Positions 1 through 64,000 of a DNA stretch of 64,000 bases are shown here, one piece after another (within the stretch, counting starts at the first letter, position 1; each line of letters begins with the position of its first letter). Source of the DNA: Dysgonomonas mossii DSM 22836 (GTDB lineage: Bacteria; Bacteroidota; Bacteroidia; Bacteroidales; Dysgonomonadaceae); the NCBI RefSeq assembly GCF_000213575.1, contig NZ_GL892010.1, positions 84,624-148,623 of the forward strand. The letters are read 5' to 3'. The position numbers were made by a program, and so were the translations under genes. The notes under the pieces are model-generated. The model was not told the origin of the DNA. It saw only the letters and a list, made by a program, of their open reading frames with translations, and searched no databases.

Positions 1-11
1 TAAATAAAAGT

Positions 12-37
12 AAAGAGTATTAATACTCTTTTTTATT
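12..37 (+). terminator. Intrinsic terminator for a gene left of the window
   Basis: A perfect inverted repeat, AAAGAGTA-TTAA-TACTCTTT, is followed by a T run (32-37). It would end a plus-strand gene lying before the window; since the arms are A/T rich it may also work on the minus strand for the remnant at 66-287. Confidence 0.6.
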
Positions 38-65
38 TATTAACTAACTTTTTATTGTTATCCTT

Positions 66-287
66 CTATAGATCGATTGTGTAATACGATCGACAATTCA
101 GGAAGATAAATTTGAATGTTCCTGTATAAGAAAGCTTTTGGGAAGATATGATGATAACATTCCAATTTCCAGTAGATTCCAGGCTAGTAGCTATATTATA
201 ACCTATGACTCTATTTCCTTCTGTAATTAAAGCTGTCTTCTTTTTCTGATTTGGAGACCCGATTCTCATCCTTCCATTCATATGCAA
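66..287 (-). pseudogene. Remnant of a short-chain dehydrogenase (SDR) N-terminus
   Basis: The 73-residue reading frame carries TALITEGNRVIGYNIA near its start. This matches the nucleotide-binding TGxxxGIG region of short-chain dehydrogenases (usual form TALITGGNRGIG), with two of the glycines changed to Glu and Val. It is followed by a strand resembling the second beta strand of the Rossmann fold (NWNVIIISSQ). A complete SDR has about 240-280 residues; here the similarity stops after roughly 50 residues and the frame soon ends. I read this as a decayed fragment. Loss of the glycines argues against NAD(P) binding. A real, unrelated small protein is possible but less likely. Confidence 0.5.
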
Positions 288-558
288 AATGTATTGAATA
301 GCTTATAAAGGAAATAATTTGCCTAATATATTTTGTTATACATTTTTGCTTATTAATTACATAATTCACAGATTAACAAGTCATATCTATTTTTCAATTG
401 TTTTAACTATAGAAAGACAGATATCTGTCAGATACAATTTAAAGCATAATCTGAGTATTATGTATGAAAAAATAAAAGCATTCGCCGGATTGTCAACACC
501 GCTATGCTCCATCACTTCCGGTTGACTGAAAATCAAATAATAATTAAAAACAAAGAAA

Positions 559-843
559 ATGGAATTAGGTATCATTGGTTCAATAGTCATTGGCGTCCTT
601 GCAGGTTTTATAGCCGGTTACATTACAAAAGGACGTGGTTTCGGTTTAATTGTAAACCTGATAGTGGGTTTAATCGGAGCGGTCTTAGGCGGATTTCTTT
701 TCAGCGTACTAGGTATAAATTGGGGTGGGATTGTAGGAATGCTGATTGTGTCAGTTGTCGGTGCAGTTGTCTTTTTATGGATACTATCTTTATTTGGCGG
801 GTATAATCGCAATAATAAGTCCGGAGGTAAATCTAACGGTTAG
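559..843 (+). CDS. GlsB/YeaQ/YmgE family stress-response membrane protein
   Basis: A 94-residue integral membrane protein with three glycine-rich hydrophobic helices (about residues 2-22, 29-50 and 57-78) and a short polar Asn/Lys/Gly tail. The small-residue packing (GFIAGYITKGRG, GAVLGGFL) is typical of the transglycosylase-associated family, small inner-membrane proteins linked to general stress in Enterobacteria. The biochemical role of the family is not established. It precedes a run of envelope genes in the same direction (33 bp to the next gene), so it may share a transcript with the porin-like protein. Family assignment is firm; function is inferred only from relatives. Confidence 0.85.
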   Translation: MELGIIGSIVIGVLAGFIAGYITKGRGFGLIVNLIVGLIGAVLGGFLFSVLGINWGGIVGMLIVSVVGAVVFLWILSLFGGYNRNNKSGGKSNG

Positions 844-875
844 ATTATTTAGTTGTAAATAATAAAAAATAAATT

Positions 876-1379
876 ATGAAAAAAATCATATTATTACTTG
901 CTTGCATAGCTACAGGACTTAGTCTTTCCGCCCAAAAAGGAGACAAAGCTGCTATTGGCAGTTTAGGTTATCAAACCGATTATAAACGTTTTGCAATCGG
1001 TGTACAGGGACGATATAACATCCTGGATAATGTACGTATAGCTCCCGATATTACATTTTATTTCCCCAAAGATAAAGTAACAGGATTGGACGTTATGTTA
1101 AATGTGCATTATGTCTTCAAACTTCCACAAGAAAGAATATCAGTCTTCCCTTTAGCCGGCTTGGGTATACAAAATAATTTTTATGGAAGACAATCAGTTA
1201 CAATCGGGGGAACAGAACAAAAAACAGATTCTCATACAGAAACAGATTTAGCATTCAATCTGGGAGGAGGTATTACCTACCAAGTAGATGACAGGTTCTT
1301 TTTGAATGCTGAGGCTCGATTTATATTAGGAGACAACGACTGTGCTGTAATCCTGATTGGATACGGATACAAATTTTAA
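876..1379 (+). CDS. Small outer-membrane beta-barrel protein (porin-like)
   Basis: 167 residues with a clear signal peptide (MKKIILLLACIATGLSLSAQ, cleavage after about residue 20) and an amphipathic beta-strand pattern ending in the C-terminal aromatic GYGYKF expected of an outer-membrane barrel. Strands such as FAIGVQGRYNI, IAPDITFYF, LDVMLNVHYVF and FLNAEARFIL suggest about eight strands. The size fits the OprF/OmpX-like barrel class. It lies between the GlsB-type gene and the OmpA-family gene with short gaps, suggesting one envelope-stress transcription unit. The function (structural, adhesin or channel) cannot be read from the sequence. Confidence 0.8.
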   Translation: MKKIILLLACIATGLSLSAQKGDKAAIGSLGYQTDYKRFAIGVQGRYNILDNVRIAPDITFYFPKDKVTGLDVMLNVHYVFKLPQERISVFPLAGLGIQNNFYGRQSVTIGGTEQKTDSHTETDLAFNLGGGITYQVDDRFFLNAEARFILGDNDCAVILIGYGYKF

Positions 1380-1403
1380 ATAAAAAATTATACAAATACA
1401 ATT

Positions 1404-2573
1404 ATGAAAAAGATTATACTACTTTTTATTATTACACTTTCAGCGGTTACCTTATCAGCTCAGCAAAAAGAAGGCCAAAGTGCCCAAGCGGGTAGTAATA
1501 CTACATTTGTTGATAACGGTTTCTGGGATAACTGGTTTATCGGAGCCGGAGCCGGGGCAAATATCTATTTCGGAGACAAAGATGTAGATGCTACTTTTTG
1601 GAGACGAATGACGGTAACGCCTAATTTTCAATTCGGAAAATGGTTTAATCCTTATTCCGGAGCTCGTATCAAACTATCGGGAGGAACAAACATACATACT
1701 TTCAATAATGATGCATCGCTGATGACCCGCAACAGGTACGTGAGCGCTGAACTAAATTATATGTTGAATGTGACCGATTACCTGATGCCTTATAATGCCG
1801 ACCGTGTTTACGCTTTCATCCCATATATCGGTGTGGGGTGGGCATATGGTTGGGACTACAAAAAACTCCCTGAGTATGCAAGCAACAGCAATCACGTAAA
1901 CAGTGTAACATTTGATGCAGGTATCATTAACCGTTTCAGATTTTCTCCACGTGTTGCCCTTGATATTGAACTATCAGGTAAATTGCTCAAAGATGATTTT
2001 GACCAACGCACAGGAAGCAAAAGAGGTTATGATCTTTTGGGAACAGCCTCTGCCAGTCTTGTCTTCACAGTCGGAAAGAAAGCGGTATTTACCGAAGCCA
2101 TACTAAGGGATCAGTCGGAAATAGACAATTTGAACAACACGATCAATATGCAGCGTGCCGATATGGCAAGATTAGCGCAGCGCCCGGTTGAACAGGCAGA
2201 ACCTACCGTCGTTGTAAAAGAAGTTATCAGGGAAGTCCAGGTTAGCGAAGAACCTGTCAATAATGTTGTCCTGTTCGGTATTAACAAGGTAAAGGTTGAA
2301 TCCCACCAGGAAGTCAATGTTTATAATGTAGCCAAATATCTGAAAGAAAATCCGGATAAGAAAGTCAGGGTCATCGGCTATACTGATAAAGAAACAGGAA
2401 CAGCCGTCATAAATGAAAAACTATCCAGACAAAGGGCTCAAAATGTGGCTGATGTCATCACCGGCAAATACGGAATAAATCAGGACCGTGTTATTGTTGA
2501 ATGGGAAGGTCAGACCAACCCTCCTTTCGATGTAATGGAGTGGAACCGTGCCGTAATTTTATATATTGAATAA
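1404..2573 (+). CDS. OmpA-family protein: outer-membrane barrel plus peptidoglycan-binding domain
   Basis: 389 residues. A signal peptide (to about residue 20) is followed by an N-terminal beta-barrel domain (about 35-215), a linker with a short coiled coil (about 225-260, DNLNNTINMQRADMARLAQ) and a C-terminal OmpA domain (about 285-389). The OmpA domain shows the expected GYTD, the TGT...N..LS..RA helix and the closing NRAV, residues that bind diaminopimelate in peptidoglycan in this family. The protein therefore probably ties the outer membrane to the cell wall. It starts 25 bp after the porin-like gene, with which it shares a very similar signal peptide. This architecture is common and abundant in Bacteroidales. 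Confidence 0.9.
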   Translation: MKKIILLFIITLSAVTLSAQQKEGQSAQAGSNTTFVDNGFWDNWFIGAGAGANIYFGDKDVDATFWRRMTVTPNFQFGKWFNPYSGARIKLSGGTNIHTFNNDASLMTRNRYVSAELNYMLNVTDYLMPYNADRVYAFIPYIGVGWAYGWDYKKLPEYASNSNHVNSVTFDAGIINRFRFSPRVALDIELSGKLLKDDFDQRTGSKRGYDLLGTASASLVFTVGKKAVFTEAILRDQSEIDNLNNTINMQRADMARLAQRPVEQAEPTVVVKEVIREVQVSEEPVNNVVLFGINKVKVESHQEVNVYNVAKYLKENPDKKVRVIGYTDKETGTAVINEKLSRQRAQNVADVITGKYGINQDRVIVEWEGQTNPPFDVMEWNRAVILYIE

Positions 2574-2590
2574 TTAAAGAATAAGGAAAG

Positions 2591-2872
2591 ATGAAAAAGA
2601 TTTTAAATATACTTTTTATTTCAGGATGCGTGTTAATACTCTCCTCATGCAATACAAAAACTGGAGCAGACAAAGATTTTGAGAATATGAAAGATTCTGT
2701 AAATAAGTCTATTGATAAAGCGGCTGATAAAACAAAAGAGGATGCCGGGGAGGTAAAAGATTCCTGGAATCAGACAAAAGATGCTGTTGATAAAAAAGCA
2801 GATACAATCAAGAGCAATATAAAGAAAGACGTCAAAGATATAAAGGAAGATGTTAAGAAAAAATTAGATTGA
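2591..2872 (+). CDS. Small charged lipoprotein, first of a tandem pair
   Basis: 93 residues with a lipoprotein signal (lipobox LSSC; modified Cys about residue 20), then a very polar helical tail dominated by Lys/Asp/Glu, with repeated units such as SVNKSIDKAADKTKEDAG and VKDSWNQTKDAVDKK. The tail resembles YtxH/apolipoprotein-like amphipathic repeats and should form an extended helix at the membrane surface. It is a paralogue of the next gene (shared NT..GA.KD.EN.K.SV..S.DKA.DKTKE..G.VKDSWN..K), so the pair arose by duplication together with the downstream hairpin. No function is known to me. There are only 17 bp after the OmpA-family stop, so it is probably co-transcribed with it. Confidence 0.8.
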   Translation: MKKILNILFISGCVLILSSCNTKTGADKDFENMKDSVNKSIDKAADKTKEDAGEVKDSWNQTKDAVDKKADTIKSNIKKDVKDIKEDVKKKLD

Positions 2873-2892
2873 CATCCCAACACGGTGAAAAT

Positions 2893-2924
2893 GCCGACCG
2901 ATCAGAATAAATAAAGAGGTCGGC
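2893..2924 (+). terminator. Hairpin after first lipoprotein (duplicated element, copy 1)
   Basis: Stem GCCGACC / GGTCGGC with an 18-nt A-rich loop. It lies in a longer direct repeat beginning GTGAAAATGCC that recurs after the second lipoprotein gene. There is no T run directly after the stem, so it may be a processing site or leaky terminator rather than a strong one. Confidence 0.6.
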
Positions 2925-2948
2925 TTATTTCAAATTAAACAAAGAAAA

Positions 2949-3179
2949 ATGAAAAAGATTATAAGTATACTGTCTATCTCAGTATTTGTATTCGTTTCAT
3001 GCAATACAACAAGAGGCGCCGGGAAAGATTATGAAAACGCAAAAGAATCGGTCACTGAATCTGTCGATAAAGCCGTTGATAAAACAAAAGAGGGTGTCGG
3101 CAATGTAAAAGATTCATGGAATAATACAAAGTCGGATACCATCAAAACTGTTATAAAGAAAGATGTTCCGGTAAAATAG
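2949..3179 (+). CDS. Small charged lipoprotein, second of a tandem pair
   Basis: 76 residues, paralogous to the 93-residue lipoprotein just upstream but with a shorter tail. The lipobox is FVSC, and the mature part begins NTTRGAGKDYENAKESV. The same KEGVGNVKDSWNNTKSD block is present; about 17 residues of the repeat tail are missing, ending in IKKDVPVK. The gene follows the copy-1 hairpin and is itself followed by a copy-2 hairpin, showing that gene and hairpin were duplicated as a unit. The role is unknown; an envelope-stress surface lipoprotein is the best guess from the neighbours. Confidence 0.78.
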   Translation: MKKIISILSISVFVFVSCNTTRGAGKDYENAKESVTESVDKAVDKTKEGVGNVKDSWNNTKSDTIKTVIKKDVPVK

Positions 3180-3204
3180 TATTATATCCGGACTATGTGA
3201 AAAT

Positions 3205-3236
3205 GCCAACCGATCACAATAAATAAAAAGGTTGGC
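3205..3236 (+). terminator. Hairpin after second lipoprotein (duplicated element, copy 2)
   Basis: Stem GCCAACC / GGTTGGC with an 18-nt loop nearly identical to copy 1. Compared with copy 1, one base pair has changed on both sides (G to A on the left, C to T on the right), so pairing is kept. That is direct evidence that the stem matters as RNA. Confidence 0.65.
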
Positions 3237-3258
3237 TTATCTCAAAGATGAATATAAT

Positions 3259-3666
3259 ATGAAAAAGTTACTGATTCTAAGTATAATGATATTAACGGTT
3301 GTTGGTTTTATGTCTTGCGGAAACGATGACGACGATGCTCCGGCATTAGGTGCCAATGTGCAGGTTACAGTAAAGAACTTAGTGGGTACTATCCAACCCA
3401 ATACTACTGTTTACTTATACAAGGATACGGAAGTAGATAGTTCTACAAAAAGTGCTGACGCGGACAAACATGTTGTAACAGATCAGAATGGTGTTGCGAC
3501 ATTCAGTTTAAATTTTACAGAATTAAATCTATTTGAATCCAAAACGACTCTGTCTTTTGCCGTCTTTTATGAGGTTGGAGGTGTTGAATTTATTGCTCCG
3601 GGCAGTACTAGTGTGACTGTAAAGAGAAATGATGAGAAAAAACTGAATCTTATAATTCCAATCTAA
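3259..3666 (+). CDS. Lipoprotein with Ig-like/transthyretin-like fold
   Basis: 135 residues when started at the ATG that begins MKKLLILSIM; an in-frame ATG 27 bp upstream would add a poorly fitting leader that overlaps the hairpin. A lipobox (GFMSC) is followed by an acidic GNDDDDA stretch, typical of Bacteroidetes lipoproteins destined for the cell surface. The rest is beta-rich (VQVTVKNLVGTIQPNTTVYLY, VVTDQNGVATFSLNF) and resembles the carboxypeptidase-regulatory/Ig-like fold, where the D-NG-A-F pattern marks a conserved turn. No enzyme motif is visible. The function is unknown; a surface-exposed binding or structural protein is likely. Confidence 0.75.
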   Translation: MKKLLILSIMILTVVGFMSCGNDDDDAPALGANVQVTVKNLVGTIQPNTTVYLYKDTEVDSSTKSADADKHVVTDQNGVATFSLNFTELNLFESKTTLSFAVFYEVGGVEFIAPGSTSVTVKRNDEKKLNLIIPI

Positions 3667-3679
3667 AAAGAAGAAATAC

Positions 3680-4660
3680 ATGGAAGAACAAATAGAAAAA
3701 GAAGATGATTATCAGAAAGATAATCATCTGAGTGTTGGAGTAAAAAAATATTTAAAAGTGCTGAATGATGGAGTTCCTGTTGAAACATTATCGAAAGAGG
3801 ATGCCCGCAATGTTCTTGTAACAGCACAGAATGGAGTGAAAGTAGATTTATCAGGGATTGAAGAATCTGAAAAAATAATTACAGATAAAGATTATCCGGT
3901 AAAACTAACGATTGTTCGTCCTAAGGGAATAACAAAAAAACTACCCGCTTTTATTTTTATACATGGAGGTGGGTGGATTTTAGGTGACTATAATACGTAT
4001 AAACGGATGGTACGCGACTTAGTCATAGAATCGGGATATGCCGCTGTTTTCATAAATTATAACCCTTCGCCAGAAGCTAAGTATCCACAGGCTATCAATG
4101 AAATTTATGCAGCTACCAAGTGGGTATCAAAGCATGGAGACGAAATAAATATAGACAGTAAACGTCTGGCTCTGGTCGGAAATAGTGCCGGAGGAAATAT
4201 GGCTATTGCTACCAGCTTATTGGCAAAGAAAAATAATGATTCATTTATCAAAGTTCAGATTTTATTATGGCCCGTGACAAACACTGATTTCGATACAGAA
4301 TCGTACAAAATGTATGGTGAACAAAGATTTTTGACTGCATCAATGATGAAATGGATGTTCGATCAGTATACAGCCGATTTAAAACAACGTAAAGAGATTT
4401 ACCTTTCACCTCTTTTGGCTTCTATTGATGAACTTAGGGGATTACCACCTACCATCGTACAGGTGGCAGAAAATGATATATTGAGGGATGAGGGCGAAGC
4501 GTTTGGGCGTAAGCTCGATGAAGCAGGAGTCGATGTTACAACTATCCGTTACAATGGTGTAATTCATGATTTCGGGCTATTGAATGGGTTAGCAGCCTCA
4601 CCCCAAACACGTTCGATGGTCATATATTCGGCAGGTATATTAAAATATTATCTCAAATAA
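3680..4660 (+). CDS. Alpha/beta hydrolase, HSL-type esterase/lipase
   Basis: 326 residues. The oxyanion-hole motif HGGGW (95-99) and nucleophile elbow GNSAGG with Ser169 are diagnostic of the hormone-sensitive-lipase family of carboxylesterases. The rest of the triad is visible as Asp266 (AENDILRDEG) and His296 (GVIHDFGLL). There is no signal peptide, so it should be cytoplasmic and act on short-chain acyl esters or similar substrates; the real substrate cannot be told. The N-terminal 40 residues are polar and variable. It starts 13 bp after the lipoprotein gene and is followed 13 bp later by a small membrane-anchored protein, so these are probably one operon. Confidence 0.88.
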   Translation: MEEQIEKEDDYQKDNHLSVGVKKYLKVLNDGVPVETLSKEDARNVLVTAQNGVKVDLSGIEESEKIITDKDYPVKLTIVRPKGITKKLPAFIFIHGGGWILGDYNTYKRMVRDLVIESGYAAVFINYNPSPEAKYPQAINEIYAATKWVSKHGDEINIDSKRLALVGNSAGGNMAIATSLLAKKNNDSFIKVQILLWPVTNTDFDTESYKMYGEQRFLTASMMKWMFDQYTADLKQRKEIYLSPLLASIDELRGLPPTIVQVAENDILRDEGEAFGRKLDEAGVDVTTIRYNGVIHDFGLLNGLAASPQTRSMVIYSAGILKYYLK

Positions 4661-4673
4661 ATAAAAAATAGTT

Positions 4674-4883
4674 ATGAAAAAAGTATTATTTGGTCTAGTA
4701 ATTGGCTCTTTAGCAGGGTATTTAATTCGTAAGCTGCAAGACGATGGGCAATTTGACTGTATTTATGACAATGCTAACAAATTTTTCAGGAAATCAAAGA
4801 AAGATTTAAAGAATATAACCGATATTGTTAAAAACGAAGCCGGATATTTAAAAGATCGAGTAGAGGTGAAAACTGAAAAATAA
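4674..4883 (+). CDS. Small YtxH-like membrane-anchored protein
   Basis: 69 residues. An N-terminal hydrophobic segment (VLFGLVIGSLAGYLI, about 4-18) is followed by a charged amphipathic helix (NKFFRKSKKDLKNITDIVKNEAGYLKDRVE). This layout matches the YtxH-like group of small general-stress proteins with a glycine-containing anchor and a Lys/Glu tail. The function is unknown. It is the last gene before a strong terminator, closing the envelope/stress gene run that begins at 559. Confidence 0.7.
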   Translation: MKKVLFGLVIGSLAGYLIRKLQDDGQFDCIYDNANKFFRKSKKDLKNITDIVKNEAGYLKDRVEVKTEK

Positions 4884-4919
4884 AAAAGAATGTTTTTTCG
4901 ATTCTTCCGGTAAATGAAA

Positions 4920-4980
4920 TACGGTAAATAAAAATACCATTTAGGGAAATTATTCCTTAAATGGTATTTGCCGTATGTTT
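4920..4980 (+). terminator. Strong intrinsic terminator after the envelope/stress gene run
   Basis: A long stem: AATACCATTTAgGGAA pairs with TTCCtTAAATGGTATT, extended outward by TACGG / CCGTA, with a short loop and T-rich sequence after it. It ends the gene series that closes with the YtxH-like protein. Confidence 0.75.
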
Positions 4981-5477
4981 TACAAAGATTAGGAATAAAG
5001 CTAGAGACCTCTGATCTATACCCATACGATCAAATTTCATATACATATATAATAGGAATTACACATCTAACGAGTCCATAAAGGTATATAATCACACAAT
5101 GGTATATCTGTAATATACCTACATAGAGCTTCCTATTGCTTTACCCTGTTATTGGATACAATAAATACTTTCATTTAATGCTTATTTACTCCATCTGTCA
5201 TATTTTAATCGTTTAAACCACAATAAGGAATCTACAATGAAAAGTAGAATGAAAGGAAGCATAAGTAAAATACTTATAAATGTTTTTATCCCCAATCCAT
5301 TGAATTCTCATTCGGATGTAATCTCTTAGCAGGCACAAATACCGAAAAATTTCTATAGATATAAAATGGGGTTGTGTTTGTTAGTTAAAATATTTGTTAT
5401 TCGTATAAAAAAAACAATAATTAACTATATGTCAGTATTTTATAGCAAAAGGGCAGTGATCTTTAAATACTTAGACG
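4981..5477. other. Non-coding A/T-rich gap
   Basis: About 500 bp with many stops in all frames and no recognisable protein similarity. No tRNA-like or repeat structure is apparent. The right part leads into the promoter of the RRM gene. Confidence 0.5.
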
Positions 5478-5485
5478 TATCTTTG
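5478..5485 (+). promoter_or_regulatory. Bacteroidetes -7 box (TATCTTTG) of the RRM gene
   Basis: TATCTTTG fits the TAnnTTTG consensus. A start a few bases downstream would give a 5' leader of about 115 nt before the ATG at 5608. Long leaders are common in cold-shock-type RNA-binding genes and may carry autoregulation. I see no good -33 TTTG at the usual spacing. Confidence 0.5.
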
Positions 5486-5607
5486 TATTAAAGATTTGAG
5501 TTTTTATTACAAATTTCATACTTATCCTTTAATTCCGCAGATTTTGAGTTTAAAGTGCTTATTTGCCGTAATTCTCTTCTGATTATTTATTTTATAATTT
5601 TTTTACA

Positions 5608-5907
5608 ATGAACATTTTTATCGCAGGTTTGAGTTACGATGTTAACGATGCCGATTTAAACACTTTTTTTAAGGAGTATGGAGTTATTAATTCAGCTAAA
5701 GTTATTATGGATCGTAGTACCAGCAGGTCTAAAGGCTACGGGTTTGTTGAAATGGACAACAACGAAGATGCAAATAAAGCAATTTCAAAACTGAACGGAG
5801 TTGAATATGATGGAAGAACTATCTCAGTCTCAGAAGCAAGACCTCGTCAGGAAAGAAATAACAACTCTTATGGTAACAATAGAGGAGGTTATAACAACAG
5901 ATATTGA
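5608..5907 (+). CDS. Single-RRM RNA-binding protein, first of two paralogues
   Basis: 99 residues with one RNA-recognition motif (about 1-77). RNP2 is NIFIAGL (2-7) and RNP1 is KGYGFVEM, carrying the aromatic residues that stack on RNA bases. The tail (about 78-99) is Asn/Gly/Arg-rich (NRGGYNNRY) like eukaryotic glycine-rich RNA-binding proteins. This class is widespread in Bacteroidetes and is thought to take a global RNA-chaperone role where Hfq is absent; that is family knowledge. A second copy is at 18299-18589. It has its own promoter box, a long leader and a tight terminator, so it is a monocistronic unit. Confidence 0.92.
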   Translation: MNIFIAGLSYDVNDADLNTFFKEYGVINSAKVIMDRSTSRSKGYGFVEMDNNEDANKAISKLNGVEYDGRTISVSEARPRQERNNNSYGNNRGGYNNRY

Positions 5908-5932
5908 CAAATATTTTACAGATTCAATATAA

Positions 5933-5967
5933 AAATAAGGTAGCTCAATCGGGCTACCTTATTTTAT
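5933..5967 (+). terminator. Intrinsic terminator of the RRM gene
   Basis: A perfect 12-bp stem, AAATAAGGTAGC / GCTACCTTATTT, with an 8-nt loop and trailing T's. The flanking A's and T's make it usable in both directions. Confidence 0.85.
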
Positions 5968-6422
5968 TTACTCTCGATCATATTTTTATCTTAGTAAAAA
6001 ATATCTATAGAAAATAAGTTGCTGATAGATGGATTTTAGATAAGATCTTTCAGCGTAGAGATACAACATTGAACAATATGTACTCCAATATTTTGAACTC
6101 TGTTTTTTATAAGTAGAGCTGTATATTGATCTACAATACCACACTTTTTTAGGTGTAGAAACAACTATATTTCCGATCCTGATTTTTTGTTTATTTGTCA
6201 GATCAGGAGGAGTACTGGTCATAACCTAATTTAAAAAGATATAGGAAAACGTGATGAAGAAAACGCTTTTAATAGATGAGAGAGGTGATCGTCTTCCGGC
6301 GGGCCTCTCTCTACGAAATGTAATATTATGCAAACATCTTACACTCGCTATATTAAAACAGTAATTACATATATTTCGTTTAATAAATTACTGTTAATTA
6401 ACCTACTAATAATTTAAACTTC
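5968..6422. other. Gap with an isolated GC-rich hairpin (6278-6311)
   Basis: No convincing gene. A minus-strand frame of 78 codons (5986-6222) has unlikely composition and no family resemblance. The notable object is a hairpin GAGAGAGG / CCTCTCTC (6278-6285 with 6304-6311) enclosing a GC-rich 18-nt loop, out of character for this A/T-rich gap. No T run follows on either strand, so it is not a standard terminator. Confidence 0.4.
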
Positions 6423-6818
6423 TTAAAGAACGACACCTTCCTTGATTTGAATTTCTTTTATTTTACGATCAGCTTTTTGTCGGGCTTTCATTTTTGACTT
6501 TTCTGCTTTTTCGATAGCCTTGAGAGTAGATTTTTCTAATTTTTGTTGATCTTTATTGGCTCTTTTCTCTACATCATTACTTGCATCTTTTCTCGCTTTT
6601 TCAGATGATTTTTTATTGTTCTTTTCTTGTTGTTTCTTCGCCTTTTCAATATTTTTTTCTTGTTGTTCCTCTGCATTCTTAATTTCTTTTGCTTCTTTCT
6701 CCTTAATTTTAGTTATTTCAGATGATGTCTTTTCACTGATTACCACATTTTGCCCGTGAAGAAAAACAGGTAGCGATATGCCTATCAGCATAATTGTAAA
6801 AATGATAATTTTTTTCAT
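6423..6818 (-). CDS. Secreted Lys/Glu-rich coiled-coil protein
   Basis: 131 residues from the ATG that gives MKKIIIFTIMLIG; an upstream in-frame ATG would place 14 odd residues before the signal peptide. The signal peptide ends near HGQ (about residue 23). Nearly all the rest is one charged helix made of Lys, Glu, Ala, Gln and Asn (for example KEIKNAEEQQEKNIEKAKKQ), a strong coiled-coil signature resembling periplasmic TolA-like or colicin-like stalks. There are no Cys, no lipobox and no enzyme motif. It stands alone between two gaps. The function is unknown; a periplasmic structural or stress protein is plausible. Confidence 0.7.
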   Translation of the reverse strand: MKKIIIFTIMLIGISLPVFLHGQNVVISEKTSSEITKIKEKEAKEIKNAEEQQEKNIEKAKKQQEKNNKKSSEKARKDASNDVEKRANKDQQKLEKSTLKAIEKAEKSKMKARQKADRKIKEIQIKEGVVL

Positions 6819-7214
6819 TTGTTTTTGTTTTGAATAATATATTCCTATTATAATAAACATTTGAAAGAATTATTAGTTGGTTATTTCACAACAAATTAAC
6901 GAATATTGTTTATCAGTTCTAGATTGAAGTACAAATAGTTTATAACCTTATTCAACAGAGTAATTCACTATAAATCTTTCATAAAGAAACGAGTAAAATA
7001 AAATTTATGGAAATTCATCTCATCCACTTATATAATAAGCATTTAACTATTAATAACTTGTAGAAAATGACAAAATAAAGCAATTTACTATTAGTACTTG
7101 AAAATAATTCTACCTTTACAATACACCAGCTTTTTACTGTAAAAGATTACCCTTCTCGAAAGTTTTTGAGAAAAAAAAAGATCAGTGGTAGAAGGCATTA
7201 ATTAATATAGTACA
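6819..7214. other. Intergenic gap between divergent genes
   Basis: Divergent promoter region for the coiled-coil protein (minus) and the desaturase (plus). TACCTTTA at 7111-7118 is one base off the TAnnTTTG box and could start the desaturase transcript about 95 bp before its ATG. Nothing else stands out. Confidence 0.35.
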
Positions 7215-8210
7215 ATGTCAATTACAAATATCCGTTTAGAAGTCATGCACTTCTTAGAAAAGAATGTAGATAATTTTATTACCCAGTTTCTGGTTCCTGT
7301 TGAAAAAATATGGCAACCGACTGATTATCTTCCTGACTCAGAGAAAGAAACTTTCTTTGAAGATGTAAAAGAATTACGCGAACTGGCCAAAGAGCTTCCT
7401 TACGATTTCTGGGTCGTATTGGTCGGGGACACCATCACAGAAGAGGCTTTACCCACTTATGAATCGTGGTTAATGGACGTAGAAGGTATAGACAATGTAG
7501 ATGGCGAAAAGCGTAACGGTTGGTCAAAATGGATCAGACATTGGACAGGTGAGGAAAACCGTCACGGCGATTTATTAAACAAATATCTTTATTTATCCGG
7601 CAGAGTGAATATGAGAGAGATTGAGCAAACTACACAACATCTCATCAATGACGGTTTTGATATTGGTACAGGAAGAGATCCGTACAAAAACTTTGTATAT
7701 ACCAGCTTTCAGGAGTTAGCGACCTTCATTTCGCACAATCGTGTAGCAGAAATAGCTAAAAAAATGAGCAACGAAAAATTGTCAAGGATGTGTAAACGTA
7801 TTGCAAGTGACGAAATGCGGCATCACCATGCTTACAGCGAATTTGTCAGGCGTATATTTGAGGTAGACCCGAGTGAAATGATGCTCGCGTTCCAGTATAT
7901 GATGAAACAAAAGATAGTTATGCCTGCTCACTTCCTTAGAGAATCTAAGGAGAAAATAAGCACAGCCTTCGAACAATTTTCAAATGCTGCACAGCGTATA
8001 GGGGTATATACAGCTGCCGATTATGTGGATATTATGCAAAAGCTGATAGACAAATGGCAGATAGATAAAATTACGGGATTAACAGACGAAGCTGAACGTG
8101 CCCGTGATTTTTTGATGAAGCTTCCTGTACGTATGTCTAAAATATCAGAACGATTGATTATTCCAGTTGATTCGTATATTTTCAAATGGGTACAACCCGC
8201 TGTGAAATAA
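7215..8210 (+). CDS. Acyl-ACP desaturase (plant-type soluble di-iron)
   Basis: 331 residues, full length for the family. All six di-iron ligands can be placed: Glu76 (ITEEALPTY), Glu114 and His117 (EENRHGD), Glu167 (SFQELATF), Glu200 and His203 (DEMRHH). The family inserts a cis double bond in acyl chains carried on acyl carrier protein, using O2 and reduced ferredoxin, in the cytoplasm. In Bacteroidales, many of them strict anaerobes, an O2-dependent desaturase is notable and suggests an aerotolerant or microaerobic host; that is inference. It appears to be a single-gene unit. It may adjust membrane fluidity under stress, fitting the stress-type neighbours. Confidence 0.92.
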   Translation: MSITNIRLEVMHFLEKNVDNFITQFLVPVEKIWQPTDYLPDSEKETFFEDVKELRELAKELPYDFWVVLVGDTITEEALPTYESWLMDVEGIDNVDGEKRNGWSKWIRHWTGEENRHGDLLNKYLYLSGRVNMREIEQTTQHLINDGFDIGTGRDPYKNFVYTSFQELATFISHNRVAEIAKKMSNEKLSRMCKRIASDEMRHHHAYSEFVRRIFEVDPSEMMLAFQYMMKQKIVMPAHFLRESKEKISTAFEQFSNAAQRIGVYTAADYVDIMQKLIDKWQIDKITGLTDEAERARDFLMKLPVRMSKISERLIIPVDSYIFKWVQPAVK

Positions 8211-8462
8211 TACCATTGGACGAAGTATTGTCATTATTCGTGGCAATACAGGTGAAAGATAAACTCTTATTTAAGAAGTTATTACAGAAAGTCGAATTTG
8301 AATAAATAAAGTCAATTAAACACAGATAAGAGCATATTAAAGAATTCCATCATGTATAAATGTTAAAATACGTCGATTCGCTTAGAATTGTAGTTAGCAG
8401 AATAGCGCAAAACGAAGAAGTATAATTGTTCCCAACTATAAACAATGCCCAGACCCTAATCG

Positions 8463-8597
8463 TTATTTTTTCAAGTCATCCAACCCTTTGCGATTCTTTT
8501 CTGCTCGCTTATTAGCCTTATCCGCTCGTTTCTCTTTTAGATTCTTTTGAGGAGCTTTTCTGTCTGCTCTATCTTTTCCTTTTTCTTCTTTTGACAT
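8463..8597 (-). CDS. Very small Lys/Arg-rich protein (44 aa)
   Basis: A complete 44-codon frame starting MSKEEKGKDRADRKAP and ending GLDDLKK. Over 40 percent of the residues are Lys or Arg, without hydrophobic segments, so it should be soluble and probably disordered. It may bind nucleic acid or ribosomes. The start is preceded by an A-rich stretch typical of translated genes here. The even codon pattern and clean start and stop favour a real gene, but with no family recognised the assignment rests on composition only. It lies alone between the desaturase and the glucan synthase, transcribed opposite to both. Confidence 0.5.
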   Translation of the reverse strand: MSKEEKGKDRADRKAPQKNLKEKRADKANKRAEKNRKGLDDLKK

Positions 8598-8650
8598 AGT
8601 TTTTTTGTTTTAAATAATTTTTCAAGATCAGGATTTCTTATCGAAAATAT

Positions 8651-8777
8651 ATTACATAATTAAAACTATAAGTTACATAATTAATAGTTTCAACCGTTTT
8701 CATGGCTTTATCTATGAATTATGTAACTTATTGAAAATGTTATGTAACACAAATTCCCATAAATCGGCATACCTTTT
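8651..8777 (+). promoter_or_regulatory. Operator cluster and promoter of the glucan synthase gene
   Basis: Four copies of a palindromic motif related to GTTA-nn-TAAC: ATTACATAAT (8651-8660), AGTTACATAATT (8671-8682), AATTATGTAACT (8718-8729) and TGTTATGTAACA (8739-8750). The second and third also form a long inverted repeat about 35 bp apart, allowing looping or cooperative binding by a dimeric regulator. TACCTTTT at 8770-8777 resembles the -7 box, 22 bp before the ATG, so the last site sits just upstream of the polymerase. The regulator is not identified here. A divergent effect on the small gene at 8463-8597 is also possible. Confidence 0.6.
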
Positions 8778-8799
8778 AAAATAAACAGAAAAAACAAAT

Positions 8800-11700
8800 A
8801 TGTTAGATTTTAGAGGTTATAAGAAATCCCAACACAAAGTCAATAATAAACCTTTTTACGGTGAATTGTTTAATACAGAACAGTTGGCAGAGTATTCGAA
8901 AGCGCTTGGAGAGGATCATCAGGCAACAGGGAGTACACAGAGTAATTATCTGCGAGAGCAATTAGATTATAATGATGTTATTCTGCACGATTTCAATAAT
9001 GAAATGTTAACAAGCAGCAATCGAAGTTATGTAACTCCCGCTATCGAATGGATGATTGACAATTTCTATTTAATTGAAGAGCATATTTTATTAGCCCGAC
9101 ATCACTACCCCAAGGAATATAACCAAGAACTTCCTTGCCTCTTGAAAGGTGAATATAAAGGGATACCCCGTATATATTCTTCAGTCATAGAACTCATCTC
9201 CCATACAGATTCTCAGATTGATATAGAATCACTTTCTGCTTTTTATAAGGCATACCAAATAAAATCTGCCCTCAAGATAGGAGAACTGTGGGCAATCCCT
9301 ATTATGTTACGGTTAGCGTTAATCGAAAATTTGCAACGTATTGCAACTCGATTACAGTTAAATACGAAACATCGCGATATAGCAAAAATGTGGGTCGACA
9401 AGCTGGAGGATATTGCTCTCAAAAAGCCTTCTAAATTGATTGAGATAGTAGCTGATATGGCACATTCCGATATCCCGACATCCGGTTCTTTTGTCTCAGA
9501 ATTCAGTCAACGGTTATCGTCTCAAAATTCGGCATTACAAATAGCCCGCAATTGGCTCGAACAAAAACTGGCAGAAGATGGACTTTTCATAGACGAGCTG
9601 ATTTATCAGGAAAATCAAAATCAGGCAGTAAATCAATTATCTGTCAGTCATATCATAAATAGTCTCCGGTTTATAAATACAACCGACTGGAAAATATTTG
9701 TTGAAAGACAAAGTATTGTAGAGCAAATTTTACTTAAAGATCCAGCTGGAATTTATGGATCTATGGACTTTAATACTCGTGATCATTATCGACATATTAT
9801 AGAATCATTAGTACAAAACAGTCTTAGATCAGAGATTGAAATCGCTCAATCTGCAATTACATTAACCCAATTGTATAAAGATACAGGCACACAACAAGCT
9901 CATGTGGGCTATTTTTTAATAGGTAATGGAAAATATTTACTCAAAAAAGAAATTGATGTAAAAAAGACTATCACTACAAGAATAAAAAATGTATTCAGAG
10001 GTGCTCCTTTAGCTATTTATGCCGGATCTATAACTATATTGTCCCTACTTGGATTTATCTTATTTGTTTCTGTTTTTCAATCCAAAGAAATACCAATAAC
10101 ACATTGGCATTTCTTGATCTTAGCATTCCTTTTCTTTATTTTCATTAGCCAATTTGTTGTATTCTTTGTCAATTGGATAATTACCCTTTTTGCAAAACCG
10201 GATATTCTAGCCCGGCTCGATTTTTCCAAATCGATACCGGTCGAATGCCGCACGATGGTGGTTATTCCAACTATCATTTCGAATGAAGAAAATGTTGATA
10301 GTCTAATTTCCCAATTGGAACTTCATTATCTGTCGAATAGAAATACCAATCTTCATTTTGGATTATTGACAGACTTTCCGGATGCTCCTAAAGAGAAAGA
10401 GGCCTCCGATGATCTTTTGCTCAATCTGGCACGTTTGGGAATTGAAAATCTCAATAAAAAGTACAGGATTGATAACGGCACTTTGTTCTATCTATTTCAC
10501 CGTCCTCGTCAACGGAATCCGAAAGAAAAAACATGGATGGGACATGAGCGAAAAAGGGGTAAGCTAATGGAATTTAATTCACTACTAAGAGGGAAAGAAA
10601 ACAATTGCTTCTCACACATTGAAGGAGACCGGTCTATATTGCCGAGCTTTAAGTATGTGATAACCTTAGATGCAGATACACAATTGTCTCCTGACACTGC
10701 TCATAAGCTGATAGGAACAATGGCTCACCCACTGAATCAGGCAGAACTTGATGTGAAACGAAATGTTGTAGTCGGGGGTTATGGTATTCTTCAACCCCGT
10801 GTTTCGTCCAATCTTGTAAGCAGTCAATGTTCCCCCTTCTCACGCTTGTTTACAGGCGACTCGGGTATTGATATTTACACACAAACTGTATCCGATGTCT
10901 ATCAGGATGTGTTTCACGAAGGTTCTTATATGGGCAAAGGTATTTATGATGTAGATGCTTTTGAAACCAGCTTAAATAACCGTTTTCCTGAGAACAAAAT
11001 ACTTAGCCACGATTTGTTGGAATCATCCTATATACGTTCCGGACTTGTTAGTGATATAGAAGTTTCCGAATCATTTCCTTCGGGTTATAATATAGATGCA
11101 AACCGTCATTTTCGCTGGATACGGGGCGACTGGCAAATCTTACAATGGGTATTGCCTTACGTTCCTAATTCGGGTAAAGGTTTTTCCCGAAATCCTATTT
11201 CGAGTTTAAGCAAATGGAAAATACTTGATAATTTACGCCGAAGTATAGTCTCGCCTGCAACATTGTTATTCTTGATCGGATTTGCAACATTGTTTCCTCA
11301 AAAACTTTGGTCAGGTCTATTGTTGATTCTTCTCATTACCGCTCTTCCTTTTGTATTGGAGAATATAACCAACTCTTTACGCAAAGCAAAGGACCAATCG
11401 TGGAAACTCCATTTATGGGAGGTCTTAGAAAAAAGTATGCATCAATTTAAACAGGTTTTATTTGCATTAGTTGTCCTCCCATACGAAGCCTATCTATGTG
11501 TAAAAGCAATTATTGTCACTCTTTGGCGACTGACTATATCTCATAAACATCTGATGGAATGGCAAACCTCTGCCGATGTAGAGAAAAAAGCAGTTAATAC
11601 ACTATCGGGATTCTATAACAGGATGTGGTTTTCGCCTGTAATGGCTATTCTGTGCGGAATATCGTTAGGTATATACAACCCGATCTTACTATACGTTTCT

Positions 11701-14700
11701 CCGTTTTTATTTATATGGATAATTGCGCCATATATCGCTTGGCGTGCAAGTTGTCCTATAATCCCCAAAATATCTAAAATAACAAATGAGCAATATCTTC
11801 TATTACACCGTATAGCCCGTAAAACCTGGCATTTTTTCGAAGTTTTCGTTAATGAAAAAGAGAATTGGTTAGCACCCGACAATTTTCAGGAGACACCTAA
11901 TCCTGCTATTGCTTCCCGGACTTCTCCTACCAATATAGGTCTGTCGTTATTAGCCAATTTATCCGCTTTTGATTTAGGATACCTGACAGCCGGAAAGTTT
12001 GTAGAGCGAACTAAGCTGACCTTTAATACTATGACAAAACTGCAAAAACACAGGGGGCATCTGTATAATTGGTATAATACTGAAACACTTGAGCCTATGT
12101 TCCCGCTGTATGTTTCGAGTGTCGATAGTGGTAATCTGGCAGGGCATTTGCTTACACTCACCCAAGGGCTAAGGGAATTAGAAAAAGACAATATTTACAA
12201 GCCTGTTATTTTCGAAGGGATGCTTGACACTGTACAGACAATGAGAAACATTGACTGCAAAAACAAGGCTTTGATTTTATTCGAAAAGGATTTGTCTAAG
12301 CCTTTGCCCGAAACATTAACTGCTGCGTTTGCCCTTTTAAAATCGGCAGAACAACAAATCGGACAGATCAATAATACTTTATCATCCGACGATGCCATAC
12401 TGAACTCATGGGGTGCGGTATTAAAGAAAAACTGCAAGGAATATGTTGATGAAATGCTTTTTCTTGCCCCTTGGCTTGCCATATCACTTCCTGTTCCTGT
12501 TGAAAGATTGGGAGAAAGTATTGCAGATGAACAGATGAATCATGTAATTTCTACACTGGAAGCTCTAGATTATGTGCTTACGTTAACACAAATAGCCAAT
12601 TTAGAAGCTACCGGTATTTGTTCACAAATTCAATCTGTATTAGACCAATTGTCCGGCAAAGAGAATCTATCTGCTGATAGAGAAATAAAATGCTTTACAC
12701 AATGGCAGGCTTACCTGAAAAACGCAATAAAGAATGCAAAACAAAGAATACAAATTCTCAATGTATTGGCACTGCAAAGTGATAGTTTTGCCAAAATGGA
12801 TTTTGCCTTTTTATATGATCCAATAAAGAAGTTATTCTCGATCGGATATAATGTCATCGAACAACGGATGGATCAAGGTTCGTACGATATGTTAGCTTCC
12901 GAAGCACGCTTGTGTAGTTATGTAGCCATAGCTCAAGGACAAATTCCGTTAGAGCATTGGTTTTCGCTAAGCAGATTACTGATTTTTTCGCAGGGCAAAC
13001 CTATATTGGTTTCATGGAGTGGCTCTATGTTCGAATATCTGATGCCACTGTTAGTTATGCCAAATTATGAGCAAACATTGCTCGATCAAACCTACAAAGG
13101 AGTCATCTATGAGCAAATAGAATACGGCAAGAAATTCGATATTCCTTGGGGAATTTCAGAATCAGGATTAAATCGCACAGATACTCAATTCAATTATCAA
13201 TATAAAGCTTTCGGAATACCAAGTTTGGGATTGAAGCGAGGTCTGTCAAAAGATCTGGTGATTGCTCCTTATGCCACTCTTCTGGCACTGATGGTTAATT
13301 CGCGGAAAGCATGCGAAAACTTGGAACGGCTTGCCGATAACGGCTTTGAAGGTATGTATGGTTATTATGAGGCTGTAGATTATACCCCATCTCATCTGCC
13401 GTTAAATGCAACAAGCATAGCTGTTCATTCCTATATGGCACATCATCAAGGTATGGGACTTGTCTCGATATCCAACATAATGAAAGGAAATAAGATGCAG
13501 GAGCGTTTTATGTCTTGCCCTATGATTAAGGCTTTTGAACCTCTGTTACAGGAGAAAAATCCTCATAATATAAAGATCGATGTTATATCGGATGATTCTA
13601 AGTTTGAGATTGAAGGAATTAATCCACTGTTATCCAATAGTGTATATTACACTCGAGTTTTTGACAATAAAAACATACCGCCTGAAGTTAACTTATTGTC
13701 TAACGGACGTTATCAGATAATGATAAATAACGGTGGCGGAGGCTATAGTCGATGGAATAATTTAGCAGTCACCCGTTGGCGTGAAGATGCAACGACAGGT
13801 TGTCATGGCTTGTTTGTTTACTTGTGCGATGTTGATACAGGAGAATACTGGTCGATCGGGAACCAACCGATACCAAGTTCTTCTGATGATTATAGCGTAA
13901 AATTCACTCAGGCTTATGCCGAATTTAAGCAACAACATTCTAAATTGGAAGTAAGAACAACCATATGTGTTTCACCCGAGGATGATATGGAACTGAGGCG
14001 AATAACCTTAACCAACCATACGAATAAGCCTCGGAGAGTAGAATTGACTACATACAGCGAAGTGGTTATATCATCGCAAGATGCTGATGAAGCGCACCCG
14101 GCGTTCAATAACTTGTTTGTACAAACCGAATTTAATGCAGCAGCCTCGTCTATATTATGTACCCGGCGTCCTCGTTCGCAGGAGGAAACCCCACCATATT
14201 TGCTGCATTTGTTGTTATCCGGGCAAGATCAGGAAAATGACGTTTCATGCGAAACAGACAGGGCTTCTTTTATTGGTCGTGGACATTCATTGGCAAAGCC
14301 TTTGGCAATGAGGCAATCCGGAACCTTATCAAACAGCGAGGGTTCTGTTCTTGACCCCTGTATTGCATTGCGACGGTCGATCATTATTCCAGCCCGAAAG
14401 AGTGTAAAAGTATATGTGCTACTTGGCATGTCCGACACGCATCTGGGGGCATTGTCCCTATCGGATAAATACCAGAACATCCGTATGACCGATCGTGCTT
14501 TCGAATTGGCATGGACTCACAGTCAGGTGGTTCTTTATCAACTTAATATTACCGAGACCGAAGCTCAGGTTTTTGCTAAAATGGCAGGAGCTTTGGTTTA
14601 TGCTAACCCTTTGTTCAGGACAGATCCGAATATCCTAAAAAACAACAGACGCGGACAAAACGGATTGTGGAGTTATGGTATTTCTGGTGATATTCCGTTA

Positions 14701-17505
14701 GTGTTATTGCGAATAAAGGATATAACAAATATAGAGCTGGTACGTCAATTGGTTTTGGCACATGCTTACTGGCGAATGAAGGGGTTAATAGTTGATCTTG
14801 TTATATTGAATGAAGACACATCGGTGTATCGCCAATCATTGTATGATGAGATAATAAACCTGATACATAGTGGCGTAGATGCTACGTTTTTAGAAAAGCA
14901 AGGTGGCATTTATGTTCGACGGATAGAGCATATGCCACATGAAGATATATTGCTTCTTCAGTCCGTTGCCCGAATTGTAATAGATGATGAGCAAGGGACA
15001 TTATTCGACCAAATGGAAGGTAAGTTAACTACAGATGTTCAGACTTCGATATTAAAACCAACACGTACTGTAAACACAACAGTAGAAACTGAATTAGCTC
15101 AGCGTAATTTAATTTTCTCTAATGGTTTTGGAGGATTTACGCCCGATGGGCAGGAGTATGTTATTACATTAAAACCGGGAGAATCGACACCCGCTCCTTG
15201 GTGTAATGTATTGGCAAATGAACATTTTGGAACGGTGGTATCTGAAAGCGGTAGCGCTTATACCTGGGGCGAAAATGCACATGAGTTCCGTATTACACCT
15301 TGGCATAACGATACAATTCTGGACTCATCGGGTGAAGCCTTTTATATTCGCGACGAAGAAACCGGACAGTATTGGTCTCCAACACCATATCCCGCAAGAG
15401 GAAATACCCCTTATGTTATTCGACATGGTTTTGGCTATACTGTCTTTGAGCATACTGAAAATGGAATAAAATCAGAACTGTGGATGTATGTGGCTTTGGA
15501 CACATCTATAAAATTCACAATCTTAAAAATAAAGAATATCTCCAATCGTCCGCGGAACTTATCTGTTACCGGCTATTATGAATGGGCGTTGGCAGAGAAA
15601 AAATCCAAAAGTCTTTTACATACTCAGACGGAGGTCGATATAGAAACAGGGGTGCTTTTTGCTCATAATTTCTATAACTCAGATTTCGCAGGAAAGATTG
15701 CTTTTATAGATGTCAATGAGACCCGAACGGTGACAGGCGATCGAAAAGAATTTATTGGGCAAAATGGAAGTTTATCTGATCCTGAAGCGATGAAGCATAC
15801 TCGTCTATCAGGAAAAACAGGAGCAGGCATAGATGCTTGTGGAGCCGTTCAAATTGTTTTTGATTTAGCAGAAGGGAAAACTAAAGAAACTCGTTTCAAA
15901 TTAGGTTTTGCTCAGAATAAAGAGGAGATGAAACAATTAGTCCGTCGTTATCGACAAATCGGATCTTCACAACAAACATTGGATAATGTTCGTAATTATT
16001 GGAATCAAACACTTGGTGGAATCAAAGTAGATACTCCTGATTCTTCGATCAATGTAATGGCTAACGGTTGGTTGTTGTATCAAACATTGAGTAGCCGTAT
16101 TTGGGCACGTTCGGGATTCTACCAATCAGGCGGAGCATATGGTTTCCGCGATCAATTACAGGATGTAATGGCTCTGGTTCATGTTGAACCCGATATAACC
16201 CGAAGACAAATACTTCGTGCAGCCGCACATCAGTTTACGGAAGGTGATGTGCAACATTGGTGGCATCCACCAATGAACAGAGGGGTTCGAACGCATTTTT
16301 CGGACGATTATTTGTGGTTGCCTTATGTTGTATGTCAATATATTTCGAGTGTTGGGGATAATGACATTTTAGGTGAGATTGTATCGTTTATCGAAGGTCG
16401 AGAGCTACGGGCAGACGAAGAATCATATTACGATCAGCCCAATCATTCAGCCGAATCGGCATCCCTTTACGAGCATTGTGTGAGGAGTATTAAGTACGGT
16501 CTTAAATTCGGCGTACATGGTTTACCTCTCATGGGATGCGGTGATTGGAACGATGGTATGAATCTGGTAGGAAAAGAAGGAAAAGGTGAAAGCGTTTGGC
16601 TCGGTTTCTTTTTGTACGATGTATTAGTCAAGTTTTCGGATGTGGCAAGGCTTCGCAATGATGAACCTTTTGCTCAGTACTGTGTAGATCAAGCAAAAGA
16701 ATTGCAAAAAAACATCAGGTTACATGCTTGGGATGGCAAATGGTATCGTCGAGCCTTTTTTGATGACGGTAGTCCTCTCGGTTCTGTCTTGAATGAAGAA
16801 TGCCAGATTGACTCTATTGCTCAAAGTTGGTCGGTAATTAGTGGTGCAGGAGATAAGGAGCGTTCGGTAATGGCTATGAATGAAGTTGATATGCAGTTAG
16901 TTGAAAGAGAAGCCAAACTCATCCGATTGTTTACTCCTTCATTTGACAAATCATCTCTAAGTCCGGGTTATATAAAAGGATATATTCCGGGAGTCCGTGA
17001 AAACGGAGGGCAATATACTCACGCAGCTATCTGGACAGCGTTGGCTTTTGCTATGATGGGAGAAACGGATAAAGCATGGGAACTTTTCGATTTACTGAAT
17101 CCTATACAACATGGCGCTACTGCAGAAGATATTGCCATTTATAAAGTTGAGCCTTATGTGGTAGCTGCCGATGTGTACACAAACCCTCAGCATCTCGGAC
17201 GAGGAGGCTGGACGTGGTACACCGGTTCAGCATCATGGATGTATCGTTTGTTGATAGAAATATTGTTAGGCATCAATCGTGTGGGAGATAAACTACTTCT
17301 AACTCCCCATTTGAAGAAAGAATGGAATAATTACAAAGTACATTATCGTTTTCAAGAGACTGTTTATCATATTACGTTCAATCAAGTCGAAGATTCTATA
17401 GAACCCTATCTTATTTTAGATGGGCAGAAGCAGAATGATTTAAACACTCTACATATGAAGAATGATTGTACAGAACATTTTGTGGACATGTGGATTAGAA
17501 AGTAA
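8800..17505 (+). CDS. Cyclic beta-1,2-glucan synthase-like giant enzyme (GT84 + GH94)
   Basis: 2901 residues, the size of NdvB/Cgs proteins. Order: N-terminal cytoplasmic region (1-400), paired membrane helices (about 405-465), a GT84-type glycosyltransferase domain with DADTQLSP near 620 and the RWIRGDW acceptor motif near 770, more membrane helices (about 820-870 and 915-1010), a glycoamylase-like domain (about 1360-1560) and two GH94-type regions, the last holding GDWNDGMN (about 2581-2588) with the phosphorylase catalytic Asp. In Brucella and Rhizobium this enzyme elongates beta-1,2-glucan from UDP-glucose on itself and the GH94 part trims chain length before cyclisation. The product here, periplasmic osmoregulated glucan or similar, is inferred. 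It is monocistronic, bounded by an operator cluster and a terminator. No exporter gene sits beside it. Confidence 0.88.
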   Translation: MLDFRGYKKSQHKVNNKPFYGELFNTEQLAEYSKALGEDHQATGSTQSNYLREQLDYNDVILHDFNNEMLTSSNRSYVTPAIEWMIDNFYLIEEHILLARHHYPKEYNQELPCLLKGEYKGIPRIYSSVIELISHTDSQIDIESLSAFYKAYQIKSALKIGELWAIPIMLRLALIENLQRIATRLQLNTKHRDIAKMWVDKLEDIALKKPSKLIEIVADMAHSDIPTSGSFVSEFSQRLSSQNSALQIARNWLEQKLAEDGLFIDELIYQENQNQAVNQLSVSHIINSLRFINTTDWKIFVERQSIVEQILLKDPAGIYGSMDFNTRDHYRHIIESLVQNSLRSEIEIAQSAITLTQLYKDTGTQQAHVGYFLIGNGKYLLKKEIDVKKTITTRIKNVFRGAPLAIYAGSITILSLLGFILFVSVFQSKEIPITHWHFLILAFLFFIFISQFVVFFVNWIITLFAKPDILARLDFSKSIPVECRTMVVIPTIISNEENVDSLISQLELHYLSNRNTNLHFGLLTDFPDAPKEKEASDDLLLNLARLGIENLNKKYRIDNGTLFYLFHRPRQRNPKEKTWMGHERKRGKLMEFNSLLRGKENNCFSHIEGDRSILPSFKYVITLDADTQLSPDTAHKLIGTMAHPLNQAELDVKRNVVVGGYGILQPRVSSNLVSSQCSPFSRLFTGDSGIDIYTQTVSDVYQDVFHEGSYMGKGIYDVDAFETSLNNRFPENKILSHDLLESSYIRSGLVSDIEVSESFPSGYNIDANRHFRWIRGDWQILQWVLPYVPNSGKGFSRNPISSLSKWKILDNLRRSIVSPATLLFLIGFATLFPQKLWSGLLLILLITALPFVLENITNSLRKAKDQSWKLHLWEVLEKSMHQFKQVLFALVVLPYEAYLCVKAIIVTLWRLTISHKHLMEWQTSADVEKKAVNTLSGFYNRMWFSPVMAILCGISLGIYNPILLYVSPFLFIWIIAPYIAWRASCPIIPKISKITNEQYLLLHRIARKTWHFFEVFVNEKENWLAPDNFQETPNPAIASRTSPTNIGLSLLANLSAFDLGYLTAGKFVERTKLTFNTMTKLQKHRGHLYNWYNTETLEPMFPLYVSSVDSGNLAGHLLTLTQGLRELEKDNIYKPVIFEGMLDTVQTMRNIDCKNKALILFEKDLSKPLPETLTAAFALLKSAEQQIGQINNTLSSDDAILNSWGAVLKKNCKEYVDEMLFLAPWLAISLPVPVERLGESIADEQMNHVISTLEALDYVLTLTQIANLEATGICSQIQSVLDQLSGKENLSADREIKCFTQWQAYLKNAIKNAKQRIQILNVLALQSDSFAKMDFAFLYDPIKKLFSIGYNVIEQRMDQGSYDMLASEARLCSYVAIAQGQIPLEHWFSLSRLLIFSQGKPILVSWSGSMFEYLMPLLVMPNYEQTLLDQTYKGVIYEQIEYGKKFDIPWGISESGLNRTDTQFNYQYKAFGIPSLGLKRGLSKDLVIAPYATLLALMVNSRKACENLERLADNGFEGMYGYYEAVDYTPSHLPLNATSIAVHSYMAHHQGMGLVSISNIMKGNKMQERFMSCPMIKAFEPLLQEKNPHNIKIDVISDDSKFEIEGINPLLSNSVYYTRVFDNKNIPPEVNLLSNGRYQIMINNGGGGYSRWNNLAVTRWREDATTGCHGLFVYLCDVDTGEYWSIGNQPIPSSSDDYSVKFTQAYAEFKQQHSKLEVRTTICVSPEDDMELRRITLTNHTNKPRRVELTTYSEVVISSQDADEAHPAFNNLFVQTEFNAAASSILCTRRPRSQEETPPYLLHLLLSGQDQENDVSCETDRASFIGRGHSLAKPLAMRQSGTLSNSEGSVLDPCIALRRSIIIPARKSVKVYVLLGMSDTHLGALSLSDKYQNIRMTDRAFELAWTHSQVVLYQLNITETEAQVFAKMAGALVYANPLFRTDPNILKNNRRGQNGLWSYGISGDIPLVLLRIKDITNIELVRQLVLAHAYWRMKGLIVDLVILNEDTSVYRQSLYDEIINLIHSGVDATFLEKQGGIYVRRIEHMPHEDILLLQSVARIVIDDEQGTLFDQMEGKLTTDVQTSILKPTRTVNTTVETELAQRNLIFSNGFGGFTPDGQEYVITLKPGESTPAPWCNVLANEHFGTVVSESGSAYTWGENAHEFRITPWHNDTILDSSGEAFYIRDEETGQYWSPTPYPARGNTPYVIRHGFGYTVFEHTENGIKSELWMYVALDTSIKFTILKIKNISNRPRNLSVTGYYEWALAEKKSKSLLHTQTEVDIETGVLFAHNFYNSDFAGKIAFIDVNETRTVTGDRKEFIGQNGSLSDPEAMKHTRLSGKTGAGIDACGAVQIVFDLAEGKTKETRFKLGFAQNKEEMKQLVRRYRQIGSSQQTLDNVRNYWNQTLGGIKVDTPDSSINVMANGWLLYQTLSSRIWARSGFYQSGGAYGFRDQLQDVMALVHVEPDITRRQILRAAAHQFTEGDVQHWWHPPMNRGVRTHFSDDYLWLPYVVCQYISSVGDNDILGEIVSFIEGRELRADEESYYDQPNHSAESASLYEHCVRSIKYGLKFGVHGLPLMGCGDWNDGMNLVGKEGKGESVWLGFFLYDVLVKFSDVARLRNDEPFAQYCVDQAKELQKNIRLHAWDGKWYRRAFFDDGSPLGSVLNEECQIDSIAQSWSVISGAGDKERSVMAMNEVDMQLVEREAKLIRLFTPSFDKSSLSPGYIKGYIPGVRENGGQYTHAAIWTALAFAMMGETDKAWELFDLLNPIQHGATAEDIAIYKVEPYVVAADVYTNPQHLGRGGWTWYTGSASWMYRLLIEILLGINRVGDKLLLTPHLKKEWNNYKVHYRFQETVYHITFNQVEDSIEPYLILDGQKQNDLNTLHMKNDCTEHFVDMWIRK

Positions 17506-17567
17506 CAATATGTGAATTATAGAGCCTCTAGAAGGTATAAACATAAAAGCTTCATTCAACGGTCAAA

Positions 17568-17592
17568 TAAAAGCCTTTGGAGGAGGCTTTTA
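17568..17592. terminator. Bidirectional terminator between convergent genes
   Basis: A stem TAAAAGCCT / AGGCTTTTA with a 7-nt loop, T-rich on one side and A-rich on the other, so it can serve both the glucan synthase gene and the minus-strand AraC gene, whose stop codon overlaps its end. Confidence 0.75.
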
Positions 17593-18150
17593 TAAATTCT
17601 CAATATTATTGCGACGTTTATTTTTAAGGTTTTTGTAAAAAGTAGGAGTTAATCCGGTCACTTTTTTAAATTGATTGGATAAGTGAGCAGCACTACTATA
17701 ATGTAATTTGTAGGAAATTTCGGCAAGGTTCAATTCATCATAAAGAATTAATTCTTTAACTTTTTCTATTTTATGTATAATAATAAAATGTTCTATCGTA
17801 ATACCTTCAGCCTCCGAAAATAAATTGGCTAGATAAGTGTAGTTGTTATTTAATTTTTTACTCAGATAATCAGAAAAGTTTACTTTTAATTCTTCTCTAT
17901 AGTGATGTATAAGTTCTATAATTATAGTTTTTATTTGTTCTATCTGGATTGCCTTTTTATCATCCATCAATTCAAGTCCCGATTTCAATAGTATTGTACG
18001 AAGCTGCTCTTGCTGTTCAATTGAAATTTTCTCTAAAGTCTCTATTTCGCCTAACTGAACGCTAGAATATTTGATTCCAATCTCCTCAAGATTGGATTTC
18101 ACCATCATTATACAACGGCGACTAACCATATATTTGATATATATCTTCAT
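17590..18150 (-). CDS. Small AraC-family transcriptional regulator
   Basis: 186 residues. The C-terminal half (about 95-180) is a two-HTH AraC DNA-binding domain: YLANLFSEAEGITIEHFIIIHKIEKVKELI, then LAEISYKLHYSSAAHLSNQFKKVTGLTP, the consensus second helix-turn-helix. The N-terminal part is short (MKIYIKYMVSRRCIMMVKSNLEEIGI...), an arrangement common in Bacteroidetes, and has no cupin sensor domain. The ligand is unknown. It faces the glucan synthase gene tail to tail and may or may not control it. The start chosen is the first ATG, which gives the conserved MKIYIK opening. Confidence 0.85.
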   Translation of the reverse strand: MKIYIKYMVSRRCIMMVKSNLEEIGIKYSSVQLGEIETLEKISIEQQEQLRTILLKSGLELMDDKKAIQIEQIKTIIIELIHHYREELKVNFSDYLSKKLNNNYTYLANLFSEAEGITIEHFIIIHKIEKVKELILYDELNLAEISYKLHYSSAAHLSNQFKKVTGLTPTFYKNLKNKRRNNIENL

Positions 18151-18241
18151 TGGAGTGTTTATTTGATTGTAATATGCTGATTTATTCAGGCTTATTTGAA
18201 GGAGGATATAAAATATATTGTTTTATATTCTAAATGAGTAC

Positions 18242-18274
18242 AAAAAACGGGTAAGTAATTACACCTACCCGTTT
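18242..18274 (-). terminator. Intrinsic terminator of the second RRM gene
   Basis: On the minus strand, stem AAACGGGTA / TACCCGTTT with a 12-nt loop is followed by a T run (the A's at 18242-18247 on the plus strand). Confidence 0.8.
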
Positions 18275-18298
18275 GAAATTATACATCAGTTCGTTTGA

Positions 18299-18589
18299 TT
18301 AGTAACGATTTCCACCACGGTTGTTATAACCTCCGCTAGCTCTATCCGTTTTAGGACGAGCAATAGTTACAGTGATCGTCTTGCCTTCATAATCAGCATT
18401 GTTTAGCTCATCGATAGCTTTTTGGCCTTCTGCATCATTAGGCATTTCAACAAAGCCGAATCCACGCGATCTTCCAGTTTCTCTGTCTGTAATAATCTTA
18501 GTAGATTCTACTTCGCCATAGGCTGTAAATAATTCTTGCAAACTCTCGCTTGTTGTGCTAAAGTTTAGATTCGATACGTAAATGTTCAT
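18299..18589 (-). CDS. Single-RRM RNA-binding protein, second paralogue
   Basis: 96 residues, the same architecture as the protein at 5608-5907: RNP2 NIYVSNL at the start, RNP1 RGFGFVEM near residue 45, and a Gly/Asn-rich tail (GGYNNRGGNRY). Here the RRM is closer to the common bacterial consensus (ESTKIITDRETGRSRGFGFVEM). Having two copies 13 kb apart suggests different expression conditions. It has its own terminator, so it is probably monocistronic. Likely role: global RNA chaperone or post-transcriptional regulator, inferred from the family. Confidence 0.93.
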   Translation of the reverse strand: MNIYVSNLNFSTTSESLQELFTAYGEVESTKIITDRETGRSRGFGFVEMPNDAEGQKAIDELNNADYEGKTITVTIARPKTDRASGGYNNRGGNRY

Positions 18590-18741
18590 TCTTTTTATTA
18601 TTAATTATTATTGGAGACATCCTTATTGGTTAGGCCGATCCTTACAGCATTCATCATGCCTCTTAGACCACTTTTCAAATTGGATGTTACCATATTATTG
18701 CTAAAATATCTTTGTTTATATAGAAATAGCTGTTCTGCGAT

Positions 18742-18981
18742 TTATATCTTTGATTTATGCAATCTGATATATTTATCCACTCGGGCATCTATTTCCTCCT
18801 GAGACAAATGCGCCGGCAGTTCAATTGTTGTCCTTTCGCTAATTATGACATGAATAACAGACCCATTTTTTTCCTTTACATTTTTCAATACAGATTCAGC
18901 CTGCTGAGTGGCCGAAGTTCTTTCAGAGCGAGTTATCTCTCCCTCTTTCCTGTTTATCGAAGAGCTTTGTTTTGCTGCCAT
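18742..18981 (-). CDS. Small unknown protein following a RelA/SpoT-domain gene
   Basis: 79 residues from the ATG giving MAAKQSSSINRKEGE; a TTG start 57 bp upstream is possible but less likely. The N-terminal half is polar (Ser/Lys/Glu/Thr); the C-terminal half has a compact pattern (SVIHVIISERTTIELPAHLSQEEIDARVDKYI) with a beta strand followed by a helix. I do not recognise a family. It is the last gene of a three-gene minus-strand operon, 63 bp after the RelA/SpoT-domain gene. In known toxic small-alarmone-synthetase modules a small neighbour is the antitoxin; whether that applies here is speculation. Confidence 0.6.
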   Translation of the reverse strand: MAAKQSSSINRKEGEITRSERTSATQQAESVLKNVKEKNGSVIHVIISERTTIELPAHLSQEEIDARVDKYIRLHKSKI

Positions 18982-19044
18982 TTTTGTTTTTTTAAAATCT
19001 GCCTTTTCTATTTTTACAAATACGAAAGAGTTGTTCAATAGCTA

Positions 19045-20091
19045 TCATTTCATCTGTTTTTCAGAAACCATATCTTTATATATTTGAGCTATTCGCAATA
19101 AGCGGGATGAACGATCATTTTCCGAAATAACAGGGTGATCTTTAAGTATAGTTATAATTTTTTTTCTTAATAGAACTAATAACAAGAGGTCTGAAGATGT
19201 TTTATCTATTGTTATATTTATATTTCTTCTTGCTATATATTGGGTCAGTTTGTCATATTCATATTTTGCAACATCAATCAGAGTTTCCCCTTTAGTAAGG
19301 AGCTCAGAGATAATTGTTTCGGGAGAATCCAATTTTAAGTTTAAAAACTCATCGTATAATAACCCCGCATTATTTGCAAATAGTTCTCCAACATTCAGTA
19401 ATTCTCCCATTCTCACAGTAAAATCATGTACATCGACAAACTCACCTTCCTGAAGTTTCAATCTTTCATTTGTAGCTTCCAATAACCGTTGAATAGTTAT
19501 ATCTCCCGATTTTGTTATAAGCCCTAACTGATCGATCAAAAGCTTTTCATCTTTTGATAAATTTCCTTTCCGGGGCTTATATTGCAAGTCATGTTCAATT
19601 TCATTATATACATGTGACAATAGGCTGCAAACCTGAATTTCACACGTCGTATTTTTTAAATTAAGATTATCGATAAGATATTCGGAAGGTAAAGCTACCT
19701 GACAGTGAGTCGCTTTATAGTATTTGCCATTATCGCCATTCTTGTCTTTAACTTCAATTCTGATTTTATCATTACCCTTACCAATAAAAGTTCGCCGAAT
19801 CTCCTCTACGACTTTCGGCCTGTCTGTTTCCTGATAAGTTATAATACGCACACCTGCAAGGTCGCTAATTCCATCAAATACACTGTTTACAGTTTGGTAT
19901 TTGCTGCTTTTCCTTAATTTCTCTGTCAGACTTGTCGGACTTTTAGCTCTGTGTTGAACAGTAGCTCTGACAGTCAGATTCTTTTCGACTATGATCTGGC
20001 ATATATCAAAAACTATATCGGCCAGTTTTTTATAACGATCATATTCTCTGATGTATCTTTTGACGGTTTCTTCTATCAAATTATCATCCAT
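19045..20091 (-). CDS. RelA/SpoT-domain nucleotide pyrophosphokinase-like protein
   Basis: 348 residues. The synthetase core (about 45-200) shows the family motifs: HRAKSPTSLTEKLRK (ATP-binding basic segment), ISDLAGVRIITY (catalytic Asp region), KYYKATHCQV (the G-loop Tyr and His) and CEIQVCSLLSHVYNEIEHDLQYK (catalytic Glu in EIQ). No HD hydrolase domain or TGS/ACT regions are present, so it resembles a small alarmone synthetase with an added C-terminal helical domain (about 205-348). It should transfer pyrophosphate from ATP to GTP/GDP or, as in toxic relatives, to tRNA or adenine nucleotides. Its start overlaps the stop of the upstream oxidoreductase gene by 8 nt, so translation is probably coupled. 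Confidence 0.85.
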   Translation of the reverse strand: MDDNLIEETVKRYIREYDRYKKLADIVFDICQIIVEKNLTVRATVQHRAKSPTSLTEKLRKSSKYQTVNSVFDGISDLAGVRIITYQETDRPKVVEEIRRTFIGKGNDKIRIEVKDKNGDNGKYYKATHCQVALPSEYLIDNLNLKNTTCEIQVCSLLSHVYNEIEHDLQYKPRKGNLSKDEKLLIDQLGLITKSGDITIQRLLEATNERLKLQEGEFVDVHDFTVRMGELLNVGELFANNAGLLYDEFLNLKLDSPETIISELLTKGETLIDVAKYEYDKLTQYIARRNINITIDKTSSDLLLLVLLRKKIITILKDHPVISENDRSSRLLRIAQIYKDMVSEKQMK

Positions 20092-21178
20092 GAGATAGAA
20101 CTATTGCTGATAATGCTACTTTTTCTGCTATAGCAAATTCTTCTTTCAATTTGCACACAACTTCTTTAACGCTACTTATTTTCTGGGCCAGATGAGCATT
20201 TATTCCGGCAAAAGCATATCCTTTTTTCATATCGCCTTTAGATGCATTGAATAATGCTTTCATTATACAATAGGGGCTCTTAGTATAGTCACAAGTTTTT
20301 ATACAATGTACCGGACAGTTTTTAGGAACTTCTAATCCTTCGGCAACACGTTTGAGAAATTCTCCTTTGATGGCACGCCCGGGCATCCCTACGGGACTGT
20401 TGATTATCATTAAGTCGTCTTCTTTAGCTGTAAGATAGACCTGCTTGAAGGCTTCTGAAGCATCGCATTCCTCTGTAGTAACAAATATTGTTCCCATCTG
20501 TACAGCTGATGCTCCCATTTCGATAAAACGGTATATATCCCCTCCTGAAGATATCCCACCTGCGGCAATAACTGATATCGTTTTTATTTCTTTATATGAA
20601 GCTACCGTTTTTATAACTTCTGGAATTATTTGTTCAAGAGAATACTGCTCATCATCAAGTTGGTCTCTTTTAAATCCTAAATGCCCTCCGGCTTTTGGTC
20701 CCTCTACAACTATCGCATCCGGCAAATAACTGTAGTTATTATACCATTTCTCACAAATTATCTTTGCGGCACGGGATGAGGAAACAATAGGCACTAATTT
20801 AGTTTTGCTATCGGCAGTTTGATAGGATGGTAAATCCAACGGAAGGCCTGCACCTGCAAATATTATATCTGCTTTTTCAGCGATGGCGGTACGTGCCATA
20901 TCTGCAAAATTAGATAAGGCAACCATTATATTGACACCAATTATACCTTTTGTCTTTTCTCTGGCTAAACGCAATTCTTCTTTCAGTCCCCAAATACTAT
21001 TCTTTATGAAATTTCCGTGACCTTTATGAATGAGGCCTAAACCAGCACATGATATAACACCTATACCTCCTTCATTAGCCATCGCCGATGCTAAACCGGA
21101 TAAAGACACACCTACACCCATTCCACCTTGGACAACCGGAAGTTTTACTTCCATATTCCCTATAAAAAATGATTTCAT
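20084..21178 (-). CDS. Nitronate monooxygenase / NAD(P)H-dependent flavin oxidoreductase
   Basis: 364 residues, a TIM-barrel FMN enzyme of the 2-nitropropane dioxygenase family. Visible signatures: VQGGMGVGVSLSGLASAMANEGGIGVIS at the N-terminus, GPKAGGHLG (phosphate-binding loop) and GGISSGGDIYRFIEMGASAVQMGT (FMN-phosphate site). A C-terminal Cys-containing segment (CPVHCIKTCDYTKSPYC) is found in one subgroup common in anaerobes. Family members oxidise propionate-3-nitronate or reduce enoyl or quinone substrates, so the exact reaction is open. It is the first gene of the operon with the RelA/SpoT-domain protein (8-nt overlap). Confidence 0.88.
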   Translation of the reverse strand: MKSFFIGNMEVKLPVVQGGMGVGVSLSGLASAMANEGGIGVISCAGLGLIHKGHGNFIKNSIWGLKEELRLAREKTKGIIGVNIMVALSNFADMARTAIAEKADIIFAGAGLPLDLPSYQTADSKTKLVPIVSSSRAAKIICEKWYNNYSYLPDAIVVEGPKAGGHLGFKRDQLDDEQYSLEQIIPEVIKTVASYKEIKTISVIAAGGISSGGDIYRFIEMGASAVQMGTIFVTTEECDASEAFKQVYLTAKEDDLMIINSPVGMPGRAIKGEFLKRVAEGLEVPKNCPVHCIKTCDYTKSPYCIMKALFNASKGDMKKGYAFAGINAHLAQKISSVKEVVCKLKEEFAIAEKVALSAIVLSHG

Positions 21179-21749
21179 CTTATTTACAAAAATGTGTCAT
21201 GATCAACCGCATTATAGGCTCTCATAACTGATTAATACTATAAACAAGCGAGTTGATTTTGTTGTCGATTTTGACGATGGGAAGATCCGCAAACAGAGGC
21301 GGAGCAAATCATTGTGAAGAAAAGATACAATAAAAACTATATTGTTAGACATGTAAGATACGGAAACAAATCGACTTATTTGTTGTTTTGTAATATCTTA
21401 TTAAAATATTTTCATTTTTTTATTTATAACTTTAGCATAAACATTGATATATTCGATCATTTTAGTAATACTCTCAACCTGAATCTCGCTGAAAGTAATA
21501 AAATTCTGAAATAATAAGGGAGCATATGAAAGTATATATTCTTAGAAAACCCCAAAAGACATGCAGAATACCTTTTGAAGAAATGGAAATTGTATAGAAA
21601 TGCTTGTTCATATACAACAGAATTCTTATCTATAGTTTGCGACCAACTTCTTCAAGTGAAAATTAGAAAAAAGTACAGAAAAAGAAACATTAGAATAAAG
21701 CATTTTATATCTTTGCAAAGAATAAGTCGCTCTTTGTATAGTGAGGAAA
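21179..21749. other. Gap upstream of the broken integrase end
   Basis: About 570 bp without a credible gene; two short plus-strand frames look like chance. TATCTTTG at 21708-21715 is a good plus-strand TAnnTTTG box, but what follows within 60 bp is the end of the integrase gene in the opposite direction. It may be a host promoter cut off from its gene by insertion of the island. Confidence 0.4.
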
Positions 21750-22886
21750 TTAAGCATATCTAAGAACTAAGCTGGTTTCTAAATCGTTACCTGTCGAAAG
21801 GCGAATGCTACGTAATCGATTGATTAATAGATAATAATGGGCTTTATTATGTCTTGCTGTGTGAAACGTAAGATTCTTCTGTATCCCGCATAGGTCGCCG
21901 ATTTCCTTCAGATATGAATTCAACTTCTGATTACTGATAACAGGAAGTATTTTTCCATATGGAAGTTTCCCTTTATACTTATTCAGAATCATTTTAGGGA
22001 TTTCTAGTAAAGGTACATTTACATCAACTCCAGTTTTCTTCCGTTTGGTCATAATCCACAGATTCCCGTCAAATGATTTGCGGATGTGTTCTTCTTTAAG
22101 TCCGGCTACATCTATGTAGGATAAACCGCAAAAACATGAAAAAATAAATAAATCCCTGACATGTTCGAGCCTTTCAGAGACAAGGTTTAGTTCAAGAATC
22201 TTTTTGATTTCATCTTCTGTCAGGTAGCCTCTATCCACTTTGCTCAAGCGGATTTTATAGTTGGCAAACGGGTCACCAACAAGTAAACCATTATTTCGGG
22301 CAATCAGGATAATCCTCTTGAAGAATTGCATGAACTTGGCTGTGGTATTAGCATTGCACTTTCCAATCGTTTTTAGATAAACTTCAAAATCAGTGATAAA
22401 CATCAGGTTGATTTCCTTCAAGGCAACGTCAGACAGGCGGTATCTGTGTTGGATGAAGCTTTCTAAATGTTTTCGGGTTACTTCATACTTCTGATAAGTA
22501 GATGCTGATTTGGATATGTCAATAAGCTGTTTGACATCGTTGTTATGCCTTTCAAACAGGTTTAATACAGTTTCATGATTCTCAGTATGCCCTAAGAACT
22601 CGTTCTTAACCTTCTCGGCAGTTACATAGTTATCACGCCTTTGTTGTTCGTGATAGATTCGATTCAGGGATGCTTTAATATTATCCAGCAGTTCGTTGAT
22701 TTTTCCGGCAGACTTTCCGCTTGCCTTGCCAGCCTTTACACTCCAGTTATCGGGGAGGATGCTTTGTTTTGTGCTGAATTGGCTAATTTTTCCGTCAACG
22801 GTAACTCTTGCCATAATCATAACCTCTCCATTTCGCTTTTCAGCACCTTTTTTTAGGTAAAAAAGGACTTTGAATGTACTCTTCAT
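21750..22886 (-). pseudogene. Tyrosine-recombinase integrase, C-terminus lost
   Basis: 378 residues. The N-terminal arm-binding and core-binding domains are intact (about 1-210), and the catalytic domain begins normally: CFCGLSYIDVAGL (box I, with Ser where many recombinases have Arg, as in CTnDOT-type integrases) and LTFHTARH (box II). Directly after HTARH the sequence changes to NKAHYYLLINRLRS, with no match to the usual TFA..........LGH...T..Y. The second His/Trp and the nucleophilic Tyr are missing, so the product should be inactive. The unrelated end contains GGTAACGATTTAG on the coding strand, a 13-bp sequence repeated beyond the gene start. It is probably the deleted end of an integrated element. 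Confidence 0.8.
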
Positions 22887-22947
22887 AATCTCACTTTTTA
22901 ATGTTACAAAATTACTTTTAATGAATTAATAGTGAGATATATACAGA

Positions 22948-23250
22948 CTGTCCAATTTTGGACAGCAAGAGGTCATTTTCAGACAAATCGTTACCTATTT
23001 TGTCCAGAGAAGAAAGGGTAACGATTTAGGCACAAAAGTGTGTCTTTTTAAGGCTTTTTCGTGTCCTTTAGGAAGGACATATAACAAATAAAAAACCCTA
23101 CAAGTTATTGACTTGTAGGGTTTTGTCCGTTTTCTGTCTGTTTTTGTCCAGACCTTTCAGCGGAGAGAGAGGTTTGTGAACCTTTCTCCTTATGTCATAC
23201 TATACAGTGTTTTATAATTTCAAAGAAGCTATTGGTTACTAATTAGTAAC
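22948..23250. repeat. Palindrome-dense region upstream of the integrase (att/recombination-like)
   Basis: Six inverted repeats in 300 bp: CTGTCCAA-TT-TTGGACAG (22948-22965); AAATCGTTACC (22985-22995) with GGTAACGATTT (23017-23027); GTCCTT-tagg-AAGGAC (23063-23078); a 14-bp stem AAAACCCTACAAGT / ACTTGTAGGGTTTT (23092-23124); an imperfect hairpin (23162-23189); and the perfect 16-mer GTTACTAATTAGTAAC (23235-23250). TTTTGTCC also recurs directly (22998, 23121, 23142). CTAAATCGTTACC occurs in one orientation at 21779-21791 and inverted at 23017-23029. This looks like integrase binding sites and an attachment core; an origin of transfer is an alternative. Confidence 0.55.
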
Positions 23251-23391
23251 GCTTTTTCACAGCATTCAAAGCAGTTCATGTCTATGAATCGTCCGCCTTA
23301 TCTCTAGGAACAAAGATAGTGAGAAATAATGACTTATCTACTTCATCTTTATATCTTTTTCATGTTAGACAGTGTCGAATAGGCCCATATA

Positions 23392-24141
23392 TTATCTATT
23401 GCTATCAAGAATTTTAAGACAATATTTTAATCCTTTCAATTCTCCTCTTAATTCATTCCGATTGCCTACTGTATCATCAAAATTAATCATCCTATTTTCA
23501 ATAGATTCTATTCTATCAATAATCTGGGTTCGTACTTCATTAAAAACAATATCTGCATTTAGAATAAGACCCTTAATAGGTTCTCTATTTTCTATTAACA
23601 AACTTAATTGCTTGTAATATTCGTCTTTCAAATTCTTGAGATTTTGCGGATCATGCAATAATTCTATTGTTAGATTGAAGAGTTGCCTCATCACCTCTTC
23701 CGGCAAAGTATCTAATTCTTTCCTTGCTGTATTTCGTCCTCGAATTCCCCTATATCGGGAAAAATTACAATAAAAATTATCTATATCATTATTAATATCT
23801 ATAGTTACGTGCTTAGAATCTGTAAAAAGATATAGATTACAGGCTTTTATGCTATATTTAAAGTAATACTCTCCATTTTCTGAAAAAGATTCACTCAATT
23901 TACGAATTGTACTTGTATAATATGAATTGAATATTTCAGGAATGATACGTTTCACCTTCGCATATTCACTAGCTAAAGTTACTTCTGATTTATATTCCTC
24001 ACTATAACTAATTTCAATATTGGGAGCGTATTCCCAATCCTCATTAATAGATACATAGAGGTACTTATTGACAAGTTCTAATGTATCTCCTCTTCTAATA
24101 TAGGGAGAGATGCTTTTTATAAGGTAACATTTATCTTTCAT
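23392..24141 (-). CDS. Unknown protein paired with the island helicase
   Basis: 249 residues from the ATG giving MKDKCYLIKSISPYI; a TTG 12 bp upstream is a weaker start. No domain is recognised. The first half is beta-rich (LVNKYLYVSINEDWEY, YYFKYSIKACNLYLF), with a basic patch at about 130-145 (SRYRGIRGRNTARKEL); the second half is helical and ends in a predicted coiled coil (VFNEVRTQIIDRIESIENRM, NRNELRGELKGLKYCLKIL). There is no signal peptide and there are no membrane segments. It lies 156 bp downstream of the large helicase gene on the same strand, and low-GC codon use matches it, so the two may form one functional pair. Confidence 0.65.
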   Translation of the reverse strand: MKDKCYLIKSISPYIRRGDTLELVNKYLYVSINEDWEYAPNIEISYSEEYKSEVTLASEYAKVKRIIPEIFNSYYTSTIRKLSESFSENGEYYFKYSIKACNLYLFTDSKHVTIDINNDIDNFYCNFSRYRGIRGRNTARKELDTLPEEVMRQLFNLTIELLHDPQNLKNLKDEYYKQLSLLIENREPIKGLILNADIVFNEVRTQIIDRIESIENRMINFDDTVGNRNELRGELKGLKYCLKILDSNR

Positions 24142-24297
24142 AGCACACTGCAATATTTTAATCTGTAAGAGTACAAAGAATAGAAAAAAAGATGATTGAG
24201 TATTTATTCAATACAACTTATATAGGAACTTATTTTAGTGGCTTTGGCTGTGTTTACATAATTGACAAATAACTTTATTATTATCAGTCATAGCCAA

Positions 24298-27200
24298 TTA
24301 TTCATTCGTGATTATATAAAATCCGTTCCCTGTTCTCTTTAAAAGCAAATCGGTTGCACCAAGTAATGATAGTAACTCCGAACTATTAGCCAATTTAGTC
24401 TTCTCTATCCCTGGCTGAACAACATATATATGAAACTCAATATCGCAATAATTAGAAAGCAACATATTTTGGATTATAAGTAATTCATCGTCTCCACCTT
24501 TCTCGTATCTTGACGGATTTCCTTGTGCAAGCCGGTTGCTATTCCTGCGGTTCATGTGGTTCAACAATTCTATTGCATTGTGTCTCCAATGATAACTTCG
24601 TTGAGCTTGCCCACATACTTCATATAAATCTTTTAAACGTCCTCCAGCTTCATCTTTAGATGAAAATTTGCAATGATATAATTCAAAAATGAGCTTATTA
24701 TGTTCTGACTCATATCCTTTGATTGCAATAATATCACTTGCTTCATTTGCATCGTCGTCATCAAAAATGATATTATACTCTGGTTCATCTTTCAATCCTT
24801 CAAGTATTCGATGCTGTATTGAATCTTCTCGCTTGATTTTCTTCTGAGATTCCTTCGTAATATCAATACCATCCCAATTATATGGAATTATCTTATCTGT
24901 ATCAAAAATTGATGATTTATAATTGAACAAGAAGAATAAGTCATTGTACATTTTCGAGTTATCTTGAAACCATACTGTAGGAGGGTATTCAAAAAACAAA
25001 TCAGTAATGTTTTTGCTTTCTTTTCTTTGATTTACAATAATTGGATTACCTTTAATGAGGGTATATCTATATCCACGTCCATTCTTATCCTCATCTAATT
25101 CCAACCTATATGAAGAAGCCCCAGTTCCTATAATAATATCAAATTCAACAGTATTAGAGGTATAGTCCATCAACTGAATACTATGGTCTATTAGTAAACT
25201 AGATCCGCAAACTGCTGATTGTGGATCATAATAAAATTTCTCATGCCATTTAATAGATATTGGAATTTTCGCCTCCGGGAATTTAGATATTCTTTCAGGT
25301 TTTTGAATAAAATCGAATATATTTTTTGTATCAATCGTTTCATCTAACAGTTTAACTCCAGTCTTATCACACCATTCACAATAATCAGGAATTGATTTAA
25401 CCAACTTTGTCCAAACACGCCCTTTATTTGAGCAGCCAATCGTTATTTTTTCTCCATCCTCATAACCTGTACCAAATAAATTCGAACTATGCATTCCTTT
25501 ATCAATTTCACTCAGTCCTTTGACTATTCCATTTCCGGCATACATTGTAAAACTAATCGGACCATCCAAATGGGATTTTAATCCAAGATTAAACAACTCT
25601 AATTGAAATACATTATGCAAAACCCGATATATGTCACCTTCATTGTAAAGAGAAATATTTTTACCAACTAGTGCTTCTGCGAGTTTATCATGAGTAGAAC
25701 CATTATTAGAACTGTTAATATATAAAAGTTTCTGTTCAGGATTCAAATATGCAATGTATAGGTCATATTCGGTATTAATTAAGTCGTCGATTTTTCCCCA
25801 AGGAACTTTTTCCGTACTTCGTGCTATAATTATCTGTAAATTCTTTTTATTATGCTCAACTGCAATTGTTTCATATTTTTTATTTTTGAAATATTCAATA
25901 TATTTTTCAGGGTGCCACAGGACATTACTGTCATATAATTTAAAAACGACAGTACTCATAGCAGGCATAATGTTTCGTATTGGAATTTTGTATGGTATTG
26001 GCACATCAGAAAAATTTTTAAAGAAATTTTCTTCCTTGACAATATTTCCAATAATATCTTCATTTGATTGGCTTATGATTTTGTCCCAATCCGAATCTTT
26101 ACGATACAATTCGCTTAGCACTCCTTTAAAGCTATTATCGACGATGTTAGCTATAATAGTAGCCGGACCAAGGTTACTTCCAGTTGTTCTTGTGAACCTT
26201 CCAATAAACTGAAATGACGTGGTAATGTTTTTATGCATCTCATGCATTGCGCAAATTTTTAATTGAGGAAGATCAAACCCTTCTCCAAGCATGTCTACAC
26301 AAACAATAATTCGATGTCTTTTTTCTTTAATACCTTCAAGTATTTCCCGCTGCAAAGTTTTTGATATACCACTATGGATAAATACAGGAGAATACTCCGA
26401 GTATTTTTTATATATCTGCTCGTAAACTTCTTCTGCTTTCGATCTCTCATCTACACGAGCCATTAAGATATGGTCATATCCAGCTTCAAGGTCTCTTTTT
26501 AGTGTTTCAATAGCCTTTTCTGCAATTTTTTCATCAGCTGTAGCGGGATTGAAATCTACAATAGGGCTAAATATGATTTTCTCATAATATTTGTCTCTTT
26601 GCGCTAAAGATAGAGGATAGTTATATATAGTTTCTCCTTCAATCCGGCCTCCATCATTTCTGAATGGTGTCGCGGTGAATAGTAATACTGGTTTTCCCTC
26701 AGCCTCAAAATTTAATTTTATTTCTTTCCATGTTTTTGCTGCAATATGATGGGCTTCATCTACAATCAAATTATTGCATTGCTGAACAATCAACTTGAAA
26801 ATATCACTTTTTCCATTTTTAAGAAGATTAGTCAAGATTTGAGGTGTAGAAATAATTACATTAGCATCTAATATTTTCTTTGCATCTTCAATCGTATCAA
26901 TGGTTGTTTTAAGTACAGATACTTTAGGATAGAGAGCTGAATCATTTACAACCTCAAATGGTTCAATTTTCAGAATACCCAACCCTATATATTTATTGGA
27001 AATTTGTGTCCGTAAAGAATCTGTTGGAACAATAACTAGTGTTCTTTCATTTTGATTTGCTATTGATAGACAAATCATTGTCTCTGTTTTCCCTGTTCCT
27101 GTTGGCATTATAACCAAAGCTGGTTTACTTGAAATACTCCAATGTGCTAAAATGGAATGTAATGCACCGATTTGTGGTGGGCGTAGCCCATATTGTACAA

Positions 27201-27591
27201 TGTCACCTATTTCATTTCGTTTCTCTTGTTTGTATTGAAATGCATTATGCCATGACGAGGCTATCTTAGAATAAGATGGATGTTTGCCTATAAGAAGTTT
27301 CTTCTTACAATTTTGAATAATTTCTAAAGATAGTTTTTGATTCTCATCTAATTGAAGATAAAATACAGCATCAAAACCTTCTTTTGGATATTTATCTTTA
27401 TTCTTTGAAAGAAAATAGATAAATCCATTCATCGTACGAAAATCATAGCCTAGAAAGTCTTCGCCTATATACTTTTTAAGGATACCTTTTTCTTTACCGA
27501 TATAGTAGCTCTTTTTGTTTTTTCCGACTGGAATAGAAATCTTGACGGAAAAATCAATATATACGTGTTCGTCTGGAAATAAACTATACAT
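24298..27591 (-). CDS. Large SF2 (DEAD/DEAH) helicase with possible C-terminal nuclease
   Basis: 1097 residues. After an N-terminal unknown domain (1-130) the helicase core shows Walker A PTGTGKT (163-169), DEAH (278-281), TATP (306-309) and motif VI QFIGRFTR. A long middle region (about 520-930) has no recognised family. Near the C-terminus, Asp953 (SDIIAIK) and a hydrophobic strand ending FELYHCK (969-975) resemble the D...E/Q..K core of PD-(D/E)xK nucleases, followed by LYEVCGQAQRS. Such helicase-nuclease fusions occur in restriction-like and other phage-defence systems. No methylase gene is adjacent. It is the first gene after a good promoter and sits in an island remnant with a broken integrase, supporting a defence role; the named system is unknown to me. 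Confidence 0.78.
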   Translation of the reverse strand: MYSLFPDEHVYIDFSVKISIPVGKNKKSYYIGKEKGILKKYIGEDFLGYDFRTMNGFIYFLSKNKDKYPKEGFDAVFYLQLDENQKLSLEIIQNCKKKLLIGKHPSYSKIASSWHNAFQYKQEKRNEIGDIVQYGLRPPQIGALHSILAHWSISSKPALVIMPTGTGKTETMICLSIANQNERTLVIVPTDSLRTQISNKYIGLGILKIEPFEVVNDSALYPKVSVLKTTIDTIEDAKKILDANVIISTPQILTNLLKNGKSDIFKLIVQQCNNLIVDEAHHIAAKTWKEIKLNFEAEGKPVLLFTATPFRNDGGRIEGETIYNYPLSLAQRDKYYEKIIFSPIVDFNPATADEKIAEKAIETLKRDLEAGYDHILMARVDERSKAEEVYEQIYKKYSEYSPVFIHSGISKTLQREILEGIKEKRHRIIVCVDMLGEGFDLPQLKICAMHEMHKNITTSFQFIGRFTRTTGSNLGPATIIANIVDNSFKGVLSELYRKDSDWDKIISQSNEDIIGNIVKEENFFKNFSDVPIPYKIPIRNIMPAMSTVVFKLYDSNVLWHPEKYIEYFKNKKYETIAVEHNKKNLQIIIARSTEKVPWGKIDDLINTEYDLYIAYLNPEQKLLYINSSNNGSTHDKLAEALVGKNISLYNEGDIYRVLHNVFQLELFNLGLKSHLDGPISFTMYAGNGIVKGLSEIDKGMHSSNLFGTGYEDGEKITIGCSNKGRVWTKLVKSIPDYCEWCDKTGVKLLDETIDTKNIFDFIQKPERISKFPEAKIPISIKWHEKFYYDPQSAVCGSSLLIDHSIQLMDYTSNTVEFDIIIGTGASSYRLELDEDKNGRGYRYTLIKGNPIIVNQRKESKNITDLFFEYPPTVWFQDNSKMYNDLFFLFNYKSSIFDTDKIIPYNWDGIDITKESQKKIKREDSIQHRILEGLKDEPEYNIIFDDDDANEASDIIAIKGYESEHNKLIFELYHCKFSSKDEAGGRLKDLYEVCGQAQRSYHWRHNAIELLNHMNRRNSNRLAQGNPSRYEKGGDDELLIIQNMLLSNYCDIEFHIYVVQPGIEKTKLANSSELLSLLGATDLLLKRTGNGFYIITNE

Positions 27592-27626
27592 AATTAGATT
27601 TTAGATTGTTACACCATAAAAATAAT

Positions 27627-27657
27627 CAAAACTATTATAAATATAGAGATTTACAAA
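27627..27657 (-). promoter_or_regulatory. Promoter of the island helicase gene
   Basis: On the minus strand, TTTG (27657-27654), exactly 19 nt, then TAGTTTTG (27634-27627). This fits the Bacteroidetes -33/-7 consensus TTTG-N19-TAnnTTTG precisely and lies 35 bp before the ATG at 27591. Confidence 0.75.
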
Positions 27658-28161
27658 CGAAATTATCAACATGTTAATAGAGTTTCTGTAGACTTTTTTA
27701 AATTAGAAACGAATGAGATTTGACCATCTTAGAAGGAAAGTTTTTTAGTAAAAACTATCAAAATAGTAGGAAATTATGAAGGATATAGTTTACTGAATTG
27801 ATTAATCTCAGAACACAACAATTTAAGAACCGAGGGAAGAACTTAAAGTGATCTGAGCAAGACCGTCATTTTTTTGCCTAAATAGCTTATTATCGGTGTT
27901 TATTATTCTTTCAATATAACGCAGGTAGCGATTAGGCAGCATATGAAAAAGACTCAGCCATATGTGTGGCAACATAATGTTATTCAAAAAATTATATGTA
28001 AATATGACTATTCACTGTTGAAAAAGCAAGAACTTAATAATGAAATACTTGCTAAAGCCGATACTGCAAGCTTTTACTCTAATTTTAGATATCTATCCGA
28101 AGTACTTTTCCTCTAGAAGAAAGAAACGCTTGGCGTGGATAATCTTGTTGAAGCTGGGATC

Positions 28162-28368
28162 TTATCGATTTATTTCTTTGCTATCTTTTAGGGAATGCTT
28201 TCCATAACGGTATTGATACAACGCCACTTGTAGCTTTTTCTTATCCGACTTAATAGGAGATATGACCGCAAAGTACATCTTTTTTGCATCCTGATCTATC
28301 TCTTCATTTTTGTCTCGGGTCTTTTGATCTTCCCAACTTCCCAGAGTTTGCATACAAACATGCTTCAT
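28162..28368 (-). CDS. Doubtful small protein (68 aa)
   Basis: A clean ATG-to-stop frame giving MKHVCMQTLGSWEDQK, then a charged middle (TRDKNEEIDQDAKK) and a basic C-terminus (YRYGKHSLKDSKEINR). The composition is compatible with a real soluble protein, but I recognise no family and see no promoter box. It may be a fragment of a longer lost gene. Confidence 0.3.
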   Translation of the reverse strand: MKHVCMQTLGSWEDQKTRDKNEEIDQDAKKMYFAVISPIKSDKKKLQVALYQYRYGKHSLKDSKEINR

Positions 28369-28520
28369 TTATAAAAAAACAGTATTTTTGATTGCATACC
28401 TGACCCGAATTAAACTCTTTATTCATTTTATAAAACGATATGGAATTAATTTCAATACCTATTTAATTTCATTTCCTTAATACAAGAGGAAAAGCTATTA
28501 CAGGGATAGTGAAATTCTCT

Positions 28521-28528
28521 TATATTTG
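28521..28528 (+). promoter_or_regulatory. -7 box (TATATTTG) before the membrane AraC gene
   Basis: TATATTTG matches TAnnTTTG and lies 17 bp before the ATG at 28546. No TTTG is present at the usual -33 spacing, so activation by another factor may be needed. Confidence 0.5.
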
Positions 28529-28545
28529 CATAAAAAAACGAAGCT

Positions 28546-29907
28546 ATGTCTCATTGTTTTTTGCAGGTAAACGGTAAATTAAAATATTCTTCGAAATATA
28601 AGCGGATTATTAGTTATATCTTAATTTTAGTCCTTGTCGTTATTGGGCATTACTTTCTAATGCAAATTTCATTGGAATCTTTTCGATATACCCGTCGGTC
28701 AATAATGTCGATGTTATGTATCCTATGCTTAGGTGGGGTGATGATGCTCATGATAAGAACAAACGGGGGGCGAGCTCGGATACTGTTTGCCTTTTTGATG
28801 TTCATGGTTGGTTTGACCAATTTACTTTCTCTTATCAATGGCCTAATCACCGGATATGTAGGGGTAGTCGAATATAAATTTATGTCGATTCCCATGCTTA
28901 TTTACGGAGCCATTTATGCTTATATATTCCTCTTGTATCCTATAGAATCCTTTCGCCCAGGATGGCTTACGTTGAGGCGAGCGCTATTACTGTTTCTTCC
29001 TATCATTGTTGTCGTAGGAGTGTATCTGTTTGTGTCAAGAATACAGAATGTGCCGATGCCAGTACCAGCGATTAACAATTGGATATTCTTGATTCATAAT
29101 TTTTGGAACTTTAATGTGTGGTTCGGATTACTTATACTTGCTTATCCAATTTTAGGATTAACGATTATGCTTCGATATCAGAATAAATATAAAGAATGGT
29201 GCGAAAATAACTACGCATCAATAGAAGACATGGATGTAAAATGGTTAAGTGATTATATTTTTAGCAATTTTGTCATTACACTTTCATGCGGGATCATTGT
29301 ATTTAGCAATGATGTTCGTAGTATTTTGATGCATAATATTATTTTTCTATTCTTTTTCTTGTATGGTTTTTATCGTGTTCTATTACGCAAAAGCCCTTAT
29401 CCCGAAGGTTATTTCAAAGAGAGCTTAGATGAGGCTAAACTTGGGGCCAGAGAGGCAATGGAGCTTGATGAGGAATGCAAGTGTAAGGATATCCAGATCG
29501 ATATATCAGAGAATGACTTAAGTACAAAACTTTTATTTGTCAATAAACTACCAGAGTATATGTGTAAATTGGAATTATGGATGCAGACTGAAAAGCCGTA
29601 TTTGCGCAAAGACTTTAAATTGACGGATGCAATGGCAATACTACCACTGAATCGTAGCTATCTCTCACGTTTATTTAATGAAGGATACGGCGAGAGCTTT
29701 TATCAATTTGTAATGCGTTATCGTATTGCGGAGAGTAAAAATTTGTTGTTGTCCCGTCCCGATTTGAACATCACTTCTATTGCAGATCTGTCAGGATTTA
29801 GTTCTCTTTCTGTATTTGGTAGAGCTTTTACTCGGGAAACAAATTGTAGTCCTATGCAATGGCGCAACAAAGAAATGGCGGAAAAATATAATGAGCCTTC
29901 ATTCTAA
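28546..29907 (+). CDS. Membrane-embedded AraC-family regulator
   Basis: 453 residues. Seven or so hydrophobic helices occupy about 20-280 (for example ISYILILVLVVIGHYFL, ILFAFLMFMVGLTNLLSL, LLLFLPIIVVVGVYLFV), followed by a cytoplasmic linker and a C-terminal AraC domain (about 345-440: FKLTDAMAILPLNRSYLSRLFNEGYGESFYQFVMRYRIAESKNLL, then ITSIADLSGFSSLSVFGRAFTRETNCSP). This seven-helix-plus-AraC form, frequent in Bacteroidetes, should sense a signal in or across the inner membrane and bind DNA while anchored. The target is unknown; the bactofilin operon starts 460 bp downstream in the same direction and is a possible one. Confidence 0.88.
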   Translation: MSHCFLQVNGKLKYSSKYKRIISYILILVLVVIGHYFLMQISLESFRYTRRSIMSMLCILCLGGVMMLMIRTNGGRARILFAFLMFMVGLTNLLSLINGLITGYVGVVEYKFMSIPMLIYGAIYAYIFLLYPIESFRPGWLTLRRALLLFLPIIVVVGVYLFVSRIQNVPMPVPAINNWIFLIHNFWNFNVWFGLLILAYPILGLTIMLRYQNKYKEWCENNYASIEDMDVKWLSDYIFSNFVITLSCGIIVFSNDVRSILMHNIIFLFFFLYGFYRVLLRKSPYPEGYFKESLDEAKLGAREAMELDEECKCKDIQIDISENDLSTKLLFVNKLPEYMCKLELWMQTEKPYLRKDFKLTDAMAILPLNRSYLSRLFNEGYGESFYQFVMRYRIAESKNLLLSRPDLNITSIADLSGFSSLSVFGRAFTRETNCSPMQWRNKEMAEKYNEPSF

Positions 29908-30368
29908 TTATAAATTTACTCTATACCACATTAAATAGATTGCTGTCATATCTCAACTCTAATTTAAACAGATAGTTTTCAATTGCCTATTTATCTTTAC
30001 AGAATCAATATATTTTCACAATTATCACACAATGAAGCTGTCCTACTTACAACAGCTAAAGGCAATTTCTGAGGTTTTCATAACAAAGCATCATTTTCCA
30101 TATTATATAAACATCTTTACTGATCTGTCTTCAAATGGTAATTGAGAGTATCTAAATACAGGTTGAGAATACTATAAAAACGAAAGCAGTAATCTTTTTA
30201 CCAAGAGCAAATACTTTTTTATGCATAGCAAATAGTCTATTTGCAGGACAGATTGAGTATCTATACTTTTATCAAACGAAGATTAGAGCTACAAAGAAAC
30301 TGTCTTCTTAATTGTAGCGTCTGAATGAAACATTGCATTTATATATGATTTTGTTGAAACAATTAACC
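29908..30368 (+). other. Upstream region of the bactofilin operon
   Basis: About 460 bp, A/T rich and without a gene. TATCTTTA at 29990-29997 is one base off the -7 box; no better candidate is seen closer to the operon. It probably holds the control region for the three cytoskeletal genes. Confidence 0.4.
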
Positions 30369-30746
30369 ATGAGTTCAAACGAAAATTACGGAGAAAATAT
30401 ACCAGATCAGGCTCTAATGATATCAGTTATTAGCGAGCATTCTGTTATTCATGGATCTATTGATAACGCAAAGGCTATTCGTATAGAAGGAATGATAATA
30501 GGAGATATACGGCAAGCGGATACTGTTCTCGTAGGAGAGACAGGGAGAATACAGGGAAATGTTACTACAAAAAAACTTATTGTTTTTGGTCATATTGAGG
30601 GTGATATTCTAGCATCTGAATCTGTGTCTATAAGATCTTCAGGCCAGATAACAGGCAAACTTATGACCCATAGCTTGAATCTGGATCATGGCGCTATATA
30701 TGATGGCGAAATAATAATGGGTCCATCCTCTCCTGAAAATATATAA
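30369..30746 (+). CDS. Bactofilin (first copy)
   Basis: 125 residues from the ATG giving MSSNENYGENIPD; an in-frame start 36 bp upstream (MHLYMILLKQLT) is unlikely because it adds an untypical leader. The core (about 20-115) consists of short beta repeats, VISEHSVIHGSIDNAKAIRIEGMIIGDIRQADTVLVGETGRIQGNVTTKKLIVFGHIEGDI in part, which is the right-handed beta-helix of the bactofilin family. Bactofilins polymerise without nucleotide into filaments that attach to membranes and scaffold cell-wall or appendage proteins. It is the first gene of a compact operon with an actin-like ATPase and a second bactofilin. No transmembrane segment is present, so it is cytoplasmic. Confidence 0.92.
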   Translation: MSSNENYGENIPDQALMISVISEHSVIHGSIDNAKAIRIEGMIIGDIRQADTVLVGETGRIQGNVTTKKLIVFGHIEGDILASESVSIRSSGQITGKLMTHSLNLDHGAIYDGEIIMGPSSPENI

Positions 30747-30805
30747 TAGTATATAATTCTAGTATTGTAAATTTTTAATTGTTAAACACTTTTATAAAAA
30801 AAACT

Positions 30806-31822
30806 ATGTACGAAATCCAATCCTTTCCGAGTTTAGTTGAAATCAATAACACTGTCTTATCCCAAACCTCCAAAGATCTACTCCATGGTTTGAAGGTTCT
30901 GCATAATGACAAATGGTATATTTGCGGAGATTTAGCCTTGAGTGAAGGGCAGCTACCTCATAAACTGATAAATTCTTCCCCTGATGATACTGATTTTCAA
31001 CTTCTTGCGAAAGCGTCAATCTTATTAGTTCAAGATCGAGTAGAACAGCCGATAATAATTACGACTGGCTTTCCTTATTCAACTTACTATATCTATAAAG
31101 ATAAAGCGATTGAATTCTTTAAAAGAACCCATTTACTAGATTATGATGCATCTACTCATAATGCGGGGAATAAGAAAAAAGTTGTACTGGATGTACAGAA
31201 GGTCGAAGTTATTCCAGAGATTGTAGGATGTACAATCGCAATACGTAAAGGAGAGCCTAAAGCTTCAGGTAGTTTCTTTGTTTTTAGTTGTGGTTTTGGA
31301 ACATTCGAGTCTATTTTAAGTACAGATTCGGGGATCATAGAACAGACGATGGTAAGTACACATGGAATTCGTTATGCTGTAAATCTGATGATAAACGAAT
31401 TAAGGAGTAAGTATTATCTGGAACTGAGAAATGTACACCAGCTTGACGATGCCTTCCAACGTGGATACATTTTTCTAAATCGTCAGAATATAGATTTAAG
31501 AGAAATTCGTAAAAATGTGATTCAGACGTACTATCAAGAAGTCGTCTCTCCTAATCTCCGTAATATTATTAATGATTCCAATCTTGTGAAAACGAATCGT
31601 ATCTACTTATGTGGCGGTGCTATGTATTATCAAGAGTTAGTCGACTGTTTTATCGCAGAGTTTGGGCATTTTACTGAAATAACTGTATTGGATAATCCAG
31701 AAACATTGGCAAGTAAAGGGTATGCTCTTAATTCATTACGAGCAAGTGGCAAACCCAAATCAGCAATTGGTATTGATATAGGGAATGCAACTACAATCGT
31801 GACGAATTTTGTAGGTGAATAG
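30806..31822 (+). CDS. Actin-like ATPase (ParM/Alp type), apparently circularly permuted
   Basis: 338 residues from ATG (MYEIQSFPSLVEIN); an upstream TTG would add nine residues. The opening FPSLVEI...YICGDLAL and TTGFPY match ParM/archaeal-actin domains from just after their first hairpin. Phosphate-2 appears as SCGFGTFES (161-169) and the adenosine motif as YLCGGAMYY (267-275). The phosphate-1 motif, normally at the N-terminus, is the last element: AIGIDIGNATTIVTNF with Asp324, fourteen residues before the end. Joining the C- to the N-terminus restores the usual order, so the fold seems permuted. It is expected to bind ATP and polymerise. The genes on either side are bactofilins (59 and 21 bp away). 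It is not obviously plasmid-related. Confidence 0.8.
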   Translation: MYEIQSFPSLVEINNTVLSQTSKDLLHGLKVLHNDKWYICGDLALSEGQLPHKLINSSPDDTDFQLLAKASILLVQDRVEQPIIITTGFPYSTYYIYKDKAIEFFKRTHLLDYDASTHNAGNKKKVVLDVQKVEVIPEIVGCTIAIRKGEPKASGSFFVFSCGFGTFESILSTDSGIIEQTMVSTHGIRYAVNLMINELRSKYYLELRNVHQLDDAFQRGYIFLNRQNIDLREIRKNVIQTYYQEVVSPNLRNIINDSNLVKTNRIYLCGGAMYYQELVDCFIAEFGHFTEITVLDNPETLASKGYALNSLRASGKPKSAIGIDIGNATTIVTNFVGE

Positions 31823-31843
31823 TATAAATACAGAGCATAAAAA

Positions 31844-32416
31844 ATGTTTCTAATCAAACGAAAGAAAGTCAAAATAATTAAAGAAGATGTTGCAGAAGTA
31901 GTTGTATTATATAAGGATATAATTGTTTTGGGTGCATTTCGTTTTACAGGAATGCAAACGGGGGACTTCTTTGTAAAGGGTACAGCAACGATAGATCTTT
32001 CTGCGAGCGTGGAAGGAGACGTAACTGCTATGGACTGTTGCATCAATGGTGTAGTTGAAGGAAATGTGCGTTGCGCAAATAATTTATGGCTAGGAAGCTC
32101 GGCCATTATCAAAGGTTCAATCATGGCCCAAAAAGCTGTTATGGAAACTGGATGCAAAGTTAATGGAGCTGTGTTATTAGCACCGAAAGTAGAAGTTTCA
32201 ACATTAGTTGCTAAAATAATAGAAGCTGAAAAGATTATATTAAAGAGGGATATATCCGAAATTCAGGAGATTTTTAGTTCAGAAGCAGACATCCCGTTAA
32301 AAAGTGCTTTTATTCCCAGCATTAATACTTTGACGAAAGAACAGGAAATTATAGATGTAAAAAAGCCTGAATCATCTCCTGTGCAATTCGTAGATAAGAA
32401 TGATGATTGGTGGTGA
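31844..32416 (+). CDS. Bactofilin (second copy) with C-terminal extension
   Basis: 190 residues. A basic N-terminus (MFLIKRKKVKIIKED) precedes the beta-helical bactofilin core (about 25-125: ATIDLSASVEGDVTAMDCCINGVVEGNVRCANNLWLGSSAIIKGSIMAQKAVMETGCKVNGAV in part), which has more Cys than usual. A C-terminal tail of about 60 residues (130-190), acidic and ending in DDWW, is not part of the core and could bind a partner such as the actin-like ATPase. It starts 21 bp after that gene, so the three are co-transcribed. The two bactofilins differ enough to make distinct or mixed filaments. Confidence 0.85.
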   Translation: MFLIKRKKVKIIKEDVAEVVVLYKDIIVLGAFRFTGMQTGDFFVKGTATIDLSASVEGDVTAMDCCINGVVEGNVRCANNLWLGSSAIIKGSIMAQKAVMETGCKVNGAVLLAPKVEVSTLVAKIIEAEKIILKRDISEIQEIFSSEADIPLKSAFIPSINTLTKEQEIIDVKKPESSPVQFVDKNDDWW

Positions 32417-32521
32417 AATAGGTTACAGAAAAGGTATTAGAGAAAAACTTTGTTTTGGAGAGGGGGGACATCCCTCCTACTTGGGACTATCCCTAATTTT
32501 GTGTAAGGGTCAACTACAAGG

Positions 32522-32872
32522 TTGAAGCTTTATCATATAAATTCTTTCAAATCTCCCCCCCAAAAAAAAGCGGAGGAGTTTGAAGGAATTTTTCTTTTAT
32601 CGGTTCATTCTTTCTCCAAAGATAACCAAAAACTGATTAAAAATAATCCTCCAGTACCAAACAGGCTGAGTCCATTTTTTTTCTCAATCTCACTGATAGC
32701 CAGGTGTTTCCATATAACTCACGGATTCTGGAGTATGTTCCAATCAATCGGGGTAACCAACAACAAATGGATTCCCCGCCTAAAAACAATTGCCGTAATT
32801 TATTCCCATCTGATTATGGTCGGTTATATACTTATTCCGGTTTATTTTTTCCTGGGATTCGGAGATGTATGA
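32522..32872 (+). pseudogene. Remnant of succinate dehydrogenase/fumarate reductase cytochrome b (SdhC)
   Basis: The frame opens only with TTG and its first 50 codons look random, but from about 32680 on it gives FHITHGFWSMFQSIGVTNNKWIPRLKTI and then a hydrophobic helix ending PVYFFLGFG. This is the C-terminal part of the Bacteroidetes cytochrome b558-type SdhC, with the haem-region His (FH..HG.WS.FQ.G pattern) and last membrane helix. The N-terminal helices are missing and no flavoprotein or iron-sulfur genes follow, so it is a decayed fragment. A 7-bp G-rich hairpin (32461-32478) lies just upstream. Confidence 0.65.
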
Positions 32873-32905
32873 TCTAGCTTTTTTTACTTACAAAAATAAA
32901 TCAAA

Positions 32906-33145
32906 GTGAATATATTAATTGTTGCTGTCTCAGCATTGAGTATCAATATAATCCTTGGAAAGTATAGGACACGATTCAAAAAAATGACAATCATGTGGTG
33001 GGTTATGATACACGCCTCCATACCATTAATTATACCTTTGCGAATTTGGTTAGATACACCTAAAATAGCAATTCCGCTTTTTATAGGATTGGCTATAACC
33101 GGACAGCTTATCGGGAGTAGGCTCCTACTTATTAAAAAAAAATAA
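32906..33145 (+). CDS. Small integral membrane protein
   Basis: 79 residues with a GTG start. Three hydrophobic segments (about 2-17, 31-47, 52-70) alternate with basic loops (GKYRTRFKKM, RLLLIKKK), a positive-inside pattern predicting a real membrane protein. The MTIMWWVMIHASIPLIIPLRIWL stretch has unusual aromatic and Pro content. I do not recognise a named family. It lies 33 bp after the SdhC remnant and may be a survivor of the same ancestral locus. Confidence 0.55.
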   Translation: MNILIVAVSALSINIILGKYRTRFKKMTIMWWVMIHASIPLIIPLRIWLDTPKIAIPLFIGLAITGQLIGSRLLLIKKK

Positions 33146-33387
33146 TATAAAGGCGGAAATATAAATATTTGAATTTTTAAGTCTGCAGAACTATTTATGG
33201 TCCATCCAAATATAGCTCTGTTAGTTATAATTTTAAAATACGACATTAAATTTTGTCTTTTACTTATTATTGATTTTGCAGTTAATTACCGATTTTTGAT
33301 TTAGATGTTTCTATTCTTTGCTGGGTATATTTTGTATATGCAAAGGTTCTTTACATAATTGATGTAAATTATTATGAGAAGAAAATA

Positions 33388-33395
33388 TATCTTTG
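33388..33395 (+). promoter_or_regulatory. -7 box (TATCTTTG) before an AraC gene
   Basis: TATCTTTG matches TAnnTTTG, 23 bp before the ATG at 33419. No -33 TTTG is found at 19 nt, as expected for a regulated promoter. Confidence 0.5.
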
Positions 33396-33418
33396 ATGAT
33401 TAATTCAAATTTCTAATA

Positions 33419-34285
33419 ATGAAAATTCAGAATATACGCTCTGTGGTATTACCTAAAGAGTTTTCTTTTTATTCCAACCTGAAGAAAGAGCAAATAGAGA
33501 AATATAAATACCCCGCCAGATTAAACGCCGGATTATTTATGATTATCCTTAAAGGTAGATGTGAGATGTCTATTAATTTAGAGAATTACACAATTACTGA
33601 AGAATCGATAGTCACTGTTTTTCCGAATAGTATCATTCAGATGAATAACTATAGTGATGAGTTCGATGCATACTATTTGGTCATGATACCGGGATATATG
33701 AATAATATAGGCCTGATCCAATCGATTATGCCTCATTTATCTACTATTATGGATAATCCCGTATTAAATATCGAATCGAAAATAGACCGGGATTTATTCT
33801 TGGATTATTGTAAAATATTTCAGAGGATATACGAAAGACAGCGGTCTAGTCCTGCAACAGAAGTCATTCAAGGGCTAATGTCAACTCTCATTTACGGACT
33901 ATTACGGATATGGGAAATCAAACTGAAAAAAACAGTAAAACCCGGGGATGACAAAGGAATACGAAACCGAAAGGAAACAATATGCCATCAATTTATACAA
34001 TGTCTATTGAAGAACTACAGAGAAGAAAGAGTAATCTCCTTCTATGCCGATAAACTATGTATATCAGCCAAATATCTCAGTGTTGTAATAAAAGATATCA
34101 GAGGTAAGTCTGCTCTGAATCTGATAAATGAAGCAGTAATCTTGGATGCCAAAGCACAACTGAAGAATTCTGATTTAACTATATTGCAAATCTCAGATAC
34201 ACTTAATTTCACCAATCCGTCTTTCTTTGCCAAATATTTCAAAAAACATACAGGCATGACACCTAAGGAATACCGTATCAGTTAA
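33419..34285 (+). CDS. AraC-family regulator next to the MFS efflux operon
   Basis: 288 residues. The N-terminal half is a cupin-like sensor (about 15-150: LNAGLFMIILKGRCEMSINLENYTITEESIVTVFPNSIIQM); the C-terminal AraC domain (about 190-288) has YADKLCISAKYLSVVIKDIRGKSALNLINE and ILQISDTLNFTNPSFFAKYFKKHTGMTPKEYR. It is related to the AraC proteins at 40035-40934 and 42127-43044 (same HTH spacing, shared FYA..L.....YLS..IK and NPSFF.KYFKK.TG motifs). It is convergent with the MFS gene, overlapping it by 8 bp at the 3' ends. It likely responds to a lipid or toxic compound handled by the pumps. Confidence 0.87.
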   Translation: MKIQNIRSVVLPKEFSFYSNLKKEQIEKYKYPARLNAGLFMIILKGRCEMSINLENYTITEESIVTVFPNSIIQMNNYSDEFDAYYLVMIPGYMNNIGLIQSIMPHLSTIMDNPVLNIESKIDRDLFLDYCKIFQRIYERQRSSPATEVIQGLMSTLIYGLLRIWEIKLKKTVKPGDDKGIRNRKETICHQFIQCLLKNYREERVISFYADKLCISAKYLSVVIKDIRGKSALNLINEAVILDAKAQLKNSDLTILQISDTLNFTNPSFFAKYFKKHTGMTPKEYRIS

Positions 34286-35939
34286 CTTCCGCCTTTTTTT
34301 TATCATTTTTCTTGCCGTGCCTGTGATGTGAATAAGGTATCAGGAGAACGACAACGATACAGACAACTCCACCGTAAATAGTCCAGCCCGATATCTCCTT
34401 TAACGCCGCCAAAGTGGTTTGAATCTGTATTCGCCCTTTTACCGATTGTGTCGCCATTATCTGAGCATCTTCTACACTTTTGCCTTGCAGCATACTGCCC
34501 ATTTGGGTTTGCGTAAACGTTCCTGCAATTTCAGGATTGAGCATGTCTACGTTTTGAGATAACCGGCTGGCATAATACAACTGCTTTTCATTCAATACAT
34601 TTGTGTATAAAGATGTACCTAAAACAGGTCCTATAACCGAACGGAAGGCTAACATTACAAATATCCAGGTGGTGAGATATGCCATATTCAATTTGCGCAT
34701 CCCCCAAATGCCGGCCATAGCATAAAGAATAAGCATGCCTGCTGAACGAATAATAACAGGAAAAATCATATTTTCGTATAATCCCATGCTTTGTACCTGA
34801 AAATACATGTATGCCGCAGCAATTGTTATACACAGGAAACCTATGCTAAAGATGTATTTGAAGTGCATGTTCCATTTTGCCATCAAAAAAGCAATTATGG
34901 CTCCAATCATATACCCCACCAAACTATAATTGCTTAATACTGCATTCTGCCAATTATCAATTTTCATCGATATGCCGACAAATGTACTCACAAGCATCGA
35001 GCTAGAATTCAATACCATGAGCATAACAAACACAGACAATGCAATGATGACATTCCGGAAAGAGAATATCTTTAAGTCTAAATAAGGTCTCTTACCATAC
35101 ATTTCTAAAATGAGAAATACACCAGTAGATATAAATAATATAATTAAAGAGTAATTTATCAGCGGGCTGTCGAACCAATCCAGTGTTTTGCCATATATAA
35201 AAATGAAACTAAATGATAATAATAACAGTGACGCACATACGGTATCTCCAAATTTAATCAGAGTCAGGCGTATGGGCTTTATTCTTTTCTGATAGACCAT
35301 GGTGACCTCTACCAATAAGAGGCTAATAAGGGCTATTGCAATCATAAAATAGTACACATACTGCCACTGAAAGCTAAAGGCTAGCCATGCTGTAACAAAT
35401 GAGCCGAGCTGGCCTACCGTCAGAAAAAACAAGTATAAAAAAGGCAATGCCATCGCCTTTATTTTTTCGAATTTCTCTTCCATTTCTTCAGGTCTCTGCT
35501 CTGTCGAAGGTTTCAGCAATGGTACGATGTCTCTTCCCGCTATATAGCCCAATAGACCGAACAATGTATTGAATATAAGTATTATACGGATGAATCCCGT
35601 GAAAAAACTACATATCATAAGCATTGGTATCGAAGTTGTTCGGGCACAGATATAACTTATTATGACCAAAACCGTTAGTCCCAGCAGATAAGTCATTTTG
35701 GAACGCCTTATTTCCAGAAACAGAATTGTGAACGGCGTAAAAACAACCATCCCCACGGCTGTGGCAAAATTGGCATACTGTATATGTTCGGTCATGATGC
35801 CCAGGCTACCTACCATTTCGCCTACATTACTTGTATAAGCTCCACTGATAAATAAAGCGGGGACAAACATGAGAATATAAATAAATATGCCCAGCGGTTT
35901 GGGAACCCAGCTATGAAAAGGGAAATTCGATCTTTTCAT
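34278..35939 (-). CDS. MFS efflux transporter, EmrB/DHA2-like (14 TM)
   Basis: 553 residues with about fourteen hydrophobic helices, an intracellular loop around 150-175 (KPSTEQRPEEMEEKFEKIKAM) and a large extracytoplasmic segment near 470-510 (TNVLNEKQLYYASRLSQNVDMLNPEIAGTF) typical of Bacteroidetes EmrB-like pumps. The family uses the proton gradient to pass drugs, bile salts or lipids to a periplasmic adaptor. The start overlaps the stop of the HlyD gene (4 bp), and TolC lies upstream, so a full tripartite EmrAB-TolC-type pump is encoded. The start given matches MKRSNFPFHSWVPKPLG. Confidence 0.87.
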   Translation of the reverse strand: MKRSNFPFHSWVPKPLGIFIYILMFVPALFISGAYTSNVGEMVGSLGIMTEHIQYANFATAVGMVVFTPFTILFLEIRRSKMTYLLGLTVLVIISYICARTTSIPMLMICSFFTGFIRIILIFNTLFGLLGYIAGRDIVPLLKPSTEQRPEEMEEKFEKIKAMALPFLYLFFLTVGQLGSFVTAWLAFSFQWQYVYYFMIAIALISLLLVEVTMVYQKRIKPIRLTLIKFGDTVCASLLLLSFSFIFIYGKTLDWFDSPLINYSLIILFISTGVFLILEMYGKRPYLDLKIFSFRNVIIALSVFVMLMVLNSSSMLVSTFVGISMKIDNWQNAVLSNYSLVGYMIGAIIAFLMAKWNMHFKYIFSIGFLCITIAAAYMYFQVQSMGLYENMIFPVIIRSAGMLILYAMAGIWGMRKLNMAYLTTWIFVMLAFRSVIGPVLGTSLYTNVLNEKQLYYASRLSQNVDMLNPEIAGTFTQTQMGSMLQGKSVEDAQIMATQSVKGRIQIQTTLAALKEISGWTIYGGVVCIVVVLLIPYSHHRHGKKNDKKKAEVN

Positions 35940-37015
35940 TTCTTTACTTTTGCATTTACTACGGCCATCATTCCGGCGGCTAACTTCATATTATCTTCGG
36001 ACGACAGATTGTCAAATTCGATACGTATCGGAATCCGTTGTTGTATTTTCACGAAATTACCCGTCGAATTATCTGCCGGCACCAGCGAATATTTTGCTCC
36101 GGTAGCATTAGATATTTCTGTAACTTTTCCTTTAAACTCTTTCTTGTCAAATGCATCAATCGTAATAGTCACATCTTGTCCAATATACAGATTCTTAATT
36201 TGTGTTTCTTTAAAATTTGCCACTATCCACTTTTGGGTATTGGGAATGATGTATGTCATATTTTGCCCGGCATTGACCAGTTGCCCTTCCTCTAATGCCC
36301 TGCGTCCTAAAAACCCGTCACAGGGAGCAGTAATAACTGTATATGACAAGTTGAGCTTAGCCATATCCAATGCTGCCGAGGCCCGCAGGATAGAAGCCTC
36401 TGAGTTTCCTCTCCGTTTCCGGACTTCGTCAGAAGACGATTCTGCTGTCCTTTTCTGTTGTTTGAGTGCATTCAAACGAGCAGTTGTAGCATCTAAATCT
36501 GTTTTTATTTGTTCCACTTGTATCGGTGTAGTTGCATTCCGAGACAATAGATTCCGATACCTCGTATAATCGGTTTCTAATTTTCTCAATCTTGCTTCCG
36601 TTTCTTCGATGTTCGAATCGAAAACTATAATATTACTTTTCGATGTATTTACACTGGCATCTATAACCTGTGAGCCTGCCATTGCATCTTGCAAAGAAGC
36701 TTCGGCTTCTTTTAGCCTTATTTGGTATTCGCGATCGTCTATGACAAGCAGCGTATCTCCTTTTTTTACAAACTGATGTTCGATAAAATAAATTTTATGG
36801 ATATATCCGGGAACTTTTACATTAATAGGCGAAACATATTGCTCTACCTGGGCATCATTTGTTACCTCATTGCTTTTAAAATGGAGAAATACATCAATTG
36901 CAAAATAGATTCCCACGGCTATAATAACTAATCCTATTGCACTCATAAACCAACGGGTGGTACGTAGTATCCTTAATTTTCTCAATTCCTTTTTATGATT
37001 GCTTGACTCTGACAT
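35936..37015 (-). CDS. HlyD/EmrA-type periplasmic adaptor
   Basis: 359 residues: a cytoplasmic N-terminus, one membrane helix (about 21-40, WFMSAIGLVIIAVGIYFAI), then a split lipoyl/barrel-sandwich domain (VKVPGYIHKIYFIEHQFVKKGDTLLVID and TVITAPCDGFLGRRALEEGQLVNAGQ) around an alpha-helical hairpin (about 105-215), and a beta-barrel end domain (NFKETQIKNLYIGQDVTITIDAF). It bridges the MFS pump and the outer-membrane TolC. It shares a 4-bp overlap with the MFS gene downstream and lies 32 bp after TolC, so it is the third gene of the minus-strand operon. Confidence 0.9.
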   Translation of the reverse strand: MSESSNHKKELRKLRILRTTRWFMSAIGLVIIAVGIYFAIDVFLHFKSNEVTNDAQVEQYVSPINVKVPGYIHKIYFIEHQFVKKGDTLLVIDDREYQIRLKEAEASLQDAMAGSQVIDASVNTSKSNIIVFDSNIEETEARLRKLETDYTRYRNLLSRNATTPIQVEQIKTDLDATTARLNALKQQKRTAESSSDEVRKRRGNSEASILRASAALDMAKLNLSYTVITAPCDGFLGRRALEEGQLVNAGQNMTYIIPNTQKWIVANFKETQIKNLYIGQDVTITIDAFDKKEFKGKVTEISNATGAKYSLVPADNSTGNFVKIQQRIPIRIEFDNLSSEDNMKLAAGMMAVVNAKVKK

Positions 37016-37047
37016 ATGATTTCTTTTTTAATATTATTAAACGGAAT

Positions 37048-38406
37048 TTATTTGTTTGAAAGCTCGTCCAGTTTGCCTGTTAACTTCAACAGCTGCAACT
37101 CGGTGATCCTACAACTATAATGTGCATTGATAAAATTATTCTGCGCATCGGTCAGCCTCATCTCATCCTGCAATAATTCAGTCATGGATACTATTCCTTC
37201 TTTATATCTGTCGGCTGTAACTTTATATACATCCCCGGCCAACGAATAATTGTCTTTTTGTTTGGTGTAATTCCTATAATTATTCAACCAGTCATTAATT
37301 GTATTATCATATTGTGTTTGCATTTTTTTCTCTGTATCTTCAATCTGAAATCTTATTTTTATATAATCCGAATTTGCTTTTTTTCGATTCAACTGTTTGC
37401 TGAATCCGTCAAAAATCGGGATATTGAGAGATACGCCCCAATAAAAAGAATTGTACCATTTATTCAGGCTGTTAGAGTTATTGGAATGGAAATAATTATC
37501 AAAATGATCAGTATAGTTCGTATAAGATAACTGCCCCACTAATGATAATGTGGGAATGTAGCCCTGATTAATAGCTTTCTTTTGTTTTTCGACTATATCT
37601 TTTTGTGAGTAGAGTATTTTAAATTCGTTCAGATCTTTCGATAAACCGGACAATTCAGGCACAGTCATTTCGTCTGCACTGACATATACGAGTCCAAAAT
37701 CAGACTCTAAAGGCAGATCCAGAATATATTTCAGCAAATTCAGTTGCTGTTGGTACATTGCTTTTGCATTTTCGCGCTGTACGGTCAGGTTCTCTATATT
37801 GATATTAACACGTTTCAGATCCACATCCATCGCCATACCGTTGTCAAAGAAAGCACGGGTTATATCGGCCAATGCTTTCAGGCGAGCTATATTTTCATCC
37901 GTCAGACGGATTTGCTCAACGGTTGTTTGTGCCAAATAATATATTTTGCATATTTCGATGGTAATATCTTCTTTCGCCTTTTCGTATGAATAGTGTGTCA
38001 GTTCTTTCATCTTTTCAGCTATAGAGATACTCGTATAGAGGGTTTGGTTATATAAAGGCATTGAGAGTTGTGCCCCTACCGAGGTATTGTATCTCAAGCC
38101 TTGTGTTGTCATATAGGGCATATCTACCCCTAACATGGTTCCCATCCGGGATCCATCAGTAACACTGGTACCTACATCTACATTATTTGTAAAATTTCCA
38201 AAGCCGTTGATTACAGGTAATAATTTGGTCCGGCTTGCGGAGTGTTCGTAGCCGGCTTTTCGGATTTCTTCCGATTGGCTTTTAAGCGACAAGTTATTCT
38301 CTATTCCTATCCTAATACATTCATCCAGCGTCAGTATATTATCTTGTGCCATAATAAATGTATTGAAGAATAGTGTGGTAACAATAAATAGTGATAATCT
38401 TTTCAT
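37048..38406 (-). CDS. TolC-family outer-membrane efflux protein
   Basis: 452 residues from ATG MKRLSLFIVTTLFF; an in-frame ATG 18 bp upstream is a weaker start. A signal peptide (cleaved near MAQ) is followed by the long helical coiled-coil pairs and short beta-strand segments of the TolC fold (TLDECIRIGIENNLSLKSQSEEIRKAGYEH at the start of the first repeat, YNSFYWGVSLNIPIFDGFSK in the second). It provides the exit duct for the MFS/HlyD pump. It follows the KAS III-like gene by 35 bp. Confidence 0.9.
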   Translation of the reverse strand: MKRLSLFIVTTLFFNTFIMAQDNILTLDECIRIGIENNLSLKSQSEEIRKAGYEHSASRTKLLPVINGFGNFTNNVDVGTSVTDGSRMGTMLGVDMPYMTTQGLRYNTSVGAQLSMPLYNQTLYTSISIAEKMKELTHYSYEKAKEDITIEICKIYYLAQTTVEQIRLTDENIARLKALADITRAFFDNGMAMDVDLKRVNINIENLTVQRENAKAMYQQQLNLLKYILDLPLESDFGLVYVSADEMTVPELSGLSKDLNEFKILYSQKDIVEKQKKAINQGYIPTLSLVGQLSYTNYTDHFDNYFHSNNSNSLNKWYNSFYWGVSLNIPIFDGFSKQLNRKKANSDYIKIRFQIEDTEKKMQTQYDNTINDWLNNYRNYTKQKDNYSLAGDVYKVTADRYKEGIVSMTELLQDEMRLTDAQNNFINAHYSCRITELQLLKLTGKLDELSNK

Positions 38407-38441
38407 ATTTTTTATTCTATGCATATTTCAAAATATAATGT

Positions 38442-39182
38442 TTATTCTATTTCCAACAGGAACGAACCCATGAGGATACGCTCCCTGAAAACGAGGATAT
38501 AAATAAGATCATTTGTTTTAAAGTTTTTATAGTTTTGGGCTAAAGCTAAAAATGAGTCAATGGGTTTACTTATTGGTTTATCTGTATTTACTAAAACCTT
38601 ATCTTCCGGAATATTTAAAGAATTAATGGCATTTCTGATTACTTTATCCGTCGAATCATTAAATATTAAGTAAGATAAATCGGAAAGAAAGTATCCATTC
38701 ATTTCCAACATCGACTTGGCATAACTCATGTATAAAGATCTTGATCGTTTGTGCTCGATAGGGGCATGAGAAATACTGATCACCCGACCTTCTTTCGCTG
38801 CAACCTTTTCATTCGAGAAGAAACAAGTGACAACCTCTTCTGCTACGTAAATCAGTAATGCTTTGTTTGACAACTTAGATAAAAAATATGAATTAATCAA
38901 TTCAATAGAATTGATTATGGTGGAGTCTGGAAGTGCTGTTAATATATTTATATTCAATGAGTTAAACTCTTGTTTTATAAAACAGAGGATCTCATCGGCT
39001 CCTGTATCCGACATGAATATGATCAGATCTATTGCTGTCAGATCATATGGAAGGTGTGGCAACGAATGGATTATCGCATTGTGGTAAGATCGGATGTCTT
39101 CTTCCCGAGTCTGCATTTCGTGCTTGATATTGTTTTTCAAGCAATCTTCTCTTCTGTAATATCCGATAGCATTTATATACAT
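38442..39182 (-). CDS. Thiolase-fold KAS III paralogue lacking catalytic residues
   Basis: 246 residues from ATG MYINAIGYY; a TTG start two codons earlier is weaker. It aligns along its whole length with the intact KAS III at 51602-52549 (for example NSIELINSYFLSKLSNKALLI with NAIEIIQSFFISGKASKALLV, and SLNIPEDKVLVNT with QLNIPENKTMSNI) but is about 70 residues shorter. At the positions of the Cys110, His243 and Asn273 triad it has Asp86, Asn175 and Ser205, and the glycine-rich GGGYS loop is RERIL. It therefore cannot catalyse the usual condensation; a scaffold, a lipid-binding protein or a regulator is more likely. It is the first gene of the efflux operon. Confidence 0.78.
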   Translation of the reverse strand: MYINAIGYYRREDCLKNNIKHEMQTREEDIRSYHNAIIHSLPHLPYDLTAIDLIIFMSDTGADEILCFIKQEFNSLNINILTALPDSTIINSIELINSYFLSKLSNKALLIYVAEEVVTCFFSNEKVAAKEGRVISISHAPIEHKRSRSLYMSYAKSMLEMNGYFLSDLSYLIFNDSTDKVIRNAINSLNIPEDKVLVNTDKPISKPIDSFLALAQNYKNFKTNDLIYILVFRERILMGSFLLEIE

Positions 39183-40034
39183 CTGCAAATCATTTTTCTA
39201 AATGCAAAGAAATAATGATTCAGAGTTAAACTACTGATCTATTTTTCCTTAAAACTATTCCAATTCTCATCAAAATACAATAGGGATTGACATAGAGAAT
39301 AATAGAAAATCGACAATGTTTAATGTTTATTGAATAGTCTTTATTGTCTTCTAATATTGTAGTGTGTTCATAGCCTAGACTTAAGGTAAATTTTAAATTG
39401 TAAGAAAAGTATTTATTGATATAAGCATTGACAATCTTACTTATCCTTATAATAGATAAGTTCCATATTGAAAATAAGGATTTGGATACGTGTTCAGAAC
39501 TTTCCATTCATCAAGTTTTTTATCAGACTGAAAGAAAGCATTTTTTTTATAAAAGTTGCCTTTATTTATTGGTTCTCCAAGTATGCCTCCATAAATTGCT
39601 CTCAAATCGGGAAGAATAATTTTTTTAGATAATAGCTAATAGTCGATAAGTGATTGAATAATACTTATAGACTTTTCTATCATACCATTATGGCCGGTGT
39701 AAAGTTTTGGAATACGATCTAAATCACTCAGGGGTAAATATCACTTTTATGATCTTCAATAATGATATCTTTATATCTTACAAGTGTAAAGTAGAAATAA
39801 AACGGGTGACAAATAGCTGAAATATTTTATCTGTATGTTTACCTAAATTTTCAGGTATCATTTTATTTCCTTCTTTATTAGTTTGGTTTCCTTTTCCGAA
39901 GCCGTTAAATTGCATAAGGTATACACTGCCTAACCCTGTTCGTCCTTTCAATATCCTCAGAGCAGTATCTATATCTTCGTCTTTCTGCACCCAACCATTA
40001 ATATATTTTATAGTATAGACTAAATATTATAACA
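39183..40034. other. Long gap without a convincing gene
   Basis: About 850 bp between minus-strand genes. A minus-strand frame of 70 codons (39778-39990, MQKDEDIDTALRILKGRTGLG...) could be a gene fragment but matches no family I know. On the minus strand TTTCTTTG at 39211-39204, one base off the -7 box, is a possible start for the KAS III-like operon. Confidence 0.35.
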
Positions 40035-40934
40035 TTAGCTTTCTTTATATTGTAAAGGAGTATATCCTGTTCTCTTTTTAAAATATGTACCGAAAAAAGA
40101 GGGATTTGAAAAATTTAAATCTTCTGATATTTGCGATACAGTCATGTCCGAACTTTTGAGCATGGCTTTAGCAGACATAATAACCATCTCGTCAATCCAC
40201 TGGGAAACAGATTTCCGGCTCGCTTCTTTAATCACTTTTGTTAGATGACTGGGTGTAAGGAATAACTCCCCGGCATAGAATTTAATTGTACGTTCTTTTT
40301 TATAACATCTGAATAATAGTCCCAAAAAGCGTTGAAATATCGCCTCTTTATGTGTCAAAGACTCCATTTTTTCTCCCTTTCCTGATTCATGATGAATAAG
40401 CAAAACTTTATTCATCAAGGCAACCAGCAGGTTCTTCATAATTGCTTCATCATAATTTGTTTTTTTATACTGCCTTACAATGAAAGCATGAAATTCCAGA
40501 AGATCCAGAGCTGTTTCTTCATCAATTCTCAAATAAGTAGCCCGTTGCACTTTCTCAATAAACTCAACTTCGGTAATCATTTTGATATCGGAAACAAAAT
40601 CAAAAGAGAAAAATAGAAACTCAATTTCCAAATTCTCATCCTGCTCTAAAATCTGGATAATGTAATTAGGTAACAATGCAATAATCGAGCTTGATTCTAA
40701 TTGGTATTCGCGAAGGTTAATCCTGACCCTTGCTTTTCCTTTTGTACAAATAGCAAAACCAATCCCTTCGCAAACATGCGGATACTTCAGATCGAAGAAC
40801 GAATTTTGAAAATTGACAGAAGAGTTCTTAACATATATTTTTTCTTCTGATATGATAAAATTCTGTATCCCCGGTATTGAATTTTGACATACAATATCCT
40901 CCATGGATATTTTTGCATATTTCATCTCATTCAT
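40035..40934 (-). CDS. AraC-family regulator (minus strand)
   Basis: 299 residues from ATG MNEMKYAKISMEDIV; upstream in-frame codons give a hydrophobic, unlikely leader. N-terminal sensor domain (about 20-170: GIGFAICTKGKARVRINLREYQLESSSIIALLPNYIIQI) and C-terminal AraC domain (FYAGELFLTPSHLTKVIKEASRKSVSQWIDEMVIMSAKAML, VSQISEDLNFSNPSFFGTYFKKRTGYTPLQY). It is a close relative of the AraC genes at 33419 and 42127. It lies upstream of the KAS III-like/efflux operon in the same direction and could control it. Confidence 0.87.
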   Translation of the reverse strand: MNEMKYAKISMEDIVCQNSIPGIQNFIISEEKIYVKNSSVNFQNSFFDLKYPHVCEGIGFAICTKGKARVRINLREYQLESSSIIALLPNYIIQILEQDENLEIEFLFFSFDFVSDIKMITEVEFIEKVQRATYLRIDEETALDLLEFHAFIVRQYKKTNYDEAIMKNLLVALMNKVLLIHHESGKGEKMESLTHKEAIFQRFLGLLFRCYKKERTIKFYAGELFLTPSHLTKVIKEASRKSVSQWIDEMVIMSAKAMLKSSDMTVSQISEDLNFSNPSFFGTYFKKRTGYTPLQYKES

Positions 40935-41130
40935 ATTAATTAGAATGTATCTCTTAATAAAATACGAAGATATTAAATAAAACAAGATTTTGAACATATA
41001 TGCACAAAAAATGAATATTAGTTATTTATCTAAATATCCGACCTTTGTGCCAGATATGAAATCAACAAATATATAATCGATATCAATTATAAAACAAACA
41101 GGTTTAAGAGACATTTAAATTTACAAGCGT

Positions 41131-41355
41131 ATGTTGAAAAATGATATTGGAATCAATGCCGGAGTAATCTGGCAGATATTATCAGAGCAGGAACAACTTT
41201 CCCTTAGAGAGATTGGTGAGTTAACAAATTACAAAGATGTAATGATTTTCTATGCATTGGGATGGTTGGCAAGGGAACATAAAATTAAGTTTCTGATCCG
41301 GGAAGACATAACCTATGTCGAACTTGTAAATTCATTCAATGAAAGGTACTACTAA
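41131..41355 (+). CDS. Winged-helix DUF2582 protein
   Basis: 74 residues. The sequence GVIWQILSEQEQLSLREIGELTNYKDVMIFYALGWLAREHKIKFL fits the DUF2582 winged-helix family: a helix-turn-helix with a conserved IG.LT......YALGWLARE.K pattern. It is a small cytoplasmic DNA-binding protein of unknown target, common in Bacteroidetes. It is the first of a regulator group (DUF2582, TetR, AraC) before the lipid/efflux genes; the next gene starts 15 bp after its stop. GACCTTTG at 41040-41047 is a near match to the -7 box. Confidence 0.82.
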   Translation: MLKNDIGINAGVIWQILSEQEQLSLREIGELTNYKDVMIFYALGWLAREHKIKFLIREDITYVELVNSFNERYY

Positions 41356-41370
41356 TTATATGGAAATTTC

Positions 41371-42087
41371 ATGTATATAAAAAATCAGCTCATGGAATAT
41401 AATGATAGCATAAAAAATAAAATAATAGATATTGCACGTGAAGTCTTTCACCAGAAAGGACTGAAAATGACAAGAATTGAAGATCTTGCGGATGCCGTTA
41501 ATATCGACACATCCGTAATAAACATATATTTTGAGAGTAAAGAATCTCTTTTCGAGGCGGTCATGAAAGATTCAACAATAAAACTTCTGGAAGGCGTCAA
41601 GGATATAATCAATAACCCGAATACAAATTTCGAACAAAAAATAGACCTTATATGCGCTTTTTCTAATAAGATGCTCTCAGGTAACCGTAACCTACCTCTG
41701 TATATACTTAATGACATAGAGAATAATCCGGAAAAAGTGAATCAATTTTATCTTAAGCATTTAGGGGGTGAGTTACCTTCCTCTGTCTTTTTTGTACAAT
41801 ATCAGGAATATACGAATTCCAGAGAATCATTACTGAATCAATATTTTAAAATGATGGAGGACGATGTATTAAGAAATCTGCGAGACGAGCAATCTCCTTA
41901 TGATTTATTTGTCCATATCATTTGTTTATGCGTCTTCCCTTATTTATTAGGCAGTCTTTCTTTGCAAAGTGCAGCTATCAAAGAAATATTTGTTTTCGAC
42001 CTTTTTATGGAAAGCCGCGCCGAAATGAATAGCCATTGGATAAAAAAGATGCTGGGAATAAACAAATCATCATTTTTTGACAATTAA
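41371..42087 (+). CDS. TetR/AcrR-family regulator
   Basis: 238 residues; an alternative ATG seven codons on (MEYNDSIKNKI) also fits. The N-terminal TetR HTH is clear (IKNKIIDIAREVFHQKGLKMTRIEDLADAVNIDTSVINIYFESKESLFEAV in part), followed by a larger helical ligand domain (70-238). TetR proteins usually repress neighbouring transporter or lipid genes until a small ligand binds. It lies 15 bp after DUF2582 and 39 bp before the AraC gene, so it is probably co-transcribed with them; the downstream acyltransferase/RND genes are plausible targets. Confidence 0.87.
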   Translation: MYIKNQLMEYNDSIKNKIIDIAREVFHQKGLKMTRIEDLADAVNIDTSVINIYFESKESLFEAVMKDSTIKLLEGVKDIINNPNTNFEQKIDLICAFSNKMLSGNRNLPLYILNDIENNPEKVNQFYLKHLGGELPSSVFFVQYQEYTNSRESLLNQYFKMMEDDVLRNLRDEQSPYDLFVHIICLCVFPYLLGSLSLQSAAIKEIFVFDLFMESRAEMNSHWIKKMLGINKSSFFDN

Positions 42088-42126
42088 ACAGAGTGTGACT
42101 ATTAATAAAATTCAACTTATTTGAAT

Positions 42127-43044
42127 ATGGCGAATACAACATCACAAATACAACTCCAATCCGGGTTTATAACCAATACAGGAGCAAGTGTCTACCCTGT
42201 ATCCGAAATTTTTCGGATATTGGATTTTCCGGATATAAAAAAAAGTGCAGTTATAAATATAAATCATAAAGAAAATATAGAAAAAAAGATAATTACAATT
42301 TCCCAGGGTATTTTGTTTATTCTATGTGTAAACGGTAATCTTCAACTAAAAATCGATAAGAAACAGTATATACTTAACCCTTATTCGATATGTATAATCC
42401 TACCAGACAGGAAGCTTTTTGTACTTGAAAAAAGCCAGGATTTATTGACCGTATTTTTACATGTAACCTTCAGCAGGGATGTTCTTAACGCATTTCTCTC
42501 AGAAGTAGAAGGAATCGAAAGGTTCAATTCTACTCCATCTTTTTCGATTCACAGAGAAGAAGCCACAGATATACTGGAATTCGGATCTTTTATAATTAAG
42601 CCATATATAAAGATAGATCATCCATACCATATAGAGATGACTAAAAAAATGTTATATGCTTTGATATATGCAATCCAGGATTTATATATTAAAAATGAGG
42701 AATCTGCAACTCCTCTTGCCGAGAATGAAGCTATTTTTCTTCGCTTCCGGAAATTGCTTATTCAATATTATCCAATACGGGAGCCCTCATTTTATGCAGA
42801 AAAGTTATCCTATACTCCGGCCTATCTGTCAAAAATAATTAAAGAAACCAGTGGAAAATCTATATCCGAATGGCTGGATGAGCTTATATTACAGCAAGCC
42901 AAGTCTTTATTAACTGAAACCAATGCGACAATTACTTCAATTTCAAGAAAACTAAACTTCCGGGATTCAAATTGTTTTCGCTTCTTCTTCAAAAAAAGGA
43001 CAGGGTTAAGCCCTCGAGAATACAGAAAACCCAATAAAAGTTAG
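42127..43044 (+). CDS. AraC-family regulator heading the lipid/efflux gene series
   Basis: 305 residues from ATG MANTTSQIQLQ; a TTG two codons upstream is less likely. A cupin-like sensor domain (about 50-180) is followed by the AraC domain: FYAEKLSYTPAYLSKIIKETSGKSISEWLDELILQQAKSLL, then ITSISRKLNFRDSNCFRFFFKKRTGLSPREY. Compared with its two relatives nearby, the second HTH has NCF in place of NPSFF. It is followed 36 bp later by the acyltransferase gene. Confidence 0.87.
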   Translation: MANTTSQIQLQSGFITNTGASVYPVSEIFRILDFPDIKKSAVININHKENIEKKIITISQGILFILCVNGNLQLKIDKKQYILNPYSICIILPDRKLFVLEKSQDLLTVFLHVTFSRDVLNAFLSEVEGIERFNSTPSFSIHREEATDILEFGSFIIKPYIKIDHPYHIEMTKKMLYALIYAIQDLYIKNEESATPLAENEAIFLRFRKLLIQYYPIREPSFYAEKLSYTPAYLSKIIKETSGKSISEWLDELILQQAKSLLTETNATITSISRKLNFRDSNCFRFFFKKRTGLSPREYRKPNKS

Positions 43045-43080
43045 ATGGTTTTATATAACTAGTGCAGAAAAAGAAATAAG

Positions 43081-43635
43081 ATGAAAAGAATTGCCAGACT
43101 TATTTTAGTCAATGTCTTTGGATGGAAAATAATAGGAGACTTTCCTGATTTCAAAAAGAGTGTACTAATATTTGCTCCCCATACCAGCTATTATGATGGT
43201 CTGTTTGGGAAACTTTATATGATGAAGGTAGGAGTTCATTACAAATTTTTATCAAAAAAAGAATTGTTCAGGTTTCCGTTAAAATACTTTTTTAGAGCTT
43301 ACGGCTCTATCCCGGTTGATGGGAGCAGCAAATATATTAATCAGATTGTTGAACTATTTCTTGACAGCCCGGAGTTACATATACTCATATCACCTGAAGG
43401 ACAATTGGCTAAAACCGATCGCTGGAAAAAAGGTTTTTATTATATGGCAACCAAAGCAAAAGTTCCGATTGTTGTCGGATATATGGATTATACAAAAAAA
43501 GAAATTGGCGTTAAAGGAATCATTGAAGACATCGGTAATTTTAATGAAGCTATGCTGAAAATTAATAATATGTATAAAGATGTCAAGGGGAAATATCCTG
43601 AAAATTTTGCACTTGACAAAAGATTAAGCAAATAA
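43081..43635 (+). CDS. PlsC-type lysophospholipid acyltransferase
   Basis: 184 residues, short for the LPLAT superfamily but with its key motifs: HTSYYDG (HX4D, the catalytic His/Asp pair, about residues 36-42), YGSIPVDGS (substrate pocket) and SPEGQLAKTDRWKKGFYYMA (block III, phosphate binding). It should transfer an acyl chain from acyl-ACP or CoA to a lysophospholipid or similar acceptor on the inner face of the inner membrane. No membrane helix is obvious apart from a hydrophobic stretch near the start, so it may be peripheral. It precedes a patatin phospholipase (33 bp), suggesting acyl-chain remodelling. Confidence 0.85.
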   Translation: MKRIARLILVNVFGWKIIGDFPDFKKSVLIFAPHTSYYDGLFGKLYMMKVGVHYKFLSKKELFRFPLKYFFRAYGSIPVDGSSKYINQIVELFLDSPELHILISPEGQLAKTDRWKKGFYYMATKAKVPIVVGYMDYTKKEIGVKGIIEDIGNFNEAMLKINNMYKDVKGKYPENFALDKRLSK

Positions 43636-43668
43636 TAACAACGTCTGATTTGTTTCAATAGATTTTTA

Positions 43669-44634
43669 ATGGGAAAAAAAGTAGCATTAGTCCTGTCAAG
43701 CGGAGGAGCCCGAGGATTGATTCATATTGGTGTAATTGAAGAATTAGAAAAACACGGTTATACTATAACTTCTGTTTCAGGGTCTTCAATAGGAGCTTTT
43801 GTGGGCGGTATGCATGCAATGGGCAGATTAAAAGAATTTTCAGACTGGATATGTACATTGAATCGGCTGGATGTTTTTAACTTGATGGATTTCACATTGA
43901 GTAATTGTGGCGTACTCAAGGCTAATAAAGTGTTCAAGAAGCTGGAGCGGAATATCCAGGACGTGCTTATTGAAGATATGAACATTCCTTTTGTAGCAAT
44001 GGCTACCGATATTGTTAATAATAAAGAAATAGCATTCACAACAGGAAGTTTTTATAAGGCTATAAGAGCTTCAATTGCTATACCAACCATCATAACTTCA
44101 GTCGATGAAAAAAATAGGATTTTAGTTGACGGCGGTGTTTTGAATCCTCTCCCTATCAGTCAGATAGAACGAAAGGAAGGAGATATACTTGTTGTAGTCA
44201 ATTTATATGGATTCGAAAAAGAAACAATCAAAAATGAACAAGAAATAGGTGAGAATAAGCCGGATGACGATTTTCATATTCGCAGGCTTCTGAATATATA
44301 TAATATCAGTATTAGTATAAAAAAAAGGATTGTTGCTTTTATCCCTAAAAGCAATGAACAAAGTCAGGGATATATCTCAATTATTAATAGGGTTGTTGGT
44401 TTGATGCTTCAAAAGAATGCGAATAATACTATTGAATTAAATAAGCCGGATATCATAATCGATATTCCAATAAATTCAGCCGGAACTTTTGAGTTCTACA
44501 AAGCAAAAGAATTGATACAAAAAGGAAGAACTGCAACAAGAAATAGTATTTACGAGTATAACAAAAGGAATCAACCTTATTTTGAGAAGACATCAGTATT
44601 AAATAGTCTGACATCAAACAGATCGACCGAGTAA
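43669..44634 (+). CDS. Patatin-like phospholipase (first copy)
   Basis: 321 residues. The oxyanion loop SGGARG (11-16), the nucleophile motif GSSIG with Ser40 and the catalytic Asp in DGG (Asp154) define the patatin Ser/Asp dyad. The family removes acyl chains from phospholipids or lipid-like esters. No signal peptide is present. The C-terminal region (about 200-321) is basic and family-specific, ending in a polar tail. It lies directly after the acyltransferase gene, so a deacylation/reacylation cycle is plausible. A 193-bp gap follows before the RND adaptor gene. Confidence 0.88.
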   Translation: MGKKVALVLSSGGARGLIHIGVIEELEKHGYTITSVSGSSIGAFVGGMHAMGRLKEFSDWICTLNRLDVFNLMDFTLSNCGVLKANKVFKKLERNIQDVLIEDMNIPFVAMATDIVNNKEIAFTTGSFYKAIRASIAIPTIITSVDEKNRILVDGGVLNPLPISQIERKEGDILVVVNLYGFEKETIKNEQEIGENKPDDDFHIRRLLNIYNISISIKKRIVAFIPKSNEQSQGYISIINRVVGLMLQKNANNTIELNKPDIIIDIPINSAGTFEFYKAKELIQKGRTATRNSIYEYNKRNQPYFEKTSVLNSLTSNRSTE

Positions 44635-44827
44635 ACTTAACAGGATAGGTTTGATGTTCAGTATTTTATGAAAGGCTTATGATTTAATTGGTTATAAATA
44701 AAGTTAGGCTCGACTGGGGAAATACAAAATTTTGAACATGTTTTCCTAAATTTTGATAAAAACTTTTTATTGGAATAAACAGAACTTTGCCATTGAAATT
44801 AAATAATAATAAGAACATATTTAAGGT

Positions 44828-45874
44828 ATGAAAAAACTGGTTTTAAAACAATGTTTCTATTGCTTGCTGCTCATTGGAGTGATATCTTGCTCTGTGAATA
44901 AAGAGGATAAAAAAGAAGAACGGAAGATACCTGTAAAGATACAGGAAATAAGTTCAGAGAACAGTAATTATAAACAAGAGTATATAGGCTCTGTTGAAGG
45001 TGAGAATGCGGTGGATATAAGCTTTCAGACAGCAGGTAATATAGAGCAGGTATACTTTCAGGAAGGGCAATTTGTCCAAAAAGGACAGCTCTTGGCTCGA
45101 TTAAATACAACCTCTTTGCAAAGTATGTATGATGCATCTAAAGCCACATTGAACCAGGCACAGGATGCTTATAACAGGCTAACGGTATTGCATGAGAACA
45201 ATAGTTTGCCTGAAATTAAATACATCGAAGTTAAAACAGCTTTAACTCAGGCTCAATCGGCTGAACGTATTGCCCGGAAAAGTCTCTCGGACTGCAACCT
45301 GTATGCTCCCTTCTCGGGAGTCATTGCAAAGCGATATTCAGATGCAGGAGCTAATATATTTCCGGGATCTCCCGTGTATAATATGGTGACTATAAATACG
45401 GTCAAAATAAAAGTTGCAATACCTGAAAAAGAAATATCCGCGATAAAGCTAGGACAAACATGTTCTGTTAAGATCTCAGCATTGAACAATCAGATTGTTG
45501 GAGGAAAGATTGTTGAAAAAGGAATATCTGCACATCCCATATCTCACACGTATGATATTAAGGTACAAATCCTCAATAAAAATTTACAGATTATGCCGGG
45601 GATGGTTTGCAAAGCTTATTTATCCAATGGAGATACAGCCGATGATCTGATCATTGTCCCTTTGAAATCAATCCAGTCTGATGCTTCCGGAAAACATTTC
45701 GTCTGGCTAAAAGATGCACAAGATAAAGCGGTATACCGGGAAATTATCCCAGGTAAATTGATAGGTAACGGAGTAATTATCGAACAAGGCCTTCAAAAAG
45801 GGGATATTCTGATTACCGAAGGTTACCAGAATATAAGCCCAAACTCGATAGTTACTGTATCTGAAAAACAATAG
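44828..45874 (+). CDS. RND efflux periplasmic adaptor (lipoprotein)
   Basis: 348 residues. The signal ends in a lipobox (GVISC, Cys21), so the protein is lipid-anchored in the periplasm. The barrel-sandwich halves (DISFQTAGNIEQVYFQEGQFVQKGQLLARLNT and DCNLYAPFSGVIAKRYSDAGANIFPGSPVY in part) flank a helical hairpin (about 95-145), followed by the beta-barrel (IKVAIPEKEISAIKLGQ) and membrane-proximal domains, as in AcrA/MexA. It connects the RND pump to TolC. A start box GAACTTTG (44782-44789) is near consensus. It lies 11 bp before the RND gene. Confidence 0.92.
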   Translation: MKKLVLKQCFYCLLLIGVISCSVNKEDKKEERKIPVKIQEISSENSNYKQEYIGSVEGENAVDISFQTAGNIEQVYFQEGQFVQKGQLLARLNTTSLQSMYDASKATLNQAQDAYNRLTVLHENNSLPEIKYIEVKTALTQAQSAERIARKSLSDCNLYAPFSGVIAKRYSDAGANIFPGSPVYNMVTINTVKIKVAIPEKEISAIKLGQTCSVKISALNNQIVGGKIVEKGISAHPISHTYDIKVQILNKNLQIMPGMVCKAYLSNGDTADDLIIVPLKSIQSDASGKHFVWLKDAQDKAVYREIIPGKLIGNGVIIEQGLQKGDILITEGYQNISPNSIVTVSEKQ

Positions 45875-45885
45875 AAAGATAGATT

Positions 45886-48800
45886 ATGAAGGAAGAAAAA
45901 GGTCTCATAGCCTGGACTATGAAATACAATAAGATCGTTATACTGATAGTCAGCATACTGGTAGTATTCGGTATTGTGGCTCTGAAAGTAATGCCTAAAC
46001 AGGAGTTTCCTATATTCACAATACGCCAGGGAGTCGTTGTCGGGGTATATCCGGGTGCAACATCGGCAGAAGTAGAGCAGCAACTGACTAAACCATTGGA
46101 ACGTTATCTGTTTACTTTCAAGGAAGTAAAAAAGTCGAAAACTTACTCTTATTCCAAAGACGGAATTACCTATGTCTTTGTGGAACTTAATGACAATGTC
46201 AATAATAAGGATGAGGTCTGGTCTAAAATAAAACATGGCTTATCACTATTTAAAATGCAATTGCCCGGTGGAGTCATAGCTTTAATTGCAAATGATGACT
46301 TTGGAGATACATCAGCCTTGCTTATAACGATGGAATCCGAGACTAAAAACCACAGGCAACTACAGGTCTATATGGAAAGCCTCGAAGATAAACTACGTTC
46401 TGTGGAATCGGTTTCAAATCTACGCCGTTACGGAGTGCAGAAGGAACAAATAAGCATCTATATAGAAAAAGAAAAAGTTGCCAGTTACGGCATTAATATC
46501 CTGAATTTATATCAAACATTACTGACAAAAGGCTTCATCACTGCATCGGGAAAAGTGGACAATGATGAGATGGTGGTTCCCATTCACATTACTCGTCCTT
46601 ACCAGTCGGAAACCGATATTGAGGAGCAGATCGTTTATTCAGATATACAGGGAAACCATATCCGCTTAAAGGATGTGGCACGGGTTGTCAGGGAATATCC
46701 GTCACCGGAAAGCTATACGACCAATAATGGTAAAAACTGCCTGATCTTATCAACAGAAATGCGTAACGGATATAACATTGTTCAATACGGTAAAGATGTA
46801 GATGCGGTTATTACAGATTTCGAGAAAACAATCCCTGATGATATCCGTATTAACAGGATTGCAGACCAACCACAAGTCGTAGATGCTTCAACCAATACCT
46901 TCCTGAAAGAATTATTAATTGCCATTATCGCCGTAATATTGGTTACAATGACACTTTTGCCATTACGGGTAGCCGGAGTTGCCGCATCCTCTATTCCAAT
47001 AACTATTTTTATCTCTATAGGCTTAATGTTCGCATTCGGTATCGAGTTGAATACCGTTACTCTGGCTGCCCTGGTAGTCGTCTTAGGTATGATTGTTGAT
47101 AATTCGATTGTAATTGTCGACAGTTATCTCGAAAAGCTGGATCACGGTATTTCCCGTTGGGAAGCAGCCATATCCAGTGCTAAGGAATATGCCAAGGCAA
47201 TCTTTTCCGCAACACTGGCTATCAGTATTACATTTTTTCCTTTTCTATTGACATTCAGCGGACAGATATATGATTTTGTCGTCACTTTTCCATGGACGGT
47301 ACTCGTCACTTTGAGCGTATCCCTTGGTGTCGCTATTATGTTAATTCCTTATATGCTCTACTTTTTTATCAAAAAAGGATTAAAAAGTGATGCAGTACAA
47401 GATCCGGATAAACCGCATAAAAAATCGTTGCTTGGCAAGATACAATCCGGTTATAACCGGCTGATAGAGAAAGTATTCAAATATCCGAAATTGACACTCT
47501 GTATAGGGATTGCTTCCATTGTCGGAGGTATTGCATTCGCCCTTACCTTACCTTTAAAGCTGATGCCTGTAGCCGAGCGGAACCAATTTGCCGTAGAAAT
47601 ATATCTGCCTCAAGGCAGCTCCCTGGAACAGACAGAAACGATAGCCAAAGATATGGAAGCGATACTCCAAAAGGATGAACGAGTACTATCAGTAACTACA
47701 TTTATGGGAATGGGCTCTCCCCGTTTTCATACAGTATACGCCCCAAAACTGGGAGGAACTAATTTTGCCCAGTTCATTGTAAATACGGAGTTTAATAGCG
47801 ATACCGAAGATATACTGGACGAATATGCTTCAAAATATGCTTATCATTATCCCAATGCCTTTGTCAAATTCAAACAATTAGATTATCAGTTAGGAGTCGA
47901 TGCAGACATTGAGGTCCGGATATCAGGAGATAGTATTCGTGATTTGAAATATTTTGCAGACAGTCTGATGATAGAGCTAAAGAAAATGGACGAACCTTTG
48001 CGTGTATATACCAACTTTGAAGAAATGTTGCCGGGGGTTAATATCACGCTTGACCCGGTTGAATCAAACCGATTGGGGGTTAATGAAACCATGCTGGGAC
48101 TAGGGCTGGCTTCGCGGTTTGGGGGAATGCCTATTACAACGGTTTGGGAAGGGGATTATTCTGTACCGGTAGTGCTGAAGTCGGCGTGGGAAAAGAAAGA
48201 TCCTGTAGCCGAAGATGTAGCCAACGAATATGTATCGGGGCTTGTCTCTCCGGCAGTACCTTTAAGACAGATAGCAAATATTTCCACTGATTGGAACGAA
48301 GGACAGATAGCTCACCGAAACGGAATAAGGACATTGTCTGTTTATGTGGATCTTAAACGAGGCGAAAAAGTCAGTAAGGTCCAATCAAGGGTTGAGGAAT
48401 TGGTCAATGATATGCAAGTGAACAAATCTCTGTCGAACAATATCAGTATATCGTACGGAGGGGTGAAAGATTTCAATGACGAGACCATCCCTAAAATTGC
48501 AAAGGGATTATTAGGCTCAATCTTTATTATTTTCTTCATACTCGTGTTCCATTTCAGAAAGATAAAACTAACTATACTGATATTAGGCTCAACCCTGCTC
48601 AGCATATTCGGAGCTACGCTCGGATTGAAAATTTTGGGGATGGATTTCAGTGTGACAGCCGTACTTGGAGTTATCAGCCTGATCGGTATTATTGTTCGTA
48701 ACGGTATTATTATGTACGACTATATTGAAGAATTAAGGTATAAAGAAGGACACTCGGTCTTAGAAGCTTGTATACAAGCCGGAAAACGACGGATGCGCCC

Positions 48801-49005
48801 AATATTCTTAACCTCTGCTGCTGCCTCAATGGGGGTTATTCCGATGATTATCAGTAAAAGTCCCCTTTGGTGTCCGATGGGTACGGTAATTTGTTTCGGA
48901 ACAATGATCTCTATGATTTTTATCCTGACCATGTTGCCATTGATATATTGGTATAGTTACAGAGGTGCTGATAATAAACTTAACCCGGAAATAGAAAAAT
49001 TATGA
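45886..49005 (+). CDS. RND efflux permease (AcrB/HAE-1-like)
   Basis: 1039 residues, full length, with twelve membrane helices in two repeats and two large periplasmic porter regions (about 40-330 and 560-870). The proton-relay positions differ from AcrB: helix 4 reads GMIVDNSIVIVD (one Asp then Asn instead of the Asp pair) and helix 10 reads IVRNGIIMYD (Arg instead of Lys). This variant is seen in a subset of RND pumps and could alter ion coupling. The substrate is unknown; surrounding lipid genes suggest a lipid or fatty-acid product rather than only drugs. The stop overlaps the TolC start (ATGA). Confidence 0.93.
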   Translation: MKEEKGLIAWTMKYNKIVILIVSILVVFGIVALKVMPKQEFPIFTIRQGVVVGVYPGATSAEVEQQLTKPLERYLFTFKEVKKSKTYSYSKDGITYVFVELNDNVNNKDEVWSKIKHGLSLFKMQLPGGVIALIANDDFGDTSALLITMESETKNHRQLQVYMESLEDKLRSVESVSNLRRYGVQKEQISIYIEKEKVASYGINILNLYQTLLTKGFITASGKVDNDEMVVPIHITRPYQSETDIEEQIVYSDIQGNHIRLKDVARVVREYPSPESYTTNNGKNCLILSTEMRNGYNIVQYGKDVDAVITDFEKTIPDDIRINRIADQPQVVDASTNTFLKELLIAIIAVILVTMTLLPLRVAGVAASSIPITIFISIGLMFAFGIELNTVTLAALVVVLGMIVDNSIVIVDSYLEKLDHGISRWEAAISSAKEYAKAIFSATLAISITFFPFLLTFSGQIYDFVVTFPWTVLVTLSVSLGVAIMLIPYMLYFFIKKGLKSDAVQDPDKPHKKSLLGKIQSGYNRLIEKVFKYPKLTLCIGIASIVGGIAFALTLPLKLMPVAERNQFAVEIYLPQGSSLEQTETIAKDMEAILQKDERVLSVTTFMGMGSPRFHTVYAPKLGGTNFAQFIVNTEFNSDTEDILDEYASKYAYHYPNAFVKFKQLDYQLGVDADIEVRISGDSIRDLKYFADSLMIELKKMDEPLRVYTNFEEMLPGVNITLDPVESNRLGVNETMLGLGLASRFGGMPITTVWEGDYSVPVVLKSAWEKKDPVAEDVANEYVSGLVSPAVPLRQIANISTDWNEGQIAHRNGIRTLSVYVDLKRGEKVSKVQSRVEELVNDMQVNKSLSNNISISYGGVKDFNDETIPKIAKGLLGSIFIIFFILVFHFRKIKLTILILGSTLLSIFGATLGLKILGMDFSVTAVLGVISLIGIIVRNGIIMYDYIEELRYKEGHSVLEACIQAGKRRMRPIFLTSAAASMGVIPMIISKSPLWCPMGTVICFGTMISMIFILTMLPLIYWYSYRGADNKLNPEIEKL

Positions 49006-50288
49006 AAATATATTATATACAAGCGATACTAGGTCTTGTTCTTTTTTCCTGTTCTTTACAAATAAAGGCTCAGAGTCAGTACGGATTGGAAGATTGTAAG
49101 AGGATTGCGATAGAGAATAATCGTAAGCTGAAAAACAGCCGGCTGGAAATCCAAGCTTCTGAACAATTAAAAAAAGAAGCTCTTACAAATTACTTCCCTT
49201 CTATTAGTGCATCAGGAACGGGGATACTACCCAAAGACCCATTAGTTTCGATGAATCTTGCCGGAATGTCATTAGGCTTGTTCGATAAAGGATTTCAAAC
49301 AGGAATAACCGTTACACAGCCCATATTTACTGGTGGCCGGATTATAATCGGAAATAAACTAGCAAATCTAGGTACTGAGGTCAGCCGGTTTCAGGCTAAA
49401 CTTTCAGAAAACGAAGTTCTATTGAATACAGAAAGTCTGTATTGGCAACTGGTATCCTTGTATGAGAAAGGCCAAACTCTGGATATAATAGATACACAGT
49501 TAGATACCTTGTTAAAGGATGTAGAACTTTCTTATAAAACAGGACTGATAACACATAATGATGTACTGAAAGTAAAATTAAAAAAGAATGAGGTGAAAAG
49601 TGCACGTATCAATCTGGAAAACGGGATAAAATTGGTAAAGATGTCTTTATGCCAAGAGATGAATCTGGATCTGATAGAAGCTGATCAGTTTAAGATTGCT
49701 ACGCCGGATATAGAGAGTCTAGAGTCTCCTGTAAATTATTATGTGGATCATAAAACGGCTTTAACGGACAGAATGGAGAGTAAACTTCTTGATAAAAATA
49801 TAGAAGCGACAAAATTACAGACAAAAATGAAATGGGGAGAATATTTGCCTACTATTGCAATTGGTGCTTCTTATTATGGCGAAAACATTGTTGATAAATG
49901 GAGAGATAATAGTATGGCCTTTGCTTCTGTCAGTATTCCTATATCCGGTTGGTGGGGAGGGTCACATGCCATAAAACGACAGAAAATACAAGAACAGATA
50001 GCCGTGAACAATAAAAGTGATACAGAAGAGAAACTATTGTTGCAAATGCAGAATGTAAAAAATGAACTGGATAATGCTTATAAACAGATTTTGCTGGCAA
50101 AAGACGGAGTAGAGCAGGCAACTGAGAATTTACGTCTAAACAGCAACTACTATAAAGTAGGAACGGTAACACTCACGGATGTATTGGATGCCCAGACACT
50201 ATTGCAGCAAAACCGGGATAAATATGTGGAATCGTATGCCGATTATCAGAAAAAACGAATTGAATATTTACAAGTAACGGGACGTTAA
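49002..50288 (+). CDS. TolC-family outer-membrane protein of the RND pump
   Basis: 428 residues. The signal peptide (cleaved near IKAQ) is followed by the two TolC repeats (LEDCKRIAIENNRKLKNSRLEIQASEQLKKEA; later VIQ-type coiled coils and the closing GTVTLTDVLDAQTLLQQNRDKYVES). It forms the outer-membrane channel for the adaptor and RND permease, with whose gene it overlaps by 4 bp. It differs from the TolC at 37048-38406, so each pump has its own duct. Confidence 0.91.
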   Translation: MKIYYIQAILGLVLFSCSLQIKAQSQYGLEDCKRIAIENNRKLKNSRLEIQASEQLKKEALTNYFPSISASGTGILPKDPLVSMNLAGMSLGLFDKGFQTGITVTQPIFTGGRIIIGNKLANLGTEVSRFQAKLSENEVLLNTESLYWQLVSLYEKGQTLDIIDTQLDTLLKDVELSYKTGLITHNDVLKVKLKKNEVKSARINLENGIKLVKMSLCQEMNLDLIEADQFKIATPDIESLESPVNYYVDHKTALTDRMESKLLDKNIEATKLQTKMKWGEYLPTIAIGASYYGENIVDKWRDNSMAFASVSIPISGWWGGSHAIKRQKIQEQIAVNNKSDTEEKLLLQMQNVKNELDNAYKQILLAKDGVEQATENLRLNSNYYKVGTVTLTDVLDAQTLLQQNRDKYVESYADYQKKRIEYLQVTGR

Positions 50289-50308
50289 CTTTTTTCATAC
50301 ATAATCTG

Positions 50309-50381
50309 ACCGGAGGAGGGCTGGACAAGAACCATCATACCTATACCTATACACTAAAAAAGCCCGGTTCTCCCTTCCGGT
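50309..50381 (+). other. Structured intergenic RNA between the RND operon and the thioredoxin-fold gene
   Basis: Nested pairings ACCGGA (50309-50314) with TCCGGT (50376-50381) and AGAACC (50328-50333) with GGTTCT (50366-50371), plus a competing GGGCT/AGCCC pair. No T run follows immediately, so it is more likely a processing or stability element than a strong terminator. Confidence 0.45.
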
Positions 50382-50396
50382 TATAATATAAACATC

Positions 50397-50822
50397 ATGC
50401 GGATCAAACCTATATATTTTGTATTAGCATTAGCCATACTTATCGCGGTATGCTACTTTGTAGGAAATAGTCAGCTTGATGAAAATAACATGTCCGTTGA
50501 TAATTCGTATTTGATACATCTTACACCGGATAATATTTCGGATAGTATCTCCGGGAAAACATGCATCGTACTTTTTTATATTTCAAACTCTGATGTTTGC
50601 AAAAATATGGAGTATAAACTGAACCATTTGGCCATGAGTAAAGATGAAACTATTCCTTTTTATGCTATCAATGTGGATAATGAAATAAAAGCCGTAGATA
50701 AATATAATATATCGGGGGTACCTAGTATAGTTTTATTTAGAAACGGAAAAGAATACAAGCGGATTATGGGTGTTATACCTGCATATAATCTGAAAATGAT
50801 CTATGAACGTGATATAAAATGA
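50397..50822 (+). CDS. Membrane-anchored thioredoxin-fold protein with SxxC
   Basis: 141 residues. One N-terminal membrane helix (about 5-22) is followed by a thioredoxin domain in the periplasm: strand CIVLFYISNSDVCKNMEYKL, then FYAINVD and the cis-Pro loop SGVPSIVLFRNGKE. At the CxxC site the sequence is S65-D-V-C68, so the first, nucleophilic Cys is Ser. Normal disulfide exchange is thus unlikely; it could act as a chaperone-like or monothiol protein. Its end overlaps the kinase-like gene by 4 bp (ATGA), showing translational coupling. Confidence 0.8.
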   Translation: MRIKPIYFVLALAILIAVCYFVGNSQLDENNMSVDNSYLIHLTPDNISDSISGKTCIVLFYISNSDVCKNMEYKLNHLAMSKDETIPFYAINVDNEIKAVDKYNISGVPSIVLFRNGKEYKRIMGVIPAYNLKMIYERDIK

Positions 50823-51577
50823 AAACAAATATTCATATTAATCCGAAATATAAAATATTGGATGAGTTTGTTTTATCGATACCTGGTATTTTTAAAGAAT
50901 CCGGAGAAATACTTTATGTGGATAGGAACGTAATAAAGAAGTATAATTACAAGGGCCTTGCAATAAATGTCAAGAGTTTTAAAGTACCTTCATTGATAAA
51001 TAAATTTGCCTATTGTTATCTGCGAGACTCAAAGGCTAAGCGCTCTTACGATCATGCTATATATTTAAAAACAAAAGGTATTGGAACACCTGACCCGATT
51101 GCTTATATTGAAATATTTAAAGGTTATCTTTTTGAAGAGTCCTATTATATTTCTATACATGAGAATACAGATGGAACAATCCGCAATATATTAGGCTATG
51201 GATCAGAAATCATAAATGACAGGTTACTGAGAGATTTCATTCAATTTACTGCTAATTTACACAATAATAATATTCTTCATAAGGATTATTCTCCAGGCAA
51301 TATATTGTATAGGGAAAAAGCAGGAAAATATCAGTTTTTACTTGTAGACTTGAACCGTATGAGATTGGGTAAATGTAATATTATTTCCCGGTGCAGAAGT
51401 TTCAGACGTTTAAAGTTAAACAAACAAGACATACGAAACATCGCAGAAACATACTCATGGCTCTGTGGATACCATACAGCTCCATGTTTTTTTCTGATAT
51501 ATTCTTATAATGTCTTATTCTGGAAAATGTTTTTATTTAAGCATCCTGAAGTTAAGCATCAAGCAAAACGAAAGTAA
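50819..51577 (+). CDS. LPS kinase (Kdo/WaaP/InaA)-like protein
   Basis: 252 residues with a protein-kinase-like fold. The catalytic loop is HKDYSPGNIL (His, Asp156, Asn161), and the metal-binding Asp is Asp177 in VDLNRM, in place of DFG. The N-lobe is short and basic (NVIKKYNYKGLAINVKSFKVP, with a candidate ATP-binding Lys). The family phosphorylates Kdo or heptose in the lipopolysaccharide core at the inner membrane. Given the neighbours LpxC and KAS III, the target is probably a lipid A or core sugar; that is inference. The stop is 24 bp before the KAS III gene. Confidence 0.8.
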   Translation: MKTNIHINPKYKILDEFVLSIPGIFKESGEILYVDRNVIKKYNYKGLAINVKSFKVPSLINKFAYCYLRDSKAKRSYDHAIYLKTKGIGTPDPIAYIEIFKGYLFEESYYISIHENTDGTIRNILGYGSEIINDRLLRDFIQFTANLHNNNILHKDYSPGNILYREKAGKYQFLLVDLNRMRLGKCNIISRCRSFRRLKLNKQDIRNIAETYSWLCGYHTAPCFFLIYSYNVLFWKMFLFKHPEVKHQAKRK

Positions 51578-51601
51578 AAACAGTCTATAAAAAGAACAAA
51601 T

Positions 51602-52549
51602 ATGTATATAAATGCTGTGGGATACTATATTCCGACAAAAAGAATTAATAATGAGTATTTCACTCAAACCAACGGGCTTACCGATGAGTGGATTCGCCAA
51701 CGTACAGGCATACGTTCCCGGGCAAGGGCGTCTGAAAAAGAAACATCGGAGTTTATGTGTTTTACAGCCGTAAAGCATGCATTGCCCAGGTTGCCTTATC
51801 CTATTGAAGACGTAGACCTGGTTGTTTTTGCCTCTTATACACCAACTGATACGGTAGTCACAACCGGGCATATCATCCAACGCGTATATAATATAAACCT
51901 GGCTAAGGTATTCTATGTTTCATCAGCCTGCTCTTCGTCTATCAATGCCATAGAAATAATACAATCTTTTTTTATATCGGGTAAAGCATCCAAAGCTCTA
52001 CTTGTCTGTGCAGAGAAGAATTCTTCTTATTCGGATGACTCCGACAAGATATCGGGACATTTGTGGGGAGACGGAGCCGTCGCGTATTTTTTCTCAAAGG
52101 ATCGTTTTTCTAATGAAGAAATACAAGTATTAGATGTAACCTCTCAAGGTTTGGGGCATATCGGAATGGGTACGCAAGCCATTACACTGAATCTGAAGAG
52201 AGGGAAGCTGCAGATGCCTATAGGCCGGGATGTTTTTTTACAGGCGTGTAAATATATGGCTAAAAGTGTAGAAGAAATTACCAGTAAGAATAGATACGAT
52301 ATTTCAGATCTGGCATACTTTATCGGGCATCAGGCCAATAGCCGAATTTTAGAAAATGTGATTAAACAATTAAATATACCGGAAAATAAAACAATGTCGA
52401 ATATACAGGAACTAGGTAACACGGGATCCGCCAGCACCTTACTGGTATTAGCTCAACACTACGAGCAATTAAAGACCGGAGATTTAGTTTGTATTTCAGT
52501 CTTTGGCGGAGGATATTCCTGTGGGGCATGCTTACTTAAGAAAGGATAA
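51602..52549 (+). CDS. Beta-ketoacyl-ACP synthase III-like (KAS III), active-site intact
   Basis: 315 residues with the thiolase fold. The complete triad is visible: Cys110 (SSACSSS), His243 (GHQANSR) and Asn273 (GNTGSAST), plus WIRQRTGI, typical of FabH, and GGGYSCG near the end. KAS III enzymes condense an acyl-CoA or acyl-ACP with malonyl-ACP, or in related proteins join acyl units in secondary lipid metabolism. The sequence opens differently from a housekeeping FabH (MYINAVGYYIPTKRINNEYF), so a dedicated role in this locus is likely. Its inactive paralogue is at 38442-39182. It lies 15 bp before LpxC. Confidence 0.87.
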   Translation: MYINAVGYYIPTKRINNEYFTQTNGLTDEWIRQRTGIRSRARASEKETSEFMCFTAVKHALPRLPYPIEDVDLVVFASYTPTDTVVTTGHIIQRVYNINLAKVFYVSSACSSSINAIEIIQSFFISGKASKALLVCAEKNSSYSDDSDKISGHLWGDGAVAYFFSKDRFSNEEIQVLDVTSQGLGHIGMGTQAITLNLKRGKLQMPIGRDVFLQACKYMAKSVEEITSKNRYDISDLAYFIGHQANSRILENVIKQLNIPENKTMSNIQELGNTGSASTLLVLAQHYEQLKTGDLVCISVFGGGYSCGACLLKKG

Positions 52550-52564
52550 TTAAAAGATAAAGAA

Positions 52565-53533
52565 ATGATTATAAAACAACGAACATTAAAAAACAGCTTT
52601 ACCCTAATGGGGAAAGGATTACATTCAGGGCTTAATGTGAAAATAAAATTTAATCCTGCTCCGGAAGATCATGGTTATAAGATCAGACGTATCGATTTAC
52701 CGGGAGGTCCCATTCTCGATGCTGTTGCCGAAAATGTAGTCTCCACGGAAAGAAGTACTGTAATAGGCTCCGCAACAATACAAATTGGAACAGTAGAACA
52801 CGCATTGGCAGCCTTATATGCCTGCGAAATAGACAACTGTCTGATCGATGTGGACGCACCTGAATTTCCGATAATGGATGGCAGTTCAATTTCTTTTGTA
52901 CAAAAAATATTAGAAACAGGAATTACTATTCAAAATGCAAGAAGGATATATATTAGTTTCCCTCGAAAAAGAATAAAGGTAAGAGATGAAGTTACAGGAG
53001 CCTCACTGATCTTGAGGCCCAGTGACTCGTTCAGTATTAAAAGCAGTATTTCTTTTGACTCGGTATTATTAAAACAGCAAGAAGCATATCTGCCGGGATT
53101 ATCTTCATTCATAAAAGATTTTGCTTCTGCCAGAACCTTCGTTTTTGTCAGAGAAATAGAATCTTTGATAGATAAGAACCTCATAAAAGGAGGGGATATG
53201 GATAATGCCATTATTATTTATGATCAGATTATGGAACAAAAGAAACTAGATAAACTTTGTGATATGTTATGTGTAAAGAAAAGGCATGCAAATCATCTCG
53301 GATATGTGATGAATACTTCACTGAGAACTCCGGATGAGCCTGCCAGGCATAAATTATTAGATATAATAGGGGACATTGCACTAGTCGGTTATTTTATAAA
53401 AGGAGAAATAGTAGCAAACCGCCCAGGACATACTATCAATAATATTTTTGCAAGAGAAATCCGGAAGAATATAAATATAAGGCAAAAAGCTGAAATGCTG
53501 AATATCTCAGGTTTTTATTGGAGTCAACCATAA
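52565..53533 (+). CDS. lpxC: Stand-alone LpxC (UDP-3-O-acyl-GlcNAc deacetylase)
   Basis: 322 residues. The catalytic residues match E. coli LpxC: Glu78-His79 (GTVEHALAAL), His262 and Asp266 (RHKLLDIIGD) for zinc, and His289 (GHTINN). The enzyme removes acetate from UDP-3-O-acyl-GlcNAc, the committed step of lipid A synthesis, in the cytoplasm. In Bacteroidetes the housekeeping LpxC is usually fused to FabZ, giving about 460 residues; this one ends without FabZ, so it is probably an extra copy with a special role. Co-transcription with KAS III, the kinase-like gene and the patatin supports a lipid A variant or an alternative acyl-sugar. Confidence 0.9.
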   Translation: MIIKQRTLKNSFTLMGKGLHSGLNVKIKFNPAPEDHGYKIRRIDLPGGPILDAVAENVVSTERSTVIGSATIQIGTVEHALAALYACEIDNCLIDVDAPEFPIMDGSSISFVQKILETGITIQNARRIYISFPRKRIKVRDEVTGASLILRPSDSFSIKSSISFDSVLLKQQEAYLPGLSSFIKDFASARTFVFVREIESLIDKNLIKGGDMDNAIIIYDQIMEQKKLDKLCDMLCVKKRHANHLGYVMNTSLRTPDEPARHKLLDIIGDIALVGYFIKGEIVANRPGHTINNIFAREIRKNINIRQKAEMLNISGFYWSQP

Positions 53534-53544
53534 AACAAGAAATA

Positions 53545-53736
53545 ATGAAAAGGTTACAGGCTTTAATAATTCAAAATAAGGCAACTTTACTCGCCATGCT
53601 TATAGGTTTGATATTGGGATACTTACATTGGTATTTCTGGGGCTGCTATTGGGGAACCTATCCCATGTCAGCAGAAATGTGGACCAACTGTTGTGCAGGA
53701 TCTCTATCAGGTGGATTTGTCGCAAGTCTATTATAA
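53545..53736 (+). CDS. DUF6132-like small membrane protein
   Basis: 63 residues from the ATG giving MKRLQALIIQ; an earlier in-frame start at 53518 overlaps LpxC. Two hydrophobic helices (about 12-33 and 48-62) surround WYFWGCYWGTYPMSAEMWT, which matches the G.LHWYF.GC..GTCP pattern of DUF6132 proteins of Bacteroidetes. In relatives the last Cys of that pattern is usually present; here it is replaced by Tyr. The function is unknown. The stop codon overlaps the next start (TAATG), so translation is coupled to the second patatin. Confidence 0.78.
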   Translation: MKRLQALIIQNKATLLAMLIGLILGYLHWYFWGCYWGTYPMSAEMWTNCCAGSLSGGFVASLL

Positions 53737-54497
53737 TGCTAAAAGATATGGAAAAGAAATATGATTTAGGCCTGGCTTTAAGTGGGGGTGGAGCGAAAGG
53801 TTTTGCCCATTTAGGGGTTATTCAGGCTCTAATTGAAAAGGGAGGTAATCCGGATATTATTTCAGGAACCAGTGCCGGAGCATTAGTGGGGGTATTTATC
53901 GCTGACGGTTATACCCCGGAAGAAGTTATGAAGATCTTTACATCTAAAAAGAAAAGAGAATTCGTTGATTTTACAATACCCTATAGCGGTATATCAAAAA
54001 TGACACATCTCTCCAATTTATTAAAGAAATATATAAGAGCTAAATCCTTTGAAGATTTAAGGATTCCTCTGCATGTTGTTACAACGGATTTTGATAATGG
54101 AGAAATAGCCAGCTTCTCGAGAGGGAAACTTATAGAACCAGTAATAGCATCATGCTCTGTCCCAATTATCTTCACCCCGGTTGTGATAGACGGTATCCAT
54201 TATGTTGATGGAGGATTACTAAAGAATTTACCGACAACAGTGATAAGGCCATATTGCAAGCAATTAGTTGCAGTTAATTTAAATACAATCTACAAAAAAG
54301 AGTTTTCTAACTCGTTCAAGGGAGTAGCCGAAAGATCACTTCAATACTTAGTGAATTCTAATATAGAAATAGATAAAATATCTTGTGATATATTAATTGA
54401 ACCAACATTAAAAGAGTATACTATGTTTGATTTAGAACATGCTGAAAAGATATTTTGTATAGGATATGACTCTGTTATGGAATACTATCGGAGTTAA
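53736..54497 (+). CDS. Patatin-like phospholipase (second copy)
   Basis: 253 residues from the ATG at the TAATG overlap with the DUF6132 gene; a longer frame to 53628 lies inside that gene and is unlikely. Motifs: GGGAKG (oxyanion loop), GTSAG with nucleophile Ser46, and Asp158 in DGG. The protein is shorter than the first patatin (321 aa) and closer to the RssA/NTE-like bacterial type (LALSGGGAKGFAHLGVIQAL). It should hydrolyse acyl esters at the cytoplasmic side of the membrane. It is the last gene of the lipid series; 59 bp later the mobile element begins. Confidence 0.9.
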   Translation: MLKDMEKKYDLGLALSGGGAKGFAHLGVIQALIEKGGNPDIISGTSAGALVGVFIADGYTPEEVMKIFTSKKKREFVDFTIPYSGISKMTHLSNLLKKYIRAKSFEDLRIPLHVVTTDFDNGEIASFSRGKLIEPVIASCSVPIIFTPVVIDGIHYVDGGLLKNLPTTVIRPYCKQLVAVNLNTIYKKEFSNSFKGVAERSLQYLVNSNIEIDKISCDILIEPTLKEYTMFDLEHAEKIFCIGYDSVMEYYRS

Positions 54498-54556
54498 CAA
54501 TATTTACATTCTTTATTTTCAAAGGTTTTGCGAATATTATACTCTTCAAAAAACAT

Positions 54557-55423
54557 ATGAGTAAAACTAGTACTATGAAGCAATTTATTAAAGATATAAA
54601 AGAAAGCATTAACAAAGAGATTCTACTAATCGAATCTGAAGAAAATAATATCTTTCAGAAATCAATTAGTATTATTTCCTTATTGGAATCTACATTTGAT
54701 AAATTAAAAGAGTTTGTCTCAAATTATAAATTCGATGATCAACAAGATGAAATTACTTTTTTCAAGGAAACTAAGCCTCAATTATTTAGTATCCTGATAT
54801 ATTATCGAAAAGTATATAACTTAGAAATGAGAATGCCTACGGGAAGTAATTTAGATAAGAAGAACTATTTAGAAGGAATATTAGCTAGAATTAAGTATTT
54901 CTTTGATAATAATGCTGATTTTTATCAATACTACCGTTCCGGAAGTACCCATCTTGATAAATACTATTTTTTGAGAGGAAAACCAGATATTCAGCTAATT
55001 TTGGATTGTTTCTATTTTGAAAGAGATACAAAATTTTCAACAAGTTTCGATTTCAAAGTTGCAAAAATGATTGCTAATGAAAGATTAACAGTTTATATAA
55101 ACAATAAGCTATTGAATATAAGTAATCTACAGCAAAGTATCCCTGAAGGTCTAAGTTTACCTAAGACAAAACTAACCTGGACCGCAAAAAAAGCTGAGCT
55201 TGTTGAACAGATTTATGCTTGGGATAGTGCAGGATGTTTTAACAATGGAAATACAAATATTAAAGAGCTAGCGGAATACATTGAAACTGTTTTTAATATC
55301 AACTTAGGAGACTTCTATCATACATTTCTTGAAATACGAGAGCGCAAAGGCAGCCGAACTTTATTTTTAGATAAATTGATCAAGCTTCTCGAAGAAAGAA
55401 TGAACGAATTGGACAATAAATGA
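54557..55423 (+). CDS. rteC: RteC family protein (CTnDOT-type mobile element)
   Basis: 288 residues, mainly helical, matching RteC of CTnDOT elements (for example the QLFSILIYYRKVYNLEMRMP block near 75-95, and YYFLRGKPDIQ...DCFYFERDTKFSTSFDFKVAKMIANERL in part). In CTnDOT, RteC activates the excision operon after tetracycline induction by the RteA/RteB system. RteA, RteB and tetQ are not present nearby, so this element is controlled in another way. It marks the left part of an integrated element reaching to the right edge of the window. Confidence 0.85.
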   Translation: MSKTSTMKQFIKDIKESINKEILLIESEENNIFQKSISIISLLESTFDKLKEFVSNYKFDDQQDEITFFKETKPQLFSILIYYRKVYNLEMRMPTGSNLDKKNYLEGILARIKYFFDNNADFYQYYRSGSTHLDKYYFLRGKPDIQLILDCFYFERDTKFSTSFDFKVAKMIANERLTVYINNKLLNISNLQQSIPEGLSLPKTKLTWTAKKAELVEQIYAWDSAGCFNNGNTNIKELAEYIETVFNINLGDFYHTFLEIRERKGSRTLFLDKLIKLLEERMNELDNK

Positions 55424-55515
55424 ATCGAAATAATAACTTATATTTGTATGAATAAAAAGAAAAGCAGGAGTATTCTGAATACTTCTTGACATATATAACA
55501 TAACGTTCGCTGTAA

Positions 55516-55670
55516 CGTCTCTACATAGGAAACTGGCACTTTTCAAAATTAAGCGAGACCAACAGATGCAATGTTCATGCTATGCAGTTGTATAGCGTGG
55601 ATTCGCCTGTTTCGCTTGTGGGTATGCCAGTACCTCTATGTAGAAGCTTGTGAGATCCACGCTTTTTTTT
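55516..55670 (+). ncRNA. Structured RNA candidate with pseudoknot-like pairing and T8 terminator
   Basis: CTACATAG (55521-55528) pairs with CTATGTAG (55636-55643), and ACTGGCA (55532-55538) with TGCCAGT (55625-55631). Inside, AAGCGA (55551-55556) pairs with TCGCTT (55612-55617), and a 7-bp hairpin forms at 55579-55596. GCGTGGAT (55595-55602) can pair with ATCCACGC (55655-55662) just before eight T's, which crosses the outer helix: either a pseudoknot or a switch between antiterminator and terminator. It ends 29 bp before the DHFR-family gene. Alternatives are a small RNA of the element, or a leader/attenuator of that gene. Confidence 0.55.
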
Positions 55671-55699
55671 GTATATTATATACCTAAAACATACTGAAT

Positions 55700-56239
55700 A
55701 TGAGAAAAATAAAATTATATATTGCCACATCTATTGATGGATATATTGCTGATATAGGCGGCGGACTAGACTGGCTTTCAGCATATCCAATTACACCTGA
55801 ATTAAACTATGGGTATGATGAATTCTTCAATTCTGTTGATACTGTGATTATGGGTGGTAGAACTTATCGGGATATTCTAAATATGGATGTAATCTATCCA
55901 TATAAGGACAAGATATCCTATATAATTACCCGAAATAAGATGAATAATCCGAAAGAGGATATTCATTTCGTTTCTGAGAATATAATAGAAGCTTTATCAG
56001 AGATCAAAAAACAAGAAGGTAAAGACATCTGGATCGTAGGTGGAGGTGAAATTATTTCCATGCTTCTTGACAATGATTTAATAGATGAAATGATAATTAC
56101 AATCATACCTATGATGCTTGGATCAGGAATTCCTTTATTTCCCAATATAGCTAAGGAATTGACTTGGAAGTTAGACAACACCCATTCATACAGTAATAAT
56201 GTATTACAGGTTGAATATCATCGAGATATTGAGCTTTAA
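55700..56239 (+). CDS. Dihydrofolate reductase family protein (RibD C-terminal type)
   Basis: 179 residues. The motifs ATSIDGYIA, VDTVIMGGRTYRDIL and DIWIVGGGEIISMLLDNDLIDEMIITIIPMMLGSG define the DHFR-like fold of the YyaP/RibD-C group. Members reduce pteridine or pyrimidine substrates with NADPH; they are often cargo in mobile elements and may not give trimethoprim resistance. It is commonly found beside RteC genes. The start follows the RNA element by 29 bp, so it may be controlled by it. Confidence 0.86.
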   Translation: MRKIKLYIATSIDGYIADIGGGLDWLSAYPITPELNYGYDEFFNSVDTVIMGGRTYRDILNMDVIYPYKDKISYIITRNKMNNPKEDIHFVSENIIEALSEIKKQEGKDIWIVGGGEIISMLLDNDLIDEMIITIIPMMLGSGIPLFPNIAKELTWKLDNTHSYSNNVLQVEYHRDIEL

Positions 56240-56264
56240 ATACTATAAAAATAAAATTCCAATT

Positions 56265-56300
56265 ACCCAAGTTTATCCCAAGCTTGGGTATTTATTTTTT
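56265..56300 (+). terminator. Terminator after the DHFR-family gene
   Basis: Stem ACCCAAG (56265-56271) / CTTGGGT (56283-56289), followed by a T-rich run. The inner CCCAAGCTTGGG is itself a 12-bp palindrome, nearly repeated at 56459-56469. Confidence 0.7.
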
Positions 56301-56456
56301 CATACTTTTCTACATGAAACAGTCCTGAAAATAGCCATCAACAATATAAAATACTTCACTGAAACCTTATACCACAGATTCTCTTTCAAATAAATTAAAA
56401 TAATTAAATGAAGGACCTTATCTATTAGTAAACTAGGCACTTATCTGAAAATAGTT

Positions 56457-56510
56457 ATCCCAACTTGGGCTTTTAAAACTTCTAAATATCAGACCTTTGT
56501 TTCAAACAAA
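56457..56510 (+). promoter_or_regulatory. Promoter/operator region of the HTH pair
   Basis: TATCCCAACTTGGG (56457-56469) repeats the palindrome seen at the terminator; GACCTTTG (56492-56499) is near the -7 consensus; and the perfect inverted repeat TTTGTTT-C-AAACAAA (56496-56510) ends 6 bp before the ATG, so a repressor there would block transcription. Autoregulation by one of the HTH proteins is likely. Confidence 0.5.
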
Positions 56511-56516
56511 TATGAT

Positions 56517-56879
56517 ATGGAAGTTATAACAATAGATTCAGAAGCATTTAAAGAATTAATCAGAAAGATTGATTCGATTACCGACTACATCCGAAATAAT
56601 GATACGTCCAGTACATCTAAAGAATTGGACGAAGTATGGGTCGATAGTTATGAAGTATGTACCTTTCTACGGATAAGCGAACGGACTCTGCAACGCCTTC
56701 GCTCCAATCAACTTATCTCATATTCGATTCTGTCAGGAAAAACCTATTATACTATAGGAGAAATAAAGCGTATTCTACAGGAACACTTGGTTAAAACCGG
56801 TGAAGAAGCACTTTCTGATCTGATAAATAGCCATCAACAGTATATTGAACGCAGGAAAAGAAACAAACCTAAAAAGTAA
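56517..56879 (+). CDS. Excisionase-like helix-turn-helix protein (first of pair)
   Basis: 120 residues. The MerR/excisionase-type domain (about 40-90) reads VWVDSYEVCTFLRISERTLQRLRSNQLISYSILSGKTYYTIGEIKRIL, the usual form of the helix-turn-helix proteins in Bacteroidetes conjugative transposons (Xis2c/Xis2d-like). It should bind near the att sites or regulate the excision operon. Together with the next protein it forms a pair common in CTnDOT-type elements, five base pairs apart. Confidence 0.85.
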   Translation: MEVITIDSEAFKELIRKIDSITDYIRNNDTSSTSKELDEVWVDSYEVCTFLRISERTLQRLRSNQLISYSILSGKTYYTIGEIKRILQEHLVKTGEEALSDLINSHQQYIERRKRNKPKK

Positions 56880-56883
56880 GGTT

Positions 56884-57216
56884 ATGATGATAGACGATGA
56901 AATATTCGAATCCAATATAAAGGGACTGGTCAGGCTTCTCAAACGCATAGATGAAAAAGTTGATAAGCTCCTGGTTTCTGAGAACAGTGGTGTATTGGGA
57001 GAGCGTTTACTTGATAATCAGGATTTATGCCTTTTCCTTAAAATCACCCCACGTACCTTACAACGTTATCGCAATTTAGGATTACTCCCTTTCAAAACAA
57101 TCTGTAAGCGGAACTATTATAGGGAATCGGATGTCAAAATCTTTGTAGATCAATACTTCGGAGGCAAAGATAAACTTACAGATAAGGATAAATGGCAAAA
57201 GAAAAAAATATTGTAA
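56884..57216 (+). CDS. Excisionase-like helix-turn-helix protein (second of pair)
   Basis: 110 residues from ATG MMIDDEIFESNIKGL; an in-frame earlier ATG overlaps the first HTH gene and is unlikely. The domain NQDLCLFLKITPRTLQRYRNLGLLPFKTICKRNYYRESDVKIFV is the same excisionase-type HTH as in the partner. The N-terminal helix (KGLVRLLKRIDEKVDKLL) may mediate dimerisation. It probably acts with the first protein in excision or in control of transfer genes. Confidence 0.85.
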   Translation: MMIDDEIFESNIKGLVRLLKRIDEKVDKLLVSENSGVLGERLLDNQDLCLFLKITPRTLQRYRNLGLLPFKTICKRNYYRESDVKIFVDQYFGGKDKLTDKDKWQKKKIL

Positions 57217-57246
57217 GAGCGAGTAGCAATGTTGTATTTCATAACT

Positions 57247-57289
57247 AAAAAAACCTCTCTATCATGAGGATATCGAGGGTTCTTTTTTA
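57247..57289. terminator. Bidirectional terminator between convergent genes
   Basis: An imperfect stem AACCTCTcTATC / GATATcGAGGGTT with flanking A's on the left and T's on the right. It separates the HTH pair (plus) from the unknown cargo gene (minus). Confidence 0.65.
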
Positions 57290-57297
57290 ATATACTT

Positions 57298-58182
57298 TTA
57301 TGGTATTCTAGTCTCTAAACGAGCTAATAGATATCTTGCAAATACACTAACTGTGTGATATCTAAATGTAGAATCTTCTTCATCTGAGATACCTGGATGA
57401 GAACCTGTAGGGTGTAATCTTTTCCACAAACCAGCAACATACGATTTGTCTAATGGATTTGTCGATATTGAGACTTCATTTAAAGTTCTTAATAAAAAAG
57501 GCGGATTTAAATTGCTTAGTTCATTTTGTGCACTACCAAAATCAGTGCAAGTTGATGTTGAGTTTAAATTATGTGCGATCTCAATCAATAAAGATTCAAT
57601 AAAGGTTCTAAATTGTCCATTAGCTGCAGCCCAATTCGAACTTGAATGATTACTTATTGCTTGTACAAGATGAGCTTTTGATGTTGAAAAATTAAAATGG
57701 TCTAATAATCGGATCAATTCATTTTCTGTATTTGTTACTAATAATTCTTCGGGTAATAAGGATACGACTATTCCATTGTTAATTTTAAAGCCATCTCTTT
57801 TCAAATTCATACTTAAGCTTGTATACGCTTCATTAAATAATTCATCCATGTTTTCATTATCGCTATCCTCTTCTACTAAATCGGTTAAAGAGAATGGGTC
57901 ATATCTTAGAGATGAACTTGTCGTAGAATCCCTTTCTGATTCAAATTTATCAAAAACGTATTTTATAGCATCCTTTTGCAAATCTCCACTATATGGACCC
58001 GTTATTTGATTATCATTTAAAGCTATAAGTATTTGATTCGCTTTCATACTCTTAGATAGGTTTAATCCATTATGTTGAGATTGCAAAGGAATATCCATTG
58101 TAATAGCAAACCGCTCTAATTCAGCAGTAGTCCATGTTTCAACTATACGTATAGTTTCTAAATTTGTAGTTTTCGACAGCAT
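57298..58182 (-). CDS. Unknown cargo protein of the mobile element (294 aa)
   Basis: 294 residues, soluble, with no signal or membrane segment. The N-terminal part (about 15-55: TWTTAELERFAITMDIPL...SKSMKANQILIAL) looks like a small helical DNA- or protein-binding domain, perhaps SAP-like. A Ser/Asp/Glu-rich linker (about 80-115) follows. The C-terminal domain (about 190-294) has FRTFIESLLIEIA, WKRLHPTGSHPGISDEEDSTFRYHTVSVFARYLL: a helical domain with an R-x6-H pattern that could be HEPN-like. I do not recognise a named family. The isolated position in an element, with its own promoter, fits a cargo or defence gene. Confidence 0.65.
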   Translation of the reverse strand: MLSKTTNLETIRIVETWTTAELERFAITMDIPLQSQHNGLNLSKSMKANQILIALNDNQITGPYSGDLQKDAIKYVFDKFESERDSTTSSSLRYDPFSLTDLVEEDSDNENMDELFNEAYTSLSMNLKRDGFKINNGIVVSLLPEELLVTNTENELIRLLDHFNFSTSKAHLVQAISNHSSSNWAAANGQFRTFIESLLIEIAHNLNSTSTCTDFGSAQNELSNLNPPFLLRTLNEVSISTNPLDKSYVAGLWKRLHPTGSHPGISDEEDSTFRYHTVSVFARYLLARLETRIP

Positions 58183-58216
58183 AAAATAAGATTTTTAATT
58201 TACCGACACTAATATA

Positions 58217-58224
58217 CAAAATTA
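58217..58224 (-). promoter_or_regulatory. -7 box (TAATTTTG) of the cargo gene
   Basis: On the minus strand TAATTTTG matches TAnnTTTG and lies 34 bp before the ATG at 58182. A TTTG is found 23 nt upstream instead of 19. It sits in a short inverted repeat, CTAAT...ATTAG. Confidence 0.5.
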
Positions 58225-58277
58225 GTATAAGAGAATAGTTTATTAACCAAAATATACGATCGTATAATTAATTATTT

Positions 58278-61200
58278 CTATATTTTAATTCCTCTAGAAA
58301 TTTGTTCTTCTTTCTTATTAGTATCAGAACCTACTTTTCCGATCAATATACGATCCCTGTTTGCATCAATAATCTCCTTAATACTCATTGGTTTCCCTGA
58401 GCGAACATTATTTACAGAATCAACAGACTGTACAGGAGTAACTTTTTGAACTTCTTTCGGTTCATCTTTGGTTGTCAGAGTAAGCTGAATTTGTCGATCC
58501 AAAGCGACCAATTCTGTTTTCAATTCTTTTAATAGAGGTTCTTTTTTGAAAGAAGAATCAATAACTTCTTTTAGTATGGGTAGATCTTTAGATAGTTTTT
58601 CATTATCGGTGTGGTATTTCTCAATCAATTTAGGAATACGCTCCAAAGCATTCAGAAAATTCATAGCGGCTAGTTTCGGATCAGTAGCGATATGTCCGTT
58701 ATTGTAGTTGTACTTTATTCCACCCTCCCCTTCTATAAAAAATCGGTTATCTTTAAAGATCGAACCTTCTTTTTGACTGTCCTCTGTCTTTACAAGAAGT
58801 TTAAAATCATAGAGTGTACCTATGGTGAAATACTCGTTATTGGTGCGGGCATTATCCGATAAGTGATTTAACTTTTCTCCGATAATTTTCAGATCAGATG
58901 AATTTATCCCTTCCAATTTTACAGGATTCAGTTTATTCCCCTCATTATCTGTCTGAGCACGATTACTGAATGCATCCCAGTCTTTTGTCATGCGGTTTAT
59001 CATTTGGGTATTTCCTTCGATGGTTCGGGTACTATCCTCATATTTGAAAGTCGCTGAAGATTTACTCTTGACAAATGCTTTCTTCTCACTTTCCAAAGCA
59101 TTGATCTTTTTCTCCAGCTTGGCTTTCTCCAATAAATCGGTATTACCTGAAAGAATAGCCACATACTCCGAGAAATTCATGCCTGCACTTTCATCCATGC
59201 TGCCCTCATCAATAGTACGACTGCCCAGACTATTATTCTTTAGCTGATTGATAAATGTCTGTTTATTCTGTAACAGATTGAACTTATAGGAATCAAGGCT
59301 TTTCTCAACTGCATAGATAACCACATCGACTTTGTTATCTGCATATAGTTTAGCGATTTCATTTCCTTTACGAATAGCACGCCCGTCCCGTTGTTGCAAG
59401 TCAGATGGTCGCCACGGTGTATCCAAATGATGGATAGCTACAGCTCTTTGCTGAGCGTTTACTCCTGTTCCCAACATCGAAGTAGAACCAAACAATACTC
59501 GGATACGCCCTTCATTCATTCCTTCAATCAATGTTTTACGGGCATTATCTGTTTTAGCTTCCTGAATAAAGCGTATCTCATGTCCGGGAATACCATGATC
59601 CTCTACCAGCTTTCGCTTAATCTCTGAATACGGATTCCATTCATTGGGTTTATATGTGCCTAAATCAGAGAATACAAATTGTGTTCCTTTATTGGATTCA
59701 TATTTATTGTAATACTCTGCTATTTTAGCTGCACAATGAGATGCTTTGTTATCGACATGGTCACCATATGCCTGATTAATCATACGCATATCCAATGACA
59801 TCTTACGGGCATAGTCGGTCGCAATCAGCATCTTTGCTTTATCTTCTTTTTCAGTCAGTGGAACTCGGCCTAGTAATGTCGCATCTCCTGTTTTAGCAAA
59901 TTCCATTAGTTTTTGAATAAATATTTCCTGCTGCGGTGTTGGTGGGATATTGTACAGTATCTCATTCTTTTCGGGACGGTCTATGCCAATATCTTTTGCT
60001 GTCCGAAAATCAGTAATCTCTGCATAAAAGTTCGCCAGTTCAGGGACTTTAATAAAATAACGGAAACGTTCTTTCTGTACGATCTGGTTGGTAACAGAAA
60101 ATTCATAATCGGTTGTTTTTTTGGCATAGATTGCTGCCCATGCATCAAAAGAATTGATACCCTGATTTTCCAATTCTTTCGGACGAAGATATTTGAATAA
60201 CAGATATAATTCTGTCAGGGAGTTGGATATGGTCGTCCCCGAAAGGAATGTAGCTCCTAAGTCTTTACCTGTACGCTCCTGTATCGTACGAACGGCAAAG
60301 AGCATATTCAAGGCTCGTTGGCTTCCCTCAGGATTACCTAAGCCTGCAACACGATCATGTCGAGTGGTAAAAGTCAGGTTCTTAAATTGATGAGATTCGT
60401 CTACAAACAAATGGTCGATTCCCATCATTTTGAAATCTACCACATCATCCGTGCGGTTCTTTATCGTATCGGCAAGCACACTCAGCTTTACCTCCAGATT
60501 CTGTTTTCTTATTTCCAATCCCCGTAACATGCGTTTGGAAGCGGATTTACCTTCAATCTGTTCGATAACACGAAGATTCTCTTCGACCGAATCCAGTTCT
60601 GTTTGGAATATCTGTTGCTGCATTTCAGGAGATTGGGGTAGCTTTCCAAATTGATCGTGCGTCAGGATAACGGCATCCCAGTTGTTGTTCTTTATATCAT
60701 TGAAGATCTTTACCCGTTTACTTGGTGTAAAGTCTTCCTTTCCCGGATAGAGAATCTTTGCATTTGGATATGCTGTTCTAAAGGTATGAGCTATTTCGTG
60801 TACATTGGCTTTTAGCCCTAATATCATCGGTTTGTTAGCTAACCCTAATCGTTTCATTTCATAGGCTGCAATACACATAATAAGTGTCTTTCCTCCACCT
60901 ACTTCGTGATCAGCTATGCCTCCGCCTATGAGTTTTTGCATCCATATACAGTCCTTCTGACTCGGATATAAATCGACAATACCTAAAGCTTTCAGGTCAA
61001 GATCAGGGAATGTCTGGTGTGAACCATCGTATTCAGGACGGACATAACAGTTGAATTTTTTATTATATAGATCTGCTAACTTATTTTGAAATTCGGGAGA
61101 CTGGTTGTTGAGCCAGTCGGTAAAACCGTTTCGTATCTCGTCTATTTTGGAATTTGCTAATTGGATTGCTTCTGGGTCTGCGACTTTTATACTTTTGCGT

Positions 61201-63671
61201 TCTCCGTTCTCATCCAATACTTCAATTGTCTTGGTGATATTCGGAGTTGTGTTAAGCAGTGCATGCTTCATCAGATGGATGCCTGTGAAAAGCTGCTTTT
61301 CACTTTGTATAGCAAACTTTTCATTAATAATCAGGTTACTTCGTTCGGAATTGACAGTAAAATCATCACGAGAGGCATAATATTCAATATTTACATTGGT
61401 TTCAAAAAGTGTACTGGCATAATCCCGATAGGTTTGCATCGGTATCCAGCGTTCTCCGAAGTTAAAATCAAGTTCCGCATAGCGGATTGGTTGTGGAATA
61501 GATTCTTCTAATACTTTAAGGGCGGTTTGTGATGCCGGATCATTCGGGTGATTCGTGAGATAATTTTTGACTTGCTCTGCTTTTTCAATTACATTTCCTG
61601 AAATAAACTTATCCCGTATCTCAAAGTTTTGGATCATCGGATTGAAATAGATCTGCCCTTCCAGATCATTTAAAACCTCTTCCCGCTTTTTATTATCCAA
61701 TAGCGAGAGCATATAATCCAGATGAATCTCTCCATATTTGTTTAATGATGCAACTAAAGCTTCACGAGAGGTTTCTGTATGTTTTATCTCATCAGGATTA
61801 AAACTTACAGGTCTCTGAAATATATCCGCCTTTTGCAATCTTCCGTCTATCCTGCGTTCTAATGCAAGAATCGCTGTTCCGGAAGAATCCATCTTGATTA
61901 TATCCAGATTCTTCTTATCGTTCAGATTTCCATAGAGCCTGAAAAAAGAATCATAGGAGGTATTCAGGTCTTTTCGTAAATCAGGTTCTTCAGTCAGATT
62001 CTTGGCTTCATAGTCGTACAACTTATGATACGCATCCCGTAATTGGATATACCTGTCAACCTTTGATTGCTGTATTGTCGGCAGATCCAAGGGCTGAAAC
62101 ACAGCATCTGTCCTGTAACGATCTTTCAGATAGCCGATCTGCCCGTCATCTTTGACTAATGAGCCTTGCTTATGGTATTCTTCCAATATGCCGGAGAAGG
62201 GTCGAAGTTCCATCGGTGGTTTTGGTTGCTCTTCTCTGACAACTTGTTCGGGGCTGGGTTCAGGCTTTTGTCTCTCATTGGAGGAAAACAAACTTAACTG
62301 TACAGGTTTCTGATTGGGTTGAGGTGTGCGTTTTCTTTTGTTCGGTTTAATCTGTGTACGCTCGGCTTCTGTAAACCCAAACAAATCATATAAAGACATG
62401 GTTGGTTGTGATACATTCAGCTCAATAACTTTAACTTTAGCTTTTTCTTCTGCTACTTGAGACTTGTTATTTATTGCAGATGTATTCTGAACAGCCTTTT
62501 GATTTTGTGATGAATACTTATAGTATAAGTTCAGATCGAGATTCAGTTTAAAATCGGTATTTAACATCTGCTTTAAATCAGAAGAAATAGCTTCCATTCC
62601 TCCTTCATGTAAGAATACCTGTGCCGGTTTTCCATAAGGATCGGTATCTCTAAATCCTTTGGTATGGACTATTCGTTGTAGATTTTCAAAGCTGCTGTTG
62701 ATTGTTATACCCGATGAAAGCTCATAGGTTGTCAGGAACTTTTTCTCTTGACGGGTTAGTTCTTGCTTTAGTGTATTCTTTTGCAGAACGATTAAATCGC
62801 TACCGACTTCTGTTCCTGCATTTTCTACAAAGAGGTTATTCGGTAAACGGATAGCTGATACCAGATTGGTATTATTCATTAGCCATTGCCTTACGGCTTG
62901 ATTGTTTGGTGAGTTTAATACACCCTGAGAGGTAATAAATGCCATCAATCCTCCTTCACGCAATGTTTCAACTCCTTTCAGAAAGAAATAATTGTGAATG
63001 GCCCGAGTAGAATCCCTATGCAGTTTATCTGTTTTCATAAATTCTGCATCGAATACACTCATCTCTCCAAAAGGAATATTGGAAGTAACCACATCAAAAT
63101 GATTATTATATCGGCTCTCAATAGTTTCAAAGCCATCTACAATAACTTTATCATCAGGATTGATATGAGATAATATTTTACCAGTCAGAAGATCCTTTTC
63201 AAAATTAATGATATCAGCTTTGAGGTAGCGGAAAGAAAAAGCAGAGGAAAAACCACCCATGCCTGCTGATGGGTCCAACAGGGTATTTATCTGTACATCG
63301 TTATCACTGAATGTATCGGCTAGAGCCTGAACAACTAAAGGCGGAGTATAGAAAGCTGTCAGTACCGAGTTCTTTATACTATTGATATATTGCTTATACT
63401 CTATAGCAGAATCGGTATTATCCCTGATTACCCGATGCAGTTCGGCGACCATCGGAAATAACTCCAGTTCAGATTTTGCCCATGATGCTGTATCTGCCAG
63501 ACTATTGACAGGATTAAGTACACATTTGAGGCCTCCGAATCCGGTATATTCCATTAATATATCCTGCTCGATTTCGGTAGCTGGGCGTTGTTCTTTTTCA
63601 AGGGTAAAAACGACCTTAACTGCATCGATATTGGCTCTCAGATGAGCCTTTTTATTATAGCTCATGTTCAT
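58278..63671 (-). CDS. DNA methylase-SNF2 helicase fusion (anti-restriction-like)
   Basis: 1797 residues. An N-terminal N6-adenine methyltransferase domain has the SAM site DPSAGMGGF (133-141) and a catalytic motif NIPF (198-201, replacing NPPY). After a proline/glutamine-rich linker (about 420-490), a C-terminal SNF2-type helicase follows: VGGGKT (Lys928), [19 protein letters not shown] and [12 protein letters not shown] (motif VI). This layout is found in conjugative transposons and, as DarB, in phage P1, where it protects incoming DNA from restriction; the role here is inferred. The first ATG is used; MSYNKK, two codons later, is equally likely. It overlaps the DUF1896 gene by 17 bp. Confidence 0.87.
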
Positions 63672-64000
63672 CCTCCCATATATCTATTAATCCAACCAGT
63701 TCCGTATAGAGTAGATTGTATTCGGCAGAATACGCAAACTCATCATGCAGGGTATATTCTGTAAAGACTTCTTCACAGAGAGGGAGTAGTAACATTGTTT
63801 TCTGAAAGACTTCGCTTTCGGGGATATAGGAAAATTCCTCTAAAAGAATCGAACGGACGGTATCGAATTTGGAGAATAAAAGCCCTTCATATAAAGCTTT
63901 ACAAGCCATTTCTTCGGCCCGGTCGTGAGAGTAACCGTCTTTTATTGCATTGGAATAGGCTTCAGCTGCAATATCTGCTCTTGTTTTAATGAATTGGGAA
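63655..64000 (-). CDS. DUF1896 family protein (5' end outside the window)
   Basis: An open frame running off the right edge: at least 114 residues, beginning within ...[54 protein letters not shown]. This is the DUF1896 pattern (R...AA..F..A...G......A...A...L..GL.FS..D.....L..EF) of Bacteroidetes conjugative elements. The function is unknown. An internal Met (63909) is not the true start because the conserved sequence continues upstream. It is translated just before the methylase-helicase gene, with overlapping ends. Confidence 0.82.

Follow-up and report, generated by a model that had tools for sequence, protein, structure and literature searches.

Few protein folds have been studied as much as that of actin, in which the N-terminal position of the phosphate-1 (P1) strand is a constant feature. 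In actin folds the original N- and C-termini lie close together. ParM needs an Asp of the phosphate-2 (P2) segment for hydrolysis, and some members of the fold, such as FtsA and PilM, act beside filaments made by other proteins. For bactofilins (BacA, BacP, CcmA), the available part of PMC12448750 gives a membrane-targeting consensus, MFSKKKK, and describes the binding of the client PadC by the long tail of M. xanthus BacP, a precedent for docking through a tail. The pairing of bactofilins with M23 peptidases (BacA-LmdC modules) has also been published, and no actin is seen in the modules described in the available part of that paper (PMC10945521). Neither a circularly permuted bacterial actin nor an actin-bactofilin pair turned up in a literature search that lay largely outside the subscription journals, so that absence from the literature is unproven.

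The locus described here lies in a 64-kb window (the whole stretch of DNA analysed) and consists of three same-strand genes, separated by gaps of 59 and then 21 bases, in which an actin-like protein stands between two bactofilins (Table 1). Both flanking proteins clear the Pfam cut-off for PF04519 Bactofilin (27.9 bits). The middle protein matches ALP_N over residues 4-141 with 44.3 bits (E 2.6e-11; cut-off 26.3), and the match enters the profile at position 18 of 148, the first 17 positions being missing from the N-terminus of the protein. The open reading frame starts with an ATG at 30806; an alternative in-frame TTG at 30779 adds 9 residues and no P1 motif. The segments are labelled P1 and P2 by their usual names. 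An earlier note, made from the DNA letters alone, had listed coordinates, residues and motif order for the cassette, and ORF translation and Pfam agree with it on every one. A promoter scan at the cassette gave nothing above noise (Bacteroidota-type patterns total 10 vs 5.2 expected, one of them inside the actin gene), and a terminator scan found none after it.

Table 1. Features of the cassette (window coordinates; residue numbers refer to the actin)
Feature	Position	Strand	Remarks
Upstream bactofilin, 125 aa	30369..30746	+	PF04519 E 1.2e-22, 80.4 bits; core domain, no aromatic tail, ends ENI
Putative permuted ParM-type actin, 338 aa	30806..31822	+	Starts at strand 3 (FPSLVE), ends with P1 hairpin
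Phosphate-2 (P2) segment SCGFGTFES, residues 161-169	31286..31312	+	Ser161 at usual Asp position
Adenosine-site segment YLCGGAMYY, residues 267-275	31604..31630	+	
Relocated phosphate-1 (P1) hairpin AIGIDIGNATTIVTNF, residues 320-335	31763..31810	+	Includes D324
Downstream bactofilin, 190 aa	31844..32416	+	PF04519 E 1.3e-14, 54.6 bits; N-terminal MFLIKRKK, ends DDWW

Relatives of the actin were collected by profile search of drawn, overlapping genome samples of a single phylum, Bacteroidota. The profile matched in 3 of 61 relatives, 5 of 395 genomes of the class (own genome counted), 27 of 196 genomes of family f44 (one a weak match with in-frame stops), 3 of 17 genomes of family f79, and 24 of 395 genomes of the phylum (counting the own genome and one contig-edge fragment). 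Named carriers, with five loci, are Parapedobacter koreensis, three Sphingobacterium species and Dysgonomonas sp. Marseille-P4677. Of 65 matched segments, five were set aside (one contig-edge fragment, and four pieces that come from a single frameshifted gene retrieved twice), as were three exact duplicates, which leaves 57 distinct full-length homologues; the match G758:C1:3041167, the weak match with in-frame stops in G535 and the contig-edge fragment G931 were left out of this set. The 57 are drawn from several Bacteroidota classes and are 39-91% identical to the window actin. Every one starts at strand 3, with the pattern [FYIL]P/S S..E, and ends with GxDxGNxxT. None of the 57 varies at five residues of the C-terminal P1 hairpin (G322, D324, G326, N327 and T330), at S9 and E12 in the strand where the chain starts, or at E138, E168, G270 and G271. 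P1 is found at the N-terminus in none of the 57; relatives with this canonical arrangement are the plasmid ParM P0002 (Persephonella marina) and, within the phylum, L179.

If the chain order has been permuted, moving the C-terminal hairpin to the front should restore the canonical match, and this is basically what we see. With residues 318-338 of the window actin moved to the front, the ALP_N score rises from 44.3 to 54.3 bits and the profile span extends from 18-148 to 1-148, whereas rotating at residue 60 as a control yields 41.8 bits, split in two stretches. The phage partition protein model PHROG 691 behaves similarly: the native window actin (P0001) spans positions 44-319 with 69.9 bits and the rotated one 4-319 with 75.4 bits, and rotation also raises the score in two distant members (63.8 to 69.8 bits and 69.4 to 84.2 bits). 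When the 57-row alignment was compared by hhalign with the canonical plasmid ParM P0002 at 18 cut points, the top scores came from four cuts at 310-320 (83.6-84.7 vs 80.5 for the native order), and these were the only cuts that aligned residues 3-277. The gains in score are small because P1 has only ∼19 residues. Two other results involve unequal numbers of rows, and so permit no clean comparison: in the PDB profile search Dh-cParM1 had E 5.5e-5 with 28 native rows and E 4.2e-4 with 9 rotated rows, and a 9-row rotated hhalign alignment scored 72.4 vs 83.7 for 28 native rows, yet had full coverage. The PDB profile alignments to Dh-cParM1 begin after P1 in native and rotated forms alike.

The common order of the 57 homologues and the rotation tests together bear out the natural circular permutation that the earlier note had proposed; that note had also named homologues with an intact N-terminal P1 as the sign of a mis-joined or frameshifted copy, and there are none among the 57. 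On this evidence the middle protein almost certainly belongs to a conserved ParM-type actin family whose members are circularly permuted. As far as sequence comparison goes, the break in the chain is shown to fall after strand 2 and before strand 3 of the first subdomain, and a short linker connects the old C-terminus to the P1 hairpin; the permutation is, by the same token, old and fixed across the Bacteroidota classes sampled.

Once rotated, the protein is related over its whole length to ParM/ALP actins (ALP_N PF17989, PHROG 691 and Dh-cParM1, PDB 8x1i), and P1, the P2 region, the connecting Glu and the GG adenosine motif are all recognisable. It departs from them in the C-terminal position of the P1 hairpin, in the replacement of the P2 Asp by Ser in 54 of 57 homologues, and in having a bactofilin gene, rather than a ParR-type adaptor gene, directly downstream (43 of 59 loci, window included). 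Some likeness to MreB and archaeal MreB-like actins exists as well. Among 28 family members searched with Pfam, MreB-like_C (PF21522) was matched with E <0.001 in 21 and MreB_Mbl (PF06723) in one; the MreB-like_C match is weaker than that of ALP_N, which was matched by 24 of the 28, and the permuted chain order is again a difference.

AlphaFold2 gave a poor model of the window actin (pLDDT 41.4, pTM 0.41; 7-row alignment in which two rows are pieces of one gene), and for this reason we infer fold, polymerisation and binding rather than read them from the model. The P1 hairpin is presumably seated in the protein's own nucleotide site, and the glycines G270 and G271 of the adenosine motif are present in all 57 homologues. 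The position of the P2 Asp is occupied by Ser in 54, Gly in two and Asn in one; Asp is kept in the canonical relatives P0002 (aligned) and L179. The actin is thus probably slow or non-hydrolysing, and the nucleotide-driven filament of the earlier note is not supported. The family may bind nucleotide and hydrolyse it poorly. Weak or absent ATP hydrolysis is the outcome toward which we lean, and whether the permuted actin polymerises appears evenly balanced.

The link between the actin and a bactofilin, which was also claimed earlier, is conserved: 43 of 59 loci (L045 and L088 have identical DNA and count as one) carry a same-strand bactofilin ≤300 bp downstream of the actin. The other 16 comprise one locus with a Trp-ended bactofilin at 420 bp, one with a Phe-ended bactofilin at ∼1 kb, three with an untagged bactofilin at ∼1.2 kb after a TPR gene, three (family f79) in which the actin itself carries the Trp tail, and eight with neither. 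We consider it very probable that the actin and the downstream bactofilin are functionally paired. The upstream bactofilin has a different distribution, being seen only in the Dysgonomonas/Sphingobacteriaceae clade; the arrangement between two bactofilins is therefore not general, and the idea that two bactofilins flank every family member was rejected on the homologue loci. Two other gene orders were noted in passing. In L097, L098 and L100 the order is an M23-like gene, the actin, a TPR protein, an untagged bactofilin and small genes that by eye resemble an ATP synthase operon. In family f108 (L094:2308-6024 and L096:2055-5753) the actin is preceded by a giant pentapeptide-repeat protein of ∼1,240 aa, another beta-helix protein (assigned by Pfam on L094 only).

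The downstream bactofilins share one further feature, a C-terminal tail tipped by an aromatic residue. Among 43 distinct proteins the C-terminal residue is Trp in 37, and Trp or Phe lies within the last two residues in all 43, the other six ending IF, WI, WI, WV, FF and LF. As controls we took PF04519 matches in 32 genomes, of which 36 do not adjoin an actin: a final Trp occurs in none of these 36, Phe and Tyr end one each, and Trp or Phe is in the last two residues of only one. Thus, non-adjacent bactofilins differ from those tied to the permuted actin, and 23 of the first 34 controls come from actin-bearing genomes. A Fisher p of 8e-16 for the Trp tail was computed on 0/34 controls and treats related sequences as independent, and we place no weight on it. 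In the four upstream cassette bactofilins that were inspected, the last residues are L, I, S and L. Except for the last residues, the tail sequences are highly divergent; the terminal WW of the window's downstream bactofilin is invariant in the six sequences aligned (6/6). The unusual tail that the earlier note had remarked on is therefore real and of more importance than that note had supposed, since its terminal Trp is what the actin-linked bactofilins share. This terminal Trp/Phe tail is a new finding here.

Structurally, the window's downstream protein resembles the known bactofilins, with a beta-helix model and a basic, hydrophobic N-terminus. AlphaFold2 models the core as beta-helix blocks with pLDDT 82-96; residues 119-135 form a helix, and the tail (136-187) has pLDDT <50. 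Foldseek places bactofilins at ranks 1, 3 and 4, with no match at E <0.001; the best solved match is the T. thermophilus bactofilin 6rib (E 2.9e-3). In the three f79 loci (L023:3850-5142, L024:2032-3387 and L025:6949-8250) it is the actin that is longer, by ∼95 residues, and its C-terminus reads KFLKTGMW or KFLISGTW (3/3). No bactofilin occurs in the flanks retrieved for these three loci, and the f79 genomes have one untagged bactofilin elsewhere.

In the reading that we prefer, and regard as moderately probable, the permuted actin hydrolyses ATP slowly or not at all and is tethered through the Trp tag to a bactofilin bound to the membrane. The P1 hairpin would fold back into its own nucleotide site to give an ordinary actin-fold nucleotide binder, with the new chain termini on the outer face. 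The downstream bactofilin would be anchored in the inner membrane through its basic, hydrophobic N-terminus, which is likely in that MFLIKRKK resembles the targeting consensus reported in part of PMC12448750, and would form a static filament. From this filament many flexible Trp-tipped tails would hold the actin, which, with Ser in place of the P2 Asp, would probably serve as a scaffold locked by nucleotide and not as a motor that treadmills. The single-stranded DNA-binding protein SSB, which works through its C-terminal tip, offers a parallel for such tails. We give about an even chance to direct binding of the actin by the Trp tail.

In Sphingobacterium and Parapedobacter the gene immediately upstream of the cassette encodes an M23 peptidase (by Pfam for L008 and L009, by similarity for the others), in the manner of BacA-LmdC bactofilin-M23 modules, and in L107-L110 M23 genes are near the actin. 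As M23 genes adjoin part of the family, the actin-bactofilin pair is likely to be a scaffold that marks or organises a place where the cell wall is remodelled. The cassette is unlike the BacA-LmdC modules (as described in part of PMC10945521) in including an actin, and the window's own cassette has no adjoining M23 gene.

Several other explanations share part of this evidence. The one most at odds with it is an artefact, in which an N-terminally truncated or mis-joined actin carries a GxDxGN motif by chance. There is a frameshift in the copy of a close relative, Dysgonomonas sp. Marseille-P4677 (L012), as this would predict; the order common to 57 of 57 homologues, the very low dN/dS and the rotation tests all speak against it, so that the homologues already refute this explanation and its probability is negligible. 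If the permutation is real, the C-terminal P1 hairpin might insert into a neighbouring molecule and build head-to-tail chains by strand exchange. The hairpin is suitably placed at the free chain end behind a short linker, but because the old termini lie close together in actin folds, a linker of about ten residues is enough in cis, and we think strand exchange quite improbable. Hardly better placed is a role in chromosomal DNA partition, with the bactofilin in place of a ParR adaptor. The best sequence models are indeed partition proteins (PHROG 691 and the plasmid ParM P0002), and some bactofilins act in chromosome organisation according to the available part of PMC12448750. However, phage and viral-contig sequences gave no match, the single weak plasmid match is a canonical ParM, at 43 of 59 loci the next gene downstream encodes a bactofilin and not a small DNA-binding protein, and M23 genes adjoin part of the family. 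Partition therefore seems unlikely.

Two alternatives are closer competitors, and we rate each as a serious possibility that falls somewhat short of an even chance. The permuted actin may act without polymerising: as a monomer or dimer it would dock on the bactofilin filament and serve there as a nucleotide switch or adaptor. This would suit the loss of the P2 Asp in 54 of 57 homologues and the much stronger conservation of the actin than of the bactofilins, as for a protein with many contacts; conservation over the whole surface fits a filament too, however, and the closest models (ALP_N and PHROG 691) are filament-forming partition actins. The other competitor concerns the target of the tail, which may be a third partner, such as the membrane or an envelope enzyme, so that a shared tag recruits the bactofilin or, in f79, the actin. 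Such a partner would explain, with no need for self-binding, why the tag is on the actin itself in all three f79 proteins, and the docking of the client PadC by the long BacP tail (PMC12448750, in part) is a comparable case. Against it, actin-bearing genomes also hold untagged bactofilins and the tag was seen only on the actin-linked one, which makes the actin the simplest receptor.

The preferred reading, with the actin held by the Trp tag on a membrane-bound bactofilin, suggests an undescribed two-part bacterial skeleton of actin and bactofilin. Its most far-reaching form, a phylum-wide two-polymer cytoskeleton in which the permuted actin co-assembles with membrane-bound bactofilin filaments through the Trp-tipped tail, is one that we put forward tentatively, at slightly less than an even chance. 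Permutation would, on this view, have given the actin a free chain end on its outer face, and in f79 that end would have gained the Trp tag. If the view is true, neither a natural permuted actin nor an actin paired with a bactofilin would have been known before. Retention of P1 at the opposite end across several classes would mean that chain order is not essential to the actin fold, and the family would be a natural test of actin folding and nucleotide coupling. The terminal Trp makes the actin-bactofilin link testable through the removal of a single residue.

The window's own genome contains three cassettes, whose actins are 100, 91 and 84% identical to the query. The two paralogous cassettes, G000:C5:143356-144369 (L013) and G000:C2:93535-94551 (L014), are complete and are old paralogues. 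Where dS could be computed for the actin (5 of 28 pairs, dS being beyond measure in the other 23), dN/dS is 0.005-0.08, and these very low values indicate that function has been kept. For the bactofilins dN/dS is 0.07-0.34 (10 of 10 pairs) and 0.14-0.36 (9 of 10 pairs), and identities to the window are 77-91% for the actin and 42-62% and 25-56% for the two bactofilins.

The cassette is patchy within the genus (3 of 25 genomes, some of them incomplete), and was found in none of 36 relatives outside it. The actin tree follows families, with 10 label changes against a minimum of 9, and the window clade unites Dysgonomonas with Sphingobacteriaceae with support 100/100; given the lack of carriers among the 36 relatives, transfer between groups and many losses are both possible. 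No close relative was found among viral contigs, phages or plasmids that would point to a phage or plasmid origin, the one weak plasmid match being itself a canonical ParM. The flanks differ between the paralogous cassettes, and the sister species G015 has no clear empty site, with matches only to cassettes and short stretches; a mobile element as carrier was rejected on these grounds. In the Dysgonomonas sp. Marseille-P4677 copy (L012:5992-7012) the last third is split in two frames, either by a real break or by an assembly error. Elsewhere in the 64-kb window there are two very long open reading frames, at 8800-17505 (2,901 aa) and 58278-63671 (1,797 aa).
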